A stretch of 64,000 nt of DNA from Clostridia bacterium (GTDB lineage: Bacteria > Bacillota > Clostridia > TANB77 > CAG-508): the NCBI GenBank assembly GCA_017404545.1, contig JAFRCC010000018.1, positions 372,001 to 436,000 of the forward strand. Reading direction: 5' to 3'. Made by a program: the position numbers and the translations under genes. The notes beneath the pieces are model-generated. The model made no database searches, was not told the origin of the DNA, and worked only from the letters and a program-made list of their open reading frames with translations. Shown piece after piece: positions 1 to 64,000 of this stretch. Each line of letters opens with the position of its first letter. The first letter of the stretch is position 1.

Positions 1-173
1 GTACATGTATAATCATAATTGTTCTTGTAATAATCTAACTTATAATCTAAATTAGCATTCTTAACTATTATTACTTCTGTTTCTTCTCTTGTTGGAACAG
101 TTAATTCTATTGCAACATCTTTACATTCTCTTTTTGCCTCTTCAAATATTTCTTGTAGTTTATCTTGATCCAT
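1..173 (-). CDS. Prophage protein of unknown function, C-terminus cut by window edge
   Basis: An ORF on the minus strand begins at an ATG (173-171) preceded by a good GGAG ribosome binding site and stays open to the window edge. The visible 57 residues begin MDQDKLQEIFEEAKRECKDV and are acidic and helical, followed by a beta-rich stretch. I do not recognise it. It is the first gene after a terminator, so it probably starts the next (late) transcription unit of the prophage. Confidence 0.6.
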   Translation of the reverse strand, partial: MDQDKLQEIFEEAKRECKDVAIELTVPTREETEVIIVKNANLDYKLDYYKNNYDYTC

Positions 174-190
174 AAAGCTCTCCTTTCTGA

Positions 191-256
191 ATAAAAATAA
201 AAGAGCCTTCTAAGAGATTTAATTTTTATAATTAAATTCTCTCTTCAGCTCTTTTT
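191..256 (-). terminator. Intrinsic terminator after the early operon
   Basis: A long imperfect hairpin (GAGCTGAAGAGAGA-type left arm pairing with TCTCT...GGCTC) is flanked by T-runs on both strands, so it can stop transcription in either direction. It separates the nuclease-like gene from the partial gene at the left edge. Confidence 0.6.
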
Positions 257-320
257 GTTGCTATATTTATTTTTTCTTCCAGCTCATCTAATTCTTGCAA
301 TTATAATAATACAATATTTC

Positions 321-359
321 TTTGTGCACTTTCCGGTACTTTTGTGCACTTTTGTGCAG
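321..359. repeat. Tandem TTTGTGCA repeats
   Basis: Three copies of TTTGTGCA occur at 321, 341 and 351, two of them as the palindrome GTGCAC. They lie between the nuclease-like gene and the next leftward gene. They could be protein-binding sites upstream of the late genes, but no partner protein is identified. Confidence 0.4.
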
Positions 360-374
360 TTTTTTTAAATTTTT

Positions 375-878
375 TTATAAATACTTCCAAACGAATCCAC
401 CTGCAGACTTTAGCGTTCCTCTACAACATGCTTGAATGTTATCTCTATTAGTATTTCCCTCTCTTTCCGCTTCAGCTGCAGAACTATATACTTTTATCAA
501 ATTACCGTCTTTTGAGTATTTTCCTACTTTTTTTAATGGAATTTTTCTTTTGCTCTTATAATCTTCTTTAAACTCGTTAAGAATATTATAACTTTTTCCT
601 TTTCTAGAATATTTGGTTATTAATGTTTTTTCTATTCTCTGTGCTACCCAGCGATAGTATGTTTCAGCCACTATTTCATGTTTTATATTGTTCCAGCCAT
701 ATCTTAATATAGCTTCATAAAAATCTTCATTATTTTTATATCCTTCTCCATTATCCCATCTGACTTTTGGATTCTGAGTTAAACCCACATATGTTTTTAG
801 ATTTGGACAAGTATGTATGTATATATAATATGGTTTTTCTTCTCTAAAGTTTATATTCTGTTCAACAATATTAGACAT
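375..878 (-). CDS. GIY-YIG endonuclease-like protein with NUMOD-type C-terminus
   Basis: The 167-residue protein starts with a GIY-YIG-like nuclease core (residues about 16-47, with YYIYIHTCPN, then YVGLTQ, a conserved Arg in KVRW and a GY pair). It ends with a C-terminal segment (about 118-167: VGKYSKDGNLIKVYSSAAEA, then a GxVWKY end) typical of the NUMOD1/IENR-type DNA-binding repeats of phage homing endonucleases. Such enzymes cut DNA at a target site to spread themselves. It overlaps the upstream sigma-like gene by 8 nt and has its own AGGAG site, so it is translationally coupled. Nothing suggests it interrupts another gene. Specific target unknown. Confidence 0.7.
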   Translation of the reverse strand: MSNIVEQNINFREEKPYYIYIHTCPNLKTYVGLTQNPKVRWDNGEGYKNNEDFYEAILRYGWNNIKHEIVAETYYRWVAQRIEKTLITKYSRKGKSYNILNEFKEDYKSKRKIPLKKVGKYSKDGNLIKVYSSAAEAEREGNTNRDNIQACCRGTLKSAGGFVWKYL

Positions 879-1305
879 CTCTTTCTCCTATCCTTGCATA
901 TTTTAGTAATGCAATTCCATGTAATTTTCGGGTATAATCATATTCCTCATCTATGATATTTGACACCTCTGTTAAATTATATCCTTTAATATATCTGAAG
1001 TAAAGTATATTCTTGTATGGCTGAGGCATCTTATCTATCCTGCTTTCAATTTTAACACGCTTTTCTTTTAATTCTTCTACAAACTTTTGAATTACATTAC
1101 TATCATCCATAACAGACACTAATAGCTCCGCATTTTGATCATACACCTTGGCACTTCCCCTAGGCATATCAGATAAGTTCTTAGTTATTTTATCCAGTAA
1201 GCTTCGGTCTTCTATTATATCCTCTAGTCTTTCTTCAATCCATTTTTTGTTATGTATATAATCTATAAGCTCCTGTTTAAATTTATTAATCTCTTTTTTA
1301 CTCAT
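871..1305 (-). CDS. Sigma-70 region 4-like phage transcriptional regulator (ArpU/RinA-like)
   Basis: The 144-residue protein has a helical coiled N-terminal half. The C-terminal part (about residues 92-137: MPQPYKNILYFRYIKGYNLT, followed by EVSNIIDEEYDYTRKLHGIA) resembles sigma region 4 helix-turn-helix domains. Phage late-gene activators of the ArpU, RinA and DUF1492 groups share this layout and lie at the end of the early operon, just upstream of the terminase genes, which is its position here. The start follows an AGGAGG site with 5-nt spacing. Inferred role: switch to late transcription. Confidence 0.65.
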   Translation of the reverse strand: MSKKEINKFKQELIDYIHNKKWIEERLEDIIEDRSLLDKITKNLSDMPRGSAKVYDQNAELLVSVMDDSNVIQKFVEELKEKRVKIESRIDKMPQPYKNILYFRYIKGYNLTEVSNIIDEEYDYTRKLHGIALLKYARIGERDV

Positions 1306-1324
1306 TTGTACCTCCTAATAAAAA

Positions 1325-1543
1325 CTATCTATCGCAATTTTCAAATCTTCTTTTTTCCGCTTCTTTGTTAAGGTATTCTTGTATCACTGGTTCAAGTTCA
1401 TCATATCTTTCCATTATCTGTAACAGATGCATTATACTATGTAGTTTTCTTGCCTTTGTTTTATTGTCTTCATCAGATTCATTAATCTTCTTTGTTTCTT
1501 GTTCCAGGAACTTACCTATGCACTCTACAATCTCTTCATCCAT
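1325..1543 (-). CDS. Small acidic prophage protein, unknown
   Basis: A 72-residue, highly charged, predicted all-helical protein (MDEEIVECIGKFLEQETKKI...). No family is recognised. Its ATG overlaps the end of the upstream small gene by 8 nt (ATGGATGA) and an AGGAGG lies 9 nt upstream, so the two are coupled. It belongs to the leftward early operon. Confidence 0.6.
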   Translation of the reverse strand: MDEEIVECIGKFLEQETKKINESDEDNKTKARKLHSIMHLLQIMERYDELEPVIQEYLNKEAEKRRFENCDR

Positions 1544-1712
1544 TATTATTTTCCTCCTTTAGTTTTCTATTTAAATCAAATAGTATATTATATGCTCCCT
1601 GTACTTTCTTATTGTTTGTATTTTGTATTTGTTTGATATTGCTTGTATAGTCAACAGATTCCAGCTCTTTCAGTGCATTTTGAATTGATTTTTTAATCAT
1701 TTCCTCTTTCAT
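1536..1712 (-). CDS. Small prophage protein, 58 aa, unknown
   Basis: A short ORF begins with ATG at 1712-1710, about 10 nt after a GGAGG, and encodes MKEEMIKKSIQNALKELESV followed by a lysine- and asparagine-rich helix ending in KLKEENNNG. It fills the space between two larger early genes and shares an 8-nt overlap with the next gene. This arrangement is repeated through the operon and supports it as a real gene. Function unknown. Confidence 0.55.
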   Translation of the reverse strand: MKEEMIKKSIQNALKELESVDYTSNIKQIQNTNNKKVQGAYNILFDLNRKLKEENNNG

Positions 1713-1734
1713 CAGCTACAGTTCCTCCCTTAAA

Positions 1735-2334
1735 TCAAAAATCCTCAGTAGTAAGTTCTTTAAGTATATGTCTATCATATTTTTCATTAGTTTCTAATAT
1801 TTCTAATAAACGAGTCCTACAACTACTTTTTTCGTAATCTGTTGCCCATTCATTACTCCTAATGTATTTTATTGCTCTGTCTATTTTTTCTTGCTGTCTT
1901 TTTATTATGTATAATACTTTTTCTCTAATCTGCGGTACCTCCATTATTGTTTCTTTATAAAATAATTCTATTGCCTCTTTACTATTTTTAATAGTTTTCG
2001 GACACCAATAACATATTTCATCTAATTCCTTTATATTTCCTATATCTCCTCTATTTTCTTTATATTCTCTATATGTTTGTTGTAGTGATATATTTTCTTT
2101 TTTCTCTACCATTGCCTTTATAGCCTTTAATACATATTCTGCTTTATCGCAGCAACATGCAACACCCTCTGTTTTTTTAAAATATTTTTCAAAAAAACTT
2201 TTAATTATAAAGTCTCCATTCAATAATTGTCCAAAGAACCAGTAATCATCGAAGCCTTCTTTTTCAGCTTCCTCTGAAATCACTCCTAAAATTTGGATTA
2301 ATTTATTTCTTGTTATTTCTTCATCAATACTCAT
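1735..2334 (-). CDS. Prophage protein of unknown function, 199 aa
   Basis: The protein (MSIDEEITRNKLIQILGVIS...) is mostly helical and contains a CCC cluster followed by Asp-Lys-Ala-Glu near residue 85, and later a CYWCP motif, so a metal site is possible. I chose the internal ATG at 2334 because GGAGG lies 9 nt before it; the longer start at 2343 would sit directly on the GGAGG. It is the first gene of the left part of the early operon, and the unusual tRNA gene lies just upstream in the opposite orientation. No family recognised. Confidence 0.6.
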   Translation of the reverse strand: MSIDEEITRNKLIQILGVISEEAEKEGFDDYWFFGQLLNGDFIIKSFFEKYFKKTEGVACCCDKAEYVLKAIKAMVEKKENISLQQTYREYKENRGDIGNIKELDEICYWCPKTIKNSKEAIELFYKETIMEVPQIREKVLYIIKRQQEKIDRAIKYIRSNEWATDYEKSSCRTRLLEILETNEKYDRHILKELTTEDF

Positions 2335-2354
2335 TATTTTCATCCTCCAATGTC

Positions 2355-2383
2355 TTGAATTTCTTTCTTGTCTTTGCTATAAT
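2355..2383 (+). promoter_or_regulatory. Sigma-A-type promoter for the class II tRNA gene
   Basis: TTGAAT (2355-2360) and a perfect TATAAT (2378-2383) are separated by 17 nt, on the strand opposite to the early operon. The expected start near 2390 lies about 28 nt before the mature tRNA 5' end. A small hairpin (AGTCT...AGACT, 2395-2413) lies in the leader. Confidence 0.7.
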
Positions 2384-2417
2384 TCAGTTACCGTAGTCTG
2401 CTCCATGTAGACTTCAC

Positions 2418-2503
2418 GGAGAGTTGGTAGAGTGGCTTATTGCGTCACACCGATAATGTGATACATCTTTTTAGGTGTCGCGGGTTCGAATCCCGCACTC
2501 TTT
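2418..2503 (+). tRNA. Class II (long variable arm) tRNA, Ser-like body with GAU anticodon
   Basis: All cloverleaf elements can be drawn. Acceptor GGAGAGT/ACTCTTT (two terminal G-U pairs). D-arm GTAG/TTGC with A14, G15, G18-G19 and A21. Anticodon stem TCACA/TGTGA with loop CCGATAA. Variable arm ACATC/GGTGT, then C48. T-arm GCGGG/CCCGC with loop TTCGAAT. The body and 5-bp variable arm resemble tRNA-Ser, but the anticodon at 2452-2454 is GAT, which would read Ile codons. Position 33 is C instead of U. Position 73 is T and no CCA is encoded; a T-run follows directly. A consensus promoter precedes it. It may be a real odd tRNA, a regulatory tRNA mimic or a decaying copy. Confidence 0.75.
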
Positions 2504-2505
2504 TT

Positions 2506-2646
2506 TTATTTCCTGTCATATAATCCACGTGTAAAACTATATACCCCAAACATTAAGCTATATATTCCTAATGCATTATTCTTTCTAAAAAATACACAAC
2601 CTATAATAATACAAACCAGTCCAGCTATTATGTAATATTTATTCAT
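2506..2646 (-). CDS. Small membrane protein, 46 aa
   Basis: The ORF starts with ATG at 2646-2644 after a GGGAGG site and encodes MNKYYIIAGLVCIIIGCVFF, then RKNNALGIYSLMFGVYSFTR and a short basic end. There is one clear membrane span (residues about 5-20) and probably a second. It ends 3 nt from the 3' end of the oppositely oriented tRNA gene. Small membrane proteins are common in phage early operons; role unknown. Confidence 0.55.
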   Translation of the reverse strand: MNKYYIIAGLVCIIIGCVFFRKNNALGIYSLMFGVYSFTRGLYDRK

Positions 2647-2667
2647 ATATTTATACCTCCCTTGAAA

Positions 2668-3039
2668 CTAATCAAAATACATCGTCTTTTTTTGTTTATA
2701 ACAATACTTAAACATTTTAATCCATAATTGATGTATGTCTTTGTATTCTTTTTGCACATGTATATCTTTTAAAACATTGTATATTTTTTTACATTGTTTA
2801 GATTTTATTTCTCCGTCACAATCCGAGTGCCATAAAAATAAATCTAAATCTTCATTACATAAACAATTCCATTCATCGATTTCTTCTGTATTAAGTTCCG
2901 TGTAAGAACTTTTTTTATATAATTCTCCTATTCTTTGATTGAATGCAATTGCTACACAAATTCTGTATGCTCCAAAACTTGAATATGAACCATGATAGGT
3001 ATTACCTTCTAATCCTTTTATTCTTATATCTAATCCCAT
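2668..3039 (-). CDS. Conserved-looking phage protein (MGLDI start), unknown function
   Basis: A 123-residue protein beginning MGLDIRIKGLEGNTYHGSYS. Short proteins beginning MGLDI with a following aromatic YHGSYSSF-type segment are seen in many phages, but the function is not known to me. A C-terminal region rich in Cys, Lys and aromatic residues follows. An alternative GTG start at 3051 would give an 8-nt overlap with the upstream gene, as elsewhere in the operon; I prefer the ATG because AGGTGG lies 8 nt before it and the MGLDI start fits. Confidence 0.55.
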   Translation of the reverse strand: MGLDIRIKGLEGNTYHGSYSSFGAYRICVAIAFNQRIGELYKKSSYTELNTEEIDEWNCLCNEDLDLFLWHSDCDGEIKSKQCKKIYNVLKDIHVQKEYKDIHQLWIKMFKYCYKQKKTMYFD

Positions 3040-3043
3040 GTTT

Positions 3044-3157
3044 TTATCCACCTACTTCCATCGACATCAGCACTAGTTGTCCTATAAACCAACCTATACC
3101 AATTGCCATAAGTCCAATTAACAACAATGTTAAAATTATAATTATCTTATCTTTCAT
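3044..3157 (-). CDS. Very small membrane protein, 37 aa
   Basis: Encodes MKDKIIIILTLLLIGLMAIG then IGWFIGQLVLMSMEVGG, essentially one long membrane span after a short charged N-terminus. The ATG at 3157 follows TGGAGG, and the gene overlaps its neighbours on both sides, which is the pattern of this operon. It could be a holin-like or accessory membrane peptide; no assignment is possible. Confidence 0.5.
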   Translation of the reverse strand: MKDKIIIILTLLLIGLMAIGIGWFIGQLVLMSMEVGG

Positions 3158-3287
3158 TTGTATCCTCCATTATCTGTTGCAAGACTCCGATTGCATATAG
3201 TACTTCATTGCACCACTCGGAATCAAGCAACCCATATAATTCTTCAATTTTATTAGCAATTATCTCTATATCAACTGGTTTAACCAC
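3147..3287 (-). CDS. Small prophage protein, 46 aa (GTG start)
   Basis: An open frame from GTG at 3287 encodes VVKPVDIEIIANKIEELYGL then LDSEWCNEVLYAIGVLQQIM and an acidic end. The start overlaps the previous stop by 8 nt (GTGGTTAA), the same arrangement as three other junctions in this operon. The ribosome binding site AGGAG abuts the GTG, so the exact start is uncertain. Predicted all-helical; no family recognised. Confidence 0.4.
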   Translation of the reverse strand: MVKPVDIEIIANKIEELYGLLDSEWCNEVLYAIGVLQQIMEDTNER

Positions 3288-3513
3288 CTCCTGATTCAAT
3301 AATTATTTCCGCTTCTTGCATCTTTTTTATAACTTGCTCTGCTTTTTCAAACATGCCACCTACAATGCTAATTCTCCTTGTTGATTTGTCGATTTCTATT
3401 CTCTTGGGTAAATTTTCCCACAAAGGATTGTACATATAGTAACAATCTGCTCTCTCTAGGAATCCAAAATTTTTTAACTGATTCAAATCATAGTTTTCTT
3501 TAATCATTCCCAT
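3280..3513 (-). CDS. Small prophage protein, 77 aa, unknown
   Basis: The sequence (MGMIKENYDLNQLKNFGFLE...) is a compact alpha/beta protein with a central basic patch (KRIEIDKSTRRISIV). It overlaps the upstream ParB-like gene by 14 nt, so its translation is probably coupled. No recognised family. It belongs to the same leftward operon as the RusA resolvase. Confidence 0.55.
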   Translation of the reverse strand: MGMIKENYDLNQLKNFGFLERADCYYMYNPLWENLPKRIEIDKSTRRISIVGGMFEKAEQVIKKMQEAEIIIESGGG

Positions 3514-3865
3514 ACACTAGCCCTTCTCTTCTAACTCTTCCTCTTGTACGTTTTCTCAATCTATGACTTCTTACTTTCGTAACTTTCACAAATTCAAAAT
3601 CCAGCTCGCATGCTGCAATATATCTGCTAAACCCACTCAATATAAAATTATTCTTGTCAATTACAATAGCTGGTAGCTTATAAAACTCTTTATAGAAATT
3701 CTTCCACATTTGTATGTTTTGTTCTCTTGGTCTTGTTCTATCTGCAGGGATCTTTAAATCTTCAATCCTTCTATATCCTAGCAATCTAAAAATAATACTT
3801 TGTGTGGTATAAACAACAAATACAAGAACAATACATATAATTTCTAAAACTTTATTTTTCTTCAT
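3500..3865 (-). CDS. Membrane-anchored ParB/sulfiredoxin-like domain protein
   Basis: The 121-residue protein has a hydrophobic N-terminal span (residues about 7-24). A segment at about 65-95 (LPAIVIDKNNFILSGFSRYI, then AACELDFEFVKV) matches the core of ParB-like nuclease domains, where a 'dGhrR'-type motif is usual; here it reads SGFSR. The C-terminus is very basic (RSHRLRKRTRGRVRR), fitting nucleic-acid contact. The ATG follows AGGAGG with 9-nt spacing. ParB-like proteins in phages serve as nucleases, regulators or partition factors; a membrane anchor is unusual. Function is inferred only. Confidence 0.5.
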   Translation of the reverse strand: MKKNKVLEIICIVLVFVVYTTQSIIFRLLGYRRIEDLKIPADRTRPREQNIQMWKNFYKEFYKLPAIVIDKNNFILSGFSRYIAACELDFEFVKVTKVRSHRLRKRTRGRVRREGLVYGND

Positions 3866-3877
3866 CGTTAGTACCTC

Positions 3878-4288
3878 CTAATATTCCTCAATTTTTACAT
3901 AAACTTTTGGTTGATCTGCATACACCTTCTCAACATTTAAAATTGTTACTTGTGTATCATCTCTGTACGCTAATCCATTTAATGAATCTAATACTGCTTT
4001 TACTATGTTATCAATGTCAGGTTTCTTTGTTGGACTTATTTCATTCTGTAACATCTGTTCCGCTTTCTTTTTACTCGTACTTTCTGGAATAGAAAAATAA
4101 GCTACAATTGTTACTTTTAATCTTCCTTGTAATGTTTTGTATTGTGGATATGTATGTACGAACCATTGTTTTATCTCATACTCGTAATTCTTTGTTTTTG
4201 GTGGTGTATATGCTCTTCCTGTACGAGTATTCATTCTTGGTCTTGCTTTTCCTTGAGCATTTCCTGGAACTAAAATTTCATATATCAT
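3878..4288 (-). CDS. rusA: RusA-family Holliday junction resolvase
   Basis: The 136-residue protein shows the RusA signature at residues 89-114 (KPDIDNIVKAVLDSLNGLAY then RDDTQV). Asp91 and Asp93, Lys97 and Asp110/111 correspond to the metal-binding and catalytic residues of the family. The N-terminal KARPRMNTRTGRAY segment is also typical. RusA enzymes cut four-way DNA junctions formed in phage replication and recombination. Length matches the family (about 120-140). It lies directly downstream of the replication initiator, a usual phage order. Start follows AGGAGGAG. Confidence 0.9.
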   Translation of the reverse strand: MIYEILVPGNAQGKARPRMNTRTGRAYTPPKTKNYEYEIKQWFVHTYPQYKTLQGRLKVTIVAYFSIPESTSKKKAEQMLQNEISPTKKPDIDNIVKAVLDSLNGLAYRDDTQVTILNVEKVYADQPKVYVKIEEY

Positions 4289-4311
4289 TTGTAATCTCCT
4301 CCTTATTTTGT

Positions 4312-5130
4312 TTATGCCGCTTCAATTTCATTCTGCAGGCATTTCATAAAGTATTTAATAAAACTATTCAGACTATGATTTTGCATGTATTTTTTTGACT
4401 TTAACAATCTGAGTTTTAATTTATCTTCTGTTAAATTTTGCAGCAGAGTGCGGTGTGGAGATTCATATAGCTCTTTAATAGCCCAATACATTATTTTCAA
4501 ATCAAACACTTTATCTTCTGGCATTAAATCTAGAACATTCTCATTATCTACATAGCAATTAAGCCTTTTTAGAATGTTTATAATTCCGCTTCTATTTTCC
4601 CTGTGGATGTTTAGACAATTGAAATTAAAAATTTTTAGATTTTCCAAATCGCATTTATTATTATTAATATAATTAAATAATAAGTTTAGTTTAGTTATAA
4701 TGGGTCCGTGTGCCGACCCGTCCGCCGACCCATCTGCCGATTCAAAATAGTCTTCATCCTCATATTCATTGAAATCATCTGCATTATCCATGCTACTATC
4801 AAAATCTTTTTCTTCAGATATTTCGTCTTTAATTTCATTTTCACATACAGTTAAATCAATAATTGAATATTTAGATGCATCATTTTGATTTAAACCTGCA
4901 GAATATTCTATATACCCATTTTCAATTAATTCTGCTCTTGCTCTTTGTAAAGTTGTTTTTGGAAGTCCTGTTTTAGCCATTAAAATTGCATTTGATACTT
5001 TAAAATCTTTTTTGAAATGTGTTTTTCTAGCGATTTGTAATAAAATTCCATAGACTGCTTGTGCATTTGAAGAAATTGGATCATAATCCAACTTTGAATA
5101 AAATTCATCTAATAATCTCTCTAAATTCAT
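4312..5130 (-). CDS. Phage replication initiator / replisome-organizer-like protein
   Basis: The N-terminal 90 residues (MNLERLLDEFYSKLDYDPIS, then a winged-helix-like segment with TGLPKTTLQRARAELIENGY) resemble the helix-turn-helix of phage replisome organizers related to DnaD. A central acidic, low-complexity linker follows, with SADG repeats, then a helical C-terminus suited to helicase-loader contacts. The start at 5130 is chosen because GAGGAG lies 6 nt upstream. The gene contains a block of 12-bp GC-rich repeats beside AT-rich DNA, as in phage genes that carry their own origin. Function is inferred from domain layout and position next to rusA. Confidence 0.6.
   Translation of the reverse strand: MNLERLLDEFYSKLDYDPISSNAQAVYGILLQIARKTHFKKDFKVSNAILMAKTGLPKTTLQRARAELIENGYIEYSAGLNQNDASKYSIIDLTVCENEIKDEISEEKDFDSSMDNADDFNEYEDEDYFESADGSADGSAHGPIITKLNLLFNYINNNKCDLENLKIFNFNCLNIHRENRSGIINILKRLNCYVDNENVLDLMPEDKVFDLKIMYWAIKELYESPHRTLLQNLTEDKLKLRLLKSKKYMQNHSLNSFIKYFMKCLQNEIEAA
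4621..4743. other. Candidate prophage replication origin (iterons plus AT-rich DNA)
   Basis: Three 12-bp units at 4708-4719, 4720-4731 and 4732-4743 share the core GCCGAC/T (GTGTGCCGACCC, GTCCGCCGACCC, ATCTGCCGATTC). They are the most GC-rich stretch of the early region. The 85 nt beside them (4621-4705) are nearly pure A/T. Lambdoid phages place the origin in the same way, inside the initiator gene. The repeat also encodes SADG repeats, so coding constraint is an alternative explanation. Confidence 0.4.
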
Positions 5131-5209
5131 ATGTATCTCCTCTTGCATACAATCACTACTTATGTTAATATAAATAGTGAAAATGCTTTTGTATTTTCTT
5201 TTGTGAGAA

Positions 5210-5542
5210 CTATTTGCTAGATTTCAACTTTTCAAATAGTTCTCTTTTTTTGTATAAGTCTTGTAGTTCCGAAAAATAAATTTCCGCTTCTGATTTTGGA
5301 ATTAACTCATGTTTTCTTTTTTCATAAATTTCCTTTATGTACTTTAGAGCTAACTTTTGTTTATTATTACTTAGTAATAATATGATGTTTCCCAGTAGTT
5401 GAAAATCTTCTAATTGCAAATCTGAATGTTTATCTATGTATGTAGAAATTACTTCTTTTAATTTTTTATTGTTGTTTTTTAGTGCTTTAATTCTTTTATT
5501 AGTGCTCTCTAACTTTTTGTTTAATTCTTTTGTATTTTTCAA
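5210..5542 (-). CDS. Coiled-coil prophage protein, 110 aa (TTG start)
   Basis: The protein is lysine-rich and predicted helical from end to end, with a coiled-coil N-terminus (ELNKKLESTNKRIKALKNNN). The start is a TTG at 5542-5540 with AGGAGG 8 nt upstream; an ATG in another frame lies between them but runs into a stop after 16 codons. Located between the HTH gene and the replication initiator. Function unknown. Confidence 0.55.
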   Translation of the reverse strand: MKNTKELNKKLESTNKRIKALKNNNKKLKEVISTYIDKHSDLQLEDFQLLGNIILLLSNNKQKLALKYIKEIYEKRKHELIPKSEAEIYFSELQDLYKKRELFEKLKSSK

Positions 5543-5562
5543 ACTTCATTCCTCCTTCGTTA

Positions 5563-5823
5563 TTAACTTACAAAACACTTTAAATTATTTTTCTTTATTG
5601 TTTTCGTAATTTTCTTTAGTGCTGTATGTTGCTTATTGTTTAATCTTTGTAATGCACATATCTCTGCTTGATTCTCCAAAAATTCTTCTACCCATTCGTT
5701 TTTAAATAAAAAACTTTTCTTTGCTCCTGGAATGTGCTTTAATCCTTTGGGAATCCAGTTATGTGTAATTGTGTATGGTGTTACACCATATGTTTCTGCT
5801 ATTTGTTGAGTTGTTTGTAACAT
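5563..5823 (-). CDS. Helix-turn-helix DNA-binding protein (excisionase/MerR-like)
   Basis: The 86-residue protein begins MLQTTQQIAETYGVTPYTIT, a helix-turn-helix of the MerR/excisionase type. A wing-like segment (PKGLKHIPGAKKSFLFKNEW) and a basic helical tail follow. Such proteins act as phage excisionases or small regulators. It is the first gene of the leftward replication operon, and its start (AAGGAAGGTGATTATATG) carries the same GGTGATTA element as the divergent small genes. Xis function is possible but the gene is far from the integrase. Confidence 0.6.
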   Translation of the reverse strand: MLQTTQQIAETYGVTPYTITHNWIPKGLKHIPGAKKSFLFKNEWVEEFLENQAEICALQRLNNKQHTALKKITKTIKKNNLKCFVS

Positions 5824-5880
5824 ATAATCACCTTCCTTTGTATTTAATTCATATATGATTGCAAATATTATTTTATATTT

Positions 5881-5913
5881 ATATAATCACCATAGAAAGT
5901 GAGGTGATTATAT
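5881..5913. promoter_or_regulatory. Repeated promoter hairpin, copy A
   Basis: A perfect 11-bp inverted repeat (ATATAATCACC / GGTGATTATAT, 11-nt loop) overlaps a TATAAT-like -10 on the left arm and the GAGGTGAT ribosome binding site of the following gene on the right arm. The transcript could therefore hide the ribosome binding site in a hairpin, or the repeat could bind a dimeric repressor. Related copies lie at 6416-6464 and 7049-7099. Confidence 0.55.
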
Positions 5914-6060
5914 ATGTCAAATGCTGAAATTGCTAAAGATATACTAATAGCATTAATTGGTAATCATAGTGATAGATTCTTTGGGGAACAAGAATATGCC
6001 AAAGAAGTTGCTGAAAGCTATGAAATTATCTTTAACAAGGTAAAAGAATTAAATAAATAA
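5914..6060 (+). CDS. Small prophage protein, 48 aa
   Basis: Encodes MSNAEIAKDILIALIGNHSD then RFFGEQEYAKEVAESYEIIF and a lysine-rich end. The ATG follows GAGGTGAT. It is followed by a hairpin terminator and lies back to back with leftward genes, so it is its own transcription unit. Predicted helical and acidic; function unknown. One of three rightward small genes sharing the repeated promoter hairpin. Confidence 0.55.
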   Translation: MSNAEIAKDILIALIGNHSDRFFGEQEYAKEVAESYEIIFNKVKELNK

Positions 6061-6067
6061 TTTTTAT

Positions 6068-6099
6068 AATCCGCTTATTCATTGTTTAGCGGATTATTT
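6068..6099 (+). terminator. Intrinsic terminator between convergent small genes
   Basis: AATCCGCT (6068-6075) pairs with AGCGGATT (6088-6095), followed by ATTTATT. It lies after the rightward 48-residue gene and overlaps the end of the convergent leftward gene. Confidence 0.6.
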
Positions 6100-6203
6100 A
6101 TTGTATTTATTAAATCTATCGCGTTGTCTAAACCAATTTGAGTTCCTTCATTTAGATATTTTCTTATCTTTTCATTAATTACTTTTAATGTTTCCTCATC
6201 CAT
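6075..6203 (-). CDS. Small prophage protein, 42 aa
   Basis: Encodes MDEETLKVINEKIRKYLNEG then TQIGLDNAIDLINTINNPLN and NE. The ATG at 6203 follows AAGGTGAGAAG, part of a GAAAGAAGGTGAG sequence repeated before other leftward small genes here. Helical and acidic; no family recognised. Confidence 0.5.
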   Translation of the reverse strand: MDEETLKVINEKIRKYLNEGTQIGLDNAIDLINTINNPLNNE

Positions 6204-6224
6204 CTTCTCACCTTCTTTCGTAAA

Positions 6225-6389
6225 TTAAGATTTATTCTGATTTTTAAGTTCGAACTCTAAACTATATCCATTTAAATCATTTAGAGCCGTGCTTAATTCA
6301 TTTGATAGTTTTATTGCCTTATCAATTTTTTCTTTTAATGTTGGCAAATCACTCGTCTCCAAATATAATTTATCCTTACTTGTGAACAT
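6225..6389 (-). CDS. Small prophage protein, 54 aa
   Basis: Begins MFTSKDKLYLETSDLPTLKE and continues as one long helix with heptad-like hydrophobics (KIDKAIKLSNELSTALNDLN). The ATG at 6389 follows GAAAGGGAAAAAT. It is divergent from the zinc-ribbon gene and shares its promoter region with copy B of the repeated hairpin. Function unknown. Confidence 0.45.
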   Translation of the reverse strand: MFTSKDKLYLETSDLPTLKEKIDKAIKLSNELSTALNDLNGYSLEFELKNQNKS

Positions 6390-6415
6390 ATTTTTCCCTT
6401 TCGTCTTTTGGTTGA

Positions 6416-6464
6416 ATATTTTATCTTGTATTTATATAATCACCATTAAGAAAAGTGGTGATTA
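6416..6464. promoter_or_regulatory. Repeated promoter hairpin, copy B
   Basis: Positions 6416-6444 are identical over 29 nt to 7049-7077 and contain the -10-like TATATAAT. TAATCACC (6437-6444) then pairs with GGTGATTA (6457-6464), which includes the ribosome binding site of the zinc-ribbon gene starting at 6466. Confidence 0.55.
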
Positions 6465-6465
6465 C

Positions 6466-6678
6466 ATGAACAAATTTAACAATAGTCTTGATTTTGATAT
6501 TGAATGTCCTACTTGCAAAAAAAGCATTCATATCAAAACTTCAGATATTGGGACAAATATAAATTGTCCTCGTTGCAACGTATTAATTGAACTACATAAC
6601 GACAACTCACCAAATAGTATAGAAGAAGTTAATAATGAACTTGATAATCTTTTTAACACACTAAATCTATTTGAATAA
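6466..6678 (+). CDS. Zinc-ribbon prophage protein, 70 aa
   Basis: The protein has two CxxC knuckles (CPTC near residue 14 and CPRC near residue 34) separated by 16 residues, the pattern of a zinc ribbon. An acidic C-terminus follows. The start at 6466 is fixed by the GTGGTGATTAC site just upstream; an in-frame extension to 6289 has no ribosome binding site and runs through the promoter hairpin. Such small zinc ribbons in phages often bind host polymerase or nucleic acid; the target is unknown. The 3' end overlaps the convergent gene by 12 nt. Confidence 0.65.
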   Translation: MNKFNNSLDFDIECPTCKKSIHIKTSDIGTNINCPRCNVLIELHNDNSPNSIEEVNNELDNLFNTLNLFE

Positions 6679-7008
6679 GTTTCTTACTTCTTGGGCAGCA
6701 TTTCTTGTCTCCTCAAGAAGTTTCTTTAAATTTTCTAGTTTTTCTTCTGTATCTCCAAGTTTTATTGATACTACAGCAGTTTTAACATTTGTTTTTTCTT
6801 CATCTTTTTTAACGTTATTTAATTCATCATTAACTTTCTTTATAGTCTCTGTAATTTCTTCTTTATTCGAAGTAGTTTCTATTTTAAGCTGAAAATTTTT
6901 TGTTTTATCGACAGTTGACTTTAAGTCTTCAACCAATTGATTCAACTCGTCGATATTTTTTGCTTTAATTTTTAATATAATTTCTTTATCCTTGTTTTCT
7001 TCATCCAT
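6667..7008 (-). CDS. Coiled-coil prophage protein, 113 aa
   Basis: A very charged protein starting MDEENKDKEIILKIKAKNID with long coiled-coil stretches rich in Lys and Glu. The start at 7008 follows AGAGGGTGAAAAG; the longer frame to 7050 lacks a site. It is divergent from the 46-residue gene across copy C of the hairpin promoter. The first 30 residues could form a beta hairpin; no family recognised. Confidence 0.6.
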   Translation of the reverse strand: MDEENKDKEIILKIKAKNIDELNQLVEDLKSTVDKTKNFQLKIETTSNKEEITETIKKVNDELNNVKKDEEKTNVKTAVVSIKLGDTEEKLENLKKLLEETRNAAQEVRNLFK

Positions 7009-7048
7009 CTTTTCACCCTCTTTCGTTTTCATATTTGTATTAGGTTGC

Positions 7049-7099
7049 ATATTTTATCTTGTATTTATATAATCACCGTAAAGAAAGCGAGGTGATTAT
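7049..7099. promoter_or_regulatory. Repeated promoter hairpin, copy C
   Basis: Contains the 29-nt block identical to copy B (7049-7077). It is followed by the right arm GGTGATTAT (7091-7099) pairing with ATAATCACC (7069-7077). The right arm carries the GAGGTGAT ribosome binding site of the gene at 7101. Confidence 0.55.
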
Positions 7100-7100
7100 T

Positions 7101-7241
7101 ATGTCTAATGAGCAACGTGCTCACGACTTGGCTTTAGTTGCACTTTTAAAAGAAAATCTAGTAAATAAAAATATTTATGATGAGTATATAGAAATTTACA
7201 ATCTTCTTTTAAATAAATTTAATGAAGATATAGGCAATTAA
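7101..7241 (+). CDS. Small prophage protein, 46 aa
   Basis: Encodes MSNEQRAHDLALVALLKENL then VNKNIYDEYIEIYNLLLNKF and NEDIGN. The start at 7101 is set by GAGGTGATTATT. Its N-terminus (MSN.. with a following A..L pattern) is weakly like the 48-residue protein at 5914, so the two may be diverged relatives. Function unknown. Confidence 0.55.
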   Translation: MSNEQRAHDLALVALLKENLVNKNIYDEYIEIYNLLLNKFNEDIGN

Positions 7242-7243
7242 AT

Positions 7244-7435
7244 TTATCCTTTTATTACCAACTTGTTTGAAATATTCATTAAATTATTTTTTAGGGTTTC
7301 TAACTGACTATTAGGAACCTTTTCATATTCCACATCTCTGTATGCAATATCTATTTCATTTTTTATTTGATTCCATCTATATAGCGGTAAATCTGTTAAT
7401 AAATTAACCAATTGATTAATCTTTTCTTCTTCCAT
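7244..7435 (-). CDS. Small prophage protein, 63 aa
   Basis: Encodes MEEEKINQLVNLLTDLPLYR followed by a mixed helical region ending NKLVIKG. The ATG follows AAGGTGGTAGG (part of the repeated GAAAGAAGGTG sequence). It lies directly downstream of the Cro-like gene with an operator copy between them, so it may be the first gene controlled by the switch. Function unknown. Confidence 0.55.
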   Translation of the reverse strand: MEEEKINQLVNLLTDLPLYRWNQIKNEIDIAYRDVEYEKVPNSQLETLKNNLMNISNKLVIKG

Positions 7436-7466
7436 CCTACCACCTTCTTTCGTAAATTCAAATTTT

Positions 7467-7483
7467 CTTGAATTTTATTCAAG
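7467..7483. promoter_or_regulatory. Repressor operator copy 1
   Basis: CTTGAATTTTATTCAAG, an almost perfect 17-bp palindrome matching the three operators in the cro-cI intergenic region. It overlaps the stop codon of the Cro-like gene. Confidence 0.65.
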
Positions 7484-7720
7484 TTTTTTCTTAAAAAAAT
7501 ATTCTCCTAATTCTTCCAGTGAAATATCAAGCACATCTCTATCTGCAGCTCGCGATATTTCACTTGCAGAAAAGTCATTTCTATTATTAAACTTTGAACT
7601 TAATGATGCAGCTGAAATACATATTTTTTTTGCAAAATTTGCTTCATTTCCTAATTTTTCTTTTATTCTCCCTCTAAGCTTGCTAAAATCAAATATTGTT
7701 TCTTTATTTTCCTTTAACAT
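7475..7720 (-). CDS. Cro-like regulator, DUF739 family
   Basis: The 81-residue protein (FDFSKLRGRIKEKLGNEANF, then an AKKICISAASLSSKFNNRND recognition region, ending ELGEYFFKKKLE) matches the DUF739 family of Cro-like phage repressors. The family has a helix-turn-helix around residues 30-50 and a YFF near the end. It is transcribed away from the CI-like gene, forming the classic divergent lysis-lysogeny switch. Four palindromic operators surround it. Expected role: turn down the lysogeny promoter and steer to lytic growth. Confidence 0.8.
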   Translation of the reverse strand: MLKENKETIFDFSKLRGRIKEKLGNEANFAKKICISAASLSSKFNNRNDFSASEISRAADRDVLDISLEELGEYFFKKKLE

Positions 7721-7744
7721 TTACTCACCTTCTTTCGTATTTTT

Positions 7745-7867
7745 CTTGAATTTAATTCAAGTTTATCGCTGTTATATTATCAAATGTAAAAATATATGTC
7801 AATACATTTTTGAATTTTATTCAAGTTTTTTTAAAATCAACTAAAAAATACTTGATTTTCATTAAAG
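7745..7867. promoter_or_regulatory. Three operators between cro-like and cI-like genes
   Basis: Palindromes are found at 7745-7761 (CTTGAATTTAATTCAAG, perfect), 7809-7825 (TTTGAATTTTATTCAAG) and 7851-7867 (CTTGATTTTCATTAAAG, weaker). Spacing centre to centre is about 64 and 42 bp. They cover the divergent promoters; TATAAT for the repressor gene is at 7875-7880. With copy 1 at 7467 this gives four sites, as expected for a CI/Cro pair. Confidence 0.75.
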
Positions 7868-7901
7868 TTTTTTTTATAATGTGGACATGGAGGTGATACT
7901 A

Positions 7902-8552
7902 ATGAAACCTGGAGATACATTTCAAAATAGACTATCAACAGCATTACGCATACGAAATATAAAACCTGTAGAATTGCATGAAATGACTGGTATAAGTGAA
8001 AGTCTACTGAGTAAATATCTATCTGGGAACGCAATTGCGAGACAAAAAAAATTAAGTATATTATCTGATGCCTTAGATATTAATCCAGTATGGCTTATGG
8101 GTTACGACGTACCTATGTCAAATCAAGATTCTTCAACTAATTTGGATGATAAAATATCTAGCAAACACGTATTTCCGCTTCTTGGAACAGTAAGAGCAGG
8201 ATATGACTACTTAGCAAGTCAAAATATAATTGGATATATTGCTATAGATAGAAATATACCTGATGCAGAAAATTGTTATGCTTTAAAAGTAATTGGTGAT
8301 AGTATGCAACCCGTTTTATATGAAGATGATATTGTAATTGTTCATAAACAAGAAGATGTAGAAAGCGGTCAAATAGGAATTGTACTAATTGATAACGATG
8401 AAGCAACTGTGAAGAAAATCGTAAAATATGATAATCATATAGAGCTTGTTGCTCTAAATCCGTACTATCCTATACAAAAGTATACAGATAAAGACAACTT
8501 TAAAATAATTGGGAAAGTTATAGAAGCACGTATAACAAAAATATTTGAATGA
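7902..8552 (+). CDS. CI-like phage repressor (HTH plus S24 LexA-like peptidase)
   Basis: The 216-residue protein has an XRE helix-turn-helix (residues about 10-65, with LHEMTGISESLLSKYLSGNA). It has a C-terminal S24 autoprotease domain: Ala99-Gly100 is the likely cleavage pair (VRAGY), Ser134 sits in IGDSM and Lys171 in ATVKK. RecA-stimulated self-cleavage would link induction to DNA damage. The start at 7902 follows GGAGGTGAT; the GTG at 7881 has none. It faces the Cro-like gene across matching operators and keeps the lysogenic state. Confidence 0.92.
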   Translation: MKPGDTFQNRLSTALRIRNIKPVELHEMTGISESLLSKYLSGNAIARQKKLSILSDALDINPVWLMGYDVPMSNQDSSTNLDDKISSKHVFPLLGTVRAGYDYLASQNIIGYIAIDRNIPDAENCYALKVIGDSMQPVLYEDDIVIVHKQEDVESGQIGIVLIDNDEATVKKIVKYDNHIELVALNPYYPIQKYTDKDNFKIIGKVIEARITKIFE

Positions 8553-8582
8553 AGAACTGAACATTGAAAGGAATGATGCAAA

Positions 8583-9275
8583 ATGAACCTAAAAAAAGAT
8601 TCTGCTCTAAACTACGAAAATATAAAATTACCAATAATTAACAATATAAATATCTTTGAAGCAATAAAAAAATATCGTTCTTTACAAATTATATTGGTAA
8701 TAATTGTATTATCAATCATTATGAATATAGTTATTGTTCCACTTTATATTTCAAAGGTATCAACTTATAATGAATTGACACAGAGTTATGATTTAGCCAA
8801 AAATGAATATAAAAATTTAGAAAATGAATATTCAGAGTTATCGGATAATCAACAGACATTATCTACCAATTATGATTCCTTACAAAAGAAATATGACGGA
8901 TTAGAAAATAACTATAAGGAAGTAACTCAAGAAAAATATCAATCTGAACTTACTTCTAAAATATCTGAATTAGAAAAAAACAAATCCAATTTAGAAACTC
9001 AAGTTGATAAATTGTCAAAAGATGTAATAACACTAAAGGGCGCTGAAAAGTCATATCCTGCAGGATACTTAACTGCTGGAACAGACTTTGAAGTTGGTCG
9101 ATATAAAATATATGGCGGATCAAGTAATTTCATTGTCCATTCTTCAAGTGGCTCTTTACGAGTTAATATTATTCTTGGACACGGATCGTATGATGTATCT
9201 GAATACTTATATACATTCAAGTTAGGAGACGAGATAGATGCGCGTTCTTCATTTAAGATGGTGCCTATTGAATAA
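8583..9275 (+). CDS. Membrane-anchored coiled-coil protein, lysogeny module
   Basis: The 230-residue protein has a short cytoplasmic N-terminus and one membrane span (about residues 36-57). A long coiled coil follows (about 60-150, with repeated LENEYSEL/ENNYKEV-type heptads). The C-terminal beta-rich domain starts SYPAGYLTAGTDFEVGRYKI and has the GxDFxxGRY pattern seen in many secreted Gram-positive proteins. It lies 30 nt after the repressor and is co-oriented with it, so it should be expressed in the lysogen. A superinfection-exclusion or surface-conversion role is plausible but unproven. Confidence 0.6.
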   Translation: MNLKKDSALNYENIKLPIINNINIFEAIKKYRSLQIILVIIVLSIIMNIVIVPLYISKVSTYNELTQSYDLAKNEYKNLENEYSELSDNQQTLSTNYDSLQKKYDGLENNYKEVTQEKYQSELTSKISELEKNKSNLETQVDKLSKDVITLKGAEKSYPAGYLTAGTDFEVGRYKIYGGSSNFIVHSSSGSLRVNIILGHGSYDVSEYLYTFKLGDEIDARSSFKMVPIE

Positions 9276-9315
9276 TTATATAGCGAAAATTGTTACATAA
9301 GAAATGGAGGATTAT

Positions 9316-9681
9316 ATGTTTCTTTCTAACCTAAATAAACATAGAAATAAAATTTTAAATATTATCTTGTTTACACTAATTGCTTTTATTATTTTGTGTG
9401 GAATATTCTTTTTAATTAAGCACTCCAAATATAATCCGGAGCTATCAAAGTACAAAAAAGATGCAAAATCTGTTGTAGATGAATATTTGAGTGCAAAAAT
9501 TACAAAATCTGAAGCTATTGATAGATTAGAAATAATCATCAAACAGGTTGACGCAGATTATGAAAATACAGATAAAACAGATTATCTTTCTTTATCTATA
9601 GATTTAAGTAGCTTAAAGCAAGCAATGTATCTTGATGATATAACAAAAGTAAAACAGATATATAAAGAAGATTTGAAATAA
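9316..9681 (+). CDS. Small membrane-anchored protein, lysogeny module
   Basis: A 121-residue protein with one membrane span (residues about 15-35: NIILFTLIAFIILCGIFFLI) and a soluble helical domain outside or inside. The start at 9316 is chosen because GGAGG lies 5 nt upstream; the ATG at 9304 contains that site. It sits between the coiled-coil membrane gene and the integrase, co-oriented with the repressor. Function unknown; likely lysogen-expressed. Confidence 0.55.
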   Translation: MFLSNLNKHRNKILNIILFTLIAFIILCGIFFLIKHSKYNPELSKYKKDAKSVVDEYLSAKITKSEAIDRLEIIIKQVDADYENTDKTDYLSLSIDLSSLKQAMYLDDITKVKQIYKEDLK

Positions 9682-9686
9682 AAAAA

Positions 9687-9721
9687 GATATTGTGCTAAG
9701 TTTGGCGACCCACACAATATC
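9687..9721 (+). promoter_or_regulatory. Hairpin upstream of integrase
   Basis: GATATTGTG (9687-9695) pairs perfectly with CACAATATC (9713-9721) around a 17-nt loop containing TTTGGCGACCCA. No T-run follows, so it is not a simple terminator. It may control integrase expression or be part of a translational control element. Confidence 0.4.
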
Positions 9722-9825
9722 CTAACTAACAACACTTTTGAAAGTATTGATATATATATTATACACTATATATGCCTCTATTTTCAAGAGTTTGTTAAAC
9801 ATACTTGAAATGGAGGTATTTTTAT

Positions 9826-11151
9826 ATGGAACAAAAAACAACGATAGATTTTAAAGAAATGCTTTCACAAATGATGGAATTACAAAAACAATTAGAAATT
9901 GCAAATGATAATACTATAACACAGAAAACCGAAAAAAAGAAAAAACGTAAAGAAGGCTCTTACGAATTATATAATAATGGAAAAGCAAGATTGTACTATA
10001 TGCATAACCAGGTAAAATATAGAACAACCGTTGATGCTGAAGATGAAGAACAAGCTGAAGCACAACTTGCTCTTTTTGTTGAAAAAGTAAAAAAGGGTGC
10101 ATTTATATCAACCAATTATACCTTTACTGAATTTGCTCAAATTTGGCTTGACCAAAAAGTTCGACCTAATGCTGGAGAACGTTGCGTAAAAAAATATATA
10201 GGTGCTTTAAATAACAGAATACTTCCGGAACTTGGAAACTATAAATTGAAAGATTTAACAAAACAAATTCTTGAAAGATTTTTTAATCAAATAAAACAGA
10301 CTGAAACAAACTATGAAAAAAGAGCTACCAACAATATAGTAAAACCATCTTCCGTTCTAAAATGGAAATCAATAATACATGCTTGTCTGAATTATGCAGT
10401 TGAATGTGAACTTTTAATAAAGAATCCTTGTGATAATATAAAAATAAAATTCACTACTACGCAAAACGAAGAACAGTTAATTGCATTAGTAAAAAATAAA
10501 AAAGAAAAAGTATGCTACTATGATTTATCAACATATAAATTCGTTTGTAATAAATTAGAAAATGAATTTATGGAATATTACAAGGATGATACAATTACAG
10601 CTGATAAAAAATTATTAGAAGTTGCTAGAAGGTTTATATTATTACTCGCATTAAAAACTGGTATGAGACGTTCTGAGATTTTTGGATTAGCTCGAAATGA
10701 TACCTATTATGATCTTGATTTAGAAAATGCAACTTTTGAAGTCAATAAATCAAGACATTACCTATCTGGAAAAGGTAAATTTACTAAATATCCTAAAAAT
10801 GATACATCAATACGAAAAAAATCTCTTCCAAAATCGATTTTAAGCTATCTAAAATTATATTATGAACTACTTGATAGAATTGGATATACAGATACCTATA
10901 TTTTTGATTTCATGAGCATAGATGGTATTTGCTCTTTTTTCCAAAACTGGCAAGAAAAAAATAATATAAATAAAATAAGATTTCATGATTTAAGACATAC
11001 ACATGCTACTATTCTTCTTTTTTCTGGAGTAGATGTTAAAACAATTTCAGAACGTTTAGGACATGCTGATATACAAACCACTTTAAATATATATGCAGAT
11101 GTATTAGAAGAACTTGATAAGAAAGCTGCAGATGCACTTGATACAATATAA
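9826..11151 (+). CDS. int: Phage tyrosine integrase
   Basis: The 441-residue protein has a coiled N-terminal extension (1-45), a small AP2-like DNA-binding region (about 46-90), a SAM-like core-binding domain (about 95-205) and the catalytic domain. The active-site residues are visible: Arg281 (TGMRRSE), His387 and Arg390 (HDLRH), His413 (LGH) and the nucleophile Tyr423 (NIYAD). The start at 9826 follows GGAGG. It integrates and excises the prophage by site-specific recombination; the neighbouring tRNA-Asn is the likely host site. Confidence 0.95.
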   Translation: MEQKTTIDFKEMLSQMMELQKQLEIANDNTITQKTEKKKKRKEGSYELYNNGKARLYYMHNQVKYRTTVDAEDEEQAEAQLALFVEKVKKGAFISTNYTFTEFAQIWLDQKVRPNAGERCVKKYIGALNNRILPELGNYKLKDLTKQILERFFNQIKQTETNYEKRATNNIVKPSSVLKWKSIIHACLNYAVECELLIKNPCDNIKIKFTTTQNEEQLIALVKNKKEKVCYYDLSTYKFVCNKLENEFMEYYKDDTITADKKLLEVARRFILLLALKTGMRRSEIFGLARNDTYYDLDLENATFEVNKSRHYLSGKGKFTKYPKNDTSIRKKSLPKSILSYLKLYYELLDRIGYTDTYIFDFMSIDGICSFFQNWQEKNNINKIRFHDLRHTHATILLFSGVDVKTISERLGHADIQTTLNIYADVLEELDKKAADALDTI

Positions 11152-11177
11152 AAAAGACTAGTTGCCTAGTCTTTTTT
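11151..11177. terminator. Bidirectional terminator after integrase
   Basis: AAAAAGACTAG pairs with CTAGTCTTTTT around a 4-nt loop. It serves the rightward integrase gene and the convergent leftward toxin-like gene. Confidence 0.8.
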
Positions 11178-11583
11178 AGTGTTTATATAAACTTCCATCC
11201 ATATCTATGTACAGCACATAAAAAATATTTTTTATTACTACTCCAATAATTCGAGCTAAGATAGGCTTATTATTTGGATATAATCTCATTATTGCAAATT
11301 TGTTATTATAATCTTTTGAACGAAATCTTTCTTCAAATTTTACCGGTATTTGTTTTCGAATCTTTATCTCTTCAAATTCTAATCCTATTTTTTTGTCACG
11401 ATTTAGGACAGTAATATATAGCTCTTCTGAAAGTTCAAACATTCTATCCAATAATTGTGCTTTATATTCTTTTGAAATTCTTTTATCATATTTTACATAT
11501 GATAAATTAAATTTTAAATATTGGGGAGAAAAACAATTTGTACATGGCTTTAATATCTTTGTTTCTTTCTTTTTGACACCCAT
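11176..11583 (-). CDS. Putative toxin partner of the Panacea antitoxin
   Basis: The 135-residue protein begins with a basic segment and a CxxC pair (PCTNC), has a helical middle, and ends in a beta hairpin (PILARIIGVVIKNIFYVLYI then DMDGSLYKH). That end resembles the C-terminal strands of RelE-type or other small ribonuclease folds. Its ATG overlaps the stop of the antitoxin-like gene by one base (TAATG), so the two are translated together. The toxin role rests on this pairing, since Panacea proteins are known to neutralise many unrelated toxins. Catalytic residues cannot be named. Confidence 0.5.
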   Translation of the reverse strand: MGVKKKETKILKPCTNCFSPQYLKFNLSYVKYDKRISKEYKAQLLDRMFELSEELYITVLNRDKKIGLEFEEIKIRKQIPVKFEERFRSKDYNNKFAIMRLYPNNKPILARIIGVVIKNIFYVLYIDMDGSLYKH

Positions 11584-12086
11584 TACTCAATTACTTCTCT
11601 CTTAAAATATTCACTAATCAATTCATTAGGAATGATATTATTTAGTCCGTATTCTCTTTCTGTTATATCCCAAGGTGTACCATCTTCATGAGTCATTTGT
11701 CTTAATTGCCATGCAGTATATATTGCAAAATTATTATATGTTAAATTTAATGCTTCACATGCTTTTCTATCGTTTTCAATAGAATTTAGTATTTCTTCAT
11801 TTTCTTTGCTCATACCTATATTTATAATATTTCTTCCATTTTCCTTATAAATATCATACACTTCTTCAACAACTGGACCATGTTGCCATGCCACAATATG
11901 TTCTATAAATAGAGGTTCATTGTATAATGCTAAGTAAATACCCTGTGCATAATAAAGGAGTTTTTGAAGTTTTAAATGTGTTATCCCCTCATAAACTTCA
12001 TAATCATCGTTTTCAGCTTCATGTTCTTTAATTTCAGAATTGTTCTTTAGTAAAAACCAAACCGCAACATCTTTTGCATTAAACAT
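11583..12086 (-). CDS. Panacea-domain (DUF4065) antitoxin-like protein
   Basis: The 167-residue protein carries the Panacea/SocA-like signature: LKLQKLLYYAQGIYLALYNE, then PLFIEHIVAWQHGPVVEEVY, with the AWxxGPVV core at about residues 65-75 and a C-terminal WQLRQMTHEDGTPWD segment. Proteins of this family act as antitoxins to varied toxins, often in prophages. It is the first gene of a two-gene unit with its own promoter and a perfect palindrome just upstream of the -35. The GGGGGGAT ribosome binding site is strong. Confidence 0.8.
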   Translation of the reverse strand: MFNAKDVAVWFLLKNNSEIKEHEAENDDYEVYEGITHLKLQKLLYYAQGIYLALYNEPLFIEHIVAWQHGPVVEEVYDIYKENGRNIINIGMSKENEEILNSIENDRKACEALNLTYNNFAIYTAWQLRQMTHEDGTPWDITEREYGLNNIIPNELISEYFKREVIE

Positions 12087-12120
12087 ATATATCCCCCCTT
12101 TATAATAAAAACTACTAATT

Positions 12121-12166
12121 ATTATATAATATTTTATTTATTATGTAAATAAAAAGTGCACTTTTT
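12121..12166 (-). promoter_or_regulatory. Promoter and palindromic operator of the toxin-antitoxin unit
   Basis: On the minus strand TTTACA (12149-12144) and TATAAT (12126-12121) are 17 nt apart. The perfect 16-bp palindrome AAAAAGTGCACTTTTT (12151-12166) abuts the -35 box and is a good candidate for autoregulation. Confidence 0.6.
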
Positions 12167-12366
12167 AGCTCTATAATACTTTATACAATTTTTAATAAAA
12201 TATCAATACAATTTTTGTATAATTTACAAATTTTCTTGGGTAATTTTTGGGTAATCGCTGACAAATTCAATGCGTTTTAGGCACTTTTTAACACTTTTTG
12301 ACTCAAATATAGAAATAGCTGTATGCCTTATTATAAAAGACTTACAGCTATTCTCACATATTACTA
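12167..12366. other. Noncoding junction between prophage and tRNA-Asn
   Basis: No gene is visible. The stretch holds two direct GGGTAAT copies (12238 and 12250), a CACTTTTTAA/CACTTTTTGA direct repeat near 12280, and a hairpin (AATAGCTGTA / TACAGCTATT, 12314-12352) just downstream of the tRNA. The direct repeats could be integrase arm-type sites and the hairpin a processing or termination signal of the rRNA/tRNA transcript. The right attachment core should lie at its tRNA end. Confidence 0.35.
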
Positions 12367-12442
12367 TGGCTCCTCTTGTTGGACTCGAACCAACGACCTA
12401 TCGGTTAACAGCCGAGCGCTCTACCAACTGAGCTAAAGAGGA
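12367..12442 (-). tRNA. tRNA-Asn (GUU)
   Basis: A 76-nt cloverleaf with encoded CCA (TGG at 12367-12369 on the plus strand), acceptor TCCTCTT/AAGAGGA, loop CTGTTAA giving anticodon GTT, and T-loop TTCGAGT. It lies just downstream of a 5S rRNA gene on the same strand. Confidence 0.95.
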
Positions 12443-12449
12443 ATATAAA

Positions 12450-12565
12450 TATGGCAACAACCTATTTTCTCAGCAGGGTAACCTACAAATATCTTCGGCA
12501 CATTAGAGCTTGACTTCTGTGTTCGGTATGGGAACAGGTATAACCTCCATGTAATCATCACCACA
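12450..12565 (-). rRNA. rrf: 5S ribosomal RNA
   Basis: About 116 nt with the conserved 5S core (ACCTGTTCCCATACCGAACA then CAGAAGTCAAGCTC) and complementary ends (TGTGG near 12565, CCATA near 12450). No 23S gene is adjacent: the next upstream feature is a protein gene, so this is a stand-alone 5S-tRNA-Asn unit. Confidence 0.92.
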
Positions 12566-12613
12566 TTCAAATTATATAATATGTTTTTTTTATATGCAAT
12601 ACTTTTTATAAAT

Positions 12614-13447
12614 TTATTTTAAATATTCTGATTTAACAAGATCCTCTAGTTTACTATAATTAATTGTATATTCAAAAGTATCTGGTGATACCGTATATTT
12701 TTCAAAACACACAGTTAAACCAGAATCAGACAAGTACCATGTTAGTTCATCTATATCTATAGCATCACTGAGATTATTTAAAGTTTCTTGATATATTCCT
12801 AACTTTTCATAATTGGTTCTAAAATAGCTTAAAATCTCGTCCTTAATAAACTTCTTGCAAGCAGCTGAGTGAATTGCTATATCTTCAATTTTTAGTAATT
12901 CGCCTGTTTCCGAACTAAAAGAATATCCTCTTTTATTTGTCCAAGGTACTCCACCTAAGCTACCATTGCTTTCATTCTTGATACTAACAACTTTTTCATC
13001 ATTTCTAGCATTTGAAAAAGTCCATTGTAACGACAAATCTCCTACATAATCCATAAAACTTGCATCTATTCCATACTTATCATCAATTTGGTCTTGTACC
13101 TGCTTTTTATAATCTTCAAATTCTTGATTTGCAATTTTTCCTAATTCGCTCTGTATTTTATTTTGAACACTTTCATTTTCTGCTACAACTGTTGGGAAAT
13201 CTTGATATACCGTAATAGTATGTTCAGTTCCTTCAATTTTATACACTTTAGATGTAGTTTCATATGTTATTTTTATATACGGGCTATCTTCTTCTGTTGC
13301 AATAATTTTATTATTGCTATTAGTATCAGTATTTGAGCTAGAAGCCTGATTTTTCTTTTTACCTGGTAATACTGATGAAAGAATAATTATTGCTATTGCC
13401 ATAGCAATTACACCTATTAGAATAATAATTTTAGTATTTTTCTTCAT
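12614..13447 (-). CDS. Secreted/anchored DUF4163-DUF3298 (RsiV-like) domain protein
   Basis: The 277-residue protein has an N-terminal membrane span (residues about 5-26) and a Ser/Asn-rich linker. An extracytoplasmic region follows in which a DUF4163-like N-part and a DUF3298-like C-part can be seen (ending SGLTVCFEKYTVSPDTFEYT). These domains occur in RsiV anti-sigma factors and in many stand-alone surface proteins. No cytoplasmic anti-sigma domain is present, so it is not RsiV itself. The start at 13447 follows AAGGAGG. Encoded alone between the 5S gene and adh. Confidence 0.65.
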   Translation of the reverse strand: MKKNTKIIILIGVIAMAIAIIILSSVLPGKKKNQASSSNTDTNSNNKIIATEEDSPYIKITYETTSKVYKIEGTEHTITVYQDFPTVVAENESVQNKIQSELGKIANQEFEDYKKQVQDQIDDKYGIDASFMDYVGDLSLQWTFSNARNDEKVVSIKNESNGSLGGVPWTNKRGYSFSSETGELLKIEDIAIHSAACKKFIKDEILSYFRTNYEKLGIYQETLNNLSDAIDIDELTWYLSDSGLTVCFEKYTVSPDTFEYTINYSKLEDLVKSEYLK

Positions 13448-13489
13448 AAAAACCTCCTTCTCTAAGTTTAAAATATGTATATTTAGTAT

Positions 13490-13519
13490 AAAAAGATGCA
13501 ATTTTCACTGCATCTTTTT
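13490..13519 (-). terminator. Terminator of the alcohol dehydrogenase gene
   Basis: AAAAAGATGCA pairs with TGCATCTTTTT around an 8-nt loop. Confidence 0.75.
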
Positions 13520-13529
13520 ATTATTTTAA

Positions 13530-14684
13530 TTACATTGCAGCTCTGAATAAATTGATAAAATCTTCTTTAGTTGTTTCTCTTGGATTTCCAGGTCTACATG
13601 GATCTTGCATTGCCTTTTCTGCAAGCATTTCAAAATCTTCTTCCTTGCAACCTGTATCTTTAACAGTAATTGTAACACCACAAGCCTTAGAAAGCTCTGA
13701 TATCATCCACACAAATGTATTAATTATATCTTGCTTCCCTAAATTAGCTGCATCTGGTCTTCCAATATGAATTAGTATCTCTCTGAATCTTTCCCACGCA
13801 ACTTCTCCATTAAATCTCATAACAGTTGGAAGCAAAATTGCATTTGCAATTCCATGAGGTGTATCATACACTGCACCTAATTGATGTGCCATTGAATGAA
13901 CTATTCCAAGACCAACATTTGAAAAACCCATTCCAGCCATATACTGTGCCATTGCCATGTTTTCTATAGCTACTGGATCTTTTTCATTAACTGCTTTAGG
14001 TAAGTTCTCGAATATTAGCTCTATTGCTCTCATATGAAACATATCAGACATCGTATTATGAGCTTTTGTTATATATCCTTCTACAGCATGTGTTAATGCA
14101 TCCAAACCTGTAGCCGCAGCTGTCATTTTTGGTAAGCTTTCCATTAATTCGGAGTCAACTATAGATAGAATTGGAATATCATGTGGATCAACACATACCA
14201 TTTTTATTTGTCGGCTCTCATCCGTTATTACATAATTTATTGTAACTTCTGCAGCCGTTCCGTGTGTTGTTGGAAGAGCTATTAATGGCAATCCTTTATT
14301 TTTTGTATTTGATAAGCCATTAAGAGATACAACATCTGCTCTATCTGGGTTTGTCATTAATATTGAAATTCCTTTTGCTGTATCAATAGCTGAGCCTCCA
14401 CCCATTACAACAATCACGTCAGCATTAATTTTTTTACATAACTCATATCCATCTAATACATTTTTTATTGTTGGATTTGGTTTTACATCTGAATACATTT
14501 CGTAATCAAACCCACTATTATCTAAAATATCTGTTACTTTTTTATATAGTCCACAATCTACTAATCCTTTATCTGTTACAAATAATATCTTCTTAAATCC
14601 TCTTGCATTAATTTCGTTTGGTAACTCGCTTCTACTCCCTCTACCAAAATATGAAGTTTCATTTAATATAAATCTCTCTGACAT
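13530..14684 (-). CDS. Iron-containing alcohol dehydrogenase
   Basis: The 384-residue enzyme belongs to the group III (iron-type) dehydrogenases that interconvert alcohols and aldehydes with NAD(P). The nucleotide-binding GGGSAID lies at residues 95-101. The four metal ligands are visible as Asp195, His199 (GLDALTH), His263 (IVHSMAH) and His277 (PHG). Length is typical. The start at 14684 follows GGAGG; the ORF extension to 14711 has none. Monocistronic with its own terminator. Substrate cannot be told (ethanol, butanol, 1,3-propanediol and lactaldehyde enzymes all look alike), but a fermentative role is expected. Confidence 0.9.
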   Translation of the reverse strand: MSERFILNETSYFGRGSRSELPNEINARGFKKILFVTDKGLVDCGLYKKVTDILDNSGFDYEMYSDVKPNPTIKNVLDGYELCKKINADVIVVMGGGSAIDTAKGISILMTNPDRADVVSLNGLSNTKNKGLPLIALPTTHGTAAEVTINYVITDESRQIKMVCVDPHDIPILSIVDSELMESLPKMTAAATGLDALTHAVEGYITKAHNTMSDMFHMRAIELIFENLPKAVNEKDPVAIENMAMAQYMAGMGFSNVGLGIVHSMAHQLGAVYDTPHGIANAILLPTVMRFNGEVAWERFREILIHIGRPDAANLGKQDIINTFVWMISELSKACGVTITVKDTGCKEEDFEMLAEKAMQDPCRPGNPRETTKEDFINLFRAAM

Positions 14685-14808
14685 ATAATTTCCTCCTTTG
14701 AATTTTGACATTTGTCAAATATAGTTTCTTCAAACCTAGCAATATTATATCAATAAGTAAAAATTTTTTTCAATATAAGATAAAATTTATTTATGTAAAA
14801 ATTTTTTA

Positions 14809-15630
14809 CTATTTTATATATTTATCTATATTTGAGTCTGTAAGCTCCGTTCCAATATCTACAAAATTGTATTTGCTCTCATTTAGGCTTGCTTTATACT
14901 CTTCATATTGTTGTTCCGAAACGTCTTCACTATCAGAATCTAAAGATTTCTTGTTTATATAATATATCAAAGAATCACTTTCTGCTTCACTATTGGAATC
15001 AATTTCAGAGCCATACATGCCCATAAACTTTAATTTTCCATCTGTTACACTATGATATATCGTAGCCTCTGAACCTCCATGCATATAAATTGTACGAACT
15101 ACACATTTATTTGCGTCTACAGAATAAGCTCCATGATATATATGGCCTTCGTTAATCTTAGTTGACGTTACATTTCCATTTGAATATGAAACTAAAATTA
15201 TCTTTGCATATCTAGCCTCTTCAGCTAAAACCTGTACAACAACTATTGGCTTAGCTCCACTTTTGCAAACAATAAAACTTATGTCTTGCTCTACATTATC
15301 TACATCTATAATCCCTTCATCTTCTTGAACATATATATTTTTCTTTAGCCAACTCTTATCTTTAAGAGCAGATTTTACAGCATCTGAAGTATTTGTAGTG
15401 TTCGATTCTTTCTTCTCTTTTTCTTGTGTTTTATCTTTTGACTCATCCTCTTTATCTTTATCTTCTGCTATCTCATTATTTGAAACCATTTTATCATTTT
15501 TGTTAGTTGTTATAGTATTCTCCGTGCCATCATTCTTTCCGATAATTAATTTGTCCGTTACAATAAAAGCCATCATTCCAGCCACTAACATACTCAAAAC
15601 CATAATTACAATTTTTGATTTTTTATCCAT
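14809..15630 (-). CDS. Secreted or membrane-anchored protein, unknown
   Basis: A 273-residue protein with an N-terminal membrane span (about residues 7-29) and a long charged Lys/Glu/Asp linker (about 35-85). A C-terminal domain of mixed strands then shows IYHGAYSVDANK and MHGGSEATIYHS segments. It resembles nothing I can name. Many clostridial genomes carry such single-span proteins with a low-complexity linker. It stands alone between the dehydrogenase and a membrane protein gene. Confidence 0.6.
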   Translation of the reverse strand: MDKKSKIVIMVLSMLVAGMMAFIVTDKLIIGKNDGTENTITTNKNDKMVSNNEIAEDKDKEDESKDKTQEKEKKESNTTNTSDAVKSALKDKSWLKKNIYVQEDEGIIDVDNVEQDISFIVCKSGAKPIVVVQVLAEEARYAKIILVSYSNGNVTSTKINEGHIYHGAYSVDANKCVVRTIYMHGGSEATIYHSVTDGKLKFMGMYGSEIDSNSEAESDSLIYYINKKSLDSDSEDVSEQQYEEYKASLNESKYNFVDIGTELTDSNIDKYIK

Positions 15631-15749
15631 ATACCCTCCATATCACATTCTATCAATAGATTTTTATATAAACTATATAAAAATTATAACAATCTCTAAT
15701 TTTCTTTTCAATAATATCTTTATATATTTGCATATAAAGCCAAAAGAAT

Positions 15750-15799
15750 AAGGATAGCTCTGTACGAAGTATCCTATCGTCACACAAAACTATCCTTCT
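15750..15799 (-). terminator. Terminator after the hydrophobic protein gene
   Basis: AAGGATAG and CTATCCTT form the outer stem of a long hairpin, followed on the minus strand by TTATTCTTTT. Confidence 0.6.
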
Positions 15800-15805
15800 T
15801 ATTTA

Positions 15806-16354
15806 CTATTTCTCTTTGTTAAATATTTTTAATATCTTTCCAACAAAACCAACAATATTTGTTGAATTTTTTTGAGCTATCCCTTTTCCTATAGCTTTAC
15901 CACCTATTGTTAAAGATGCCACTATAGCACTTACTATAAATTGAACATCAAAACTTAATCCTAAGCTACTCGTCATTTTAACGGCAATTAATGCACTTAT
16001 CGACCCACTCAAAACTCCAGCAACATCACCAATAACATCTGCACATACATTAGAAACTTTAGCTGAATTTTTAATTAGTTTTAGCGATGTTTTTGAACCT
16101 GGTATTTTTTTGGCAGCCATTGCATTAAAGTCTGACTCTCTACCAACAGTTACTGCAACACCGATAACATCAAATACTATACCTATGAATATTACCAACA
16201 AAAGCACAAGAATTGCTGGTATCAACGACAAACCACCGATTGCTGTAGTTGATATAAAAGAAAATATAATTGACAGAGCAAATGCTAATACAAATATTGT
16301 GATAAACCACTTGACTTCTGAGGAATCTTTCTTTTCTTTTTTATTTTTTTTCAT
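15806..16354 (-). CDS. Polytopic membrane protein, possibly DUF21/CorB-related
   Basis: The 182-residue protein has a lysine-rich start and about three to four membrane spans (residues about 18-38, 43-68, 105-130, 135-152). It contains a central VGRESDFNAMAAKKIPGSKT loop like that between helices in DUF21 (CNNM/CorB) proteins. It has no CBS domains. Similar short proteins are often labelled 'Mg/Co transporter CorB-like', but the transport function is not shown here. It lies downstream of the noncoding RNA block. Confidence 0.55.
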   Translation of the reverse strand: MKKNKKEKKDSSEVKWFITIFVLAFALSIIFSFISTTAIGGLSLIPAILVLLLVIFIGIVFDVIGVAVTVGRESDFNAMAAKKIPGSKTSLKLIKNSAKVSNVCADVIGDVAGVLSGSISALIAVKMTSSLGLSFDVQFIVSAIVASLTIGGKAIGKGIAQKNSTNIVGFVGKILKIFNKEK

Positions 16355-16399
16355 TTTTTTTCATTCTCCTATTGTAAAAAAAAATAAAATATAATAGTG

Positions 16400-16595
16400 G
16401 TGAAACTTAAGTAAATTTTACGGTTTAGGTCTAGTTGAATTTCTCTATTTCCTACCAAACATTACTGTTTAGCTGTTTCCATTTAAAGGAAATAATCAAT
16501 AGATTAATTGATTACCAGACAGCCACTTAAATCCGTACTTTAATCCTCAAATTCCCATGCCTATCGACAAAACATTCTAGAAGTTTTCCTTAATA
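16400..16595 (-). ncRNA. Candidate noncoding RNA, unassigned
   Basis: About 190 nt without a credible ORF, between a promoter-like pair on the minus strand (TTGCAA then TATTAT, about 16627 to 16602) and a T-rich end. A stable hairpin (AATCAATTAA...TTGATT, near 16495-16515) and a GGAAATAATC...GTTTCC-type pairing are visible. No known family is recognised. Confidence 0.3.
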
Positions 16596-16679
16596 CACTA
16601 AATAATATACTAGTTTCTTTTGCAATAGTGATTTCATAACCAACAACAAATTATCATTTTGGCCAAATTATCATTTGTT

Positions 16680-16958
16680 GTTACACGGTTAATCCCAAGA
16701 CTATCACTCAAAACAGGCTACACTATATATTGTGTCTTGGCACTTTATATAGGTTTATACTACCATATACAATATTAAACCAATTGTATACATAGCCTCC
16801 GCGACAATAGGGTATTATTATGTATGCCATTACATAATTCCCTAAAATCTTTACTCCCTGAAAACACACAAAACTGGCATTCCGCGCATAAACAAGAAAC
16901 TTCAACGATGTGCCCTTTAGTGGATTTTTAGCCCCACCCTCGTATAAAACTGTGTAAC
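16680..16958 (-). ncRNA. Structured noncoding RNA, about 279 nt, unassigned
   Basis: The minus-strand transcript would be closed by GTTACAC (16958-16952) with GTGTAAC (16686-16680). Inside are several perfect hairpins: GTGG...CCAC near 16933, ATTATGTA/TACATAAT near 16825, TATACAAT/ATTGTATA near 16780, and CCAAGAC/GTCTTGG near 16740-16700. It is followed at once by a long hairpin (AACAACAAAT/ATTTGTTGTT) that could end transcription. An 83-codon ORF crosses it but lacks a ribosome binding site and protein-like features. It is not tmRNA, RNase P or SRP RNA by their signature motifs. The large clostridial raiA-type RNAs are one family to test. Confidence 0.5.
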
Positions 16959-17105
16959 TAGAATAATGCACCACTGAATTATATCTTACTATATAATTTT
17001 TTTTTATTCAAGATATTTTTGTTTAAAAATATCACGTAAGAGTCATTATACACTATATTCTTTTTTTTGTCAAATGATACTTATTTTTAATTAATGAGAT
17101 TATAA

Positions 17106-17134
17106 TTGAATATTCAAAATTAATATGATAAAAT
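17106..17134 (+). promoter_or_regulatory. Promoter with overlapping palindrome for the HPr-like gene
   Basis: TTGAAT (17106-17111) and TAAAAT (17129-17134) are 17 nt apart. The -35 lies in the 12-bp palindrome TTGAATATTCAA (17106-17117), a possible operator. Confidence 0.5.
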
Positions 17135-17210
17135 TCTAGTGTTCAGATAAAATCTAATTGTTTATTAAAAACTTCAAATTATCGAGGCTATTTCATTTGG
17201 AGGGATTTTT

Positions 17211-17477
17211 ATGCAAAAGACAAATGCAGTTGTCAGAAATCAGGTCGGATTACGCTCTAGGGCAGCTACAATTTTTGTAGCAAAAGCCAGCGAATTTACT
17301 TCGAGTGTTCACGTTCAGTATAATGAAAAATTGATTAATGGTAAGAGTCTTTTAGGAGTACTCTCATGCTCTGTTATCGGCGGAGCTACTATTACAATTT
17401 ATACTGATGGTCCTGACGAAGAAAAAGCTATATTAGAGCTTTCTGAACTAGTAGAAACCGGATTTACTGACTATTAA
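17211..17477 (+). CDS. Crh/HPr-like regulatory protein with Arg at position 15
   Basis: The 88-residue protein has the HPr fold pattern: NQVGLRSRAATIFVAKASEF at residues 10-29 aligns with the usual NxxGLHARPAA, and NGKSLLGVL at 43-51 aligns with the regulatory serine loop. The PTS phosphoryl-carrying His15 is replaced by Arg15, while Arg17 and Ser46 are kept. This is the situation in Crh, where position 15 is Gln and only Ser46 can be phosphorylated by HPr kinase to co-activate CcpA. It should therefore be a regulator, not a sugar-phosphotransfer protein. It has its own promoter and terminator, and looks richer in G+C than neighbouring genes. Confidence 0.75.
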   Translation: MQKTNAVVRNQVGLRSRAATIFVAKASEFTSSVHVQYNEKLINGKSLLGVLSCSVIGGATITIYTDGPDEEKAILELSELVETGFTDY

Positions 17478-17480
17478 AAA

Positions 17481-17522
17481 GAAAGGGAAGTAACCAATTA
17501 TTGGTAGCTTCCCTCTCTTTTT
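17481..17522 (+). terminator. Terminator of the HPr-like gene
   Basis: GGGAAG...CTTCCC hairpin with an inner ACCAATTATTGGT stem, followed by CTCTTTTT. Confidence 0.8.
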
Positions 17523-17561
17523 GTATTAATTATTTATCAAATAAGTATAAAATCAGCAAAA

Positions 17562-17593
17562 CCGGAGATTCCTACTTAATCAGGTATCTCCGG
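17562..17593 (-). terminator. Terminator of the 96-aa gene
   Basis: CCGGAGAT pairs with ATCTCCGG around an imperfect CCTA...CAGGT inner stem; the minus-strand transcript continues into TTTTGC. Confidence 0.75.
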
Positions 17594-17611
17594 CTTTACC
17601 TTGGCATGCTT

Positions 17612-17902
17612 CTATTTTAGCATAATTTTAAGTTTTTCCAGCTGAAGGCAGTTACTTGTATATGAGCAAACAATTTCCCGCGCATTTTCAAGGTCTTCTT
17701 CATTGTTAGGATAACTCATTTTCATCATTTCGTCGATTTCGAGTTCTTGTAGTTTCATAATATCCATTGCCTCTTCAATAAGAGCTCTAGCTTTTTGAAC
17801 ATCTTTAGGATTATTTTCAAGACATTGCCTAGCAATTATGATGTTACCACGTGCAACTACGTTACGCTTAATCATCCGCTCGAACGAAAACTTATATAGC
17901 AT
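17612..17902 (-). CDS. Small helical protein, 96 aa, unknown
   Basis: The protein (MLYKFSFERMIKRNVVARGN...) looks like a set of four or five helices with repeated acidic/basic faces and one Cys pair far apart. No family is recognised. It has its own consensus promoter (18038-18010), a leader of about 100 nt and a strong terminator, and converges with the HPr-like gene. Both look richer in G+C than their surroundings and seem to belong to a scattered set of single-gene units. Confidence 0.55.
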   Translation of the reverse strand: MLYKFSFERMIKRNVVARGNIIIARQCLENNPKDVQKARALIEEAMDIMKLQELEIDEMMKMSYPNNEEDLENAREIVCSYTSNCLQLEKLKIMLK

Positions 17903-18009
17903 GCTTTTTCACCTCTTTTCTATTAGATTTTGGTGACGCTTTGTAGATTGATTGTTTCCACAATGCTTTACTTTACTCTACCTCAAGATTTGGGCCAAGT
18001 ATGCAGTTT

Positions 18010-18038
18010 ATTATATAATTCTTTACATAAATAGTCAA
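18010..18038 (-). promoter_or_regulatory. Consensus promoter for the 96-aa gene
   Basis: On the minus strand TTGACT (18038-18033) and TATAAT (18015-18010) are 17 nt apart. Confidence 0.75.
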
Positions 18039-18100
18039 TGTTTCTATAGAAAAAAAGTATTGTTTTTAATGGAAGTTAAACTATGAAGATTGAGAGCAAA

Positions 18101-18140
18101 CTAAAAGGAACGTCTCCTTTTCATATAGAAAACATTCCTT
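18101..18140 (-). terminator. Hairpin at the end of the infC operon
   Basis: AAAAGGA (18103-18109) pairs with TCCTTTT (18115-18121), with a further GGAATG...ACGTTCC pairing on the minus strand. Confidence 0.5.
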
Positions 18141-18212
18141 ATTAGTAACTTAATTTATATTATCTAACTTTTTGTGTTCAATATATAAATCAAGTGCTTT
18201 TTATAAATTTAC

Positions 18213-18563
18213 TTAAGCTTTTTTAGCAATTTCAGCTACTTTTGCAAATGCAGCTGCATCTGATACAGCCATTTCTGCTAGCATTTTTCTGTTGATAACA
18301 ACATTAGCTTTCTTTAATCCAGCTATTAATGTACTGTATGTTAATCCATTGATTCTTGCAGCAGCATTAATTCTTGCTATCCATAATTTTCTAAAATTAC
18401 TCTTTTTATCTTTTCTTCCAACATAAGCATATGCTCCAGATTTCATAACTGCTTGTTTAGCATTTCTAAATCTGTAGTGCTTTGCACCATAATAACCTTT
18501 TGCTCTTTTTAATACTTTTTTATGTTTCTTACGAGTAATTATTGCTGTTTTAACTCTTGCCAT
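18213..18563 (-). CDS. rplT: 50S ribosomal protein L20
   Basis: The 116-residue basic protein begins [20 protein letters not shown] and contains [20 protein letters not shown], unmistakable for L20. It binds 23S rRNA early in assembly of the large subunit, and in Firmicutes it also represses its own operon through the leader. It is the last gene of infC-rpmI-rplT with 27-nt spacing from rpmI. Confidence 0.98.
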
Positions 18564-18590
18564 TTTAAATTCACTCCTATCTTTCTAAAA

Positions 18591-18794
18591 TTAATTTCCA
18601 TATGGTAGCATTTTTTTAATTGCTGCCTCACATGTTTTATCAGCATAAGCATTCATAATGCTTCCTGATTTCTTTTGTCTGTTTGTTTTGTTTGCTAATA
18701 AGTGTCTTCTATTAGCTTTAGTTCTCTTATACTTTCCTGATGCAGTTTGTGAGTATCTTTTCTTAGCTGCTTTGTTTGTTTTTAGTTTTGGCAT
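18591..18794 (-). CDS. rpmI: 50S ribosomal protein L35
   Basis: A 67-residue very basic protein: MPKLKTNKAAKKRYSQTASG, then KYKRTKANRRHLLANKTNRQ. It matches L35 in length and sequence. Middle gene of the infC operon, 19 nt after infC. Confidence 0.97.
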   Translation of the reverse strand: MPKLKTNKAAKKRYSQTASGKYKRTKANRRHLLANKTNRQKKSGSIMNAYADKTCEAAIKKMLPYGN

Positions 18795-18813
18795 AATAAA
18801 ATCTCCTCCTTAA

Positions 18814-19329
18814 TTATTTATCAGCTTTTTTAGCTAGTATTACAAACATGTTTTTACCTTCCAATAAAGGCTTCTTTTCTGGAGTAGCAACATCTTCTAA
18901 ATCTTCAATAAATTTATTTAATGCTTCTTCTCCTAATTTTACGTAGTTAAGCTCTCTTCCCCTGAATTTAACTGTTATCTTAACTTTGTTTCCTTCTTCA
19001 AGGAACTTTCTTGCATTTTTACACTTAAACTCAAAATCATGTTGCTCTATATTTGGAGTAATTCTGATTTCTTTAGTCTCTAATGTTTTTTGCTTTTTGC
19101 GAGCTTCTTTCTCTTTTTTAGCTTGTTCAAATTTATATTTTCCATAGTTCATAATCTTACAAACTGGAACATCTAAATTTGGAGAAACTAGAACTAAATC
19201 TAATTTCTTTTCGTAAGCCATATCTAAAGCTTCATTTAATGAAAGCTTTCCTACTTTTTGTCCGTTCTCGTCTACAACTTGAACTTCTTTTGCCCTTATT
19301 TGCTCATTAATTGGTAATTCCTGTTTTAT
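18814..19329 (-). CDS. infC: Translation initiation factor IF-3 (AUA start)
   Basis: The 171-residue factor prevents premature subunit joining and checks the start codon. The N-domain (INEQIRAKEVQVVDENGQKV then GKLSLNEALDMAY) and the C-domain (RITPNIEQHDFEFKCKNARK) are both present. The frame upstream of the first ATG (19221) continues with clear IF-3 sequence and reaches an ATA codon at 19329-19327, 9 nt after AGGAGG; no ATG, GTG or TTG is available there. IF-3 genes normally use rare AUU/AUA starts so that the protein can repress its own translation, so the AUA start is credible. Confidence 0.95.
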   Translation of the reverse strand: MKQELPINEQIRAKEVQVVDENGQKVGKLSLNEALDMAYEKKLDLVLVSPNLDVPVCKIMNYGKYKFEQAKKEKEARKKQKTLETKEIRITPNIEQHDFEFKCKNARKFLEEGNKVKITVKFRGRELNYVKLGEEALNKFIEDLEDVATPEKKPLLEGKNMFVILAKKADK

Positions 19330-19334
19330 AGTAA

Positions 19335-19560
19335 AACACCTCCTACTAGTTATATCGCCAAATTTTATTGTACAAATCTAAAATTTTTGCATAAAAAAAT
19401 TGATTTGTTTTTAAGAACAAATCAATCCACGAAATTTTTATAACATATGAACACACAGCCCACTTATAGTAGACTATATTTAAAATATGTATTATAAAAT
19501 GTTAACCTTTTTCTATTCGATAAGGTGAGAAGTGGATTGCTTCTTCTTTTTGACTAGACT
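19335..19560 (-). promoter_or_regulatory. infC operon leader (L20-leader type) with attenuator
   Basis: The about 220-nt leader contains CAATCCAC (near 19530) able to pair with GTGGATTG (near 19427), competing with the terminator hairpin TTGATTTGTT/AACAAATCAA (19400-19425) that is followed by seven Us. This is the arrangement of the Firmicute L20-controlled infC leader, in which L20 binding favours termination. Confidence 0.7.
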
Positions 19561-19589
19561 ATGATACCTTATTTTTTCAGTCCTGTCAA
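19561..19589 (-). promoter_or_regulatory. infC operon promoter
   Basis: TTGACA (19589-19584) and TATCAT (19566-19561) on the minus strand with a 17-nt spacer. Confidence 0.8.
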
Positions 19590-19808
19590 TACTTTTGTTT
19601 AATTTTATATTTATTTATTGTATGCTTTAATTTTTTATGTAAATTATTGTATAATAAATTTTATAGTTCTGCAACTAGCAGTTCGTTAATCTCCGTTTCA
19701 CCATCTATGGTAAGCTTATTACTGTAAGATGTTTTCAATATAGAGAACTATTTTCGTGTAAATAATCGAATTTAGATCTCCCAAAGTACATTATAAGGAG
19801 GTGAAAAC

Positions 19809-20066
19809 ATGAAATCCAGATATTATAGTGCCGCTATGTTTTGCTTTTCAGCAGGACCAATTCTCATGATTCTTCTTACAATCTTGGGAATCAGCAAACA
19901 GGACTATGCATTCCTATACACAGGTGCTGTCATGATTCATGCTTTAGGTGTTGTTTTTTCTATCAAACATTTCCCTGAAGTTAATAATGACAGTCCGCCT
20001 GCATCAACGCTCATGCTCTTGGGTACTGTAGGAGCAGTTTTAAACTATGTTGTGTGCAGATTCTGA
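19809..20066 (+). CDS. Small membrane protein, 85 aa, unknown
   Basis: The protein (MKSRYYSAAMFCFSAGPILM...) has three likely membrane spans (residues about 10-28, 33-50 and 65-83) and a short polar loop with SPPAS. No family recognised. It follows GGAGGTG with good spacing. Its approximately 150-nt leader begins after TATAAT (19650-19655) with a small CTGC...GCAG hairpin. Like the HPr-like gene and the two paralogs at 29.5-31.0 kb it looks more GC-rich than its neighbours and is a single-gene unit with a strong terminator. Confidence 0.55.
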   Translation: MKSRYYSAAMFCFSAGPILMILLTILGISKQDYAFLYTGAVMIHALGVVFSIKHFPEVNNDSPPASTLMLLGTVGAVLNYVVCRF

Positions 20067-20073
20067 TTTCGTG

Positions 20074-20120
20074 TCCCCTTCGCATCTGAAAAGATTGCGT
20101 GGGGGTTCTTCTTTTTTTAT
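20074..20120 (+). terminator. Terminator of the 85-aa membrane protein gene
   Basis: CCCC-TTCGCA stem pairs with TTGCG-TGGGGG, followed by a T-rich tract (TTCTTCTTTTTTT). Confidence 0.8.
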
Positions 20121-20148
20121 CTTGAATAATCAATTTGTTCAATAATAC

Positions 20149-20291
20149 TTGACTTTTCCTTCAATCTGTAATAGAATGGGAAAGCAATAAATTTTGATTA
20201 TGACTTAGAGTCAAACTTCTCCCCGGTGGTTTAATTTTAAGTTTCATATATAAAATATATTATAAATAAATGAATGGAGGGTATTTTTACC
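20149..20291 (+). promoter_or_regulatory. rplM-rpsI promoter and leader
   Basis: TTGACT (20149-20154) and TAGAAT (20172-20177) are 17 nt apart, followed by a leader of about 110 nt. Firmicutes often have an autoregulatory L13 leader at this place; a CTCCCCGGTGG segment is present, but I cannot confirm the family fold. Confidence 0.6.
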
Positions 20292-20726
20292 ATGAATAAC
20301 ACTACGTATAGTATAAAGAAAAATGAAATTGAAAGCAAATGGTATATAATCGATGCTGCAAACAAACCATTAGGTAGAGTTGCTACAGAAGCAGCTAAAT
20401 TATTAAGAGGAAAACATAAACCTACTTATACACCAAATTTGGATAACGGAGACCACGTTATAATATTAAATTGTAATGATATGGCTCTTACAGGACACAA
20501 ATTAGATCAAAAAATATACAGACATCATTCAGGATACATTGGTGGAATGAAAGAAACAACAGCTAGAGAGATGATGGCTAAGTCTCCAGAAAAAATGATG
20601 ATGCTTGCTATAAAAGGAATGCTTCCAAAGAATTCATTAGGAAGACAAATGATAAAGAAAGTAAGAATCTATGCTGGTAATGAACATGAGAATGTTGCTC
20701 AAAAACCAGAAGTATGGGAATTCTAA
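20292..20726 (+). CDS. rplM: 50S ribosomal protein L13
   Basis: A 144-residue protein with the L13 signature ([20 protein letters not shown], then [20 protein letters not shown] and [11 protein letters not shown]). The start at 20292 follows GGAGGG; the frame extends upstream to 20274 without a site. L13 binds 23S rRNA early in large-subunit assembly. Forms the universal pair with rpsI, 27 nt away. Confidence 0.98.
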
Positions 20727-20753
20727 TTAATAATTTAAGGGAGGAAATTAAAA

Positions 20754-21155
20754 ATGGCTAAGAAAGAAATAGCATTCTGCGGAACAGGTAGAAGAAAAAA
20801 ATCAATCGCTAGAGTTAGATTAGTAGATGGAAATGGAAAAATTACAATAAATGGAAAAGATCTAGATGAATATTTTGGAGCTGATACTTTAAAATATATC
20901 GTAAAGCAACCATTATCAGTTACCGAAACAGAAACAAAATACGATGTTATCTGTACAGTAAAAGGTGGAGGTTTCACAGGTCAAGCTGGAGCTATCCGTC
21001 ATGGTATTTCAAGAGCTTTATTAGAAGCAAATTCAGAAGATTTCAGACCAACTTTAAAATCAAACGGATTCTTAACAAGAGATTCTCGTATGAAAGAAAG
21101 AAAGAAATATGGTCTTAAGAAAGCTAGAAAAGCTCCACAATTCAGCAAGAGATAA
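20754..21155 (+). CDS. rpsI: 30S ribosomal protein S9
   Basis: The 133-residue protein begins [20 protein letters not shown] after MAKKEI and ends with the basic [17 protein letters not shown] tail that reaches the decoding site in all S9 proteins. It follows rplM with its own GGGAGG site. Standard length. Confidence 0.98.
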
Positions 21156-21161
21156 TTTTCA

Positions 21162-21190
21162 AAGTGCATACAAAGTATGCACTTTTTTGT
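21162..21190 (+). terminator. rplM-rpsI terminator
   Basis: AAAGTGCATAC and GTATGCACTTT pair around a 3-nt loop, followed by TTTT. Confidence 0.9.
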
Positions 21191-21270
21191 TGCTTTTCAG
21201 ATAAGTAAAAAAAATATAATACCTCTTTCAGATATTATATTTTTTTCTAAAATTTTCATCTTATTCAAAA

Positions 21271-22908
21271 TTATTCTCCAATTTTGTCAGTTTTATACTT
21301 TGATATAACATTTTTTATTTTCTTGAAAAAACCTCTTATAGCTCTGAAAATCTTATTAAATCGTGTTTCATTAGCTAAAGCTTCATTATCTTTAACACTT
21401 CTTGAAAAATTATAGTTTTGTGTGTCATCTGTTACTGAATAATTCTTCCCCACAGCTTCATCATTTATAATTGTGCCATCATTTACCTCATTTTTTTGCT
21501 TTTCTGCAGCATTTATAGTAGCCATTTCTACTTTTCCTTCTGTTCCGAAGTCCATATTTATGCTAGATTCAAATCCATGTGTATTTTGCATATCATTTGA
21601 TTCTACAATGCCACTATTAACTTGAATTTCAAAATCGTCTGCTTTATCTCTTTTTATCACCTTATCTATTATATGATCTGTCTCATATAAATTGCTTTTT
21701 ATTAATACATCTATTATATCTTCTGCGTTCGTATTCTTGTTTTCGCCCTGCGTAACCAAATTGTTGTAATGATTTATCGTTTCCATTTCAGATTTAATTA
21801 CATCTATAAAATCTCGTGTTCCTGTTTCGAAATCTTTATTAATATAATTGTTATCTTGTGTTGCTTGTTCCTCTTCAACAATTCCATTATAACTACTTTC
21901 ATTCGTACTAACTACATTATTTACATCTTTATCACAGTTTAACGAATTAGACACGTATTTCAATTCTTCTTGTTTTTTATTTTCTTTTTCGTAGTCTAAA
22001 TCATATATCTTTGTCATATGAATAAGCTTACTAGAATTTTCTATAAACATATTTCTTTCATTTTCAAATTTTTCATGTGTACATGGAAATAATTTTAAAA
22101 CTTTTATAGTCTCTTTATCATAGTTAGCTTTATCTAGTATACTTTCAAAATTTTCCATTATTGCTTTGTCAATATCCTTCTGTAATGCGGCCCTCTGTTC
22201 AGGATACATATGAGACTCTTCCATTGAATCATATATCCAATTAAGTAATACATTAGTTTCATTATCTATGGCTGTTTCTCTATCAAGCATTTCTCCCAAA
22301 TACTTACTACAGGCTTCTAGTATTTCTACTTGCGATATCTCAGGAATATCGCTTAATTCAACGAGAATTTTTGAATATGTAGTAGATATATCGTACTCAC
22401 CTTTTTGAAAAAATATCTCCAAATTTTTTCTTAAAGTTTCAATACCATTTTCTTTTGTGCGTATACACGAAATTAATGATGCTCTATCATATGTACATAA
22501 TTTTTTAACAATTCCATCTAATTCTTGATATATTATATTTTGAGTATCTACATCATTAACAAAGTTTTCTATTTCTCTGTAAGTCATTATTCCCGTATTA
22601 TCAATTATTACAGAAAAATTTTTTGTAAATATTTCTTTTATAATTTTATTCTTATTAAACAAATCTTTCCACATACCTACAGAAATATTTTTAACGTTAT
22701 TTTCTATAAGATTTCTTTTTCCATCTTGAGCAAGTTTAGCAATTACTTCATTAACTAAATCGTTATTTATATTGCTGTTCATACATAAATATTGAAAATC
22801 ATTTTCCCAATTTATTTCTTTACTATTTAATACATCTTCTGGATATTTTGCATTCTCCAATAAGTTAGATACTTTCTGAATTTTTGTTTTGTAATCCTCG
22901 AAATCCAT
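21271..22908 (-). CDS. Large protein of unknown function, 545 aa
   Basis: The N-terminal two thirds (MDFEDYKTKIQKVSNLLENA...) are predicted helical, with HEAT-like or similar repeats. A low-complexity acidic and Asn-rich middle (about residues 320-490) and a very basic C-terminal helix (RFNKIFRAIRGFFKKIKNVI) follow, which could bind membrane or nucleic acid. There is no signal peptide. I recognise no domain. It stands alone, upstream of nothing co-oriented within 270 nt, and codon use matches the genome. Confidence 0.6.
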   Translation of the reverse strand: MDFEDYKTKIQKVSNLLENAKYPEDVLNSKEINWENDFQYLCMNSNINNDLVNEVIAKLAQDGKRNLIENNVKNISVGMWKDLFNKNKIIKEIFTKNFSVIIDNTGIMTYREIENFVNDVDTQNIIYQELDGIVKKLCTYDRASLISCIRTKENGIETLRKNLEIFFQKGEYDISTTYSKILVELSDIPEISQVEILEACSKYLGEMLDRETAIDNETNVLLNWIYDSMEESHMYPEQRAALQKDIDKAIMENFESILDKANYDKETIKVLKLFPCTHEKFENERNMFIENSSKLIHMTKIYDLDYEKENKKQEELKYVSNSLNCDKDVNNVVSTNESSYNGIVEEEQATQDNNYINKDFETGTRDFIDVIKSEMETINHYNNLVTQGENKNTNAEDIIDVLIKSNLYETDHIIDKVIKRDKADDFEIQVNSGIVESNDMQNTHGFESSINMDFGTEGKVEMATINAAEKQKNEVNDGTIINDEAVGKNYSVTDDTQNYNFSRSVKDNEALANETRFNKIFRAIRGFFKKIKNVISKYKTDKIGE

Positions 22909-23013
22909 ATATAATCCCCCATTTTTTCTTTTGTATAAAAATCCACATTTTACAATCTAACAATATTGTATAGCATATAATATTTAATTTCAACACTTTT
23001 TATTTATAAAATA

Positions 23014-23544
23014 CTATTCTTGTCCTTCATTCTCTGTTTTTATTCTCTGAAAATTTTCTTCACAAAACTTCACAAACTCATCTACTGTATTAAAACCAGT
23101 TATTTTCGCATAGTATTCTTTTACAGTTGTATTTTCGTCAACTATTTTTTTTTCGATACTATTTTTTATGTTGTATTTTTGTGAACTTGACATTCCTTTA
23201 TCCTCCAACAATTCTTTTAAAGATTTTGAAAATTGAGCATCACCATTTTTAATTTTTTCAATGTCGCTGTTTGTAACAATAATACTATTCATATTTTCAT
23301 AATGGGCCTTAAGCTCTATTGTAATTATTCCGCTCTCTTCATCATAATTTTGGTTATTTATAATATTCTCAGATGATGCAATATTTTCTACCTCTTTAGA
23401 GCTATTATTATTGTTATTAGTTGTGTCTACACCTCTTTTGCTTACTGCTATCACTATTAATACAATTGCAACAATAATTAAAATTATCACAATTGCAGGT
23501 GTTCCTTGTTCTTTTATTTTTTTACTTTTGCTATTTACTGCCAT
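23014..23544 (-). CDS. Membrane-anchored protein, 176 aa, unknown
   Basis: A single membrane span near the N-terminus (about residues 15-34: TPAIVIILIIVAIVLIVIAV) is followed by an Asn/Ser-rich linker and a helical domain of about 100 residues ending EEFV..FCEENFQRIKTENEG. No family recognised. It is immediately downstream of the large surface protein gene, separated by a terminator hairpin. Confidence 0.55.
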   Translation of the reverse strand: MAVNSKSKKIKEQGTPAIVIILIIVAIVLIVIAVSKRGVDTTNNNNNSSKEVENIASSENIINNQNYDEESGIITIELKAHYENMNSIIVTNSDIEKIKNGDAQFSKSLKELLEDKGMSSSQKYNIKNSIEKKIVDENTTVKEYYAKITGFNTVDEFVKFCEENFQRIKTENEGQE

Positions 23545-23570
23545 ACATAATTCTCCTTTTATATAAAACT

Positions 23571-23593
23571 AGACTAGCTTATAAAGCTAGTCT
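23571..23593 (-). terminator. Terminator of the surface protein gene
   Basis: AGACTAGCTT pairs with AAGCTAGTCT around a 3-nt loop. The minus-strand transcript continues into TTTTATAT. Confidence 0.75.
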
Positions 23594-23599
23594 AACTTG

Positions 23600-26500
23600 T
23601 TATTTCTTTTTAGAAGCCTTTCTTGTTACTTTTTTTCTCTTACTATTAATCTTTATTATAACTGCTAATGCAATTGCAAGTATCGCAATGTATATTAGTA
23701 CATTATCACCGGTTTTTGCACTAAAATTTGAAATTGCCTTGCTTACAGTAGATTTATTGCTGCCTTCTTCGCTATTGCTACCGCCATTACTATTTCCACC
23801 ATTACCATTATCGCTCTTACCTGAATCACTATTTGCACTAGCTACTGTAAATGTAGTTTCAGATTCTGCTCCATCTGTAAAAGTAACTTTTAAAGTGTGC
23901 TCTCTTGTAGATAAACTCGACATATATTCTTTTGTAAAATTAATTACTGTACTACCCGATTGCGAAGTGTAGTTAGATTTATCTACTAAATCTCCATCTA
24001 CATAAACATCCTTTAATAAAGAATAATCTGCATTTAGTATAAATGTTGCTGTCGAAGATTCACCAATTGTATATACTTGTTTTGCTCCATACGTGTATTC
24101 ATATACTATTTTTTCTGCCGTAACTACAATGGATGTATCTGCTGTAATATCAGCTAACGATAACACTCCATCTTTTAGTTTTTCTAGCATTTCAACATCA
24201 TTAACTTTTACACTTACTAATCTATACCCTACTTTAGGTTTTATAGTTACATCTGTTCCTGAATTATAATCCACATATATTATTCCATCTGAGTCTACGT
24301 TATCTCCTGTTATTGTAATTTTATATTGTATAAGCTTATATTTTACAACAACATTCATATCTGAATTTCTTGTAAGAACATTTAATTTATTATTTTCTAC
24401 ACTAACTTTTTCACCATCAACAGTAACGTAGTCTATCTCATAATATTCATCTGGATGGAATGTTATTGTTACCACTTCACCTTCTCTTACTTTTTTCTGA
24501 GAATCACTTATTGTTCCTCCCATTCCATCTACACTTGTATTTACATCTACTAATTTTTTCCCATATACTGTTAATGAAATGTTCGCTGTTTTATAATTTT
24601 TTGTATCACCATTCTTTGTGTATGTCGCAGAATATCTGTTACTTCCTCCTTTAAGCTCTTCATCTGGATTATTCCACTCAAGACCCCTTGTTGATAATGT
24701 TATTGTTGATAACTTGTCTCCCTCATTTCCAGATAAACTTTGTGAACTTTCTATAGGATTTCCCGATTCTGCTTGAGTTATTTCAAATGATACCTTCAGA
24801 TATCCTTTGTATGTATTATTTTCATAACTATATTCTGCATAATATGTTCCTACATCTGTTGGTTGCACTATTTCTGTTGTTCCATCACTACCATACCATT
24901 TTAACGTTAAATCACTTGCTTTAACACCACTATTTGCAGGTGATACCGTTGGCGTTCCTATATTAACTTTACTTCCTGTATATGTAATTCTTTGATTATC
25001 GTTTATTCCACCTATTGTAAGTACTTGTTTGTCTGTTATTTCAAATGTTTTTGGTACTGATACTCCCTCAGAGTTTTCATCCGATTTAACCTCAATTGTT
25101 ACCGTTGCAATTCCTATATCTGTGTTATCTGTATATGCTACTGTATATTTACTTGAATCAACTTCTTTGTTAAATACTTTTACAGTTACTTTTGGTCTTT
25201 TTTCAGTTCCATCGTATACTGTCGTATCATATTCCAAAGATACAGAAACATCACTTTGTTTTAATTTGCTTTTATTAATTGTAAAATCCTTACTAACTGG
25301 ACTGAATGTATAATTGCTACCGTCCACTGGTTTTATTGTTGCTGTAGCTGTTCCAGCATTTATATTATTATCGTACGATACAGTATAATCTGTTTCCTCT
25401 CTTAATGTAGTAGTATCTGCTGTAACCGTTAATGTAGGCTCTTTTTTCTCTCCATTATATGTTTCTGCTGCTATGTCAGCAATTGTTGGAGTTACATTTT
25501 TAGCTGTAATCGTATATTCTTTTGTAACGGTTCCAGTATAATTTCCAATACCTTCTATTGTTGCTACAGCTGAACCTGCATTAACATTGTTTGAATATGT
25601 TACTTCATAATCTGTTCCTTCTGTTAATTCTGTATCATTTAATTCTACACTTACTGAAGGTTTTTTTTCTGTGCCGTCATATTCGTATGTTGATGGATTT
25701 AAAGTAATATTCGCATCCGCTAAATCTGAAGATGGTGTTATACTAGACGGTATAATATTTCCGGTTGTAATATATTCCTCACCATAATATCTTCTCTTCA
25801 TTTCTTCGCTAATTGGGTTAATTTTTACAGTTACTTTTTTATTGTTTCCAACATTTGCATCTTCAAATTCAGCCAAGAAGTTATAATCAGTTCCTTCTTT
25901 GTAGTAACCATCGCCTTCTCCACCTTTGAAGCCACTAATTTGAAACGAACCTGTTACCTTTGCTTTTTTGGTTCCATCGTACTCTTTATCAGATATTTTT
26001 ATATTACCCGATAAAGTTAAAGGTATTGGTGTTACTGTAAAATTAAAATAAAATGACTCTTCTGGATAATAATCTGTTTCTGGAAACTTAACAGAAATTA
26101 TAGCTGTACCTACGTCGTTTACAGTCATCTTAAATCCACTATGCATTTCGGAAGACCCTAATTCACTCTCTGCTAATTTAGTAACAGATACTACATCAGG
26201 GTTACTAGACTCGACTTCTAGACTTGTATCAGAAAAGGTCATATTGCTAGTGCTTGTACTATATTTAACAACTTTATCCTGTATATTATACTCTCTGCTA
26301 TTGTTTGTTTTCGAAACAATTTTAATAGTAAGGTCTTCGCCCCCCACTTTATCTACTGTTCCAGTATAATTCCCTTTTCCAATAAATTTAACATATATTA
26401 GCTCTCCTGCTTGTCCATCATTATTTGTAAACTCAACATCGTAATCTACACCTTTTGTTAATTTTGTAGCACCTAAATCGACAGCTAATTCCACATCAGG

Positions 26501-26914
26501 TTCCAACGGACTGCCTGTGTAGTACACAGAGTATGGAAGCATGGGATATTTCCCACTATTTATATCTTTTGGCTCTATTGTAAAGTGCTCTGTTTTTTCA
26601 TTAAAAGTATACTTACTTGACGATACGGGTTTTATTGTAATTGAACCACCTTCACTTACATTAGTATTATTTCCGTACGTAATAGTATAATCTTTTTCTT
26701 CTACTAAAGTTACAGTTTCTCCGCCTACCTCGGCACTAACTGTAATTTCTGGTTGGATACTACTTCCTGTGTATGTATAACTTGAACTATATCCTGAAAT
26801 TACAGGCACTATTGTCGTTGCTGCATAAGATGGAATAGTTATAATCGTAGACAATATTGCAATAATAAGTGTTACTGCAACTAGTTTAAAAATTTTTCCT
26901 TTGTTTCTCATCAT
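23600..26914 (-). CDS. Large MBG-repeat surface protein with sortase-type C-terminus
   Basis: The 1,104-residue protein starts with a signal peptide (MMRNKGKIFKLVAVTLIIAI, ending SYAA). It then has many repeated bacterial Ig-like MBG units, each with a yTYtGs/YDGTEKkP start, an EGTDYEVTYSNN-type middle and a VTIeGiGNYTGTV end. Two later domains contain YKITITGDNVDSDG-like beta sandwiches. The C-terminus shows SAKTGDN, a hydrophobic span and a KRKK tail, which is a variant cell-wall sorting signal. The start at 26914 follows AGGAGG. It is expected to be anchored outside the cell, possibly as an adhesin. The repeats have diverged, so no recent tandem duplication is evident. Confidence 0.8.
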   Translation of the reverse strand: MMRNKGKIFKLVAVTLIIAILSTIITIPSYAATTIVPVISGYSSSYTYTGSSIQPEITVSAEVGGETVTLVEEKDYTITYGNNTNVSEGGSITIKPVSSSKYTFNEKTEHFTIEPKDINSGKYPMLPYSVYYTGSPLEPDVELAVDLGATKLTKGVDYDVEFTNNDGQAGELIYVKFIGKGNYTGTVDKVGGEDLTIKIVSKTNNSREYNIQDKVVKYSTSTSNMTFSDTSLEVESSNPDVVSVTKLAESELGSSEMHSGFKMTVNDVGTAIISVKFPETDYYPEESFYFNFTVTPIPLTLSGNIKISDKEYDGTKKAKVTGSFQISGFKGGEGDGYYKEGTDYNFLAEFEDANVGNNKKVTVKINPISEEMKRRYYGEEYITTGNIIPSSITPSSDLADANITLNPSTYEYDGTEKKPSVSVELNDTELTEGTDYEVTYSNNVNAGSAVATIEGIGNYTGTVTKEYTITAKNVTPTIADIAAETYNGEKKEPTLTVTADTTTLREETDYTVSYDNNINAGTATATIKPVDGSNYTFSPVSKDFTINKSKLKQSDVSVSLEYDTTVYDGTEKRPKVTVKVFNKEVDSSKYTVAYTDNTDIGIATVTIEVKSDENSEGVSVPKTFEITDKQVLTIGGINDNQRITYTGSKVNIGTPTVSPANSGVKASDLTLKWYGSDGTTEIVQPTDVGTYYAEYSYENNTYKGYLKVSFEITQAESGNPIESSQSLSGNEGDKLSTITLSTRGLEWNNPDEELKGGSNRYSATYTKNGDTKNYKTANISLTVYGKKLVDVNTSVDGMGGTISDSQKKVREGEVVTITFHPDEYYEIDYVTVDGEKVSVENNKLNVLTRNSDMNVVVKYKLIQYKITITGDNVDSDGIIYVDYNSGTDVTIKPKVGYRLVSVKVNDVEMLEKLKDGVLSLADITADTSIVVTAEKIVYEYTYGAKQVYTIGESSTATFILNADYSLLKDVYVDGDLVDKSNYTSQSGSTVINFTKEYMSSLSTREHTLKVTFTDGAESETTFTVASANSDSGKSDNGNGGNSNGGSNSEEGSNKSTVSKAISNFSAKTGDNVLIYIAILAIALAVIIKINSKRKKVTRKASKKK

Positions 26915-27059
26915 AATTTTGAATCCTCCTATTTTTTCATAAGTATTTTTTATTTGCTTTCCTATATCGAATTTTAAATCAGTTGCAGCAAAAAGTAAAT
27001 ATTTATTTTTTCTTTTTGTTGATTTATTTATAATTACCGTCATTTTTCTTAATTTTCTC

Positions 27060-27088
27060 TTGATATTCTGTTTCAAATGTGATATTAT
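27060..27088 (+). promoter_or_regulatory. serS promoter
   Basis: TTGATA (27060-27065) and TATTAT (27083-27088), 17-nt spacer, upstream of the T-box leader. Confidence 0.7.
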
Positions 27089-27094
27089 GCTGAT

Positions 27095-27345
27095 TGTAAT
27101 ATTTGTTTAAGAGATAAGTATTAAATTTATTTTATGTAGAGAGACTATGGTTGGTGAAAATAGTTTAAAATAGTTTATGAAATCTACTCTTTTATACATT
27201 TAATGAAAATTAAACCGATTAATGCCAGGTTATAGGTATTGCTAAGTTGTACTTTATGTATAGTTCTCTATATTTAAGTATAAATTAAGGTGGCACCGCG
27301 AAGATATATCGTCCTTATGTTTAACATAAGGACGTTTTTGTTTTA
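27095..27345 (+). promoter_or_regulatory. T-box riboswitch for serS
   Basis: The leader has a stem I region (AGAGAGACTATGGTTGGTGA), a candidate Ser specifier TCT at 27183-27185 and the T-box core AAGGTGGCACCGCG ending at 27300. The terminator hairpin CGTCCTTATG/CATAAGGACG (27310-27334) is followed by TTTTTG. TGGC in the T-box bulge fits a tRNA with G73, as in tRNA-Ser. Uncharged tRNA-Ser would prevent termination and raise serS expression. Confidence 0.92.
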
Positions 27346-27375
27346 TGTGCCACAAAAATAAAAGGAGGAATCAGT

Positions 27376-28662
27376 ATGATAGACATTAAATTTTTAAGAG
27401 AAAATCCAGATGTTGTAAAACAAAATATCAAAAACAAATTTCAAGACGAAAAATTAGTATTAGTTGACGAGGTTATTGAGCTTGATGTAAAAAACAGACA
27501 AGCCATGCAAAATGGAGATAATTTAAGGGCTCAAAGAAAATCTCTAAGTAATGAAGTTGGTAACTTAATGAAACAAGGAAAAAAAGATGAAGCCGAGAAA
27601 ATAAAAGCTGAAGTTCAAAAAATTAATGAAGAGCTTGTAGAAAACGAGAAATTAGAAGCTGAATATGCGGAGTCAATTAAAGTTAGAATGATGAAAATTC
27701 CAAACATAATCGACCCATCTGTTCCAATAGGAAAAGATGATAGCGAAAATGTTGAAGTTCAAAGATTTGGTGAAGCAGTTGTTCCATCATACGAGATACC
27801 TCATCATGCAGATATAATTGACAGATTTAATGGATTAGATAAAGATTCTGCTGGACGTACAAGTGGTGTTGGATTCTATTACTTAATTGGTGATGTTGCA
27901 AGATTACATGAAGCAATGCTTGCATATGCAAGAGATTATATGATACAGAATGGCTTTACATACGCTATTCCCCCATTCATGATTCGTAGCAACGTTGTTA
28001 CTGGAGTTATGAGCTTTGAGGAAATGGATGCAATGATGTATAAAATCGAAAATGAAGATTTATATCTAATTGGAACATCTGAACATTCTATGATTGGTAA
28101 ATTTATAGATCAAATTGTAAAAAAAGATGAATTACCTATCACAATGACATCTTATTCACCATGTTTTAGAAAAGAAATTGGATCTCATGGACTTGAAGAA
28201 AGAGGATTATACAGAGTTCACCAATTTGAAAAACAAGAAATGATCGTTATCTGTGAACCAGAAGATTCAATGAATTGGTATGAAAAAATGTGGAAATTAA
28301 CTGTTGATTTATTTAGAAGCTGGAATGTTCCAGTAAGACAACTTGACTGTTGCTCTGGAGATATGGCAGATTTAAAAGTAAAATCTTGTGATGTTGAAGC
28401 ATGGAGCCCAAGACAACAAAAATTCTTTGAAGTTGGAAGCTGCTCTACATTAGGTGATGCACAAGCAAGAAGACTTGGAATTCGTGTTAAAGGAGAAAAA
28501 GGTAACTACTTCCCTCATACATTAAATAATACTGTTGTTGCAACACCAAGAGGATTAATAGCAGTTATAGAAAACAATTACAATGAAGATGGATCTGTTA
28601 CAGTACCAGAAGTATTAAGACCATATATGGGTGGACTAGAAAAAATAGTCCCAGTTAAATAA
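27376..28662 (+). CDS. serS: Seryl-tRNA synthetase
   Basis: The 428-residue enzyme charges tRNA-Ser. The N-terminal coiled-coil arm that grips the long variable arm of tRNA-Ser is at about residues 28-100. The class II catalytic core follows with motif 2 (SPCFRKEIGSHGLEERGLYR) and motif 3 (NNTVVATPRGLIAVIENNYN). Start ATG at 27376 follows GGAGG. A T-box leader controls it. Given the odd class II tRNA in the prophage, this enzyme is the host protein most likely to charge that tRNA. Confidence 0.97.
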   Translation: MIDIKFLRENPDVVKQNIKNKFQDEKLVLVDEVIELDVKNRQAMQNGDNLRAQRKSLSNEVGNLMKQGKKDEAEKIKAEVQKINEELVENEKLEAEYAESIKVRMMKIPNIIDPSVPIGKDDSENVEVQRFGEAVVPSYEIPHHADIIDRFNGLDKDSAGRTSGVGFYYLIGDVARLHEAMLAYARDYMIQNGFTYAIPPFMIRSNVVTGVMSFEEMDAMMYKIENEDLYLIGTSEHSMIGKFIDQIVKKDELPITMTSYSPCFRKEIGSHGLEERGLYRVHQFEKQEMIVICEPEDSMNWYEKMWKLTVDLFRSWNVPVRQLDCCSGDMADLKVKSCDVEAWSPRQQKFFEVGSCSTLGDAQARRLGIRVKGEKGNYFPHTLNNTVVATPRGLIAVIENNYNEDGSVTVPEVLRPYMGGLEKIVPVK

Positions 28663-28664
28663 TA

Positions 28665-28732
28665 GGGACGGACTCATTTATTTAAGTGTATAATAAAATA
28701 TTTAAGTAAACTTTAATTTTTGAGTCCGTCCC
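28665..28732. repeat. REP-like palindromic element
   Basis: Perfect 12-bp arms GGGACGGACTCA (28665-28676) and TGAGTCCGTCCC (28721-28732) enclose 44 nt of AT-rich DNA, between serS and ysxC. The arms are much more GC-rich than the surroundings. Such GGGACGGACTC palindromes recall REP elements mobilised by RAYT transposases; no transposase is present here. It may also act as a terminator. Confidence 0.55.
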
Positions 28733-28750
28733 CAAATTTAAGGAGGAAAT

Positions 28751-29338
28751 ATGTTAATAAAAAATCCCAAATTTGAAATTTCGGCTGTCAGCCCTAAGCA
28801 ATACCCTTCTAATGGATTACCGGAAGTAGTTTTAGTTGGTAAATCAAATGTTGGTAAATCTTCCTTTATCAACACAATGATTAATAGAAAAAAACTCGCT
28901 AGAACAAGTAGTGAACCAGGAAAAACAAGACAAATTAATTTTTATAATATGGATAATAAATTCTACTTCGTTGATTTACCTGGATATGGTTATAGTAAAA
29001 TGTCTAAGGTGGAGCAAGCTAAGGTAAATGGTTTTATAGATGAATATTTGCATGTTAGAAAAAATATCGCATTAATTATTCTCCTAATTGATATTAGACA
29101 TGAACCAGGAGCTAACGATAAAATGATGTATGATTATATTATTAGGTCTGGTCTCCCATTTATAGTAATTGCTAGTAAAGCTGACAAAATTGCTGTAACT
29201 AAGGTTGATAACGCCGTAGATTCAATTCAATCAATATTAAACCCAATAAAAGACTTTACCTTTATCCCTTTCTCTGCAGAAAGAAAAATCTACACAGAAA
29301 AAGCTTGGGAATGTGTTGACTCATTCTTATTTAAATAA
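28751..29338 (+). CDS. ysxC: Ribosome-biogenesis GTPase YsxC/EngB
   Basis: The 195-residue GTPase shows G1 GKSNVGKSSF (about residues 32-41), G3 DLPGYGYS (about 78-85) and G4 SKADK (about 145-149), the layout of the EngB/YsxC (YihA) family. It assists late assembly of the 50S subunit. The ATG follows AGGAGG. It ends in a clear terminator and is co-oriented with serS. Confidence 0.95.
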   Translation: MLIKNPKFEISAVSPKQYPSNGLPEVVLVGKSNVGKSSFINTMINRKKLARTSSEPGKTRQINFYNMDNKFYFVDLPGYGYSKMSKVEQAKVNGFIDEYLHVRKNIALIILLIDIRHEPGANDKMMYDYIIRSGLPFIVIASKADKIAVTKVDNAVDSIQSILNPIKDFTFIPFSAERKIYTEKAWECVDSFLFK

Positions 29339-29345
29339 CTAATAG

Positions 29346-29379
29346 AAATCCTATGTTAATTTTATATAACATAGGATTT
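29346..29379 (+). terminator. ysxC terminator
   Basis: AAATCCTATGTTA pairs with TAACATAGGATTT around an 8-nt loop. Confidence 0.75.
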
Positions 29380-29393
29380 CTTGCTTTACATAA

Positions 29394-29536
29394 TTGCATT
29401 TTTGTAATTATATGGTATAATAAACCAACGTCGTTAATATGCGGCGAAGTACCCACAATAGTCATTTTCCTAGCAGTAGTTCATACAAATGACTACTTAT
29501 ATGGATTTGACACACAACAGAAAAGGAGGATTTCTT
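29394..29536 (+). promoter_or_regulatory. Promoter and conserved leader of paralog 1
   Basis: TTGCAT (29394-29399) and TATAAT (29416-29421) have a 16-nt spacer. The transcript would begin with a hairpin CGTCG/CGGCG around TTAATATG, followed by GTACCCAC. A matching CGTTAA-ATGCGG...GTAC.CAC segment occurs at the same place before the second paralog. The 16-nt spacing and the TATAATAA context are also shared. Confidence 0.6.
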
Positions 29537-30136
29537 ATGAAATCGACAATTGAAAAGGCTCTTGAAGCCAACATTTGCGCAGGCTTTGCAGAACGGATTA
29601 CCATCGATGGTGTAACCTTCAGCAGACTTCCGCTTTTGCCTAACATGCCCGTTCTCGAAGTTTCTGGAGACTGGAGAGGTCCTCTCAAAAGTCTTGAAGA
29701 GGCTAAGGAAAAGGCTGAACTTGCTCGTAAGTTTCTGGCAGAAAGTGGTCTTACATGGCATGAAGTCGAGAGCCAGTATAGTCCTAGCGACCCATTCCAC
29801 AGCAATGTCCACGGTGAAATCTGGAGTAAATGCAATAGCGTTTTGGTATGCATGTCTGATGTTTTTCGCAATGAACCGAAATGTAACGGCATCTGGTCTA
29901 TCTCCGATGACTATGACCCGGCCGACTACATGGCAATCTACCCGTCCAATGCATCGCATATGCTTATTGCTGAGTATTTTCCTTCGAGAGAAGATGTAAA
30001 ATACCTCAGAGAACTGCGCTATATGCGTCATGACTATGTAAACGACATCAGACCCGACAGCGTATTTTTCCTGGACGTAGACAACTGGGATATAAAGACA
30101 AAGCATGGCATCATCACGCTGAAAGAAAAATTCTAA
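29537..30136 (+). CDS. Unknown protein, tandem paralog 1 (GC-rich relative to window)
   Basis: The 199-residue protein begins MKSTIEKALEANICAGFAER and continues ITIDGVTFSRLP, closely matching the second paralog. Further shared blocks are a central helical EEA/KKA segment, 'GLTW', a 'GIWSISDDYD' type turn, 'NASHMLIAEYFPS' and the end 'IITL'. No catalytic motif or domain is recognised. There is no signal peptide or membrane span, so it should be cytoplasmic. It has a strong ribosome binding site (AAAAGGAGG), its own promoter, a structured leader and a very GC-rich terminator. A 245-codon antisense ORF exists but lacks the paralog support. Confidence 0.65.
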   Translation: MKSTIEKALEANICAGFAERITIDGVTFSRLPLLPNMPVLEVSGDWRGPLKSLEEAKEKAELARKFLAESGLTWHEVESQYSPSDPFHSNVHGEIWSKCNSVLVCMSDVFRNEPKCNGIWSISDDYDPADYMAIYPSNASHMLIAEYFPSREDVKYLRELRYMRHDYVNDIRPDSVFFLDVDNWDIKTKHGIITLKEKF

Positions 30137-30160
30137 TCCGAACGAAATCCCCAAACAGGG

Positions 30161-30190
30161 CCCCGCGTCTCCAATATGACGCGGGGTTTT
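30161..30190 (+). terminator. Terminator of paralog 1
   Basis: CCCCGCGTC pairs perfectly with GACGCGGGG, followed by TTTT. Confidence 0.9.
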
Positions 30191-30336
30191 GTACTGCAAA
30201 ATTCATAAGCAATGCATTGACAGTAATTTTACCTTAAAGTTTTGGAGATAGATATACAAAAGAAAAAAAAAATAAAATACAGTTGAATGCAGTAATACAT
30301 AAAATAAGGAAAAATTACTTTTTTTGATTAACATAA

Positions 30337-30451
30337 TTGATTTTTTTCCATAATATGTTATAATAAGTTTATGCCGTTAAATGCGGTACGTACACACCAT
30401 CGTCCAAGCTCCCAAAAGAGCAAGGACCCGACTAAAGATTGGAGGATCTTT
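30337..30451 (+). promoter_or_regulatory. Promoter and conserved leader of paralog 2
   Basis: TTGATT (30337-30342) and TATAAT (30359-30364), spacer 16 nt, as in paralog 1. The leader opens with TGCCG/CGGTA around TTAAATG, then GTACACACC and CATCGTCC, aligning with the first leader over about 30 nt. Confidence 0.6.
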
Positions 30452-31027
30452 ATGAAAACACTCATTGAAAAAGCACTCGAAATCAATCTCGCATCCGGAA
30501 CTGCTGAGCGGATTGTCGTAGATGGCGTAACCTTCAGCAGAATCCCCCTCGCAGAACCTGTACTCTGGGTAACCTACAAGGACGTTATGCAGAGAACAAG
30601 AACTCTGGAAGAGGTAGTGGATGTTGCTAAGAAGGCGAAGAAAATGATTCACAGCACGGGCCTTTCGTGGAAGGATTATATGCAGCTTCCCGACCGTGGT
30701 CCCGACTACAAATCTGAGACAAGTATCTGGAAGAATTATTCCTGCAGCCTTTCACTCTACTCAAATGAATTTCTTCATGAAAGCGATTCTGTGAGAGGTC
30801 TCTGGTACTACGATTTCAGATACGATTACGTCGTAATTCTTCCCCGTGACGCCAGTCACATGCTTGTAGCAAAATACTATCCGACTGAAACAGAATACCA
30901 TTATCTGAAGAGAATCTTGGGATTCAAACACAAAAATTTTCCGGTTAACCATATTGAACCAGATTATGTGTTCTTCCCGAACAAAGATGTATCTTCAGAA
31001 ACAATGGAAGGCATCATCACGCTCTAA
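30452..31027 (+). CDS. Unknown protein, tandem paralog 2 (GC-rich relative to window)
   Basis: The 191-residue protein begins MKTLIEKALEINLASGTAER then IVVDGVTFSRIP and is plainly a relative of the gene before it, with the same order of motifs (GLSW, RGLWYYDFRYD, DASHMLVAKYYPT, GIITL at the end). Identity is high at the N-terminus and falls in the middle, so the duplication is old. Start at 30452 follows TTGGAGG. It has its own promoter, leader and terminator, so each copy can be regulated alone. Function unknown; cytoplasmic by sequence. Confidence 0.65.
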   Translation: MKTLIEKALEINLASGTAERIVVDGVTFSRIPLAEPVLWVTYKDVMQRTRTLEEVVDVAKKAKKMIHSTGLSWKDYMQLPDRGPDYKSETSIWKNYSCSLSLYSNEFLHESDSVRGLWYYDFRYDYVVILPRDASHMLVAKYYPTETEYHYLKRILGFKHKNFPVNHIEPDYVFFPNKDVSSETMEGIITL

Positions 31028-31052
31028 AGCGAGTTTTCTCCAAGCAAACAGA

Positions 31053-31088
31053 CACCGCACGTTTTATACGTTGCGGTGCTTCTGTTTT
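31053..31088 (+). terminator. Terminator of paralog 2
   Basis: CACCGCA pairs with TGCGGTG, with an inner ACG...CGT stem, followed by TTCTGTTTT. Confidence 0.8.
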
Positions 31089-31170
31089 ATACTTATACGC
31101 TCTTACCTTTGTTGCATATCATTTTTTAAAGAGCTATAATATATCATATAACTATTTATAAGGAGATTAT

Positions 31171-31698
31171 ATGAACTATAATTCTAAAAACTTTAAAGAA
31201 TTTTATAGCATCATTTCTGATATGGATAAACATCCAGCTGTTCAAGAAATGAAAAAATATAGACAACATTGTGACACTAGTTGCTATGATCACTGCCTAT
31301 CTGTTGCCTACTATTGTTATTGTATTTGTAAAAAATTACATTTAGATACTAAATCTATGGCTAGAGCTGCGTTTGTTCATGATTTATTTTTATATAATTG
31401 GAGAGTTCGTCAACCCGGAAGAGAAGGACTTCACGCTTTTACTCATGCGAGAACTTCATATGAGAAAGCATCAAACATATTTAATTTTAATAAAAAGGAA
31501 AAAGATATAATTTTAAAACATATGTGGCCTGTAACCCCTATTCCACCAAAATATATTGAATCATATATTTTAACATTAGTTGATAAATATAGTGCATTGG
31601 AAGAAACATACACATATTACTCAAAAAAATTCTGCACTAAAAAAATATATAAATTTGCATCATTTATTTTACCTATATTATTCATACATATTCCCTAA
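31171..31698 (+). CDS. HD-domain phosphohydrolase
   Basis: The 175-residue protein has the ordered metal ligands of HD hydrolases: a first His (DHCLSVAYYCY, about residue 42), the HD pair (FVHDLFLYNW, about 70-71), a later His in LKHMWPV and an Asp in LVDKYSA. HD enzymes hydrolyse phosphate esters, often nucleotides. The W-containing R-Q-P-G insert after HD is typical of a clostridial family annotated only as 'HD domain protein'. The substrate is unknown. It follows the paralog pair and converges with spoVG. Confidence 0.75.
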   Translation: MNYNSKNFKEFYSIISDMDKHPAVQEMKKYRQHCDTSCYDHCLSVAYYCYCICKKLHLDTKSMARAAFVHDLFLYNWRVRQPGREGLHAFTHARTSYEKASNIFNFNKKEKDIILKHMWPVTPIPPKYIESYILTLVDKYSALEETYTYYSKKFCTKKIYKFASFILPILFIHIP

Positions 31699-31740
31699 TT
31701 TTATTAACAGAGCTAATAATTTGTATTTTTATATAACAAA

Positions 31741-31768
31741 AAAAGAAGCAATAAACTGCTTCTTTTTC
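31741..31768. terminator. Bidirectional terminator between HD gene and spoVG
   Basis: AAAAGAAGCA pairs with TGCTTCTTTT around ATAAAC. Confidence 0.8.
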
Positions 31769-31774
31769 ATTTTT

Positions 31775-32068
31775 TTATTCTTCTGTTGCAGCTTCTGCTG
31801 AATCTGGCTCAGCTTGTACTGCTTCATACTCTTTAAAAATAGCATCTTGGATTTTTTGTCTAGTTTCTTGGTTAATTGGGTGAGCAATATCTTTATGCTC
31901 TCCATTAGCCTTTTCTCTACTAGGCATAGCAATAAATAATCCTTTTGGGCTATCAATAATCTTAATTCCATGAACTACGAATTCATTATCGAATGTTACT
32001 GAAGCTACTGCCTTCATCTTACTTTCTGTGTTTAAAGTCTTGTTTAAACGTACATTTGTTATTTGCAT
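31775..32068 (-). CDS. spoVG: SpoVG regulator
   Basis: The 97-residue protein starts [20 protein letters not shown] and contains [20 protein letters not shown] and [15 protein letters not shown], the hallmark of SpoVG. SpoVG is a small DNA- and RNA-binding regulator needed for normal spore cortex formation and used for wider control in many Firmicutes. The start at 32068 follows GGAAGG; the 13-residue extension in frame is not part of the family. It has a C-terminal acidic tail. Confidence 0.95.
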
Positions 32069-32315
32069 TTGAGCACCGCCTTCCAAAGTTTTTAATTTTT
32101 TGTACATTTATCTTTTCATATGTACAATTATATTATTCTCCATAAATAATTTTTTTCCTTCTTTTTTTGCATTTTTATTTTTTATTTTCAAAAAAAAGTC
32201 TGTTTTTGTTATAAAGATTTACGATTATTGGCTGTTTAATATTGAAAAATCACAATAAATTTTATATAATAAACCTGTTTAATGTATAAATCAATACAAA
32301 GGAGCGTGTATTAAA

Positions 32316-33722
32316 TTGGCAAATTTAAATCAATTAAGACTATTTAGAAATATACACATGAGAGGTATCGGCGGAACTAGCATGAGCGGTATTGCTGAAA
32401 TGCTTAAACATTGGGGCTTTCATGTTACAGGTTCAGATGATAATCAATCTGAACTTACAGATAAATTAATAGCAAAAGGTATACCAGTTACAATTGGATA
32501 CGATTTTGATAATGTTTCAAAAGCAAGCCTTGTCGTATATACTGCTGCAATGCGTGAAGACGACCCAGAATTACTTCAAGCAAAGTCTTTGAACATTCCT
32601 ATCGTAGAAAGAGCAGATTTTCTAGGAGAAATAACAAAGGCTTTTGAAGATACAATTTGTATATCTGGTACTCATGGTAAAACAACTACCACTTCAATGA
32701 TAGCTTTATGCTTTATAGAGGCTGGACTTGATCCTTCAGTTCAGGTTGGAGCTATCATAAGACAGATGGGTGGAAATTCTCGAATTGGTAACAGCGAATA
32801 TTTTGTTTTAGAAGCTTGTGAGTACGTTGAAAGTTTTTTAAGTTTTTATCCAAAAACAGAAGTTATTTTAAACATTGATAACGATCATTTAGATTACTTT
32901 GGAACCGTAGAAAACATTATTACCTCTTTTGAAAAATATGTAAAATTATTACCTGAAGAAGGATTGCTTGTTGTAAACAGTGATGATCCTCATTGTGCAA
33001 CCTTATCGAAATGTGCAGACTCAAGAATTGTAACATTTGGTTTAACAACAAATAATGCAAACTTTATTGCTCGCAATATTTCATTTAATTCAAATGGTTT
33101 CCCAACATTTGATGTTTACTTTAATAATAATTTTTATAAAACTATTTCATTATCTATACCAGGTAAACACAATGTATATAATGCACTAGCTTGCATTGCA
33201 ACATGTCATACATACGGATTAGATAAGCAAGTTATAACTACTGCACTTAAGAAATTCACTGGTGCACACAGACGTTACGAATTTGTGGGAACAATAAATA
33301 AAAACGTTAGTGTATTTGATGATTATGCACACCACCCAACAGAAATACAAGCATTAGCCGAAGCAACGAAAAGAAAAGTTCACAACAATGCATGGGTTAT
33401 TTTTCAACCTCACACATATAGTAGAACTAAAAATTTGTTACATGATTTTGCAAAAGCATTATCACCTTTTGATAATATTATTATTACAGATATATATGCG
33501 GCAAGGGAAAAGAACAATTTTGATATCTCCGCTCAAGATTTAGTAACAGAAATACAAAAAATTGGTAGAAAAGCTACCTATATGTCTGACTTCGACGAAA
33601 TAGCTAGATATATACGATCACATACAATAAATAACGACATCGTTTTAACTGTAGGAGCCGGTACAATAACTAACTTAGCTCAAATGTTGATAGATAAACC
33701 TGAACAATCAAATGAATTTTAA
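32316..33722 (+). CDS. murC: UDP-N-acetylmuramate-L-alanine ligase
   Basis: The 468-residue Mur ligase adds L-Ala to UDP-MurNAc, the first step of the peptidoglycan stem peptide. The N-domain has IRGIGGTSMSG-type glycine loop (MRGIGGTSMSGIAEML), the ATP loop is GTHGKTTTTS (about residues 117-126), followed by the LEACEY and NIDNDHLDYF motifs and the C-domain FDDYAHHPTEI. The start is TTG at 32316, about 9 nt after AAAGGAG. Cytoplasmic and essential. Monocistronic here, unlike the dcw cluster of many bacteria. Confidence 0.96.
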   Translation: MANLNQLRLFRNIHMRGIGGTSMSGIAEMLKHWGFHVTGSDDNQSELTDKLIAKGIPVTIGYDFDNVSKASLVVYTAAMREDDPELLQAKSLNIPIVERADFLGEITKAFEDTICISGTHGKTTTTSMIALCFIEAGLDPSVQVGAIIRQMGGNSRIGNSEYFVLEACEYVESFLSFYPKTEVILNIDNDHLDYFGTVENIITSFEKYVKLLPEEGLLVVNSDDPHCATLSKCADSRIVTFGLTTNNANFIARNISFNSNGFPTFDVYFNNNFYKTISLSIPGKHNVYNALACIATCHTYGLDKQVITTALKKFTGAHRRYEFVGTINKNVSVFDDYAHHPTEIQALAEATKRKVHNNAWVIFQPHTYSRTKNLLHDFAKALSPFDNIIITDIYAAREKNNFDISAQDLVTEIQKIGRKATYMSDFDEIARYIRSHTINNDIVLTVGAGTITNLAQMLIDKPEQSNEF

Positions 33723-33742
33723 AAATGGAGAAGTTAAACTTC

Positions 33743-33948
33743 AAAGAACAATAGCGGACATTATGATAATTGCAAAAGACAAAATTTAATGCAAATGTCC
33801 GCGTAATTGTTTGTGCGCCAAAATTTGCCACGCAAATTTTGTGTGCAATGTTGGCGAAGCCTTTATATTATAGGAAAGTTCTTCGAACTTTCCTATAATA
33901 TAAAAAATGAACCCAGATTATTAAACATTTGTCTAATAATTTGGGTTC
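33743..33948. repeat. Chain of palindromes in the murC downstream region
   Basis: No gene fits here. The stretch holds an inverted repeat GCGGACAT/ATGTCCGC (about 33754-33801), CAAAATTTG/CAAATTTTG (about 33820), a perfect 18-bp hairpin TATATTATAGGAAAGTTC (33864-33881) with its complement at 33885-33902, and a terminator-like TGAACCCA...TGGGTTCA hairpin (33907-33948) that serves the following leftward gene. The first 53 nt recur downstream of the aquaporin gene at 60565. Confidence 0.6.
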
Positions 33949-33961
33949 ACTTCATTTTTTC

Positions 33962-35086
33962 TTAGGTATTTTCCTTTATATAATTGTCACTAGAAATTTC
34001 AGGATACTCAAATTTCATTCCATTTTCAACAAGCTTACCATCCTCGTGGTGACTATCTGAAAAATCTTCTGATCCTTTCAAGAAATATCTATACTTTATA
34101 TCTTGAGAAACTGATCCATTTCCAATTATTATTGGATCATCCCATGTAACATCAACTGCATACCAATTTCCCTTTAGGAACACATAATTCCAAGCATGAT
34201 CCTCACTACTTCCTTCAGTCATTCCTACACCAGAAACAAACACACATGGAATATTCATTTTATCCATCAACGATTTAAATAATCTGGCATAACCTTCACA
34301 TACAACTTTTTTATCATGAAGAGCACCATATAAATTTGCATTATTATTTGAATCATCCATATTATATGACACATTATCTACAATCCAATTATGTGCATGC
34401 ATTATTTTGTAATAATCGTTTTTGTCTGTAATGCTATTTAGAATTTCGTCCTCCTTCTCCTTAACAAATTGCTCTGCAGTTTCTACTTGTGCTCTTGAAT
34501 AAAATCCATCAATAAAGTAATTTGCATTCTTTCCTCTACTGATATAAAATTCATATTTTACTTGACTACCTCGTTTTATTGTTTTTGTAACTAAACACAT
34601 CTTCGTTCCATCTATATAAAATACATCAACGTTATCATTTCTAAATGCATCCCAAGCATTTTGAAATGTTGTCATAAGAGCACTATTCATGTCGTCTGAA
34701 TCTGCTAATGAAGATAATTTTGAAGATATTTTAATATTATCTTCTCCATCTTTAATTCTATCTAAATTATTCAAAATTTCTGCATAAATAATTTTTGAAT
34801 TTTCATCTAATTGATTGTAATAATATCTGTTCTGTGAATCTGATACTTCATAAATTGATTCATCAAATTCATCAGGCTCATAGCTTTCTACAAGTGCAGC
34901 AAAACTATCTTCTGCTTTATTTGTTATTAAATCAATCGTACTATTTATTTTTTGTTTCGCTATGATAACGTATTTATTGTTTTTTAAGAAATCTACTTTA
35001 TAGCACGCAACAACAAACAATATAACTGCCAATAATATTATAAATTTAATTATCTTTCCTAAAATAGGTTTTCTTTTATATACCAT
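33962..35086 (-). CDS. Transglutaminase-like cysteine protease domain protein, membrane-anchored
   Basis: The 374-residue protein has an N-terminal membrane span (about residues 12-27) and a helical spacer. A transglutaminase-like domain follows with the catalytic triad in order: Cys in VCEGYARLFKSLM (about 250), His in DHAWNYVFL (about 284) and Asp in WYAVDVTWDDP (about 300). These domains cut or cross-link proteins or peptides, and in clostridia often face the cell wall. It lies 26 nt downstream of ftsZ and is co-oriented, so it may be co-transcribed with it. Confidence 0.8.
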   Translation of the reverse strand: MVYKRKPILGKIIKFIILLAVILFVVACYKVDFLKNNKYVIIAKQKINSTIDLITNKAEDSFAALVESYEPDEFDESIYEVSDSQNRYYYNQLDENSKIIYAEILNNLDRIKDGEDNIKISSKLSSLADSDDMNSALMTTFQNAWDAFRNDNVDVFYIDGTKMCLVTKTIKRGSQVKYEFYISRGKNANYFIDGFYSRAQVETAEQFVKEKEDEILNSITDKNDYYKIMHAHNWIVDNVSYNMDDSNNNANLYGALHDKKVVCEGYARLFKSLMDKMNIPCVFVSGVGMTEGSSEDHAWNYVFLKGNWYAVDVTWDDPIIIGNGSVSQDIKYRYFLKGSEDFSDSHHEDGKLVENGMKFEYPEISSDNYIKENT

Positions 35087-35112
35087 AACAATTCCTTTTT
35101 AATTTATTATTT

Positions 35113-36078
35113 TTATCTTTTGTCTTCGTCGCTAACACCTGTTGCAATAACCGTTACAATTACTTGGTCTTCCAACTCATCGTTGATTACTGTTCCGAAT
35201 ATAATATTTGCATCATCATCCACAATATCATTAATTATAGAAACACTACTATTTATCTCTGTTAGAGATAATTCCCTGCTTCCTTGTACATTAAATATAA
35301 CTCCCTTTGCTCCATTTATTCTAACCGTCGTTAGTGGATTTTCTATAGCTTTATGAGTTGCAACAATCAAAGCATCATTTCCAGAAGCACTTCCAATCCC
35401 CATATATGCTTGACCTTTTATATTTAGAATTGTAGATATATCTGCAAAATCTATATTAATCTCTCCTGCTGTTGTTAATATATCTGTTATCCCCACTATA
35501 CCTTGTTTTAAAATATTATCTGCTTGTCTGAATGCATTTAGCACAGTAATTTCTTCTTTTGTCATTTTCAATAATTTATCATTATCTACAACTATTAAAG
35601 AATTAACCTGTTCCTTTAATTTTCTTATTCCTTCTTCTGCATTATTTAGTCTTGTTTTTCCTTCAAATTTAAATGGTTTTGTTACTACACCTATTGTTAA
35701 AATTCCCATTTCTCGAGCTACTTCTGCAATAACAGGTAAAGCACCCGTTCCAGTACCTCCACCCATTCCAGCTGTTAAAAATAACAAGTCCGTATTAATT
35801 AATTGTGATTTAATATCTTCTATATTCTCCTCTGCCGATTTTTTTCCAACTTCTGGGCTTGCTCCTGCTCCAATGCCTTGTGCTTCGTTCTCTCCAATCT
35901 GAATTATGCATGGTGCTTTTGATTTTGAAGCTGAAACTGCATTTGTATCGATAGCTATAAAATCTACATGTTCTACTTCATCAGTTATCATCCTATTTAC
36001 AGCATTAGTTCCTCCACCACCAGCTCCGATTACTTTTATTCTTACAATTGATTCTCTAGTATTAATATCATTGCTCAT
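35113..36078 (-). CDS. ftsZ: FtsZ cell-division GTPase lacking the C-terminal tail
   Basis: The 321-residue tubulin homolog has the nucleotide-binding start (RIKVIGAGGGGTNAVNRMI), the GGGTGTG signature at residues 106-112, the NNAEEGIRKL region and the T7 loop (INIDFADISTIL). The protein ends at VIATGVSDEDKR, right after the core fold. The flexible linker and conserved C-terminal peptide that bind FtsA, SepF and ZapA in other bacteria are absent. The stop codon is followed by AT-rich DNA without a continuing frame. Start at 36078 follows AGGAGG. Either the sole FtsZ with an unusual ending or a second paralog. Confidence 0.9.
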   Translation of the reverse strand: MSNDINTRESIVRIKVIGAGGGGTNAVNRMITDEVEHVDFIAIDTNAVSASKSKAPCIIQIGENEAQGIGAGASPEVGKKSAEENIEDIKSQLINTDLLFLTAGMGGGTGTGALPVIAEVAREMGILTIGVVTKPFKFEGKTRLNNAEEGIRKLKEQVNSLIVVDNDKLLKMTKEEITVLNAFRQADNILKQGIVGITDILTTAGEINIDFADISTILNIKGQAYMGIGSASGNDALIVATHKAIENPLTTVRINGAKGVIFNVQGSRELSLTEINSSVSIINDIVDDDANIIFGTVINDELEDQVIVTVIATGVSDEDKR

Positions 36079-36193
36079 TATTAATTCTCCTCCTGCATAA
36101 AATATGCTGAGTCTATTATATACGTTATGGCTTAAATTTTCAATATTTTTAGTAAATTTCGATATAATGTTTGTATATTTAAGCTTCATTAAA

Positions 36194-36327
36194 AGCTTGA
36201 TAGAAAAATATATCATTTCTAATACCAGCGCAGCGATCAACCGAAGCAACAGCGATGGGCGGATGGAGCAATCTATTTTGATTGCGACAAGCAAGGGTTT
36301 ATAAACGATATATTCTTCTATCAAGCT
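36194..36327. repeat. MITE-like or RNA-forming element with 21-bp inverted ends
   Basis: The left arm (36194-36214) and the reverse complement of the right arm (36307-36327) agree at 20 of 21 positions (AGCTTGATAGAA.AATATATC). The 92-nt inside is GC-rich for the window (GCGCAGCGATCAACCGAAGC and so on). It lies between ftsZ and an ABC gene. It could be a nonautonomous mobile repeat or a structured RNA. No target-site duplication is obvious. Confidence 0.5.
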
Positions 36328-36341
36328 AATTTAAACAAAAT

Positions 36342-38084
36342 TTATATCAAACTATTGTAATATGCATTATATAGTTTTGCATAGTATCCATCAGATTCAA
36401 TTAACGATTTATGATTTCCTTGCTCTATAATTTTCCCCTTGTTTAACACTAAAATTTTATCCACATTGACAATAGTAGCTAATCTGTGTGCGATAAATAT
36501 AGATGTTCTATCTGCGGATATCTTATCAATTGACTTTTGAATATAGCCTTCCGTTTTTGTATCTATATTAGCCGTTGCTTCATCTAACACAAATATTGCT
36601 GGGTTCTTAGCAAATATTCTTGAAAAAGCAATTAATTGCTTTTGTCCTGCTGAATAAGAGCTGCCTCTTTCGGGGGCAATTTCTTCTATGCCATGGTTTA
36701 ATGAATTTATAAAATCATTTGTCGAGGCCATGTTTACAGCATTTTCTATTGTTTCATCTGAAATATCTGAATATAGCTTAATATTATCCTTTATTGATTT
36801 AGAGAATATAAATGGATCTTGTAGAATTGTACCAATACTCTCTCTTAATGACTTTATATTTATGTCGTATATGTCAATTCCATCGATTAATATTTGACCT
36901 TTTTGTATAGTATAAAATCTATTAATTAAATTTGTAATCGTTGTTTTTCCTGAACCAGTTTTTCCAACAAGAGCCACGCTCTCTCCTGGTTCAATTGTAA
37001 AACTTACATCTTTTAAAACCCAATTATCTTTTTCATACGCAAACCATACATTTTTAAATTCTATTCTTCCTTTTATATTTTCAAGCTTTATTCCAGTTTT
37101 TGTATCTTCTAAAAATTCATCATGCTCTATAATTTCGTATATTTTATCTACAGAGCTCATTGCGTCTTCAACAATTTCCATATTCTCAACTATACGATTT
37201 ATTGGTTCAAATATTTTATTTAGATATGTAATAAATAGAAAAATTACACTCGGGTCTAAAATTATACCAAACCACTTATTTGCACAAAATAATACAATTA
37301 ACATTGTACCAATATTTTGAATAAGTTCCATTACTGCAGGCATTATGCCAAACAAAATACCTAAACCTTTTACCGACTTTTTATGCTCTAATGTATATTT
37401 TTCGCATTCTTCTTGTTTTTCTTTTTGTCTATTAAATATTTTTATTAATTTTATTCCATAAATTGATTCTGCTAAAAATGTATTAAGCACTGTTCTTACT
37501 TCCTTCGATTTAGCAAAAATTTTATTCATAGCCTTTGTTATAGTTATAGTAAATATTAGTAATATTGGTACGATTATTAGATTTATTAACGATAGTTTTA
37601 CACTTATATAAATCATAATTGAAAGTAATCCAATTATTATCATAATATCTTTGGGCAAAGTAGTAACAACTTCATCGAATAAGCTATACACATCTTCTGT
37701 ATCATTAATGACTCTTACAAAAAGTTTACCTGAAGGTGTTTTATCGTGAAACGATATATTAGCTCTTTCTACATATTTATATAATTTTCTTCTTAGTTCG
37801 TATACAACATTTTCACCCATTCGACTTGTAATAATTCTATTAAGATAATCAATAATATTTCCAAATATTACTAAGCCAAGGTACGCAGTAAATATCATTG
37901 CGATGCTTACTCCATTTTGAACAAAAGTATTGTTTGGTAAATACTTCTCCATAACTTCTTTAACTAGTACCGGCTTAACTAATTCGCAAACGTCAATAAC
38001 TAAAGCCAGCATTGTAACCAAAATAATTGTCTTTTTGTATGGTTTTATCATTTCTTTAAATCTATTAAAAGTTTTAGTTTTCAT
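36342..38084 (-). CDS. ABC exporter subunit with canonical ATP site (heterodimer partner)
   Basis: The 580-residue half-transporter has six membrane spans in residues 15-300 and an ATPase with Walker A GKTGSGKT (374-381), signature YSAGQ (477-481), Walker B IFVLDE with catalytic Glu502, and His533. It overlaps in function with the gene 24 nt upstream, whose own ATP site is degenerate. Together they match BmrCD/LmrCD-type heterodimeric multidrug exporters. Note the signature is SAGQ and not SGGQ, so one composite site is altered. Translated from the same mRNA, behind a leader-peptide attenuator. Confidence 0.88.
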   Translation of the reverse strand: MKTKTFNRFKEMIKPYKKTIILVTMLALVIDVCELVKPVLVKEVMEKYLPNNTFVQNGVSIAMIFTAYLGLVIFGNIIDYLNRIITSRMGENVVYELRRKLYKYVERANISFHDKTPSGKLFVRVINDTEDVYSLFDEVVTTLPKDIMIIIGLLSIMIYISVKLSLINLIIVPILLIFTITITKAMNKIFAKSKEVRTVLNTFLAESIYGIKLIKIFNRQKEKQEECEKYTLEHKKSVKGLGILFGIMPAVMELIQNIGTMLIVLFCANKWFGIILDPSVIFLFITYLNKIFEPINRIVENMEIVEDAMSSVDKIYEIIEHDEFLEDTKTGIKLENIKGRIEFKNVWFAYEKDNWVLKDVSFTIEPGESVALVGKTGSGKTTITNLINRFYTIQKGQILIDGIDIYDINIKSLRESIGTILQDPFIFSKSIKDNIKLYSDISDETIENAVNMASTNDFINSLNHGIEEIAPERGSSYSAGQKQLIAFSRIFAKNPAIFVLDEATANIDTKTEGYIQKSIDKISADRTSIFIAHRLATIVNVDKILVLNKGKIIEQGNHKSLIESDGYYAKLYNAYYNSLI

Positions 38085-38108
38085 ATATTCCTCCTTTCTT
38101 TTTAATTG

Positions 38109-39854
38109 TTACTCTAATACGGCAAAATCTGTTTTATGAGCTTGACTCTCGAAAAATTCATAATACTTATGGTGGTTTTTTAGTAGAGATTCATGATTTC
38201 CTTGTTCAACAATAGCTCCTTGTTCCATAACAATTATCTTATCGCAATCTCTTATATCTGATATTCTGTTTGAAATAATTATACATGTCTTATCTTTAGT
38301 TAATTTCTTTATATTTTTTAAAACATGTTGTTCTGTTCTATTATCTAAAGCCGAAAATGTATCATCAAAAATAACAATATTACTATTGTTTAAGAATGCT
38401 CTAGAAATAACCACTCTTTGCTTTTGACCTCCTGAAAGATCAATTCCCTTTTCACCTATAATTGTATGTATACCTTCTTGCATTTCAGAAATTTCTTCGT
38501 ATATCATAGCCATTTTTGTTGACTCTTCAATTTCTGAATCTTTATATTCATCTTTGAATAAATTAATATTTTCTTTAAGACTTGCCGAAAATAAAAAGTT
38601 ATCTTGCGTTATATAGCAGATATTGTCTCTTATTTTCTTTGTTGGTATATCGTTAATATCAACACCATCTATAAAAATTTTACCTCTTTCAACATCATAT
38701 AATTTCAAGAGCAAGTTCATCAATGTTGTTTTTCCGCTTCCGACAACACCAATTATCCCTAAAGATTCACCTTGCTTAATATTAACTGTAATATTTTCTA
38801 AAACTCGTTCGATATAACCTGGATAGTTATACGTTAAATTTTTAATTTGTATATTTCCATTCAAATTTTCATAGATCTTCTCGTCTAAAACTTCTACATC
38901 TTCTTCTGGTAAATTAATAAGCTCTGATAGTCTTTCCGATGATACTCTAATTTTTTTGAATCTAGTTAATAACCACGGAAACCAGTATACTGGCATACCT
39001 AAAACCCCTAAATATCCTGTAAATGCTACTAAATCTCCAACCGACATCTCACCTTTAATTACCAAGCTAGATCCCCAAAGCAATGTAATCGCATATGACA
39101 CTCCAAAACCTAAAGAAATTAAAATATCCATTAAACTTTGATTTTTTATTACTTTTAAATTATTATTTCTTACTTCTTTATTTTTTCTTTCAAACTCCTT
39201 GATTTGTACATCTTCTCCTGCAAAAGCTTTCATTGTTCTAATACTATCTGTACTTTCTTGTACAAATTCAGATAATAATGTAAAACTTTCTTGTGATTTT
39301 CTATAACTTTCGCTAACAACATTTCTCATTAAGAAAATTACTACAAGCGTGATAACAACAGGCACGAGAGCAGCAATTGCAAGTTTTATATTTGAAGCTT
39401 GTGTCATTAAAGTTCCAATAATTATAAAGTTAAATACCAGTCTTACTATCGTAGAAAGAATTCTTGTTGATATTCTAGCAACCCTTTTAGCATCGCTAAC
39501 AAAGAAAGCCATTAACTTACCATTTTTAATTTCTTCAATGCTCTCAATTTTTGATTTAAGTAATTTAGCAAACAATTTGTCCGCTAAGTCTTTTGAAAGA
39601 GAGAATTCCATTTTTACCTCAATATTCTTCCAAATAACTCTTACTCCAATGTATCCAAAACATACAACTGCTAGCCTAAACATTTCTATAAAAATTGCTG
39701 TTTTATTAGCATCAATATTGTATAAAAGCCCAATCATATTTCCAACTATTCTAGATGGAATAGCAACTAAATATACATTTATAATTAAAAATATAACTTC
39801 AATTAGAAATGTCCATTTATATTTTTTATATAATTCAAATAGTATTTTTTTCAC
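38109..39854 (-). CDS. ABC exporter subunit with degenerate ATP site (heterodimer partner)
   Basis: The 581-residue half-transporter has six spans and an ATPase with Walker A GVVGSGKTT and an intact LSGGQ signature. The Walker B ends IFDD, so the catalytic Glu is Asp, and the switch His is replaced by Asn (IISNRIS). This pattern marks the degenerate-site partner of heterodimeric exporters. The start is GTG at 39854, after GGGAGGG; the frame extends upstream into the attenuator region, where it encodes nothing meaningful. First gene of the two-gene operon; the substrate is probably a drug or peptide. Confidence 0.88.
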   Translation of the reverse strand: MKKILFELYKKYKWTFLIEVIFLIINVYLVAIPSRIVGNMIGLLYNIDANKTAIFIEMFRLAVVCFGYIGVRVIWKNIEVKMEFSLSKDLADKLFAKLLKSKIESIEEIKNGKLMAFFVSDAKRVARISTRILSTIVRLVFNFIIIGTLMTQASNIKLAIAALVPVVITLVVIFLMRNVVSESYRKSQESFTLLSEFVQESTDSIRTMKAFAGEDVQIKEFERKNKEVRNNNLKVIKNQSLMDILISLGFGVSYAITLLWGSSLVIKGEMSVGDLVAFTGYLGVLGMPVYWFPWLLTRFKKIRVSSERLSELINLPEEDVEVLDEKIYENLNGNIQIKNLTYNYPGYIERVLENITVNIKQGESLGIIGVVGSGKTTLMNLLLKLYDVERGKIFIDGVDINDIPTKKIRDNICYITQDNFLFSASLKENINLFKDEYKDSEIEESTKMAMIYEEISEMQEGIHTIIGEKGIDLSGGQKQRVVISRAFLNNSNIVIFDDTFSALDNRTEQHVLKNIKKLTKDKTCIIISNRISDIRDCDKIIVMEQGAIVEQGNHESLLKNHHKYYEFFESQAHKTDFAVLE

Positions 39855-39910
39855 TCTTTTCCCTCCCTTTAATTTGATAAAATCAGCCTTAGTTAAGGTA
39901 AAACGTACAA

Positions 39911-39936
39911 AAAAAGGCAGATTAAAAATCCGCCTT
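39911..39936 (-). terminator. Attenuator terminator upstream of the ABC operon
   Basis: On the minus strand AAGGCGGAT pairs with ATCTGCCTT (one G-U) and a run of seven Us follows. The same DNA on the plus strand would have an A-C mismatch, so it acts on the ABC transcript. It lies 57 nt before the GTG start. Confidence 0.75.
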
Positions 39937-40030
39937 TTGTTTCCGTTCTTATGTATATAGAAATTTGCGATTTTACCTGTTCTTATTAGGTTAGAGCAAA
40001 TACTCAAATTTATTTTGCAATAACCTAATA

Positions 40031-40066
40031 TTATTTAATTTGCTCTTCTCTAATATTAATAAACAT
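40031..40066 (-). CDS. Leader peptide MFINIREEQIK of the ABC exporter operon
   Basis: An 11-codon ORF starts 40066 after AAGTGAT and stops at 40031. Its last codons (AGAGCAAAT) can pair with ATTTGCTCT downstream, and the region just after it (TATTAGGTTA) pairs perfectly with TAACCTAATA. The two pairings share sequence and exclude each other. A ribosome stalled on this peptide would change which forms, and so whether the later terminator forms. This is the logic of translation-attenuation leaders of antibiotic-induced ABC genes such as bmrCD. Confidence 0.6.
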   Translation of the reverse strand: MFINIREEQIK

Positions 40067-40103
40067 TTTTTAATCACTTCTTTCTACATAAATTTGTCTT
40101 TAC

Positions 40104-40132
40104 ATATTATCAAAAATTTTTTTACTTGTCAA
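40104..40132 (-). promoter_or_regulatory. Promoter of the ABC exporter operon
   Basis: TTGACA (40132-40127) and TAATAT (40109-40104) on the minus strand, 17-nt spacer, about 40 nt before the leader peptide. Confidence 0.8.
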
Positions 40133-40142
40133 CCTCATAAAA

Positions 40143-40176
40143 AAGACCAATGGTTGTTATTCCAATGGTCTCTTAT
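40143..40176 (-). terminator. Terminator of the sigma-like gene pair
   Basis: AGACCATTGG pairs with CCAATGGTCT, followed on the minus strand by TTTTTTATG. Confidence 0.85.
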
Positions 40177-40212
40177 TAGGGGGATCTATATAGCAATCGT
40201 AGTTACCTACGC

Positions 40213-40431
40213 TTAAGCTATCTTTAATAATTTTTTATTATCTTTTATGATTTTGTAATTCATTACGCAGTTATATATCGTCCACATAACATCTGAATAA
40301 CAACTTTCAATATCTTTAATTCCATATTTTCTCATTTGAATATTTGTAAATATTTGGTATGATTTTATAATATCCTCTAAAGCTTTATTATCTCCATCTT
40401 TTGCTTTTAATAGTTTTACATATAAATTCAT
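40213..40431 (-). CDS. Short HTH_16 / sigma region 2.1-like protein
   Basis: The 72-residue protein (MNLYVKLLKAKDGDNKALED...) resembles the helix-turn-helix_16 and sigma region 2.1 segments found in Tn916-type and phage proteins (AKDGDNKALEDIIKSYQIFT). It has no region 2.4 or 4. It is encoded 17 nt downstream of a protein with a region 4-like C-terminus, so the two could form a split sigma factor as in SigO-RsoA. Start at 40431 follows GGAG with 8-nt spacing. Role inferred. Confidence 0.5.
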   Translation of the reverse strand: MNLYVKLLKAKDGDNKALEDIIKSYQIFTNIQMRKYGIKDIESCYSDVMWTIYNCVMNYKIIKDNKKLLKIA

Positions 40432-40448
40432 AAATATCACTCCTATTC

Positions 40449-40877
40449 TTAAATAACTTTTCTTTCACTATAATATTTCTTAATTTTATCAAGAATCCTC
40501 ATTTTTTCTAAACGTATATCCGCTACAGATATTTTTTTATCAAGTGCAATTTCAAATTCATCTTGCTCTTTTACATACAATCTAGTTATCATATCAATTT
40601 CGTCATCTTCAAGATAACTAATTGCGTTAATTAAATCTGCACTCTCTAACGAATCAAGTATGTTATCAGAAGTTGCTTCAAAAAAAGAGACAGAGCAATC
40701 ATCATTGTACGACAATCCATCCATCTCATTTTTGGGAAAACGGCTATCAGATTCGTCTAAAGAGACGAATCTATTATTATAATTTCTCTCATTTTCTGAA
40801 AATCTCACTATAGTGTTAACAATCTCATTTTTTAAGTAATCTCTTGTACGTTTGTCTTCAACTTCTAAATATCCCAT
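40449..40877 (-). CDS. Sigma region 4-like protein, 142 aa
   Basis: The C-terminal half (about residues 75-138: ADLINAISYLEDDEIDMITR then LYVKEQDEFEIALDKKISVA and DIRLEKMRILDKIKKYY) has the helix pattern of sigma region 4. The N-terminal half is charged and contains LDESDSRFPKNE, like the linker before region 4 in small sigma factors. No region 2 is present. It leads the two-gene unit and has a strong AGGAGG. It may pair with the region 2-like protein downstream. Target genes unknown. Confidence 0.5.
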   Translation of the reverse strand: MGYLEVEDKRTRDYLKNEIVNTIVRFSENERNYNNRFVSLDESDSRFPKNEMDGLSYNDDCSVSFFEATSDNILDSLESADLINAISYLEDDEIDMITRLYVKEQDEFEIALDKKISVADIRLEKMRILDKIKKYYSERKVI

Positions 40878-41018
40878 AATATAAACCTCCTTTTCTTTTT
40901 TTCGGTCGATTATATTTTACAATGAATTTTGAGAATTACACAGAAAATGCGAAAAAGTGCGAATTGTTGTATTTCTATGTTAACTTTTTCGTTCTCACTT
41001 ATCACGTTTTGCTTTTTG

Positions 41019-41047
41019 TTGACATAATTTCAAAAGTGTGATATAAT
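41019..41047 (+). promoter_or_regulatory. Promoter of the Spo0A-like gene
   Basis: TTGACA (41019-41024) and TATAAT (41042-41047), 17-nt spacer. Confidence 0.85.
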
Positions 41048-41080
41048 TTTGCTAGGATTCTACGCAGGAGGAATAAAAAT

Positions 41081-41785
41081 ATGGATATTATGATTTCGAG
41101 TTGTAAAAAAGACACGGAAATTTATAAGAGCTATGCTCTATCAGATTCCAATATCAACGTAGTTGGTATTGCTCATACAAATGATGAAACAATACAACAG
41201 TTTTTAGAAAATAATCCAGATTTATTAATTTTAGACACCACCGTAGATAGTATTAATGTATTGTATGTGCTCTCAAAGCTATCTATATATAGTAATAACA
41301 TTGGACACAAAGTAATTTTGATAACCGAAGAGCGACATGCATTATTGTTTGATAGCACACAATTATTAGGCGTACTTGAAAAACCAATAACACAAGAAAA
41401 AATCTTGGGAGCTTTATATAAAATAAAGCCTGTTCAACAAAAAATTTTAACACCACAAGATGTTAAGAAGTTGCTTTTAAATTTAAAAATTGATTTATAT
41501 TCCAATGGAGTGCATTATTTAATTGAAGCAATTATTATGGCAGCAGAAAACCATAGATTACTTCAAAATCTTCAAGAAATATATGAAAAAATTGGATTAA
41601 AACATAATTTACCTTATGAAAAAATAAAATGGAGTATCCGTAGTACAATTGATACAATTAACAAATATACAGATGCAGGGCTCTTAAGTTCCGTCTTTAA
41701 GTATTATGATGAAGCAAGAGCCCTTACTCCAAAATATTTCATTAAATTGGCTCTATATTCTTTTGATATAGATGCTGATGAGTAA
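41081..41785 (+). CDS. Spo0A-like regulator with degenerate receiver
   Basis: The 234-residue protein has a receiver-like N-domain (1-115) with Asp52 in LLILDTT, Thr82 and Lys101 in LEKPIT, but the acidic pair expected near residues 6-8 is replaced by SSC. The C-domain (about 124-232) follows the Spo0A DNA-binding layout: LLLNLKIDLYSNGVHYLIEA, then EIYEKIGLKHNLPYEKIKWS and an STIDTINKYTDAG...ALTPKYFIKLA end. Spo0A is the master switch of sporulation and is usually about 260 residues. Without the metal-binding pocket, ordinary phosphorylation is doubtful, so this may be a divergent Spo0A or a paralog with another input. Strong promoter and ribosome binding site. Confidence 0.65.
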   Translation: MDIMISSCKKDTEIYKSYALSDSNINVVGIAHTNDETIQQFLENNPDLLILDTTVDSINVLYVLSKLSIYSNNIGHKVILITEERHALLFDSTQLLGVLEKPITQEKILGALYKIKPVQQKILTPQDVKKLLLNLKIDLYSNGVHYLIEAIIMAAENHRLLQNLQEIYEKIGLKHNLPYEKIKWSIRSTIDTINKYTDAGLLSSVFKYYDEARALTPKYFIKLALYSFDIDADE

Positions 41786-41840
41786 TCCTATACAAAAAAT
41801 AATTATAGATTTAATCTATTTCTAAATTATAACTTAATCA

Positions 41841-41870
41841 AAAAAGACGTGCTGAGCACGTCTTTTTTGA
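41841..41870. terminator. Bidirectional terminator between the Spo0A-like gene and proS
   Basis: AAAAAGACGTGC pairs with GCACGTCTTTTT around TGA. Confidence 0.9.
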
Positions 41871-43316
41871 TTAATATTGTCTACCCCAGATAACCATTGT
41901 ATCTGCCTTTTTACCACAGCATACACATACGTCAGAAATCTTTTCTTGCTCTTCTGGAATACATCTAGATTTTGCTGCTGTACGATCTTTTATCTTAGCT
42001 TCACACTCAGCATCTCCACACCACATTGCTTTAATAAATCCTTGGTTTTCATTTATTATTTTTTCAAATTCATCCATATTTTTAGCTATAGATGTTCTCT
42101 TTTCTGTATTTTCTTTAACCATATTGTACATATTTGTTTGGATGTCATCTAATATTTCTTGTAATTTGCTAGAAATTTCATCAAGTGACACCTCAATCTT
42201 TTCAGCTGTATCACGTCTAACAACAATACATTTACCAGCTTCAATATCTCTTGGTCCCATTTCAATTCTAACAGGAACACCACGCATTTCCCAATCATTA
42301 AATTTATATCCTGGTGAATATTGCTCTCTATCATCAAGTTCCATTCTGTATTTTTTCTTTAATTCATTGAAGAGCTCTGTAGCTCTTTCTTTAACACCTT
42401 CTTTATGCATTGCAACAGGAACAATAACAGCTTGAATTGGAGCAACCTTTGGTGGAAGTTTTAAACCTCTGTTATCTCCATGTGCCATAATTATTGCACC
42501 AATTAATCTTGTTGTAGATCCCCAAGAAGTTTGATAAGCATACTCTTCTTTCCCTTCTCTATTTTGAAATTTAATTTCAAATGGTTTAGAGAAGTTTTGA
42601 CCAAAATAATGAGATGTTGCTGTTTGAAGTGCTTTTCCATCATGCATTAAAGTTTCAATTGTATATGTTGCATCAGCACCTGAGAACTTCTCAGTTTCAG
42701 TTTTAATACCTTTAACAACAGGAATTGCTAAAAAGTTTTCAACCATATCAGCATATACATCAAGCATTTGAAGTGTTCTAGCTTTTGCTTCTTCAGCTGT
42801 TTCATGAATTGTATGACCTTCTTGCCATAAAAATTCTCTTGATCTTAAAAATGGTCTTGTTTCTTTTTCCCATCTTAAAACGTTACACCATTGATTATAT
42901 ACAAATGGTAAATCTCTCCATGAATTTAGCCATTTAGAATACATTGTTGAAATAATTGTTTCAGATGTTGGTCTAATACAAAGCTTTTCGTCTAGCTTTT
43001 CTCCCCCCGCTTCTGTTACCCAAGCAACTTCTGGTGCAAATCCCTCAATATGATCCTTTTCTTTTTGTAGTAAGCTCTCTGGAATTAGTACTGGAAAGTA
43101 TGTATTCTTAACTCCAGTTTCTTTAAATTTTGAATCTAAATAATTTTGAATATTTTCCCATATTGCATAACCATATGGACGAATTGCAATACACCCCTTT
43201 GTATCCGTATAATCAGCAAGCTCAGCTTTTCTAACTATATCCGTATACCACTGAGCAAAATCCTCATCAATATTTGTAATCTCTTTAACAAAATCATTAT
43301 TATTATTCTTCCCCAT
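41871..43316 (-). CDS. proS: Prolyl-tRNA synthetase (archaeal/eukaryote-like type)
   Basis: The 481-residue enzyme charges tRNA-Pro. It lacks the editing insert of the long bacterial type and has the short form with a C-terminal zinc-like region ([12 protein letters not shown], then [19 protein letters not shown], ending GRQY). Class II motifs are visible: [12 protein letters not shown], motif 2 [20 protein letters not shown] and motif 3 [17 protein letters not shown]. This type is common in clostridia. Start at 43316. A T-box leader precedes it. Confidence 0.95.
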
Positions 43317-43443
43317 AAATATCTCCTTTAAATTAATTATATATTTTTTACTAAACTAAATTTATTAACTTTTTTACTTACTTTTCGGCTTAAACGATCC
43401 TCTATTTTTAATTATATTCATATTTATCACCATTCACTTTCCT

Positions 43444-43660
43444 ATTTTTATAAACAAAAAAAGACAGTACCTTAAGGCGTGCATGCACACGGTACCATCC
43501 TCTATTTATCTTTTTATTTTAACGATTTTTCACCGGAAATAGTTTTCTATTTCATTCATAGGTAGGAATTAAATAACTTTACAACCTGGCTTTCACCTAA
43601 CCCAAGCTCTCTATATATAAATATTTATTTAATCATGTCCTAATCAACACTTTTTATATT
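43444..43660 (-). promoter_or_regulatory. T-box riboswitch for proS
   Basis: On the minus strand: stem I with GAGAGCTTGGGTTAGGTGAA, a candidate Pro specifier CCT (43566-43564), and the T-box core GATGGTACCGTG. The terminator GTACCGTG...GGTAC is followed by seven Us. TGGT in the T-box fits A73 of tRNA-Pro. Confidence 0.9.
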
Positions 43661-43671
43661 AAATTTCTGCC

Positions 43672-43700
43672 ATTATATCATTTATAATTTGCTTTTACAA
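43672..43700 (-). promoter_or_regulatory. proS promoter
   Basis: TTGTAA (43700-43695) and TATAAT (43677-43672) on the minus strand, 17-nt spacer. Confidence 0.75.
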
Positions 43701-43716
43701 GTTCTCTTTATGTGAA

Positions 43717-43983
43717 TTATTGATTTGATTCATTGCTCTCTCTAAGAAATCCAAATATTATTTCATTTTTTTCTTCTTCAGTTAACTTTCTTCCAAGTGC
43801 TTTCATTTCAAGTTGCATTCTTTTTACAGCCTTATCTAATGCTTCATCTAATCTTTTAGTTGAAAAGTATTCTCTATCACTTTTTATTCTTTTAGCATAA
43901 CGCTCTCTTTTTTCACCATATATATATAAAGAAATTGCAACGCCTAGTATTACTCCTAAAAACATAAACAAATATTTTTCCAT
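43717..43983 (-). CDS. Small membrane-anchored protein, 88 aa
   Basis: One N-terminal membrane span (MEKYLFMFLGVILGVAISLY) followed by a positively charged helical domain (EKRERYAKRIKSDREYFSTK, then RLDEALDKAVKRMQLEMKAL). The layout is type I anchor plus cytoplasmic coiled coil. No family recognised. It ends just before the proS promoter. Confidence 0.55.
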   Translation of the reverse strand: MEKYLFMFLGVILGVAISLYIYGEKRERYAKRIKSDREYFSTKRLDEALDKAVKRMQLEMKALGRKLTEEEKNEIIFGFLRESNESNQ

Positions 43984-44079
43984 TTATTATCGCTCCCTTA
44001 TTATGTGCACTATTCTATCATAAATATTTGCTTTAATCAAGTATTAATACAAGTATATTAATTTTCCTTAAGTTTTGCT

Positions 44080-44679
44080 CTAAACAACAAAGGTTACCAT
44101 ATATGCTGCTCCAAATACTGATACATAAAACAAAATTTTATTTACTAATCCATCTGAATCACATAGGTCTAAACAAAATCTTTTATCTGACAAAGGACAT
44201 AAAACGCCAACCCCAACATGGTTAAGTAAATCCAGTACCATATGTGAAAGCATACCAACAACAAATGGAATCGTAAATGACTGCGAAAGAAATGTCGATA
44301 AAACAAAATAATATATTCCCATACAAACAATAGAATGCATAAATGTTCTATGTTTGGTATAACTTCCTAATATTGATACAAATAAAAATATAAGAGCACC
44401 AATAAGTATATTTGTGGCATTTTTAAACTGAACTATTTTATCTATAATATCTATTCCAAATACATAACTGATAACCGCGCAAATAATCACTGTTGAAACT
44501 ATAACAGCTGTTATTTTATTTAAAATTTGACTAAATTCAGAATTATATGAATCCAAATCTGGAATAGCACTACCAATGGTAGCACCAGCGACTGTTATTA
44601 ATAAAGTTTTTAAATCTGCTGTATGTACCATTGCTGTGCTTACAGCAATGCCAAAAGCAATATGAGTTCTACATTGCAT
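44080..44679 (-). CDS. YdjM-family membrane-bound metal-dependent hydrolase
   Basis: The 199-residue polytopic protein has the DUF457/YdjM pattern. An early HIAFGIA (His6), an IPDLDSYNSEFS motif (about residues 38-49), KHRTFMHSIV (about 108-117) and a later SHMVLDLLNHVGV give the His/Asp ligands of a membrane-embedded hydrolase. Family members in enterobacteria are LexA-regulated; the substrate is unknown. Single gene between a small membrane gene and the spore protein. Confidence 0.8.
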   Translation of the reverse strand: MQCRTHIAFGIAVSTAMVHTADLKTLLITVAGATIGSAIPDLDSYNSEFSQILNKITAVIVSTVIICAVISYVFGIDIIDKIVQFKNATNILIGALIFLFVSILGSYTKHRTFMHSIVCMGIYYFVLSTFLSQSFTIPFVVGMLSHMVLDLLNHVGVGVLCPLSDKRFCLDLCDSDGLVNKILFYVSVFGAAYMVTFVV

Positions 44680-44963
44680 GAATCATTCACCACTTTCTTT
44701 TGTAATACACTTATTCTATTAAAAGTAGCAAATATAGTCAAGAATTCCATAGGAATTTCCTACAATATAAATAAGAGCAGGGATATCCTCCCTGCCCTAT
44801 ATTCACAATAATAGCAAACATAAAACTAAAGAATTTTATCCCTGTTCTTATAATTTTTAGCCACTTATAGTATTTAAATCATACCTTCGTAGCAGTTATT
44901 AATCTACGCCAAATTTTGTTGTTTTTTATTGAATATAAAAGTTTTCTTTTTTTATAAACAACC

Positions 44964-45167
44964 TTATTTTGTCATGTTGTCTTCGGCTTGCTTAATCAAT
45001 TTTCTAACCATTTGTCCACCGATTTTACCAGCATCTTTAGCTGATATATCACCATTGTATCCGTCTTTTAAGTTAACACCTACTTCGCTAGCCACTTCGT
45101 ATTTAAACTTATTTAAAGCATCTTTAGCTTCAGGAACAACCTTCTTATAGTTATTTGAGTTTGACAT
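44964..45167 (-). CDS. Alpha/beta-type small acid-soluble spore protein
   Basis: The 67-residue protein contains the GPR protease site region KYEVASEVGV and the GKIGGQMVRKLIKQAE helix of alpha/beta SASPs, which coat spore DNA and protect it from UV and heat. The start at 45167 follows AGGAGGTG; the ORF extends further upstream without cause. Followed by a terminator (GCAGGG/CCCTGC near 44776). It shows that the organism makes endospores. Monocistronic, as is usual. Confidence 0.93.
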   Translation of the reverse strand: MSNSNNYKKVVPEAKDALNKFKYEVASEVGVNLKDGYNGDISAKDAGKIGGQMVRKLIKQAEDNMTK

Positions 45168-45333
45168 TATTTGTTCACCTCCTATGTTTATATTAAACAT
45201 TCTTTAGAAAAAACATATTGCTTTTTCTATTGTTAGGATGTGCACAAATAAGAAAAATAATCTGGTAATTTTTGTAAACACATTTTTCTGTGGATTATGT
45301 TCCTCCGCTCTAATCTATTACCTTTATAAAAAT

Positions 45334-45891
45334 TTATTCCATACTTGCATTTTCAACCTTCTCAATGGCTGCTGCTAAATCTTGCGTACATAATCTGTAC
45401 ATTTCTTCATCTGCACCATAAACAATTCCTTTACGAACACCATCAAGAACGCTTTTAATTTTAGCCATTTCTTCATCGTTCGGCATTTTTTTAGAAAAAC
45501 CACCTGTATGATTTTCACCTATATAAATATAATCTCCATCTTTCGTAAATATCGTTAGATAATGAGTTTTATTAATTGGTATAAAATTCATTTTTTGAAC
45601 TACAACCCTATTATAAATCCATAAAATATCATTTACCGGAATAGCAGTAAAAGTTCGTAAATTAAATACAAGTATTGCTTTTTTTGTTACAAGAGTTCTA
45701 TATGTTTTTGCGTAACTTTTTAATTCTACTGCATTATTAATTTCTACATCTATTTGCTTCAAATCTTCTTCAGATAATTTTTCCCAGCTTTGCATTGCAT
45801 TAGCATACAAATTTTTATTTAATAATGTTTGCTTCATACCTCCAAATTTATTTAACGTCTCATTAATATTATTATACTTTGAAAAATCCAT
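45334..45891 (-). CDS. Protein of unknown function, 185 aa (PH-like, DUF6709-type)
   Basis: Central beta-rich region (RTLVTKKAILVFNLRTFTAI, then PVNDILWIYNRVVVQKMNFI and YLTIFTKDGDYIYIGENHTG) looks like a bacterial PH-type domain, flanked by helices. No signal or span. It is the third of three leftward genes with tight spacing (1-2 nt), so probably acts with the two membrane proteins upstream. Function unknown. Confidence 0.6.
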   Translation of the reverse strand: MDFSKYNNINETLNKFGGMKQTLLNKNLYANAMQSWEKLSEEDLKQIDVEINNAVELKSYAKTYRTLVTKKAILVFNLRTFTAIPVNDILWIYNRVVVQKMNFIPINKTHYLTIFTKDGDYIYIGENHTGGFSKKMPNDEEMAKIKSVLDGVRKGIVYGADEEMYRLCTQDLAAAIEKVENASME

Positions 45892-45892
45892 A

Positions 45893-46285
45893 TTATAGTA
45901 TCTCCTTTACTTTTTTCATTCCAATATCTTTATCTTTTTTATGTACTGTCGTTACAAAATCACCAACTTTTACTTGTTTTTTACAAACAACATTTTTTGT
46001 TACTTCATATCCACCAAAAAAGTTGTTATAGAACAATATATCTGCTTTAGTAACATTATTATCATTTTTAACTTCAAGTACTATACCTTCTGTTGTATAT
46101 TCTTTATTATTCTCTGTGCTCTGCTCTATTTTTGACATTTTTATTCTTTCCAAATCTTCCTTTGAAACTTTAGCCATAGCTTCTTTTAATTCTTTTGTAA
46201 ATTTATTGTTAAGAAAATAGATTATTGCTGCTAAAATAGCCACAATAACTACAGCAAATAATAAATATAAAAAATATTCTCCCAT
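45893..46285 (-). CDS. Membrane-anchored small beta-rich protein, 130 aa
   Basis: An N-terminal span (about residues 3-24), a helical linker and a C-terminal beta domain (EGIVLEVKNDNNVTKADILF, then a GYEVTKNVVCKKQVKVGDFV end) resembling OB-like or NfeD-like folds. The start at 46285 follows GGAGGAG; two longer starts exist without sites. Middle gene of a three-gene operon with the CmpB-like gene. Function unknown. Confidence 0.55.
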   Translation of the reverse strand: MGEYFLYLLFAVVIVAILAAIIYFLNNKFTKELKEAMAKVSKEDLERIKMSKIEQSTENNKEYTTEGIVLEVKNDNNVTKADILFYNNFFGGYEVTKNVVCKKQVKVGDFVTTVHKKDKDIGMKKVKEIL

Positions 46286-46286
46286 T

Positions 46287-47663
46287 TTATTCTCCTCCAT
46301 CAAAAAATACTATTTCATTCACACTATTATCTATTTTTTTCGTCTCTGTTGTAGTTATACCAAAACCTGTATTCAAATTAAATAGAGTATATATAAAATC
46401 TATACCTATTGTAACTAGTAATATTGTATCAATAATCCATGTTTTTTTTGGACCCTTTTTATTCAATTTTATATTTAAATATGGAGAAATAAATTTAGCA
46501 ATTGCATATCCTCCAAGCCCAAACATCAAACTATTTAATAAGCATATCCTGCCATTTATATTCCATGGATTCTTGCTATAATCCCACCATCTAAACCCAT
46601 ATATTTTTTCCAGAATAACAGATGTAAGATATTCTAGAATAGAAACAATTATTGCGCTCTTTATAAATACATTATCTTGATTTTTTCTAAATATAATTGT
46701 TACCACAACTGCACCAAATCCATATATTGGTAATAATGGCAGGTGCAAAAAACCTCTATTTACAAAAATTCCATTTGTAACACCATAAAATGAAAATTCA
46801 ACAATCCATCCTAATAGTGCATACACAAAAAACATTAGTATAATATTTCTCGCAGAATAGGCATGCTCTTTACTCTTTAAGTAAATTTGTATGCCTCTTT
46901 TTTCTGGATTATTTGAGCTAAAGAAAATATACATTGGAATGGATAATGCACTAATTATAAAACCAATTGCACATGCAATTAAGCCAATTATTAATGTATT
47001 ATGATATTCTAAAATTGTAATATCTGTACTACTTACCTTTACAACTCCAAAAACTGTTAGAAATGCCCCTATAATTTCTATAATTACTAATGCTATAAAC
47101 CTAATATTTATGTAATAATATTCTTGGTTCTCTTTCCTGTTTATATATACAAATACCGTTACAAAAATTACTCCTGCTAATCCAACTATAGTACCGCTAT
47201 ATATTAAATTCCACTGTCCTATAAAAGTCATATTCATTCCTACAAATAAAAGAATACAACCTATAGTTCCTACAATTGTTTTAGCGATTTTTTCTTTATC
47301 TTTCTTAACGTATTCTAGTATAGGATAAGATAGTGTACTAAAAATCATTCCCAATATCCATATAACTAAACCAAAAGTCATATTTTTTTGTGCAATCATT
47401 TGGCTAGCACCAGATCCCATTGCTATGGCTGCAACAATCATAATGAATCTTGCTAATGTGCTCTTCCATCTGCTAATTTTTACTTTATCAAATTTTTTTC
47501 GAACTGGAAATAAAGCAATCAAATTCACTACCCCAAAAGCTGTTGACACAATACCAGGTGTGCGCAAGTTCCAATCATTCATGAAAATCATAAATAATCC
47601 TATTGCTAAAAATAATCCACCAAGGTTTGCTAGACCAATCTCAATTAAAGTTTCCTTCTTCAT
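46287..47663 (-). CDS. Polytopic membrane protein with CmpB (type IV ABC-like) domain
   Basis: The 458-residue protein has eight or more hydrophobic spans in its first 280 residues. A C-terminal domain (about 280-440, LLGWIVEFSFYGVTNGIFVN, GFLHLPLLPIYGFGAVVV, YGFRWWDYSKNPWNINGRIC) matches the putative 'ABC-transporter type IV' CmpB family. Transport has not been shown for the family. The start at 47663 follows GGAG. First gene of a three-gene leftward operon. Confidence 0.7.
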   Translation of the reverse strand: MKKETLIEIGLANLGGLFLAIGLFMIFMNDWNLRTPGIVSTAFGVVNLIALFPVRKKFDKVKISRWKSTLARFIMIVAAIAMGSGASQMIAQKNMTFGLVIWILGMIFSTLSYPILEYVKKDKEKIAKTIVGTIGCILLFVGMNMTFIGQWNLIYSGTIVGLAGVIFVTVFVYINRKENQEYYYINIRFIALVIIEIIGAFLTVFGVVKVSSTDITILEYHNTLIIGLIACAIGFIISALSIPMYIFFSSNNPEKRGIQIYLKSKEHAYSARNIILMFFVYALLGWIVEFSFYGVTNGIFVNRGFLHLPLLPIYGFGAVVVTIIFRKNQDNVFIKSAIIVSILEYLTSVILEKIYGFRWWDYSKNPWNINGRICLLNSLMFGLGGYAIAKFISPYLNIKLNKKGPKKTWIIDTILLVTIGIDFIYTLFNLNTGFGITTTETKKIDNSVNEIVFFDGGE

Positions 47664-47778
47664 TTTCATCTCCATAATATTATGAATTTTATCCTGCACA
47701 TTATATAAAAAACATAATAAAATTTCAATATATCAACATTACTTTGCAAAAAAAAGCACTGTACTTTCGTACACTGCT

Positions 47779-49023
47779 TTAATTCGTCATTTTCATTTGC
47801 TTTATCATCAAATCACCAAATATAGCATACCCTGTTGTTGGGTCAGATACTAGAACATTTGTTACAGCTCCTATAAACTTTCCATTTTGAATTATTGGAG
47901 ATCCACTCATTCCCTGTATTATTCCGCCTGTTTTATTTATTAATCTCTCATCTGTTATTTTTATAAGCATGCTCTTATTATCATAATTATTACTTGTGTA
48001 TAATTTTTCAATTTTAATTTTATACGAATTCTTTTCGTTATTTTCTAATTCACAAATCAGCTCTGCCTCACCTTCTTCTATTTCACTTCTTAGAGCCACC
48101 TCATACTCTTTATTTGAATCAACTGTGAAACTATTTATATTTGCTACACTACCAAATACGCCAAAATTTGTATTTTTAGATATTTCACCAATTACATCTG
48201 CAGAATTTACAACGCCTCGTATTTCACCAGGATCATTTTTTTTTCCTTTTTTTATGGAAACCATATTACTGCCAACTAATTGACCATTTGCAATATTAAA
48301 TATTCCTCCAGTATCAATATCTACTATTCCATGTCCTAGAGCTGCAAAACTATTTGTTGAAGGTTCAATAAAAGTTAATGTTCCAACACCAGCGGTAGCA
48401 TCTCTAACCCATAAACCAATTTTATACTCGCTAAGTTCATTTTTTATTGGTACTATTGTTGTATCTACAGTTTCACTTCCCCTTAAATATTTAACATTAA
48501 TTCTATTTCCATTAGAAGAATTAACTAATTCAACTAAATCATTTGTATTAGAAACCTTCTTATTATTAATTTCAATTATTGTATCTCCTTCCATTATACC
48601 TGATTGAGCGTATGGTTTATAAATTTTTTTATCTTCTCCCTCTATCTCGGAAAAGCCAACAACCATTGCTCCTTCTGTATACATTTTTACACCTATTAAG
48701 TCTCCACAAGGTATAACTTTCGTACGCTCTATTACATTAACATTTATTTCTTTTACCGGTATGGTTCCAAATAAATCTAAATTTATTTCATAACTTCCTG
48801 CAGATGAGTATATGGAATCGTTCGTATTTATGTTATTTGATGCTTGAACAGACTTTAATTTTATATTACTATTTCTTCTGACGTTGATTCCTGCAATAGT
48901 CTTTAAGTTTACATCTTCTCCTTGAAAAATTATAATATTACTTGGTAATAATGTTATATTACAAACATATGAATATATAATAAAACAAATAACAATAATG
49001 CATATTTTTTTAATTATTTTCAT
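47779..49023 (-). CDS. spoIVB: SpoIVB-type serine peptidase (S55)
   Basis: The 414-residue protein has an N-terminal membrane span, a PDZ domain (about residues 120-200, YTEGAMVVGFSEIEG...GIMEGDTIIEINNKKVSNTN) and an S55 peptidase domain with His in AALGHGIVDIDTG (about 238) and Ser in IQGMSGSPIIQNG (about 383). SpoIVB is secreted into the forespore-mother cell space and triggers pro-sigma-K processing. In most clostridia it precedes spo0A; here the Spo0A-like gene is 6 kb away. Followed by a GTAC-tttc-GTAC terminator. The start is the first ATG of the frame. Confidence 0.9.
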   Translation of the reverse strand: MKIIKKICIIVICFIIYSYVCNITLLPSNIIIFQGEDVNLKTIAGINVRRNSNIKLKSVQASNNINTNDSIYSSAGSYEINLDLFGTIPVKEINVNVIERTKVIPCGDLIGVKMYTEGAMVVGFSEIEGEDKKIYKPYAQSGIMEGDTIIEINNKKVSNTNDLVELVNSSNGNRINVKYLRGSETVDTTIVPIKNELSEYKIGLWVRDATAGVGTLTFIEPSTNSFAALGHGIVDIDTGGIFNIANGQLVGSNMVSIKKGKKNDPGEIRGVVNSADVIGEISKNTNFGVFGSVANINSFTVDSNKEYEVALRSEIEEGEAELICELENNEKNSYKIKIEKLYTSNNYDNKSMLIKITDERLINKTGGIIQGMSGSPIIQNGKFIGAVTNVLVSDPTTGYAIFGDLMIKQMKMTN

Positions 49024-49276
49024 AAAATCACCTAACTATATAATGTCCAATTTTTTTATTATTAATCTAACAAAAAATGAACAACTGGAACTCTACAGCT
49101 ATCTTCAAAATTTCTCTTCTTTACATTTTTCTTTAGTTCACCTTGTTTTACCACATTTATTGTCATCATAATTGTTAAATTGTTACCTTTTATCTTCAAT
49201 TTTATTTACAATCCTATTTTACAAACAATTTTTATATGATATAATAAAAAAAAATATGACAAAAGAAGAGGATTTT

Positions 49277-49711
49277 ATGAATAAAATATTAAAATACGAA
49301 ATTCAAAGTGATGTTCGAGACATATTAGCAGAAATTGAATATGAAGAATATATGTTTAATAAAATATTTAAATCGCATGTTACTTTTAAGAAATCTTATG
49401 AAAAATTTAATTTAATATATAACGTATATGGTCCCCAAGCCTATAGAAAATATGTGCCATCCGTATATCAGAAACAGGATATTGTACATTTAATTAATAC
49501 TCAAAACTTCTTAATTTTATATGACAGACATGGTAAAAAAACATATCATAATTTAGTTTACACTGTAAATCTTATTAATTTTTCAAATTACTATAGTAAA
49601 TTTAGAGCCTTCTTATATAAATTAACAAATATATTTTCTAGAAGAAAACTAAAAATAAAAACGGACGAACCGCTTATGTTGCCTGAGTCTGTACCAAGTA
49701 TACATATCTAA
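49277..49711 (+). CDS. Protein of unknown function, 144 aa
   Basis: Mostly helical basic protein (MNKILKYEIQSDVRDILAEI...) with many Tyr and Lys residues and a pro-rich end. The start at 49277 follows AAGAGG; a longer frame would start in a noncoding AT-rich stretch. No family recognised. Followed by an ACCCAT/ATGGGT terminator (49711-49737). Confidence 0.55.
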   Translation: MNKILKYEIQSDVRDILAEIEYEEYMFNKIFKSHVTFKKSYEKFNLIYNVYGPQAYRKYVPSVYQKQDIVHLINTQNFLILYDRHGKKTYHNLVYTVNLINFSNYYSKFRAFLYKLTNIFSRRKLKIKTDEPLMLPESVPSIHI

Positions 49712-49826
49712 TACCCATGTAAAAACCATATGGGTATTTTTTTACAAAAAATCACATAATTCTACACAATTCATAATATATATTAAGCAGCTAGCTGTTA
49801 TATAAATTATGAAAGGGGTTTTTACA

Positions 49827-50249
49827 ATGGAATACGATAAAAATTCGTGCCCTGTTGTTGGAATTGATGGATTTATTTCTGCTGGAAAACAATATGATAT
49901 AGACATCCATTTACCAGAAGATAATAGATCTGTTATTTATGGTGTTATAAAAGACTGCTACGATGAACCAGTATCCGATGCAGTTGTAAAGTTAATCGAA
50001 GTTGAAAAAGATGGAAAAAAGGAAGAAAGAAAGCCTGTAACCCACACATTTACAGATAAAGAAGGACAATTTGTGTTTGGACCATTATGTGCAAATAAGT
50101 TTTATGAAATAGAAATTTGGGCAAATAAAGTAAAACATAATAAAATTTGCACAACTTGCCAACATCATGGAAAATGCCTAAAGGGCGAAAAATTAGATTG
50201 CAAAAAAGACAATTATATACCAAGAGTATTAGAAACAGTAGAAGCATAA
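49827..50249 (+). CDS. Carboxypeptidase-regulatory-like (CNA-B type) domain protein
   Basis: The 140-residue protein has a beta-sandwich with VIYGVIKDCYDEPVSDAVVK, a middle THTFTDKEGQFVFGPLCANK and an EIEIWANKVKH strand, the layout of carboxypeptidase regulatory-like folds. A Cys-rich end follows with CTTCQHHGKC and a later Cys, which may bind metal. There is no signal peptide, so it is cytoplasmic or non-classically exported. Start at 49827 follows AAGGGG. Similar proteins are found in clostridia next to spore genes, but the role is unknown. Confidence 0.6.
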   Translation: MEYDKNSCPVVGIDGFISAGKQYDIDIHLPEDNRSVIYGVIKDCYDEPVSDAVVKLIEVEKDGKKEERKPVTHTFTDKEGQFVFGPLCANKFYEIEIWANKVKHNKICTTCQHHGKCLKGEKLDCKKDNYIPRVLETVEA

Positions 50250-50284
50250 ATTTTAAAGAGATATTTTAACAAAAATATCTCTTT

Positions 50285-50425
50285 TTACATAAAGCCCATT
50301 CTTTTAGCTATTTTTTTGCCTTTTTTTACAATCTTATTTCCACTGTTGATTATCCCCTCTTTATACATCATTGCAGTTCCTGCTGCAAACATTGTTCCAA
50401 CTATAACACCTTTGAAAAATTTCAT
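50285..50425 (-). CDS. Small basic membrane protein, 46 aa (YtxH-like)
   Basis: Encodes MKFFKGVIVGTMFAAGTAMM then a Gly/Lys-rich tail (KIVKKGKKIAKRMGFM). One membrane span at residues 4-20. The ATG at 50425 follows AGGAGGTTAGAGC. The pattern is like short YtxH/DUF3918 proteins; role unknown. Confidence 0.55.
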   Translation of the reverse strand: MKFFKGVIVGTMFAAGTAMMYKEGIINSGNKIVKKGKKIAKRMGFM

Positions 50426-50485
50426 GCTCTAACCTCCTAAAATAGATATATTTTTATTTTGTCTATTTTAAAATTATATACACAT

Positions 50486-50662
50486 CTAATTTTTACCATC
50501 TATAAAGAGTTTATCTATATTAAAATTCGCAATTTGGCATGCAGCATTTAATGATGAAAAAAAAGACATTCGTATTTCGTTCTTTAAATCTTCACCATCT
50601 ATATTTTCAATTAAATCTAAAAATTTTTGTACATTATACAAATATTGCTTTTTCTTATCCAA
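50486..50662 (-). CDS. Small protein, 58 aa (TTG start preferred)
   Basis: Helical protein (MDKKKQYLYNVQKFLDLIEN..., ending FIDGKN). The only ATG at 50677 lies on top of GGAGG, so the TTG at 50662 with 8-nt spacing is the more likely start. No family recognised. Downstream of the cysteine desulfurase gene. Confidence 0.45.
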   Translation of the reverse strand: MDKKKQYLYNVQKFLDLIENIDGEDLKNEIRMSFFSSLNAACQIANFNIDKLFIDGKN

Positions 50663-50762
50663 GCCGTTTACCTCCATAGTTAACTTTTACTATACAATAT
50701 ATTTTTATTTTTTTCAATACATTTTCTTATTAAATTTTATCACTATAGGAGTTAAACCTAAG

Positions 50763-51902
50763 CTATTCCTTATACTTTTCTATAAATAATTTAATTTTAT
50801 CAATCAAAAATTTAACATCCTCAATAGTATTATTTCTACCAAAACTTACTCTTAATGCCCCCTGAATATATTCCTCTTTTAAACCTATTGATAGGAGTAC
50901 ATGTGAGGGCTCTGCAGAACCTGCCGTACATGCAGACCCAGCTGAAGTACATATTCCATATGAATCTAAATTTAATAATAATTGCTCTGCATCTATGCCC
51001 TTAAAAGAAAAATTAGCATTTCCTGGTAATCTATCAAATCTGTCACCATTTAATTTTGCAATATCTATTTTCTTTTCAATTTCAGATATATAAAAATCTC
51101 TAAGAATTCGTAAATGCTTATTATACTCATTAAATTCATTACTTATTAAATTAATTGCTCTTCCCATTCCCACTATCGATGCAACATTTTCTGTCCCTGC
51201 TCTTTGACCTTGTTCCTGATGACCACCTTCTATTAACTTCTCGAATTTTATTCCAGACTTTATGTATGCAGCACCAACACCCTTTGGAGCATATATTTTA
51301 TGGCCAGACATCGAAAGCGCATCGATATTTTGTGCTTTTACGTCTATTTCTACATTCCCAACAGCTTGAACAGCATCCGTGTGAAAAATTATTTTATTTT
51401 CGTTAGCAATTTTACCAATCTCACCTATTTGCTGGATTGTTCCAATTTCATTGTTAGCATACATAATTGAGATTAATATTGTATCATCTTTTATTGATTC
51501 TTTCAATTCCTTCATTGAAATTTTTCCTGTGTTATCTACATTTAGGTATGTTACATCAAAACCATTTTTCTCCAACCATTTGCAAGAATTTAATACTGCA
51601 GGATGCTCTATTTTCGAAGTTATCATATGCTTGCCTCTTTGCTTGTTTGCTAACATAATTCCCTTTATAATTAAATTATCACTTTCGCTTCCGCATGATG
51701 TGAAATAAATTTCTTTCCTATTGCAATTAATTGCTTTGGCAATCTTATCTCTTGAATCATCAATCGCTCTTCTACTACTTCTACCTATAGTATAAAGAGA
51801 CGATGGATTCCCAAATTCATTTTCAAAGAAAGGCACCATAGCCCTTATAACTTCTGGCCTTACAGGCGTTGTTGCCGCATGATCAAAATATCTAATTTTC
51901 AT
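50763..51902 (-). CDS. Cysteine desulfurase (NifS/IscS-like)
   Basis: The 379-residue PLP enzyme takes sulfur from cysteine to feed iron-sulfur clusters or tRNA thiolation. It begins RYFDHAATTPVRPEVIRAMV, shows the PLP Lys in LSMSGHKIYAPKGVG and the catalytic Cys in GICTSAGSACTAGSAEPSHV (with two candidate Cys). It then has the end VSFGRNNTIEDVKFLI. Start at 51902 chosen as the conserved beginning of the family. It stands alone, without a scaffold gene beside it. Confidence 0.93.
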   Translation of the reverse strand: MKIRYFDHAATTPVRPEVIRAMVPFFENEFGNPSSLYTIGRSSRRAIDDSRDKIAKAINCNRKEIYFTSCGSESDNLIIKGIMLANKQRGKHMITSKIEHPAVLNSCKWLEKNGFDVTYLNVDNTGKISMKELKESIKDDTILISIMYANNEIGTIQQIGEIGKIANENKIIFHTDAVQAVGNVEIDVKAQNIDALSMSGHKIYAPKGVGAAYIKSGIKFEKLIEGGHQEQGQRAGTENVASIVGMGRAINLISNEFNEYNKHLRILRDFYISEIEKKIDIAKLNGDRFDRLPGNANFSFKGIDAEQLLLNLDSYGICTSAGSACTAGSAEPSHVLLSIGLKEEYIQGALRVSFGRNNTIEDVKFLIDKIKLFIEKYKE

Positions 51903-51991
51903 ATACTTACCACCCAAATATTTTTTATTTTATTATATTTATAAGACAAAAAAATATAGCCAAAAATTCTAAATTTTTGGCTATTTTTTAT

Positions 51992-52330
51992 CTATGCAGT
52001 TGTTTCTGACCACCTTAACATCCTAATATTTTTATATGTTTCTAGTACTTGTGAATATTTTTCGTATTCATCTTCCCAAATCATTGATGGTACTTTTTCA
52101 AATTTCGAAAACATTTTTTCAGCCTCTTTTAAAAATGCCTTTTGTTCACTATCATTCATATGAATTTTGCTCTTAGAATATATATACAGAGTATCTAAAT
52201 CATTAATTGCTACAATAAACTCTAAGAAATCTTTTACATTCATACCACTTGCTTTAATCTTTAAACATACGCACGCAGCTACTATTGCAACTACAAATAA
52301 TACTAAATATATTACATATATAATTACCAT
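51992..52330 (-). CDS. Membrane-anchored protein, 112 aa
   Basis: One N-terminal membrane span (VIIYVIYLVLFVVAIVAACV) and a helical cytoplasmic domain (EFIVAINDLDTLYIYSKSKI, ending MLRWSETTA). The start at 52330 follows AAGGTGATTATT. No family recognised. Followed by a strong GCCAAAAATT/AATTTTTGGC terminator (51954-51987). Confidence 0.55.
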   Translation of the reverse strand: MVIIYVIYLVLFVVAIVAACVCLKIKASGMNVKDFLEFIVAINDLDTLYIYSKSKIHMNDSEQKAFLKEAEKMFSKFEKVPSMIWEDEYEKYSQVLETYKNIRMLRWSETTA

Positions 52331-52525
52331 AATAATCACCTTCTTTAAATCCGTATAGTTAATTATACCATTTTTGTAATATTTTTGCAAATCTTTTGTA
52401 ATAATATGGTAATATTTTTGTAATATTTGGTAAAAAAAGAAAATCCATTTTGAAATAAACCTCATTGTTAAACTTTTTGTCTAACATTCAGAGTTCACCT
52501 CATTTTTGGATTTTCTTTTCATTTA

Positions 52526-53965
52526 TTATGCGTAGATTACTCCACCAACTGTTCTATTCATTCCTGAATCGTTATTTGCAAGAATTGATTCTCCTCCTGC
52601 TATAGCGATTACATCACCTGTTTTTATAAGATTTAATTCTTTTGCTTTTTCAATACCCTTAGAAATTATTTCTTTTGGTTTTCCTTCTTCATCAACCAAT
52701 AGTGGAATAACATCTGCCACAATTGCTAATTGTCTATATGTTTTCTCATCTCTAGTTACAGCAATTACTGGACAATTTGGTAATAAGCTTGAAATTATTC
52801 TTGGTGTATTTCCAGCTTCTGTATATGCAAATATTGCTTTTGCATTCATTTGTCTTGCAGCTGAACATATAGAATGATTTAAATAAAATTCGTAATTGTC
52901 TATTCCGAAATCTAAATTTCTTCTTGCAATTCTCTTATCATAGCTAATAGCATCTTCTATTGTATGAGCAATTCTTGACATTGTTTCAACACATTCAACA
53001 GGATATTTACCCATTGCACTCTCTCCAGAAAGCATTATTGCTCCTGTTAAATCAAATATAGCATTTGCAACATCTGAAACTTCTGCCCTAGTTGGACGTG
53101 GATTTTCAGTCATTGATTCAAGCATTTGAGTTGCAGTAATAACAATCTTTCCTGCTCTGTTACATTGCTTAATAATTCTTTTTTGAACAAGTGGAACATA
53201 TTCCATAGGAAGTTCAACTCCCATATCTCCACGAGCAACCATAATTCCATCTGATACTTTTATAATATCATCTAAGTTGTCAACGCCTTCTTGGCTTTCT
53301 ATTTTAGATATAATTTTAATTTTTTCTCCACCATTTTCAGCTAAAACTTTACGAATAGCTTTAACATCGTCAGCAGATCTAATAAATGATGCTGCTATAA
53401 AATCGAAATCGTATTTGCATGCATCTACTAAATCTTTGATGTCTTTTTCTTTTAATGCTGGTAAGTTAATGTGTCTTCCTGGAACATTAATACTTTTTCT
53501 ATTTCCAAGATTTCCACCATTCATAACTTTACAAACAATATCTTTTCCATCTATTTTTTGAACTTCTAGTTCTATTTTTCCATCATCAATTAAAATTGTT
53601 GTTCCTGGCTCTACGTCTTGATATAAATTTTTATATGTAACTGAAGTTTTTGTATTATCTCCAATTATATCTTCATTTACTAATGTGAATGTTTCTTCTG
53701 CTTTTAAAGTAACAGGATTTTCAACTAATTTTCCAGTTCTTATTTCTGGACCTTGTGTATCTAGAAGTATTGCTACTGGTAATCCAACGGCCTTTCTTGC
53801 TTCTATTAAAGCATTGTAATATACTTCTTGATCCTCAAAAGATCCATGAGAAAAGTTTAATCTTGCAACATTCATTCCTGCAAGCATCATTTTCTTTAAA
53901 ACTTCTACATCCTTTGTGGCTGGTCCAATTGTACATACTATTTTTGTTCTTTTAGTATTTATCAT
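52526..53965 (-). CDS. pyk: Pyruvate kinase
   Basis: The 479-residue enzyme makes ATP and pyruvate from phosphoenolpyruvate in glycolysis. Family blocks are visible: KIVCTIGPAT (start), MNVARLNFSHGSFEDQ, DTQGPEIRTG, KIISKIESQEGVDNLDDII with the catalytic Lys, and MVARGDMGVELP. The C-terminal domain follows with the AIAGGESILANNDSG and NRTVGGVIYA end. No extra C-terminal phosphohistidine domain is present, unlike Bacillus enzymes. Start at 53965 follows GGAGGG. Confidence 0.97.
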   Translation of the reverse strand: MINTKRTKIVCTIGPATKDVEVLKKMMLAGMNVARLNFSHGSFEDQEVYYNALIEARKAVGLPVAILLDTQGPEIRTGKLVENPVTLKAEETFTLVNEDIIGDNTKTSVTYKNLYQDVEPGTTILIDDGKIELEVQKIDGKDIVCKVMNGGNLGNRKSINVPGRHINLPALKEKDIKDLVDACKYDFDFIAASFIRSADDVKAIRKVLAENGGEKIKIISKIESQEGVDNLDDIIKVSDGIMVARGDMGVELPMEYVPLVQKRIIKQCNRAGKIVITATQMLESMTENPRPTRAEVSDVANAIFDLTGAIMLSGESAMGKYPVECVETMSRIAHTIEDAISYDKRIARRNLDFGIDNYEFYLNHSICSAARQMNAKAIFAYTEAGNTPRIISSLLPNCPVIAVTRDEKTYRQLAIVADVIPLLVDEEGKPKEIISKGIEKAKELNLIKTGDVIAIAGGESILANNDSGMNRTVGGVIYA

Positions 53966-54059
53966 CTTTATTCCCTCCATATCTAAAAAACTGACATTTG
54001 TTATTATATCACTTATATTTTTTTGTTACAATGAATTTTGTAAAATTTTCTCTGATTTT

Positions 54060-54330
54060 GGCTATGGCTTAACCACTTTTACCTAAAAAACGATAGTAGG
54101 CTCTTTACTATAGGAATTCCAGATGAATATCCTATAGTATAATCAAAGAGCGCGGACACTATTGTGCCCACGCTCATTTATATAACAAGCTTCTTCCCTC
54201 TCAAAGAGGCTTGATTGCCTATATAGGCAAAAGTCTATAAATAGACCTTTCATGTGGATATGTATAATTATATGAATCCACTCTGATACAAATAAATATG
54301 CATCACTGGTAATATTATACCATTTTATTA
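54060..54330. repeat. Cluster of hairpins between glgP and pyk, no gene
   Basis: The spacer of about 380 nt between glgP and pyk holds several short perfect palindromes. They are TACTATAGGA/TCCTATAGTA (54108-54152), GAGCGCGGACAC/GTGCCCACGCTC, AAGCTTC/GAGGCTT, GCCTATATAGGC, GTCTATAAATAGAC and GTGGAT/ATCCAC. The first parts resemble the palindromes after murC. It may be a REP-like cluster or a structured RNA on the glgP side; I cannot assign it. The pyk promoter must lie in 53990-54060. Confidence 0.4.
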
Positions 54331-54344
54331 ATTATTATGTCAAA

Positions 54345-56924
54345 CTATTTTTCCTCAAACCAATTTACCAAACTTAAGTTCTCAGCATCAAGTAACATCT
54401 CGTGTTTTGGCATTGCTCTAAATGTATATCCGTAATTTCCACCTGTTTTCAATTGTATATCAGCTTGATAAACATATTCATGGTCATCTTCGTATTCAGC
54501 TATTAGCCTCATATCTGTTACATTTATGTTATCTAATTGGCCATTATCCATAATTTGCCCACAATACACTTGCATAGCAACATTTTCTTTCGAAATATTT
54601 GGTAATTTTACTTTGCAGCTCACACTTATAGTGTTTCCTGCATCTATTACTGCATCATTCATATTATCTATATCTTCTTGAGAAATTTTGATTCTACTCC
54701 AACAATTTGCTACCTTCTTCTTCCATTCATCAAACTCAGCCACATCAGTTAAATCTCTGTAATACGATTTATTCAAATTGCATAATGGCATATATAATTT
54801 TTCTGTATAATCCACAAGCATTCTTGCAGTGCTATATTTACCACCAGTTGAAATAATCGATTCTTTCATTATTTTTAACCATTCATTAGAAATACCATTT
54901 TCACTTTTGTTGTAGTACGTTGGAACAATCTTCTTTTCTAAAGTATTATATAAATCAACTGCATCTTCGTTATCTTGAACGTCGTAATTTTCGTGATTCG
55001 TTTCTGTTCCAATCTTCCATCCATTTTTAGTATTATATCCTTCAGCCCACCATCCGTCTAATACACTAAAGTTTATAACTCCATTTACAGAAGCCTTTTG
55101 TCCACTTGTTCCTGATGCCTCTAGTGGTCTTCTTGGATTATTTAGCCATACATCAACACCGCTAATTAAATATCTTGACATTCCTATATTATAATCTTCT
55201 AATATGAATATTTTTCCTACAAATTGAGGTTTCAATGATAACTCATGTATATATCTTATTAAATCTTGTCCATATTGGTCTGCAGGATGAGCTTTTCCGG
55301 CAAAAATCAATTGCACCGGATGTTCTTTATCATTTAATATTTGCGTAATTCGCTCTATATCTTTAAAAATTAAAGTTGCTCTTTTATATGTTGCAAATCT
55401 TCTTGCGAAACCAATTATTAGTGCATTTGGGTTCAAACCATTTGTTACTTTCATAATCTGTTCATATGAATATCCGCTTCTTCTTAATCTATTAATTGTG
55501 TTCTCTTTTACAATATCAAGTAATTTTTTCTTTCTCTTCATGTGCTCTTCCCATAGCTCATCATCTGGAATATTTTCAACATCTTCCCAAACAGAATCAT
55601 CATATATCATATCTTGCCAATATGGGGTAAAATATTTGTTATATAATCTTTTTAGCCCTGGAGAAAGCCATGAACATGTATGTATTCCATTGGTTACGTA
55701 TGTAATTGGAGATTCTTTTGAGCTAATATTTGGCCATACCTCTGAGAATAGTTCACTTGAAACTTCCCTGTGCAATTTACTTACACCGTTTTTCTTACCT
55801 GCTACCTTTAAAGCTAGTATTCCCATGTTAAATCCATTCTCTTCAACTTTGGCTTTAGGTTCCATTCCAAGTTTTAGAAATTCTTCTTTAGAAATTCCAT
55901 ATTTTTCCCACCAACCACTAAAATATTCTTCGATTCGATCTGTTGGAAAAATATCATTACCAGCAGGTACAGGTGTATGTGTTGTAAATATTGTTTTAGA
56001 TGATACTATATCTCGAGCTAAATCAAAAGAAACTTGTTTTTCTTCCATAATAGCTCTTATTAGCTCAAGTATTAAGAATGATGAATGGCCTTCATTCATA
56101 TGATAAATAGTTGGAACTATCCTCAATTGTTTTAATAACCTAGTTCCTGCAACTCCTAAAACAATTTCCTGCCTTATTCTATTTTCTTGGTCTCCGCCAT
56201 ACAAACATAGCGTTGTGCTTCTTATTTCATCATTACTATTCTTATCTATGTCCGAATCCATTAAGTATATTTTGCATCTACCAACATTTACACACCATAC
56301 TTTTAAGTACATTTTTCCTATAGGTAAATCTACATCTATAATCATATCGTTTCCATCTTCATCTTTAACTGTGCTTATTGGTAATGTATCTACATCCAAT
56401 TTTTTATACAAGTTATTTTGGTTACCATTTCCATCTATTTCTTGATGAAAATATCCCATTTTATAAAAAAGACCTACACCTACTAATGGAATACCTAAGT
56501 CACTTGATGATTTCATATGATCTCCAGATAAAATACCAAGTCCTCCGGAATAAATCGGTAAAATTTCATCAAGTCCATATTCTGCAGAAAAATACGCAAT
56601 AATATCATCTTGATTACGTGGATACTTGTTCTTAAACCAAGTATTTTTACTCTCCATATAGCTTTTGAAATTACCATATATTTCATCATATGCTCTTAAG
56701 AATTCATCATTTTCTATAACAGCATCTAACTTTTCTTGAGATACCATACTTAAAAATTTTACTGGATTTTTTTGAGCTCTTTCCCATAAATCGCCATCTA
56801 TATATTTAAATAATCTCAAAAATTCTGTATTCCATGACCACCACATATTTTTAGCTATAACTGATAATCCTCTTATTCTTTCTGGTAATTGAGGCGTAAC
56901 AGTTATTTTATTAAAAACATACAT
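54345..56924 (-). CDS. glgP: Alpha-glucan phosphorylase
   Basis: The 859-residue enzyme releases glucose-1-phosphate from glycogen, starch or maltodextrin. It has the N-terminal DUF3417 segment (LPERIRGLSVIAKNMWWSWN) that marks the alpha-glucan phosphorylase subtype found in Thermotoga, mycobacteria and clostridia. The catalytic core follows with HMNEGHSSFL and the PLP loop EASGTSGQKASVNGVINFSV then LDGWWAEGYN. A C-terminal beta domain follows. Length fits the long subtype. Single gene, probably monocistronic. Confidence 0.95.
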   Translation of the reverse strand: MYVFNKITVTPQLPERIRGLSVIAKNMWWSWNTEFLRLFKYIDGDLWERAQKNPVKFLSMVSQEKLDAVIENDEFLRAYDEIYGNFKSYMESKNTWFKNKYPRNQDDIIAYFSAEYGLDEILPIYSGGLGILSGDHMKSSSDLGIPLVGVGLFYKMGYFHQEIDGNGNQNNLYKKLDVDTLPISTVKDEDGNDMIIDVDLPIGKMYLKVWCVNVGRCKIYLMDSDIDKNSNDEIRSTTLCLYGGDQENRIRQEIVLGVAGTRLLKQLRIVPTIYHMNEGHSSFLILELIRAIMEEKQVSFDLARDIVSSKTIFTTHTPVPAGNDIFPTDRIEEYFSGWWEKYGISKEEFLKLGMEPKAKVEENGFNMGILALKVAGKKNGVSKLHREVSSELFSEVWPNISSKESPITYVTNGIHTCSWLSPGLKRLYNKYFTPYWQDMIYDDSVWEDVENIPDDELWEEHMKRKKKLLDIVKENTINRLRRSGYSYEQIMKVTNGLNPNALIIGFARRFATYKRATLIFKDIERITQILNDKEHPVQLIFAGKAHPADQYGQDLIRYIHELSLKPQFVGKIFILEDYNIGMSRYLISGVDVWLNNPRRPLEASGTSGQKASVNGVINFSVLDGWWAEGYNTKNGWKIGTETNHENYDVQDNEDAVDLYNTLEKKIVPTYYNKSENGISNEWLKIMKESIISTGGKYSTARMLVDYTEKLYMPLCNLNKSYYRDLTDVAEFDEWKKKVANCWSRIKISQEDIDNMNDAVIDAGNTISVSCKVKLPNISKENVAMQVYCGQIMDNGQLDNINVTDMRLIAEYEDDHEYVYQADIQLKTGGNYGYTFRAMPKHEMLLDAENLSLVNWFEEK

Positions 56925-57096
56925 TTTTAGTTTCCTCCTTCGTACTTTTCAACTTTATCTTTTGTCATAATTTCACAATTTTCTGATTATATTATCTATT
57001 AACAAATTTTATTTGTCAATTAATTTATTAAACTTTTTTGTATGATTTCAACTCTTATTAAAAGCTTATTTTTATTGAATTTTTGTGAAGAATTTT

Positions 57097-57777
57097 CTAA
57101 TCGATAGTTGTGCTTTTTCTACCTATTCCTACAACCTCATTTTGTAGTTCTTTCCATGTATTGCAACCAATAATCCCATCATTCACGAGTCCCCTGGATG
57201 CTTGAAATCTTAAAACTGCGCTTCTGGTGTTAGTTCCAAATATTCCATCTAATCCTCGCGTTGAAAACCCTAGTGTATTTAATCCATCTTGAGCCACTAA
57301 TACGTATACGCCTTTTGCCCCCCTGCTAATTCTAGGATACCCTCCTGTTATACATGCTGGTGGAAAAGTTCTTTTGTCAAAATGAACCCATAATGGTGTT
57401 TGCCCTATTGGTTCAACATATGACCATACTCCAGATCTTCTTGCACTATTATACAGTACTTGTCTCTGCTCTGCTGTTAAAATCTGGCCTACATCAAAAG
57501 CAACACCTGCATAATGTTGTGATTGATTACCATGACCATCTTCCCAAGGTCTTCTAAAAGCTGCCCCTACATATATTGGCGCACCATATATATATCTTTG
57601 GGCATTCCACGCAAGCATTGTATTTCTTGTTGTCCACAAAGTTTGGCTTACGCTTCTAGCTTTAAATTCTCTTACTGTTAAAGTGTTATTCGTATTGTAC
57701 GGCATCGCCTGCCCTTCTCCTCTATAATAAGTTTCCATCCTATTTACGCTCTCATTGTATATAAAAATTTTTGCCAT
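57097..57777 (-). CDS. M15-like peptidase with peptidoglycan-binding domain
   Basis: The 226-residue protein has an M15-type zinc peptidase region (SQHYAGVAFDVGQ giving the HxxGxAxD motif, about residues 87-94, and WVHFD, about 130). A PG_binding_1 domain forms its C-terminus (QDGLNTLGFSTRGLDGIFGT then NTRSAVLRFQASRGLVNDGI). No signal peptide is present. Such proteins cut peptide bridges of peptidoglycan; in clostridia this layout is often linked to spore cortex or engulfment, but that is inference. No partner gene nearby. Confidence 0.75.
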   Translation of the reverse strand: MAKIFIYNESVNRMETYYRGEGQAMPYNTNNTLTVREFKARSVSQTLWTTRNTMLAWNAQRYIYGAPIYVGAAFRRPWEDGHGNQSQHYAGVAFDVGQILTAEQRQVLYNSARRSGVWSYVEPIGQTPLWVHFDKRTFPPACITGGYPRISRGAKGVYVLVAQDGLNTLGFSTRGLDGIFGTNTRSAVLRFQASRGLVNDGIIGCNTWKELQNEVVGIGRKSTTID

Positions 57778-57875
57778 AATATTTCCTCCAAAATAAATTT
57801 ATATATTTTATGAGAACTATTTATTTTTGCTAATACAAAAAAGCACTTGAAATTTGTTCAAGTGTTTCTATCTGA

Positions 57876-58496
57876 TTATTCAAAATATATTTGACCAAAT
57901 AATTTTTCTTTGTCTTGAGACTCTAACTTACTAAGAGCATCTGCAATGTCTGGAAAATATGTTTTATAATCTGTATCATCCGGTGGAAAATGACTCGTTT
58001 TTAGAGTATAATCATTTGATGAAAATGTAATCTTTACCGGTACCGAAGTTACAGAATCTATTGTATTATTTGAACTTGATTTTCCAAATTGCGCCCAAAC
58101 ATATATGTCTACTATATCTCCTTTTTCGACTTTTCCTAGTTCAAAGTACTTAGCATAATATTTATCGGCTCCTGGATTTTTGCTCTTAGCTTCCTTTATC
58201 AATTCTTTATTTATTGTTATTCTTAAAAGTGAGCTATCTGGAACAGCATTATTTGACTTATTTTGACTATTCGCAGAATTATTGTTAATTTTTTTATTAA
58301 TACTTTCTAACTGATTAATTATCTCATTTTTATTTTCATCATTATTATTACTAACTTCTAAAATTTTATTTTCTAGCTCATCAATTTTTTTATCTGTTTC
58401 TTGCTTATTTTTGAAAAACACGTAACCTCCATATACCATTGCAGCAATAATTATAATTATTAATAACCATAATAAAAAAGTACAAAATTTTTTCAT
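57876..58496 (-). CDS. Membrane-anchored coiled-coil protein, 206 aa
   Basis: An N-terminal membrane span (about residues 5-27), a coiled coil (about 32-80, ETDKKIDELENKILEVSNNN), and a C-terminal beta-rich domain (about 95-200: LLRITINKELIKEAKSKNPG, then KVEKGDIVDIYVWAQFG). The C-terminal part looks like a periplasmic/extracellular domain of the SAF type, but I cannot confirm that. Between the M15 peptidase and the tRNA-Gln. Confidence 0.55.
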   Translation of the reverse strand: MKKFCTFLLWLLIIIIIAAMVYGGYVFFKNKQETDKKIDELENKILEVSNNNDENKNEIINQLESINKKINNNSANSQNKSNNAVPDSSLLRITINKELIKEAKSKNPGADKYYAKYFELGKVEKGDIVDIYVWAQFGKSSSNNTIDSVTSVPVKITFSSNDYTLKTSHFPPDDTDYKTYFPDIADALSKLESQDKEKLFGQIYFE

Positions 58497-58619
58497 AAAA
58501 TCCCTCCTAAAAAAAATAATACCATAATGAATTATTTATTTCTATAAAAAAATTGCATTTTTTAAAAACTTATGATATTATACTATTGTTCTGCGTCGTG
58601 ACTCTGTATATTAACATTT

Positions 58620-58694
58620 TGGGGTATCGCCAAGCGGTAAGGCATCGGACTCTGACTCCGACATTCCTGTGTTCGAATCACAGTACCCCAGCCA
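58620..58694 (+). tRNA. tRNA-Gln (CUG)
   Basis: A 75-nt cloverleaf: acceptor TGGGGTA/TACCCCA, D-arm with AAGCGGTAAGG, anticodon loop CTCTGAC with anticodon CTG, T-loop TTCGAAT, and encoded GCCA end. Followed by a GTGCG...CGCAC terminator (58712-58755). Confidence 0.97.
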
Positions 58695-58752
58695 AAAATA
58701 TTTAAAATTATGAAAAGTGCGGTAGTGTAAAAACACTCACGCACTTTTCTTT

Positions 58753-58929
58753 TTAAAACAAGCTAATATTATCAAAAGATTTTATATTTTCCTTTTCATT
58801 CAATTTTCTTAATACTTCTTCAATATAAGCTCTGCTTCTATTACATCCTGGATTTAACAAACTACATCTATTACTACAACCTCTGCAATTTTTGCCTTTT
58901 AGATACCTAACATCATTTTCATTAATCAT
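58753..58929 (-). CDS. Small Cys-rich protein, 58 aa
   Basis: Encodes MINENDVRYLKGKNCRGCSN then RCSLLNPGCNRSRAYIEEVL. Four cysteines (positions 15, 18, 22 and 29) could bind zinc or an iron-sulfur cluster. A basic helix follows. ATG at 58929 is preceded by AGGTGA, with long spacing. Its end overlaps the tRNA-Gln terminator. Unknown role; possibly a zinc-finger regulator. Confidence 0.5.
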   Translation of the reverse strand: MINENDVRYLKGKNCRGCSNRCSLLNPGCNRSRAYIEEVLRKLNEKENIKSFDNISLF

Positions 58930-58997
58930 ATTTATAGCAATTCACCTCATAAAAATCATAACACATTTTCTACAAATTTGCTATAATATTAATTTTG

Positions 58998-59687
58998 TTA
59001 CATCTGTCTACCCGAATGTTGAAATGTACTTACTGGTTTACTTGATATTTCTGTTGTTAGAAAATACTTAGTTGTAATAACACTAGAACCAATTGTACTT
59101 ATAATTGTTATTAATATTACAGCAATTAAACTTATTGTCGACTCTTTGCTTTTTTTTAATGCTTCGCTTAATTCTATCTTACTAAATTTAGTTATAAATA
59201 GATATACAACTAAAATAGCTAAAATAAGTGATTCAATTGCAAAAATTACATAGTATTTAAATGTTAAAATCGCTGTAACTTTCTCGTTTGATCCATTGTT
59301 TGAACTTGAAGAAGTTTGAGAAGATTTCTCTTTTCTATAACCATTAGACATTTCAGGAGGTGTTTGCATGTCCCCACTCTCTCCCGTACTATTTGGCATT
59401 TCAGGAGGCGTCTGCATATCCCCACTTTCGCTTGAATTATTATTGATTCCTGGAGGATTTTGTCTACCACTGATACCATTTGATTCATCTACCATATCCG
59501 ATTGTATTTGCATTCCTTCTCTACCATAAAATTCACCATTCATCTCTGGAGGAACCATTCCATCGCCAGATTCTTCTACTATAGTTACTAATTCTTTCTT
59601 CGCAGTATTCATTGTGAAATACATAGCCCACATTACCATTGTTACTAAAGCTAAAATAATTAGATTTTTAATCAATCTTTTTTTCAT
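58998..59687 (-). CDS. Membrane protein with proline-rich repeats, 229 aa
   Basis: One N-terminal span, a long external Ser/Gly/Asn-rich region containing two copies of SGDMQTPPEM (about residues 85-110), then two further spans (about 145-167 and 185-210). The repeated block is identical, so a recent duplication is likely. The start at 59687 follows AGGTGAGG. No family recognised; the repeats resemble surface proteins of clostridia. Confidence 0.55.
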   Translation of the reverse strand: MKKRLIKNLIILALVTMVMWAMYFTMNTAKKELVTIVEESGDGMVPPEMNGEFYGREGMQIQSDMVDESNGISGRQNPPGINNNSSESGDMQTPPEMPNSTGESGDMQTPPEMSNGYRKEKSSQTSSSSNNGSNEKVTAILTFKYYVIFAIESLILAILVVYLFITKFSKIELSEALKKSKESTISLIAVILITIISTIGSSVITTKYFLTTEISSKPVSTFQHSGRQM

Positions 59688-59881
59688 AAACCTCACCTTA
59701 ATTACCTTTCCATTTTGTTAAAACTAATATAATCTTTAATTCTTAAATTTACCTTAAACTACAAATTATATTTCATAAATTTATATTGAAAATCATATTT
59801 ATAATTTATATTTATAATATAATTTGACAAAAAAAATATTTATTCATATAATCAAGGCAAATATTTTTAAGGAGGTTTTTT

Positions 59882-60547
59882 ATGAAAAAATATTTATGTG
59901 AATTAATTGGAACAGCAGTATTAGTATTGTTCGGGTGTGGAACAGCTGTTGTATCGGGAGGAAATCTAGTTGCTACAGCACTAGCATTTGGATTAACCAT
60001 TATAATAATGGCAAATGCAATTGGAAATATTTCAGGTTGTCACATCAACCCAGCAGTTTCTTTAGCAATGTTTATTAATAAAAAAATGAGTGCTAAGGAA
60101 TTTGGGTTCTACGTTTTATCACAAGTTATAGGTGCATTTGTTGGGGCTGGTATACTATACTTCATTATGAGTTCATCAGACATATACGATATTGACAAAT
60201 TTGGTTTAGGAACAAATGGTTTTGGTGAAAGCTCAGCTTGGCAAATTGGTTTATTTGCTGCGTTTATAGTTGAAGTTGTTTTAACGTTTATATTTGTATA
60301 CACAATATTAGATGTTACATCAGACGAAAAGAAAGCACCTCATGCAGGTATATATATAGGTTTAGCCCTAATATTTGTACATTTGCTAGGAATTAATTTA
60401 ACTGGTACATCTGTTAACCCAGCAAGAAGTTTAGCACCAGCAATTATTGCAGGTGAAGAAGCTTTAGAGCAAGTATGGTTATTCATAGTAGCTCCATTTG
60501 TTGGATCAGCACTTTCAGCACTTACATTCAAATTTTTAAAGAATTAA
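59882..60547 (+). CDS. Aquaporin / glycerol channel (MIP family)
   Basis: The 221-residue channel has six membrane spans and both NPA boxes (SGCHINPAVSL, about residues 58-67, and TGTSVNPARSL, about 180-188, with the selectivity Arg). A Gly-rich first helix (LIGTAVLVLFGCGTAVV) and 'AAFIVEVVLTFIFVYTI' are typical of AqpZ-like water channels. Glycerol transport cannot be ruled out. Start follows GGAGG. Own terminator downstream. Confidence 0.9.
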   Translation: MKKYLCELIGTAVLVLFGCGTAVVSGGNLVATALAFGLTIIIMANAIGNISGCHINPAVSLAMFINKKMSAKEFGFYVLSQVIGAFVGAGILYFIMSSSDIYDIDKFGLGTNGFGESSAWQIGLFAAFIVEVVLTFIFVYTILDVTSDEKKAPHAGIYIGLALIFVHLLGINLTGTSVNPARSLAPAIIAGEEALEQVWLFIVAPFVGSALSALTFKFLKN

Positions 60548-60564
60548 AAAATTAAGTTGTATAG

Positions 60565-60619
60565 AAAGAACAATAAGTGGACATTATTATAATTGCAAAA
60601 GACGAAATTTAATACAAAA
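60565..60619. repeat. Second copy of the dispersed repeat
   Basis: Matches 33743-33795 at most positions (AAAGAACAATA...GGACATTAT.ATAATTGC then AAAAGAC.AAATTTAAT). Here it lacks the right arm of the GCGGACAT inverted repeat, so it may be a decayed copy. It is followed by a strong hairpin (AAATTCCAAATTCAT/ATGAATTTGGAATTT, 60618-60655) that ends both neighbouring genes. Confidence 0.5.
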
Positions 60620-60666
60620 AATTCCAAATTCATATAAATGAATTTGGAATTTTTTTATCTTTATAA

Positions 60667-61857
60667 CTAATCATGATTACCTTTAGTATTTGTTATTCCT
60701 AAAAAAGTACAAGGGTTAATTTGACTATACATATCTCCTAAACACACTTCAAAATGTAAGTGTGCTCCCTCTGATGCTCCTGTGTTACCGGCATACATAA
60801 TAACTGTGCTTGTTGTAACTTGTGTTCCAACTTGTATTCCAGAAGCAATTGCACTGGCATGTGCATATCTTGTATATATTGGTTTTCCATTTTCATCATC
60901 ACCATGATAAATAACTACATACAAGCCCCATCCGCCACCATATCCACTATAATTTACATATACAACAGTTCCATCTTTTGCTGCATATATTGGTGTACCT
61001 GATGGTGCATATATATCTAGACCTTTATGTGGTGTGCCAACATAACCAGATGTATCTGTTCTTCCGTTTGGTGCATATAAAGAATTAACTCTATGTTCAA
61101 TTCTTGTTGGCCAAGTCATTCCCCCAGACGATGCAGCAGCAGCTTCACCTTCTATTATATCGCCTTCTCCATTGCCACCATATGAGGCCTGCGCCTCCTC
61201 TGTAGCTCTTATAACGGCTTCGTTTATTCTTGCAAGTTCCTGTTGCTTTTCTTCAATAGCAGCTTGCATGCTCTTTTGCTCTTCTGTTAAAGACTCTATC
61301 TTCGAAATTTTTTCGGATTTTTGTGTTTCAAGTTGATTCTGTTTAACCTGAATCTCAATTTTTGAATTCTCCAATGCAATTTTAGAGCTATGTAAATCTG
61401 ATTTTTCTTTTTTTACTTCCTCTATTAAGTTATTATCATACTCCGCAATTTGTTTTATTATTTCGTAATTTGAAACAAAATTTATAATTCCACCATTAAA
61501 AAAAGCCTCAAGATATGTATTTCCACTACTCATATAAACTGCTGATAATCTTTCATCAAGTAACTTCTGTTTGTCTTCAAGATCTTTCGATTTAAATTCA
61601 ATTGATTCATCAAGATTTTCAATTTTATTTTTCAGGTCACTAATTTCGGATTCAGTTTCTAAAATTGTACCATTCAACTTATTAACCTCTTCCATTATTT
61701 CACCTTTTTCGTTTGAAATATTCTCAATTGCTTCTTTCGTATTTTCAATATCAGCTTCTACCGATTGTTTTTGCTGGTATAGTGTATCTGCATATGCATT
61801 TGTATATATTACTATTATTGATACAATCATAAAAAATATCAAGATTTTCTTTTTCAT
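60667..61857 (-). CDS. Secreted M23 peptidoglycan hydrolase with coiled coil
   Basis: The 396-residue protein has a signal peptide (MKKKILIFFMIVSIIVIYTN), a long coiled coil (about residues 27-230) and a C-terminal M23 lysostaphin-like domain. The metal ligands are in HKGLDIYAPSGTPIYAAKDG and in GAHLHFEVCLGD. The layout equals EnvC/NlpD-type regulators and hydrolases, with the zinc residues kept, so it should be active. In clostridia such proteins act in cell separation. It ends after the aquaporin terminator. Confidence 0.88.
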   Translation of the reverse strand: MKKKILIFFMIVSIIVIYTNAYADTLYQQKQSVEADIENTKEAIENISNEKGEIMEEVNKLNGTILETESEISDLKNKIENLDESIEFKSKDLEDKQKLLDERLSAVYMSSGNTYLEAFFNGGIINFVSNYEIIKQIAEYDNNLIEEVKKEKSDLHSSKIALENSKIEIQVKQNQLETQKSEKISKIESLTEEQKSMQAAIEEKQQELARINEAVIRATEEAQASYGGNGEGDIIEGEAAAASSGGMTWPTRIEHRVNSLYAPNGRTDTSGYVGTPHKGLDIYAPSGTPIYAAKDGTVVYVNYSGYGGGWGLYVVIYHGDDENGKPIYTRYAHASAIASGIQVGTQVTTSTVIMYAGNTGASEGAHLHFEVCLGDMYSQINPCTFLGITNTKGNHD

Positions 61858-61965
61858 TTGCGTTAAATTCCTTTTCCCTTTTTATTAATTATAATATATC
61901 TACTTTTTTTTAACAATAATTTATCTTAAAAACTAATATAATCAGTTACAATTTTATACTTATGA

Positions 61966-64000
61966 TTATAATTCAAATTGAGAATTATACAATTCAGCAT
62001 ATGCACCATTTTTTTGAATTAATTCATCATGATTTCCTTGCTCTACAATATTTCCATTTTGCATCACCAATATTAAATCTGCATTTTTTATTGTTGATAA
62101 TCTGTGTGCTATTATAAACGATGTTTTTCCTTTAGTTAATTTATCCATAGCTTCTTGAACAAGCTCTTCTGTTCTTGTATCAACGTTTGAAGTTGCCTCA
62201 TCTAGTATTAAAAACGGTGATTTTTCAATCATGCCTCTCGCAATTGTAAGTAACTGTTTCTGTCCAGCCGAAATTCCGTCGTTTTCAGATAATACTGAAT
62301 CGTACCCATTAGGTAATGTTTTTATAAAATGATGTAATCCAACTTCTTTGCACACTTCTTCAACTCTTTCATCTGATACATTTTCCATATTATATATTAT
62401 GTTTTCTTTAATTGTTCCCTCAAATAACCATGTATCTTGTAATACCATTGTAAACAAATCCCTTATATTTTCTCTTGATAAATTCTTAGTAGATACGCCA
62501 TCAATTTTTATGTCTCCAGAATCTATGTTGTAGAATTTCATTAACAAATTTACTATAGTTGTTTTTCCAGCACCAGTAGGACCAACAATTGCAATTTTTT
62601 GACCAGGAAGGGCTGTAGCTGTAAAGTTATATATCGTAGGTTTATCATTATTATCATATTGGAAAAGTACATTTTCAAACTCGATTTTTCCTTTTACTTT
62701 TTCTTTCTCAAGATGCTCTGTTATATTTTTTTGATTATCCATTTCCTCTTCATCTAAAAATTCAAAAACCCTCTCACTTGCGGCTGCTGTTGTTTGAAAA
62801 GCAGTTAAAGCTTGCGCAATTTGCGATAGCGGATTTGTAAATAGTCTAACATAAACAATAAATGCAACTATTACACCAAAAGATATCTTTCCATTCATAG
62901 TTAATAATGCTCCTACAATACATACAGCAACATAACCAAAATTTCCTATAAATCCCATTAATGGTTGCATAAGTCCAGATAGAAATTGACTTTTTCTATT
63001 ACTATCACAGACGTTTTTGTTTAGCTCATCAAATTTCTTATCTGCTTCTTTTCTACCATTATATATTTTTACAACATTTAAACCAGAAAAAATTTCCTCA
63101 ATGTGTCCATTCAATTTTCCTAGTTCAATTTGTCTTGCTACAAAATATTTTTGTGATTTTTTTAGTATAAAACTCATTCCTAAAAATCCAATTAAACTTG
63201 CAAATATAGCTGTAAGTGCGAGTATTACATTTGTTGTGAGCATCATAATTATTGAGCCAAAAAATAAAGTTATTGATGTAACTAGCGTTCCAAGTGATTG
63301 ATTCATTGACTGTGCGATTATATCAACATCGTTTGTAACCCTAGAAAGAATATCTCCTGTTTGATGTCTATCGAAAAATTTTAGTGGCAACTTGTTAATC
63401 TTTTTTGAAATTCTCCCTCTTAATTGTTTAGCAAAATTATTAGAAATCTTAGCCATTTCTATGCTTTGAATATATGAAAATAAAGAGCTACAAATATACA
63501 TAATAACCAAAGTTATAGTAATTGATTTTATTTTTTCAAAATCCATCTTTGGCTCAATTAAAGTTTTTATATAATCTGGCAAATTCATTATTTTCCCATA
63601 TACCTGCATGGCGTCATTTGGATTTTCTATTGTGCTAAACTCACTTACAAACATGTATTGGTCATCAATTGTTATTGTTGTACCATTAACGTCAAATTCC
63701 TTAAAAATAATATTTTTTATTGAGTCTGGTACCTGCAAACCTTCCATATTCGCGTTAAATAGTTTATTCATTGATTTAATAATAGTAATTTTATCCTCAA
63801 TACTGATTCTTGTTCCATTGTAAAACGAATCCCTAAGAAGAACTCTCAACGCGCTCTCTGGTGTATTTGAGATAAATTTCAATACATCAAACACATAGGA
63901 CTCATCATCTACTTCATTTGCACGTTCAATTTCCTCATTCATAGCATCTATATTTTGCTTAAATTTTTCTTTGTCATCTTCTGAAATTTCGTCACTTTCA
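61966..64000 (-). CDS. ABC exporter with large extracytoplasmic insert, 5' end outside window
   Basis: The frame is open to the right edge, so the N-terminus is missing. The visible part has a hydrophilic domain of about 150 residues (ANEVDDESYVFDVLKFISNT..., before the span LVIMYICSSLFSYI) inserted between the first and second membrane spans. Five more spans follow, then an ATPase with Walker A GPTGAGKTT, an ISAGQK signature, Walker B ILDEAT and switch His in IIAHRLS. All ATPase residues are intact, but the signature is SAGQ. It looks like a lipid or multidrug exporter half; a partner gene could lie to the right. Confidence 0.85.
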   Translation of the reverse strand, partial: ESDEISEDDKEKFKQNIDAMNEEIERANEVDDESYVFDVLKFISNTPESALRVLLRDSFYNGTRISIEDKITIIKSMNKLFNANMEGLQVPDSIKNIIFKEFDVNGTTITIDDQYMFVSEFSTIENPNDAMQVYGKIMNLPDYIKTLIEPKMDFEKIKSITITLVIMYICSSLFSYIQSIEMAKISNNFAKQLRGRISKKINKLPLKFFDRHQTGDILSRVTNDVDIIAQSMNQSLGTLVTSITLFFGSIIMMLTTNVILALTAIFASLIGFLGMSFILKKSQKYFVARQIELGKLNGHIEEIFSGLNVVKIYNGRKEADKKFDELNKNVCDSNRKSQFLSGLMQPLMGFIGNFGYVAVCIVGALLTMNGKISFGVIVAFIVYVRLFTNPLSQIAQALTAFQTTAAASERVFEFLDEEEMDNQKNITEHLEKEKVKGKIEFENVLFQYDNNDKPTIYNFTATALPGQKIAIVGPTGAGKTTIVNLLMKFYNIDSGDIKIDGVSTKNLSRENIRDLFTMVLQDTWLFEGTIKENIIYNMENVSDERVEEVCKEVGLHHFIKTLPNGYDSVLSENDGISAGQKQLLTIARGMIEKSPFLILDEATSNVDTRTEELVQEAMDKLTKGKTSFIIAHRLSTIKNADLILVMQNGNIVEQGNHDELIQKNGAYAELYNSQFEL

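Follow-up and report, generated by a model that had tools for sequence, protein, structure and literature searches.

Solitary serine-type tRNA-like genes with a GAU anticodon and an open acceptor end in a Clostridia prophage and other mobile elements

A prophage of a Clostridia bacterium carries a tRNA-like gene in which a serine-type body is joined to an isoleucine anticodon. The window, i.e., the whole stretch of DNA analysed, is 64,000 nt long (contig JAFRCC010000018.1, positions 372,001 to 436,000). The prophage is about 34.3 kb long and is integrated at a tRNA-Asn gene, which remains intact; its 17-bp att core at 12367..12383 (-) is the 3' end of tRNA-Asn, with a second copy at G000:C3:350064. 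The tRNA-like gene at 2418..2504 (+) occupies the gap between two lytic-operon genes of the opposite strand, one coding for a protein of 202 aa with no function assigned (1735..2343, -) and the other an ORF of 46 aa (2506..2646, -), whose stop codon abuts the tRNA and which is retained in the sister prophage. The CI-like repressor (7881..8552) and the tyrosine integrase (9805..11151) are coded on the plus strand, as is the tRNA, and the lytic operon on the minus strand. Because of this strand layout and the intact tRNA-Asn, the gene points in the lysogenic direction and is not a substitute for the tRNA at the att site. The flanking genes and the att core agree with an earlier note on this DNA, which had placed the tRNA in a prophage and antisense to an operon. 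A homing-endonuclease-like gene with a GIY-YIG type match is also present in the lytic operon at 375-878 (-), and OLE RNA (Rfam RF01071, 349 bits) was recognized at 16381-16990 (-), beyond the prophage.

ARAGORN called the tRNA at 2418-2504 (+) with anticodon GAT (GAU at 2452-2454), and the Rfam tRNA model RF00005, a covariance-model check that had been proposed for it, gave 44.9 bits, well over its gathering score of 29. Together with arm assignment, they define a class II serine-type tRNA-like RNA (positions 1-73) with a 7/5 acceptor branch, a D-arm of 18 nt, an anticodon stem TCACA/TGTGA with the loop CCGATAA, G15, and a T-arm GCGGG-TTCGAAT-CCCGC. The long variable arm at 2462..2479 (+) consists of 1 nt, the stem ACATCT/AGGTGT, a 4-nt loop, and C48; its stem is of 6 bp and not of 5 bp as previously claimed. 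The acceptor stem is GGAGAGT/ACTCTTT, both outer pairs are wobbles (G1.U72 and G2.U71), position 73 is U, and CCA is not encoded; it is encoded in nearly all other host tRNAs. A T7 tract at 2501-2507 overlaps the 3' acceptor strand, and the T-arm hairpin with this tract resembles an intrinsic terminator (2480..2507, +; 1 found vs. 0.5 expected in shuffles). The serine-like class II body, GAU anticodon, C33, G15-C48, weak acceptor end, and U-tract described in the earlier note are thus all borne out. A host tRNA-Ile(GAU) was not found in the assembly, which has little weight, as tRNA-Ile(GAU) genes usually lie within ribosomal operons, and such operons assemble poorly.

A promoter-like site TTGAAT-N17-tgcTATAAT with an extended -10 is at 2355..2383 (+). 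Of the perfect promoter claimed for it, the 17-nt spacing and the strand opposite to the operon stand, and the perfect match does not: 10 of 12 consensus positions match, and the site taken alone is at chance level, with 10 promoter-like matches found in the AT-rich DNA here vs. 16.9 +/- 4.7 expected. The sister prophage lends the site some support, as it retains TTGATT-N17-TATAAT although the surrounding region has diverged.

The search of other prophages for the same tRNA, also proposed earlier, gave at least ten relatives (at least 11 members with that of the window), i.e., the sister prophage, eight other phage records, and one plasmid. They represent about six lineages, and members of one lineage are not independent. 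For the viral search, 2.9 million contigs were scanned for a motif that combines D-loop, GATAA, and T-loop, and at least 78 stretches matched. The patterns required the T-loop and the anticodon letters, with GUU/GGU as a control, so the exclusivity of GAU in the family is partly by design, GAU being the anticodon searched for. The true class II GAU tRNAs listed fall into two kinds, those mostly on tRNA-rich contigs and solitary genes. Solitary are the genes of the sister prophage (L502/L508), of Pseudomonas-like phages (L504, L506, and L554), of rhizobial-like phages (L503, L505, and L507), and of L501 and L552. When flanks were compared in BLAST, L510 was assigned to Pseudomonas phages, L511 to an Agrobacterium phage, and L512 to Rhizobium phage PPF1, while L513 was called rhizobial-like from its tRNA alone. 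A tyrosine integrase is present in five of the nine virus records, and two of the remaining four are short fragments. The member L761 is on a contig with RepA, ParA, and integrase, which by these genes is taken to be a plasmid. One carrier was found among 347 genomes of the Bradyrhizobium order. A 14.2-kb plasmid-like contig from this order (L765) has a tRNA of the same type near resolvase and DNA methylase genes.

No real carrier was found in sets of 57, 195, and 391 relatives, in 299 Pseudomonas genomes, and, judged from the matched letters only, in 299 genomes of the Terribacillus order. An exact 27-base pattern and loose anticodon patterns gave nothing or almost only chance matches in viral contigs, and BLAST of the family tRNAs against phage, plasmid, and E. 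coli collections either gave nothing or recovered no more than ordinary phage tRNAs, which were mostly tRNA-Ser in the cases checked. Homologues of the flanking 202-aa protein were tried as a route to relatives and led to unrelated phages without the tRNA; a flanking 127-aa protein, searched for in 145 family genomes, was found in its own genome only. A description of the family is absent from the full-text literature searched, a corpus without most subscription papers.

That these genes form a real structural family can be stated with high confidence. The GAUAA loop and one geometry are common to all members found. In ten aligned members, the D-arm is of 18 nt, the anticodon loop is C(U/C)GAUAA (in one case UUGAUAA), and the variable arm is made up of a single base, a stem of 5 or 6 bp, a 4-nt loop, and C48; the variable stem of L761, read by eye, is of 7 bp. 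In this alignment, pairing reaches 98-100% in the anticodon, variable, and T helices, and 12 of their 16 pairs show double changes; for the variable stem itself, the figures are 98% and 5 of 6 pairs. Covariation scored 0.726, compared with 0.240 in shuffles, and 17 pairs have double changes vs. 11.9 in shuffles. Only pairs 1-72 (formed in 3 of 10) and 2-71 (formed in 1 of 10) are poorly kept, and the latter is never Watson-Crick in the family and is G.U in the window. A 2-71 mismatch occurs in 9 of 11 members vs. about 4 of 476 other class II tRNAs (~1%), a set from which seven repeat copies of family loci were removed; many seemingly broken acceptors among control tRNAs are ARAGORN start shifts. 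The acceptor ACGGGGG/TCCCCCC of the rhizobial type could slip by two bases to give a G5:C5 helix. Altogether, the acceptor end is open or weak in all members.

All ten phage copies are opposite in strand to their flanking genes; for L554, its synteny with L509 was taken into account. The neighbours (C5-methylase, portal, exonuclease, DUF5131, or tail and amidase genes) differ between phages. The rhizobial-type members L511, L512, and L513 have in common only the tRNA of about 90 bp, and the tRNA is absent at the homologous site of Rhizobium phage PPF1. The pattern is one of cassette-like transfer between unrelated phages. In a tree of 86 tRNAs computed from 81 columns, with the anticodon and outer acceptor pairs omitted, the family is at six places among tRNA-Ser genes, and a one-origin clade occurred in 0% of 200 bootstrap trees; one origin is not formally rejected (AU p=0.085, weak tree of 81 columns). 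The closest class II tRNAs outside the family are tRNA-Ser for nine of ten members. Because of the six separate placements, the serine body with GAU looks repeatedly selected.

SerRS ignores the anticodon, and the bacterial serine set includes the variable arm, R4-Y69, C11-G24, C72, and G2-C71, with G1-C72 and G2-C71 conserved in most bacterial tRNA-Ser (PMC9976931). The family is similar to bacterial tRNA-Ser in the long variable arm with serine geometry (11 of 11 members), R4-Y69 (11 of 11), and C11-G24 (9 of 11), and differs from it in the GAU anticodon and in the loss of G1-C72 and G2-C71. The window copy has kept the long arm and G4-C69, and a U11-G24 wobble replaces C11-G24. Bacterial isoleucine determinants are A73, C4-G69, U12-A23, and C29-G41 (PMC9976931). 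The bacterial tRNA-Ile feature of GAU with A37 and A38 is present in the window loop CCGAUAA; A73 and C4-G69 are replaced there by U73 and G4-C69, and C29-G41 and U12-A23 are absent from the ten aligned members.

The closest known system in spirit is that of allo-tRNAs (Mukai et al. 2017), above all their destabilised UAU group. Allo-tRNAs also have a serine-type class II body with a long variable arm and a non-serine sense anticodon, with UAU, an isoleucine anticodon, among the commonest; the destabilised UAU group is linked to a transposon-related ORF and is nonfunctional in E. coli translation (PMC7609411). In contrast to the 7/5 branch with open outer pairs in the family, allo-tRNAs have an 8/4 or 9/3 acceptor branch (PMC7609411), and the family differs further by GAU, by its occurrence mainly in temperate phages, and by its position antisense to phage operons. 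Class II GAU tRNAs of lytic-type phages (L444, L469, L480, L517, L571, L580, and L586) likewise have GAU on a body with a long variable arm, but they lie in tRNA arrays and have paired acceptors and mostly A73; exceptions among array-type genes are one first-pair mismatch in L580 and U73 in L522. The control scan for long-arm GTT/GGT gave many class II tRNA-Asn(GUU) genes in tRNA-rich phages; their acceptors are paired, and position 73 is mostly G. A long-arm body with a foreign anticodon is therefore not rare in itself, and the open acceptor end is the rare part. The distinguishing mark of the family is the combination of a solitary antisense gene, serine body, GAU, and open acceptor.

Because the serine body, GAU, and the weakened end recur together, the gene is best read as one for a weakened tRNA of serine type that is expressed in the lysogen and causes missense at AUU/AUC codons, a reading to which we give a probability of roughly 0.38; expression, charging, decoding, and benefit are what we infer. 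Phage copies, being written against the lytic operon, would probably be expressed in the lysogen from their own promoter. SerRS, blind to the anticodon, would still recognise the long variable arm and core and charge the RNA with serine, and the GAU anticodon would read AUU and AUC. Loss of G1-C72 and G2-C71 would keep charging, EF-Tu delivery, and stability low, and such a weakened tRNA may be tolerable in a lysogen and become harmful or regulatory once its level or its folding is altered. Foreign anticodons make tRNA-Ser toxic in yeast unless additional changes weaken it, those in the acceptor stem and discriminator included (PMC6827378). Several points speak against this reading. The outer pairs opened in nearly every lineage could equally reflect selection against charging, and constant mistranslation would require a benefit. 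The window copy has C33 and U73, lacks CCA, and runs into a terminator-like U tract before the acceptor is complete, so it may never become a mature tRNA.

In broader terms, the family consists of small genes of mobile elements, mostly temperate phages, and these genes probably act on translation in the infected cell. It is rather doubtful that this is a mobile gene class recoding a sense codon in the lysogen, in which a repeatedly evolved, acceptor-weakened Ser-tRNA(GAU) would have isoleucine codons read as serine to a controlled extent and might act as a conditional toxin on superinfecting phages. Solitary prophage tRNA-like genes are easily overlooked or annotated as odd tRNA-Ile, and a recurrent, cassette-like family with a serine body, isoleucine anticodon, and open acceptor points to a selected function hidden by standard annotation. 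Natural sense-codon missense or prophage tRNA mimicry is directly testable with a construct of about 120 nt.

The alternative that survives best, possible if tentative, is a non-translating decoy or inhibitor, i.e., a mimic of the tRNA-Ile anticodon loop on a stable serine-type body that is not usefully charged at its open acceptor end. It would soak up or block a tRNA-directed enzyme (anticodon nuclease, modifying enzyme, synthetase, or stringent factor) and so serve lysogen defence or counter-defence. The earlier note had raised both serine at isoleucine codons and a mimic or decoy. The open or weak acceptor ends throughout the family, the lack of an encoded CCA in the window copy, and the nearly constant anticodon loop agree with the decoy, and phage tRNAs are reported to counter tRNA-cutting defences (PMC10264068, PMC11555353). 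However, luring an anticodon enzyme would not require a serine body every time, a linked nuclease is not seen, and neighbour genes vary between phages. An uncharged mimic accounts for the open end as well as the missense tRNA does, and for the serine body less well.

A regulatory RNA switch is unlikely. In it, a leader hairpin and the tRNA domain would be rivals for the 5' acceptor strand; the RNA would control the antisense lytic operon, or the tRNA would be set free only on a signal. Folding predicts a hairpin, absent from the earlier note, CCGTAGTCT / AGACT-tc-ACGG at 2391..2419 (+), whose 3' arm takes in tRNA positions 1-2 (G1, G2). The tRNA body and nearby downstream DNA of the sister prophages are nearly identical and the promoter and leader about one quarter diverged; both alleles retain TTGANT-N17-TATAAT and, when folded, a hairpin, which in the sister prophage is of other sequence. 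At p>=0.95, the outer two acceptor bases pair within the 45 nt preceding the tRNA in 7 of 10 members, those of the window and most non-rhizobial phages, vs. 13% of solitary control tRNAs, and L506 has a 14-bp inverted repeat. In a 7-base pairing measure, however, most family leaders do not beat shuffled leaders, the hairpin was not seen on folding of rhizobial-type members, and the positive members amount to about four lineages. In L552, a promoter-like site is immediately 5' of the tRNA, and the leader therefore would not be transcribed. The predicted hairpin as a functional part is suggestive, secondary evidence. When L508 is compared with the window, the junction between diverged upstream and near-identical downstream DNA falls in the 5' acceptor strand, which suggests recombination inside the tRNA gene between the sister prophages.

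Decay of captured tRNA-Ser genes with a drifted anticodon is improbable. It would explain the weak acceptor end, C33, and missing CCA of the window copy, but no damage is seen beyond the outer acceptor pairs and the cassette has moved, it appears, between unrelated phages. Degraded relatives with broken stems had been named as the sign of a pseudogene, and the relatives instead keep internal stems nearly all paired with compensatory changes. By these alignment patterns, a small gene has apparently been maintained, and decay at random does not account for it.

Least probable is that the gene simply supplies the phage with tRNA-Ile from an unusual body, or that it makes up for a host tRNA that was lost when the phage integrated. 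Class II GAU tRNAs do occur in lytic-type phages, and the replacement tRNA of Fionnbharth likewise has a promoter of its own and lies on the opposite strand (PMC10865867), but isoleucine determinants outside the anticodon are mostly absent, and the att-site tRNA-Asn is both intact and of a different isotype. Lysogeny that depends on a tRNA, as in Fionnbharth, also based on a solitary tRNA of a temperate phage, was rejected; there, a disrupted host tRNA is replaced by the same isotype (PMC10865867), whereas here the 17-bp att core rebuilds tRNA-Asn and the phage gene has GAU.

Among the other long-arm tRNAs encountered, class II tRNA-Ile(GAU) with A73 in arrays (L444, L469, L480, L517, L553, L571, L580, and L586) combines the isoleucine anticodon and discriminator on a long-arm body. 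The tRNA of L748 (479-567, -; G630:C88) is a tRNA-Ser(UGA) with the anticodon loop CTTGATA, i.e., with T at position 37. At viral loci L630-L746, 97 of the 121 pattern matches listed are class II tRNA-Asn(GUU) in tRNA-rich phage contigs, possibly an under-described type of phage tRNA.
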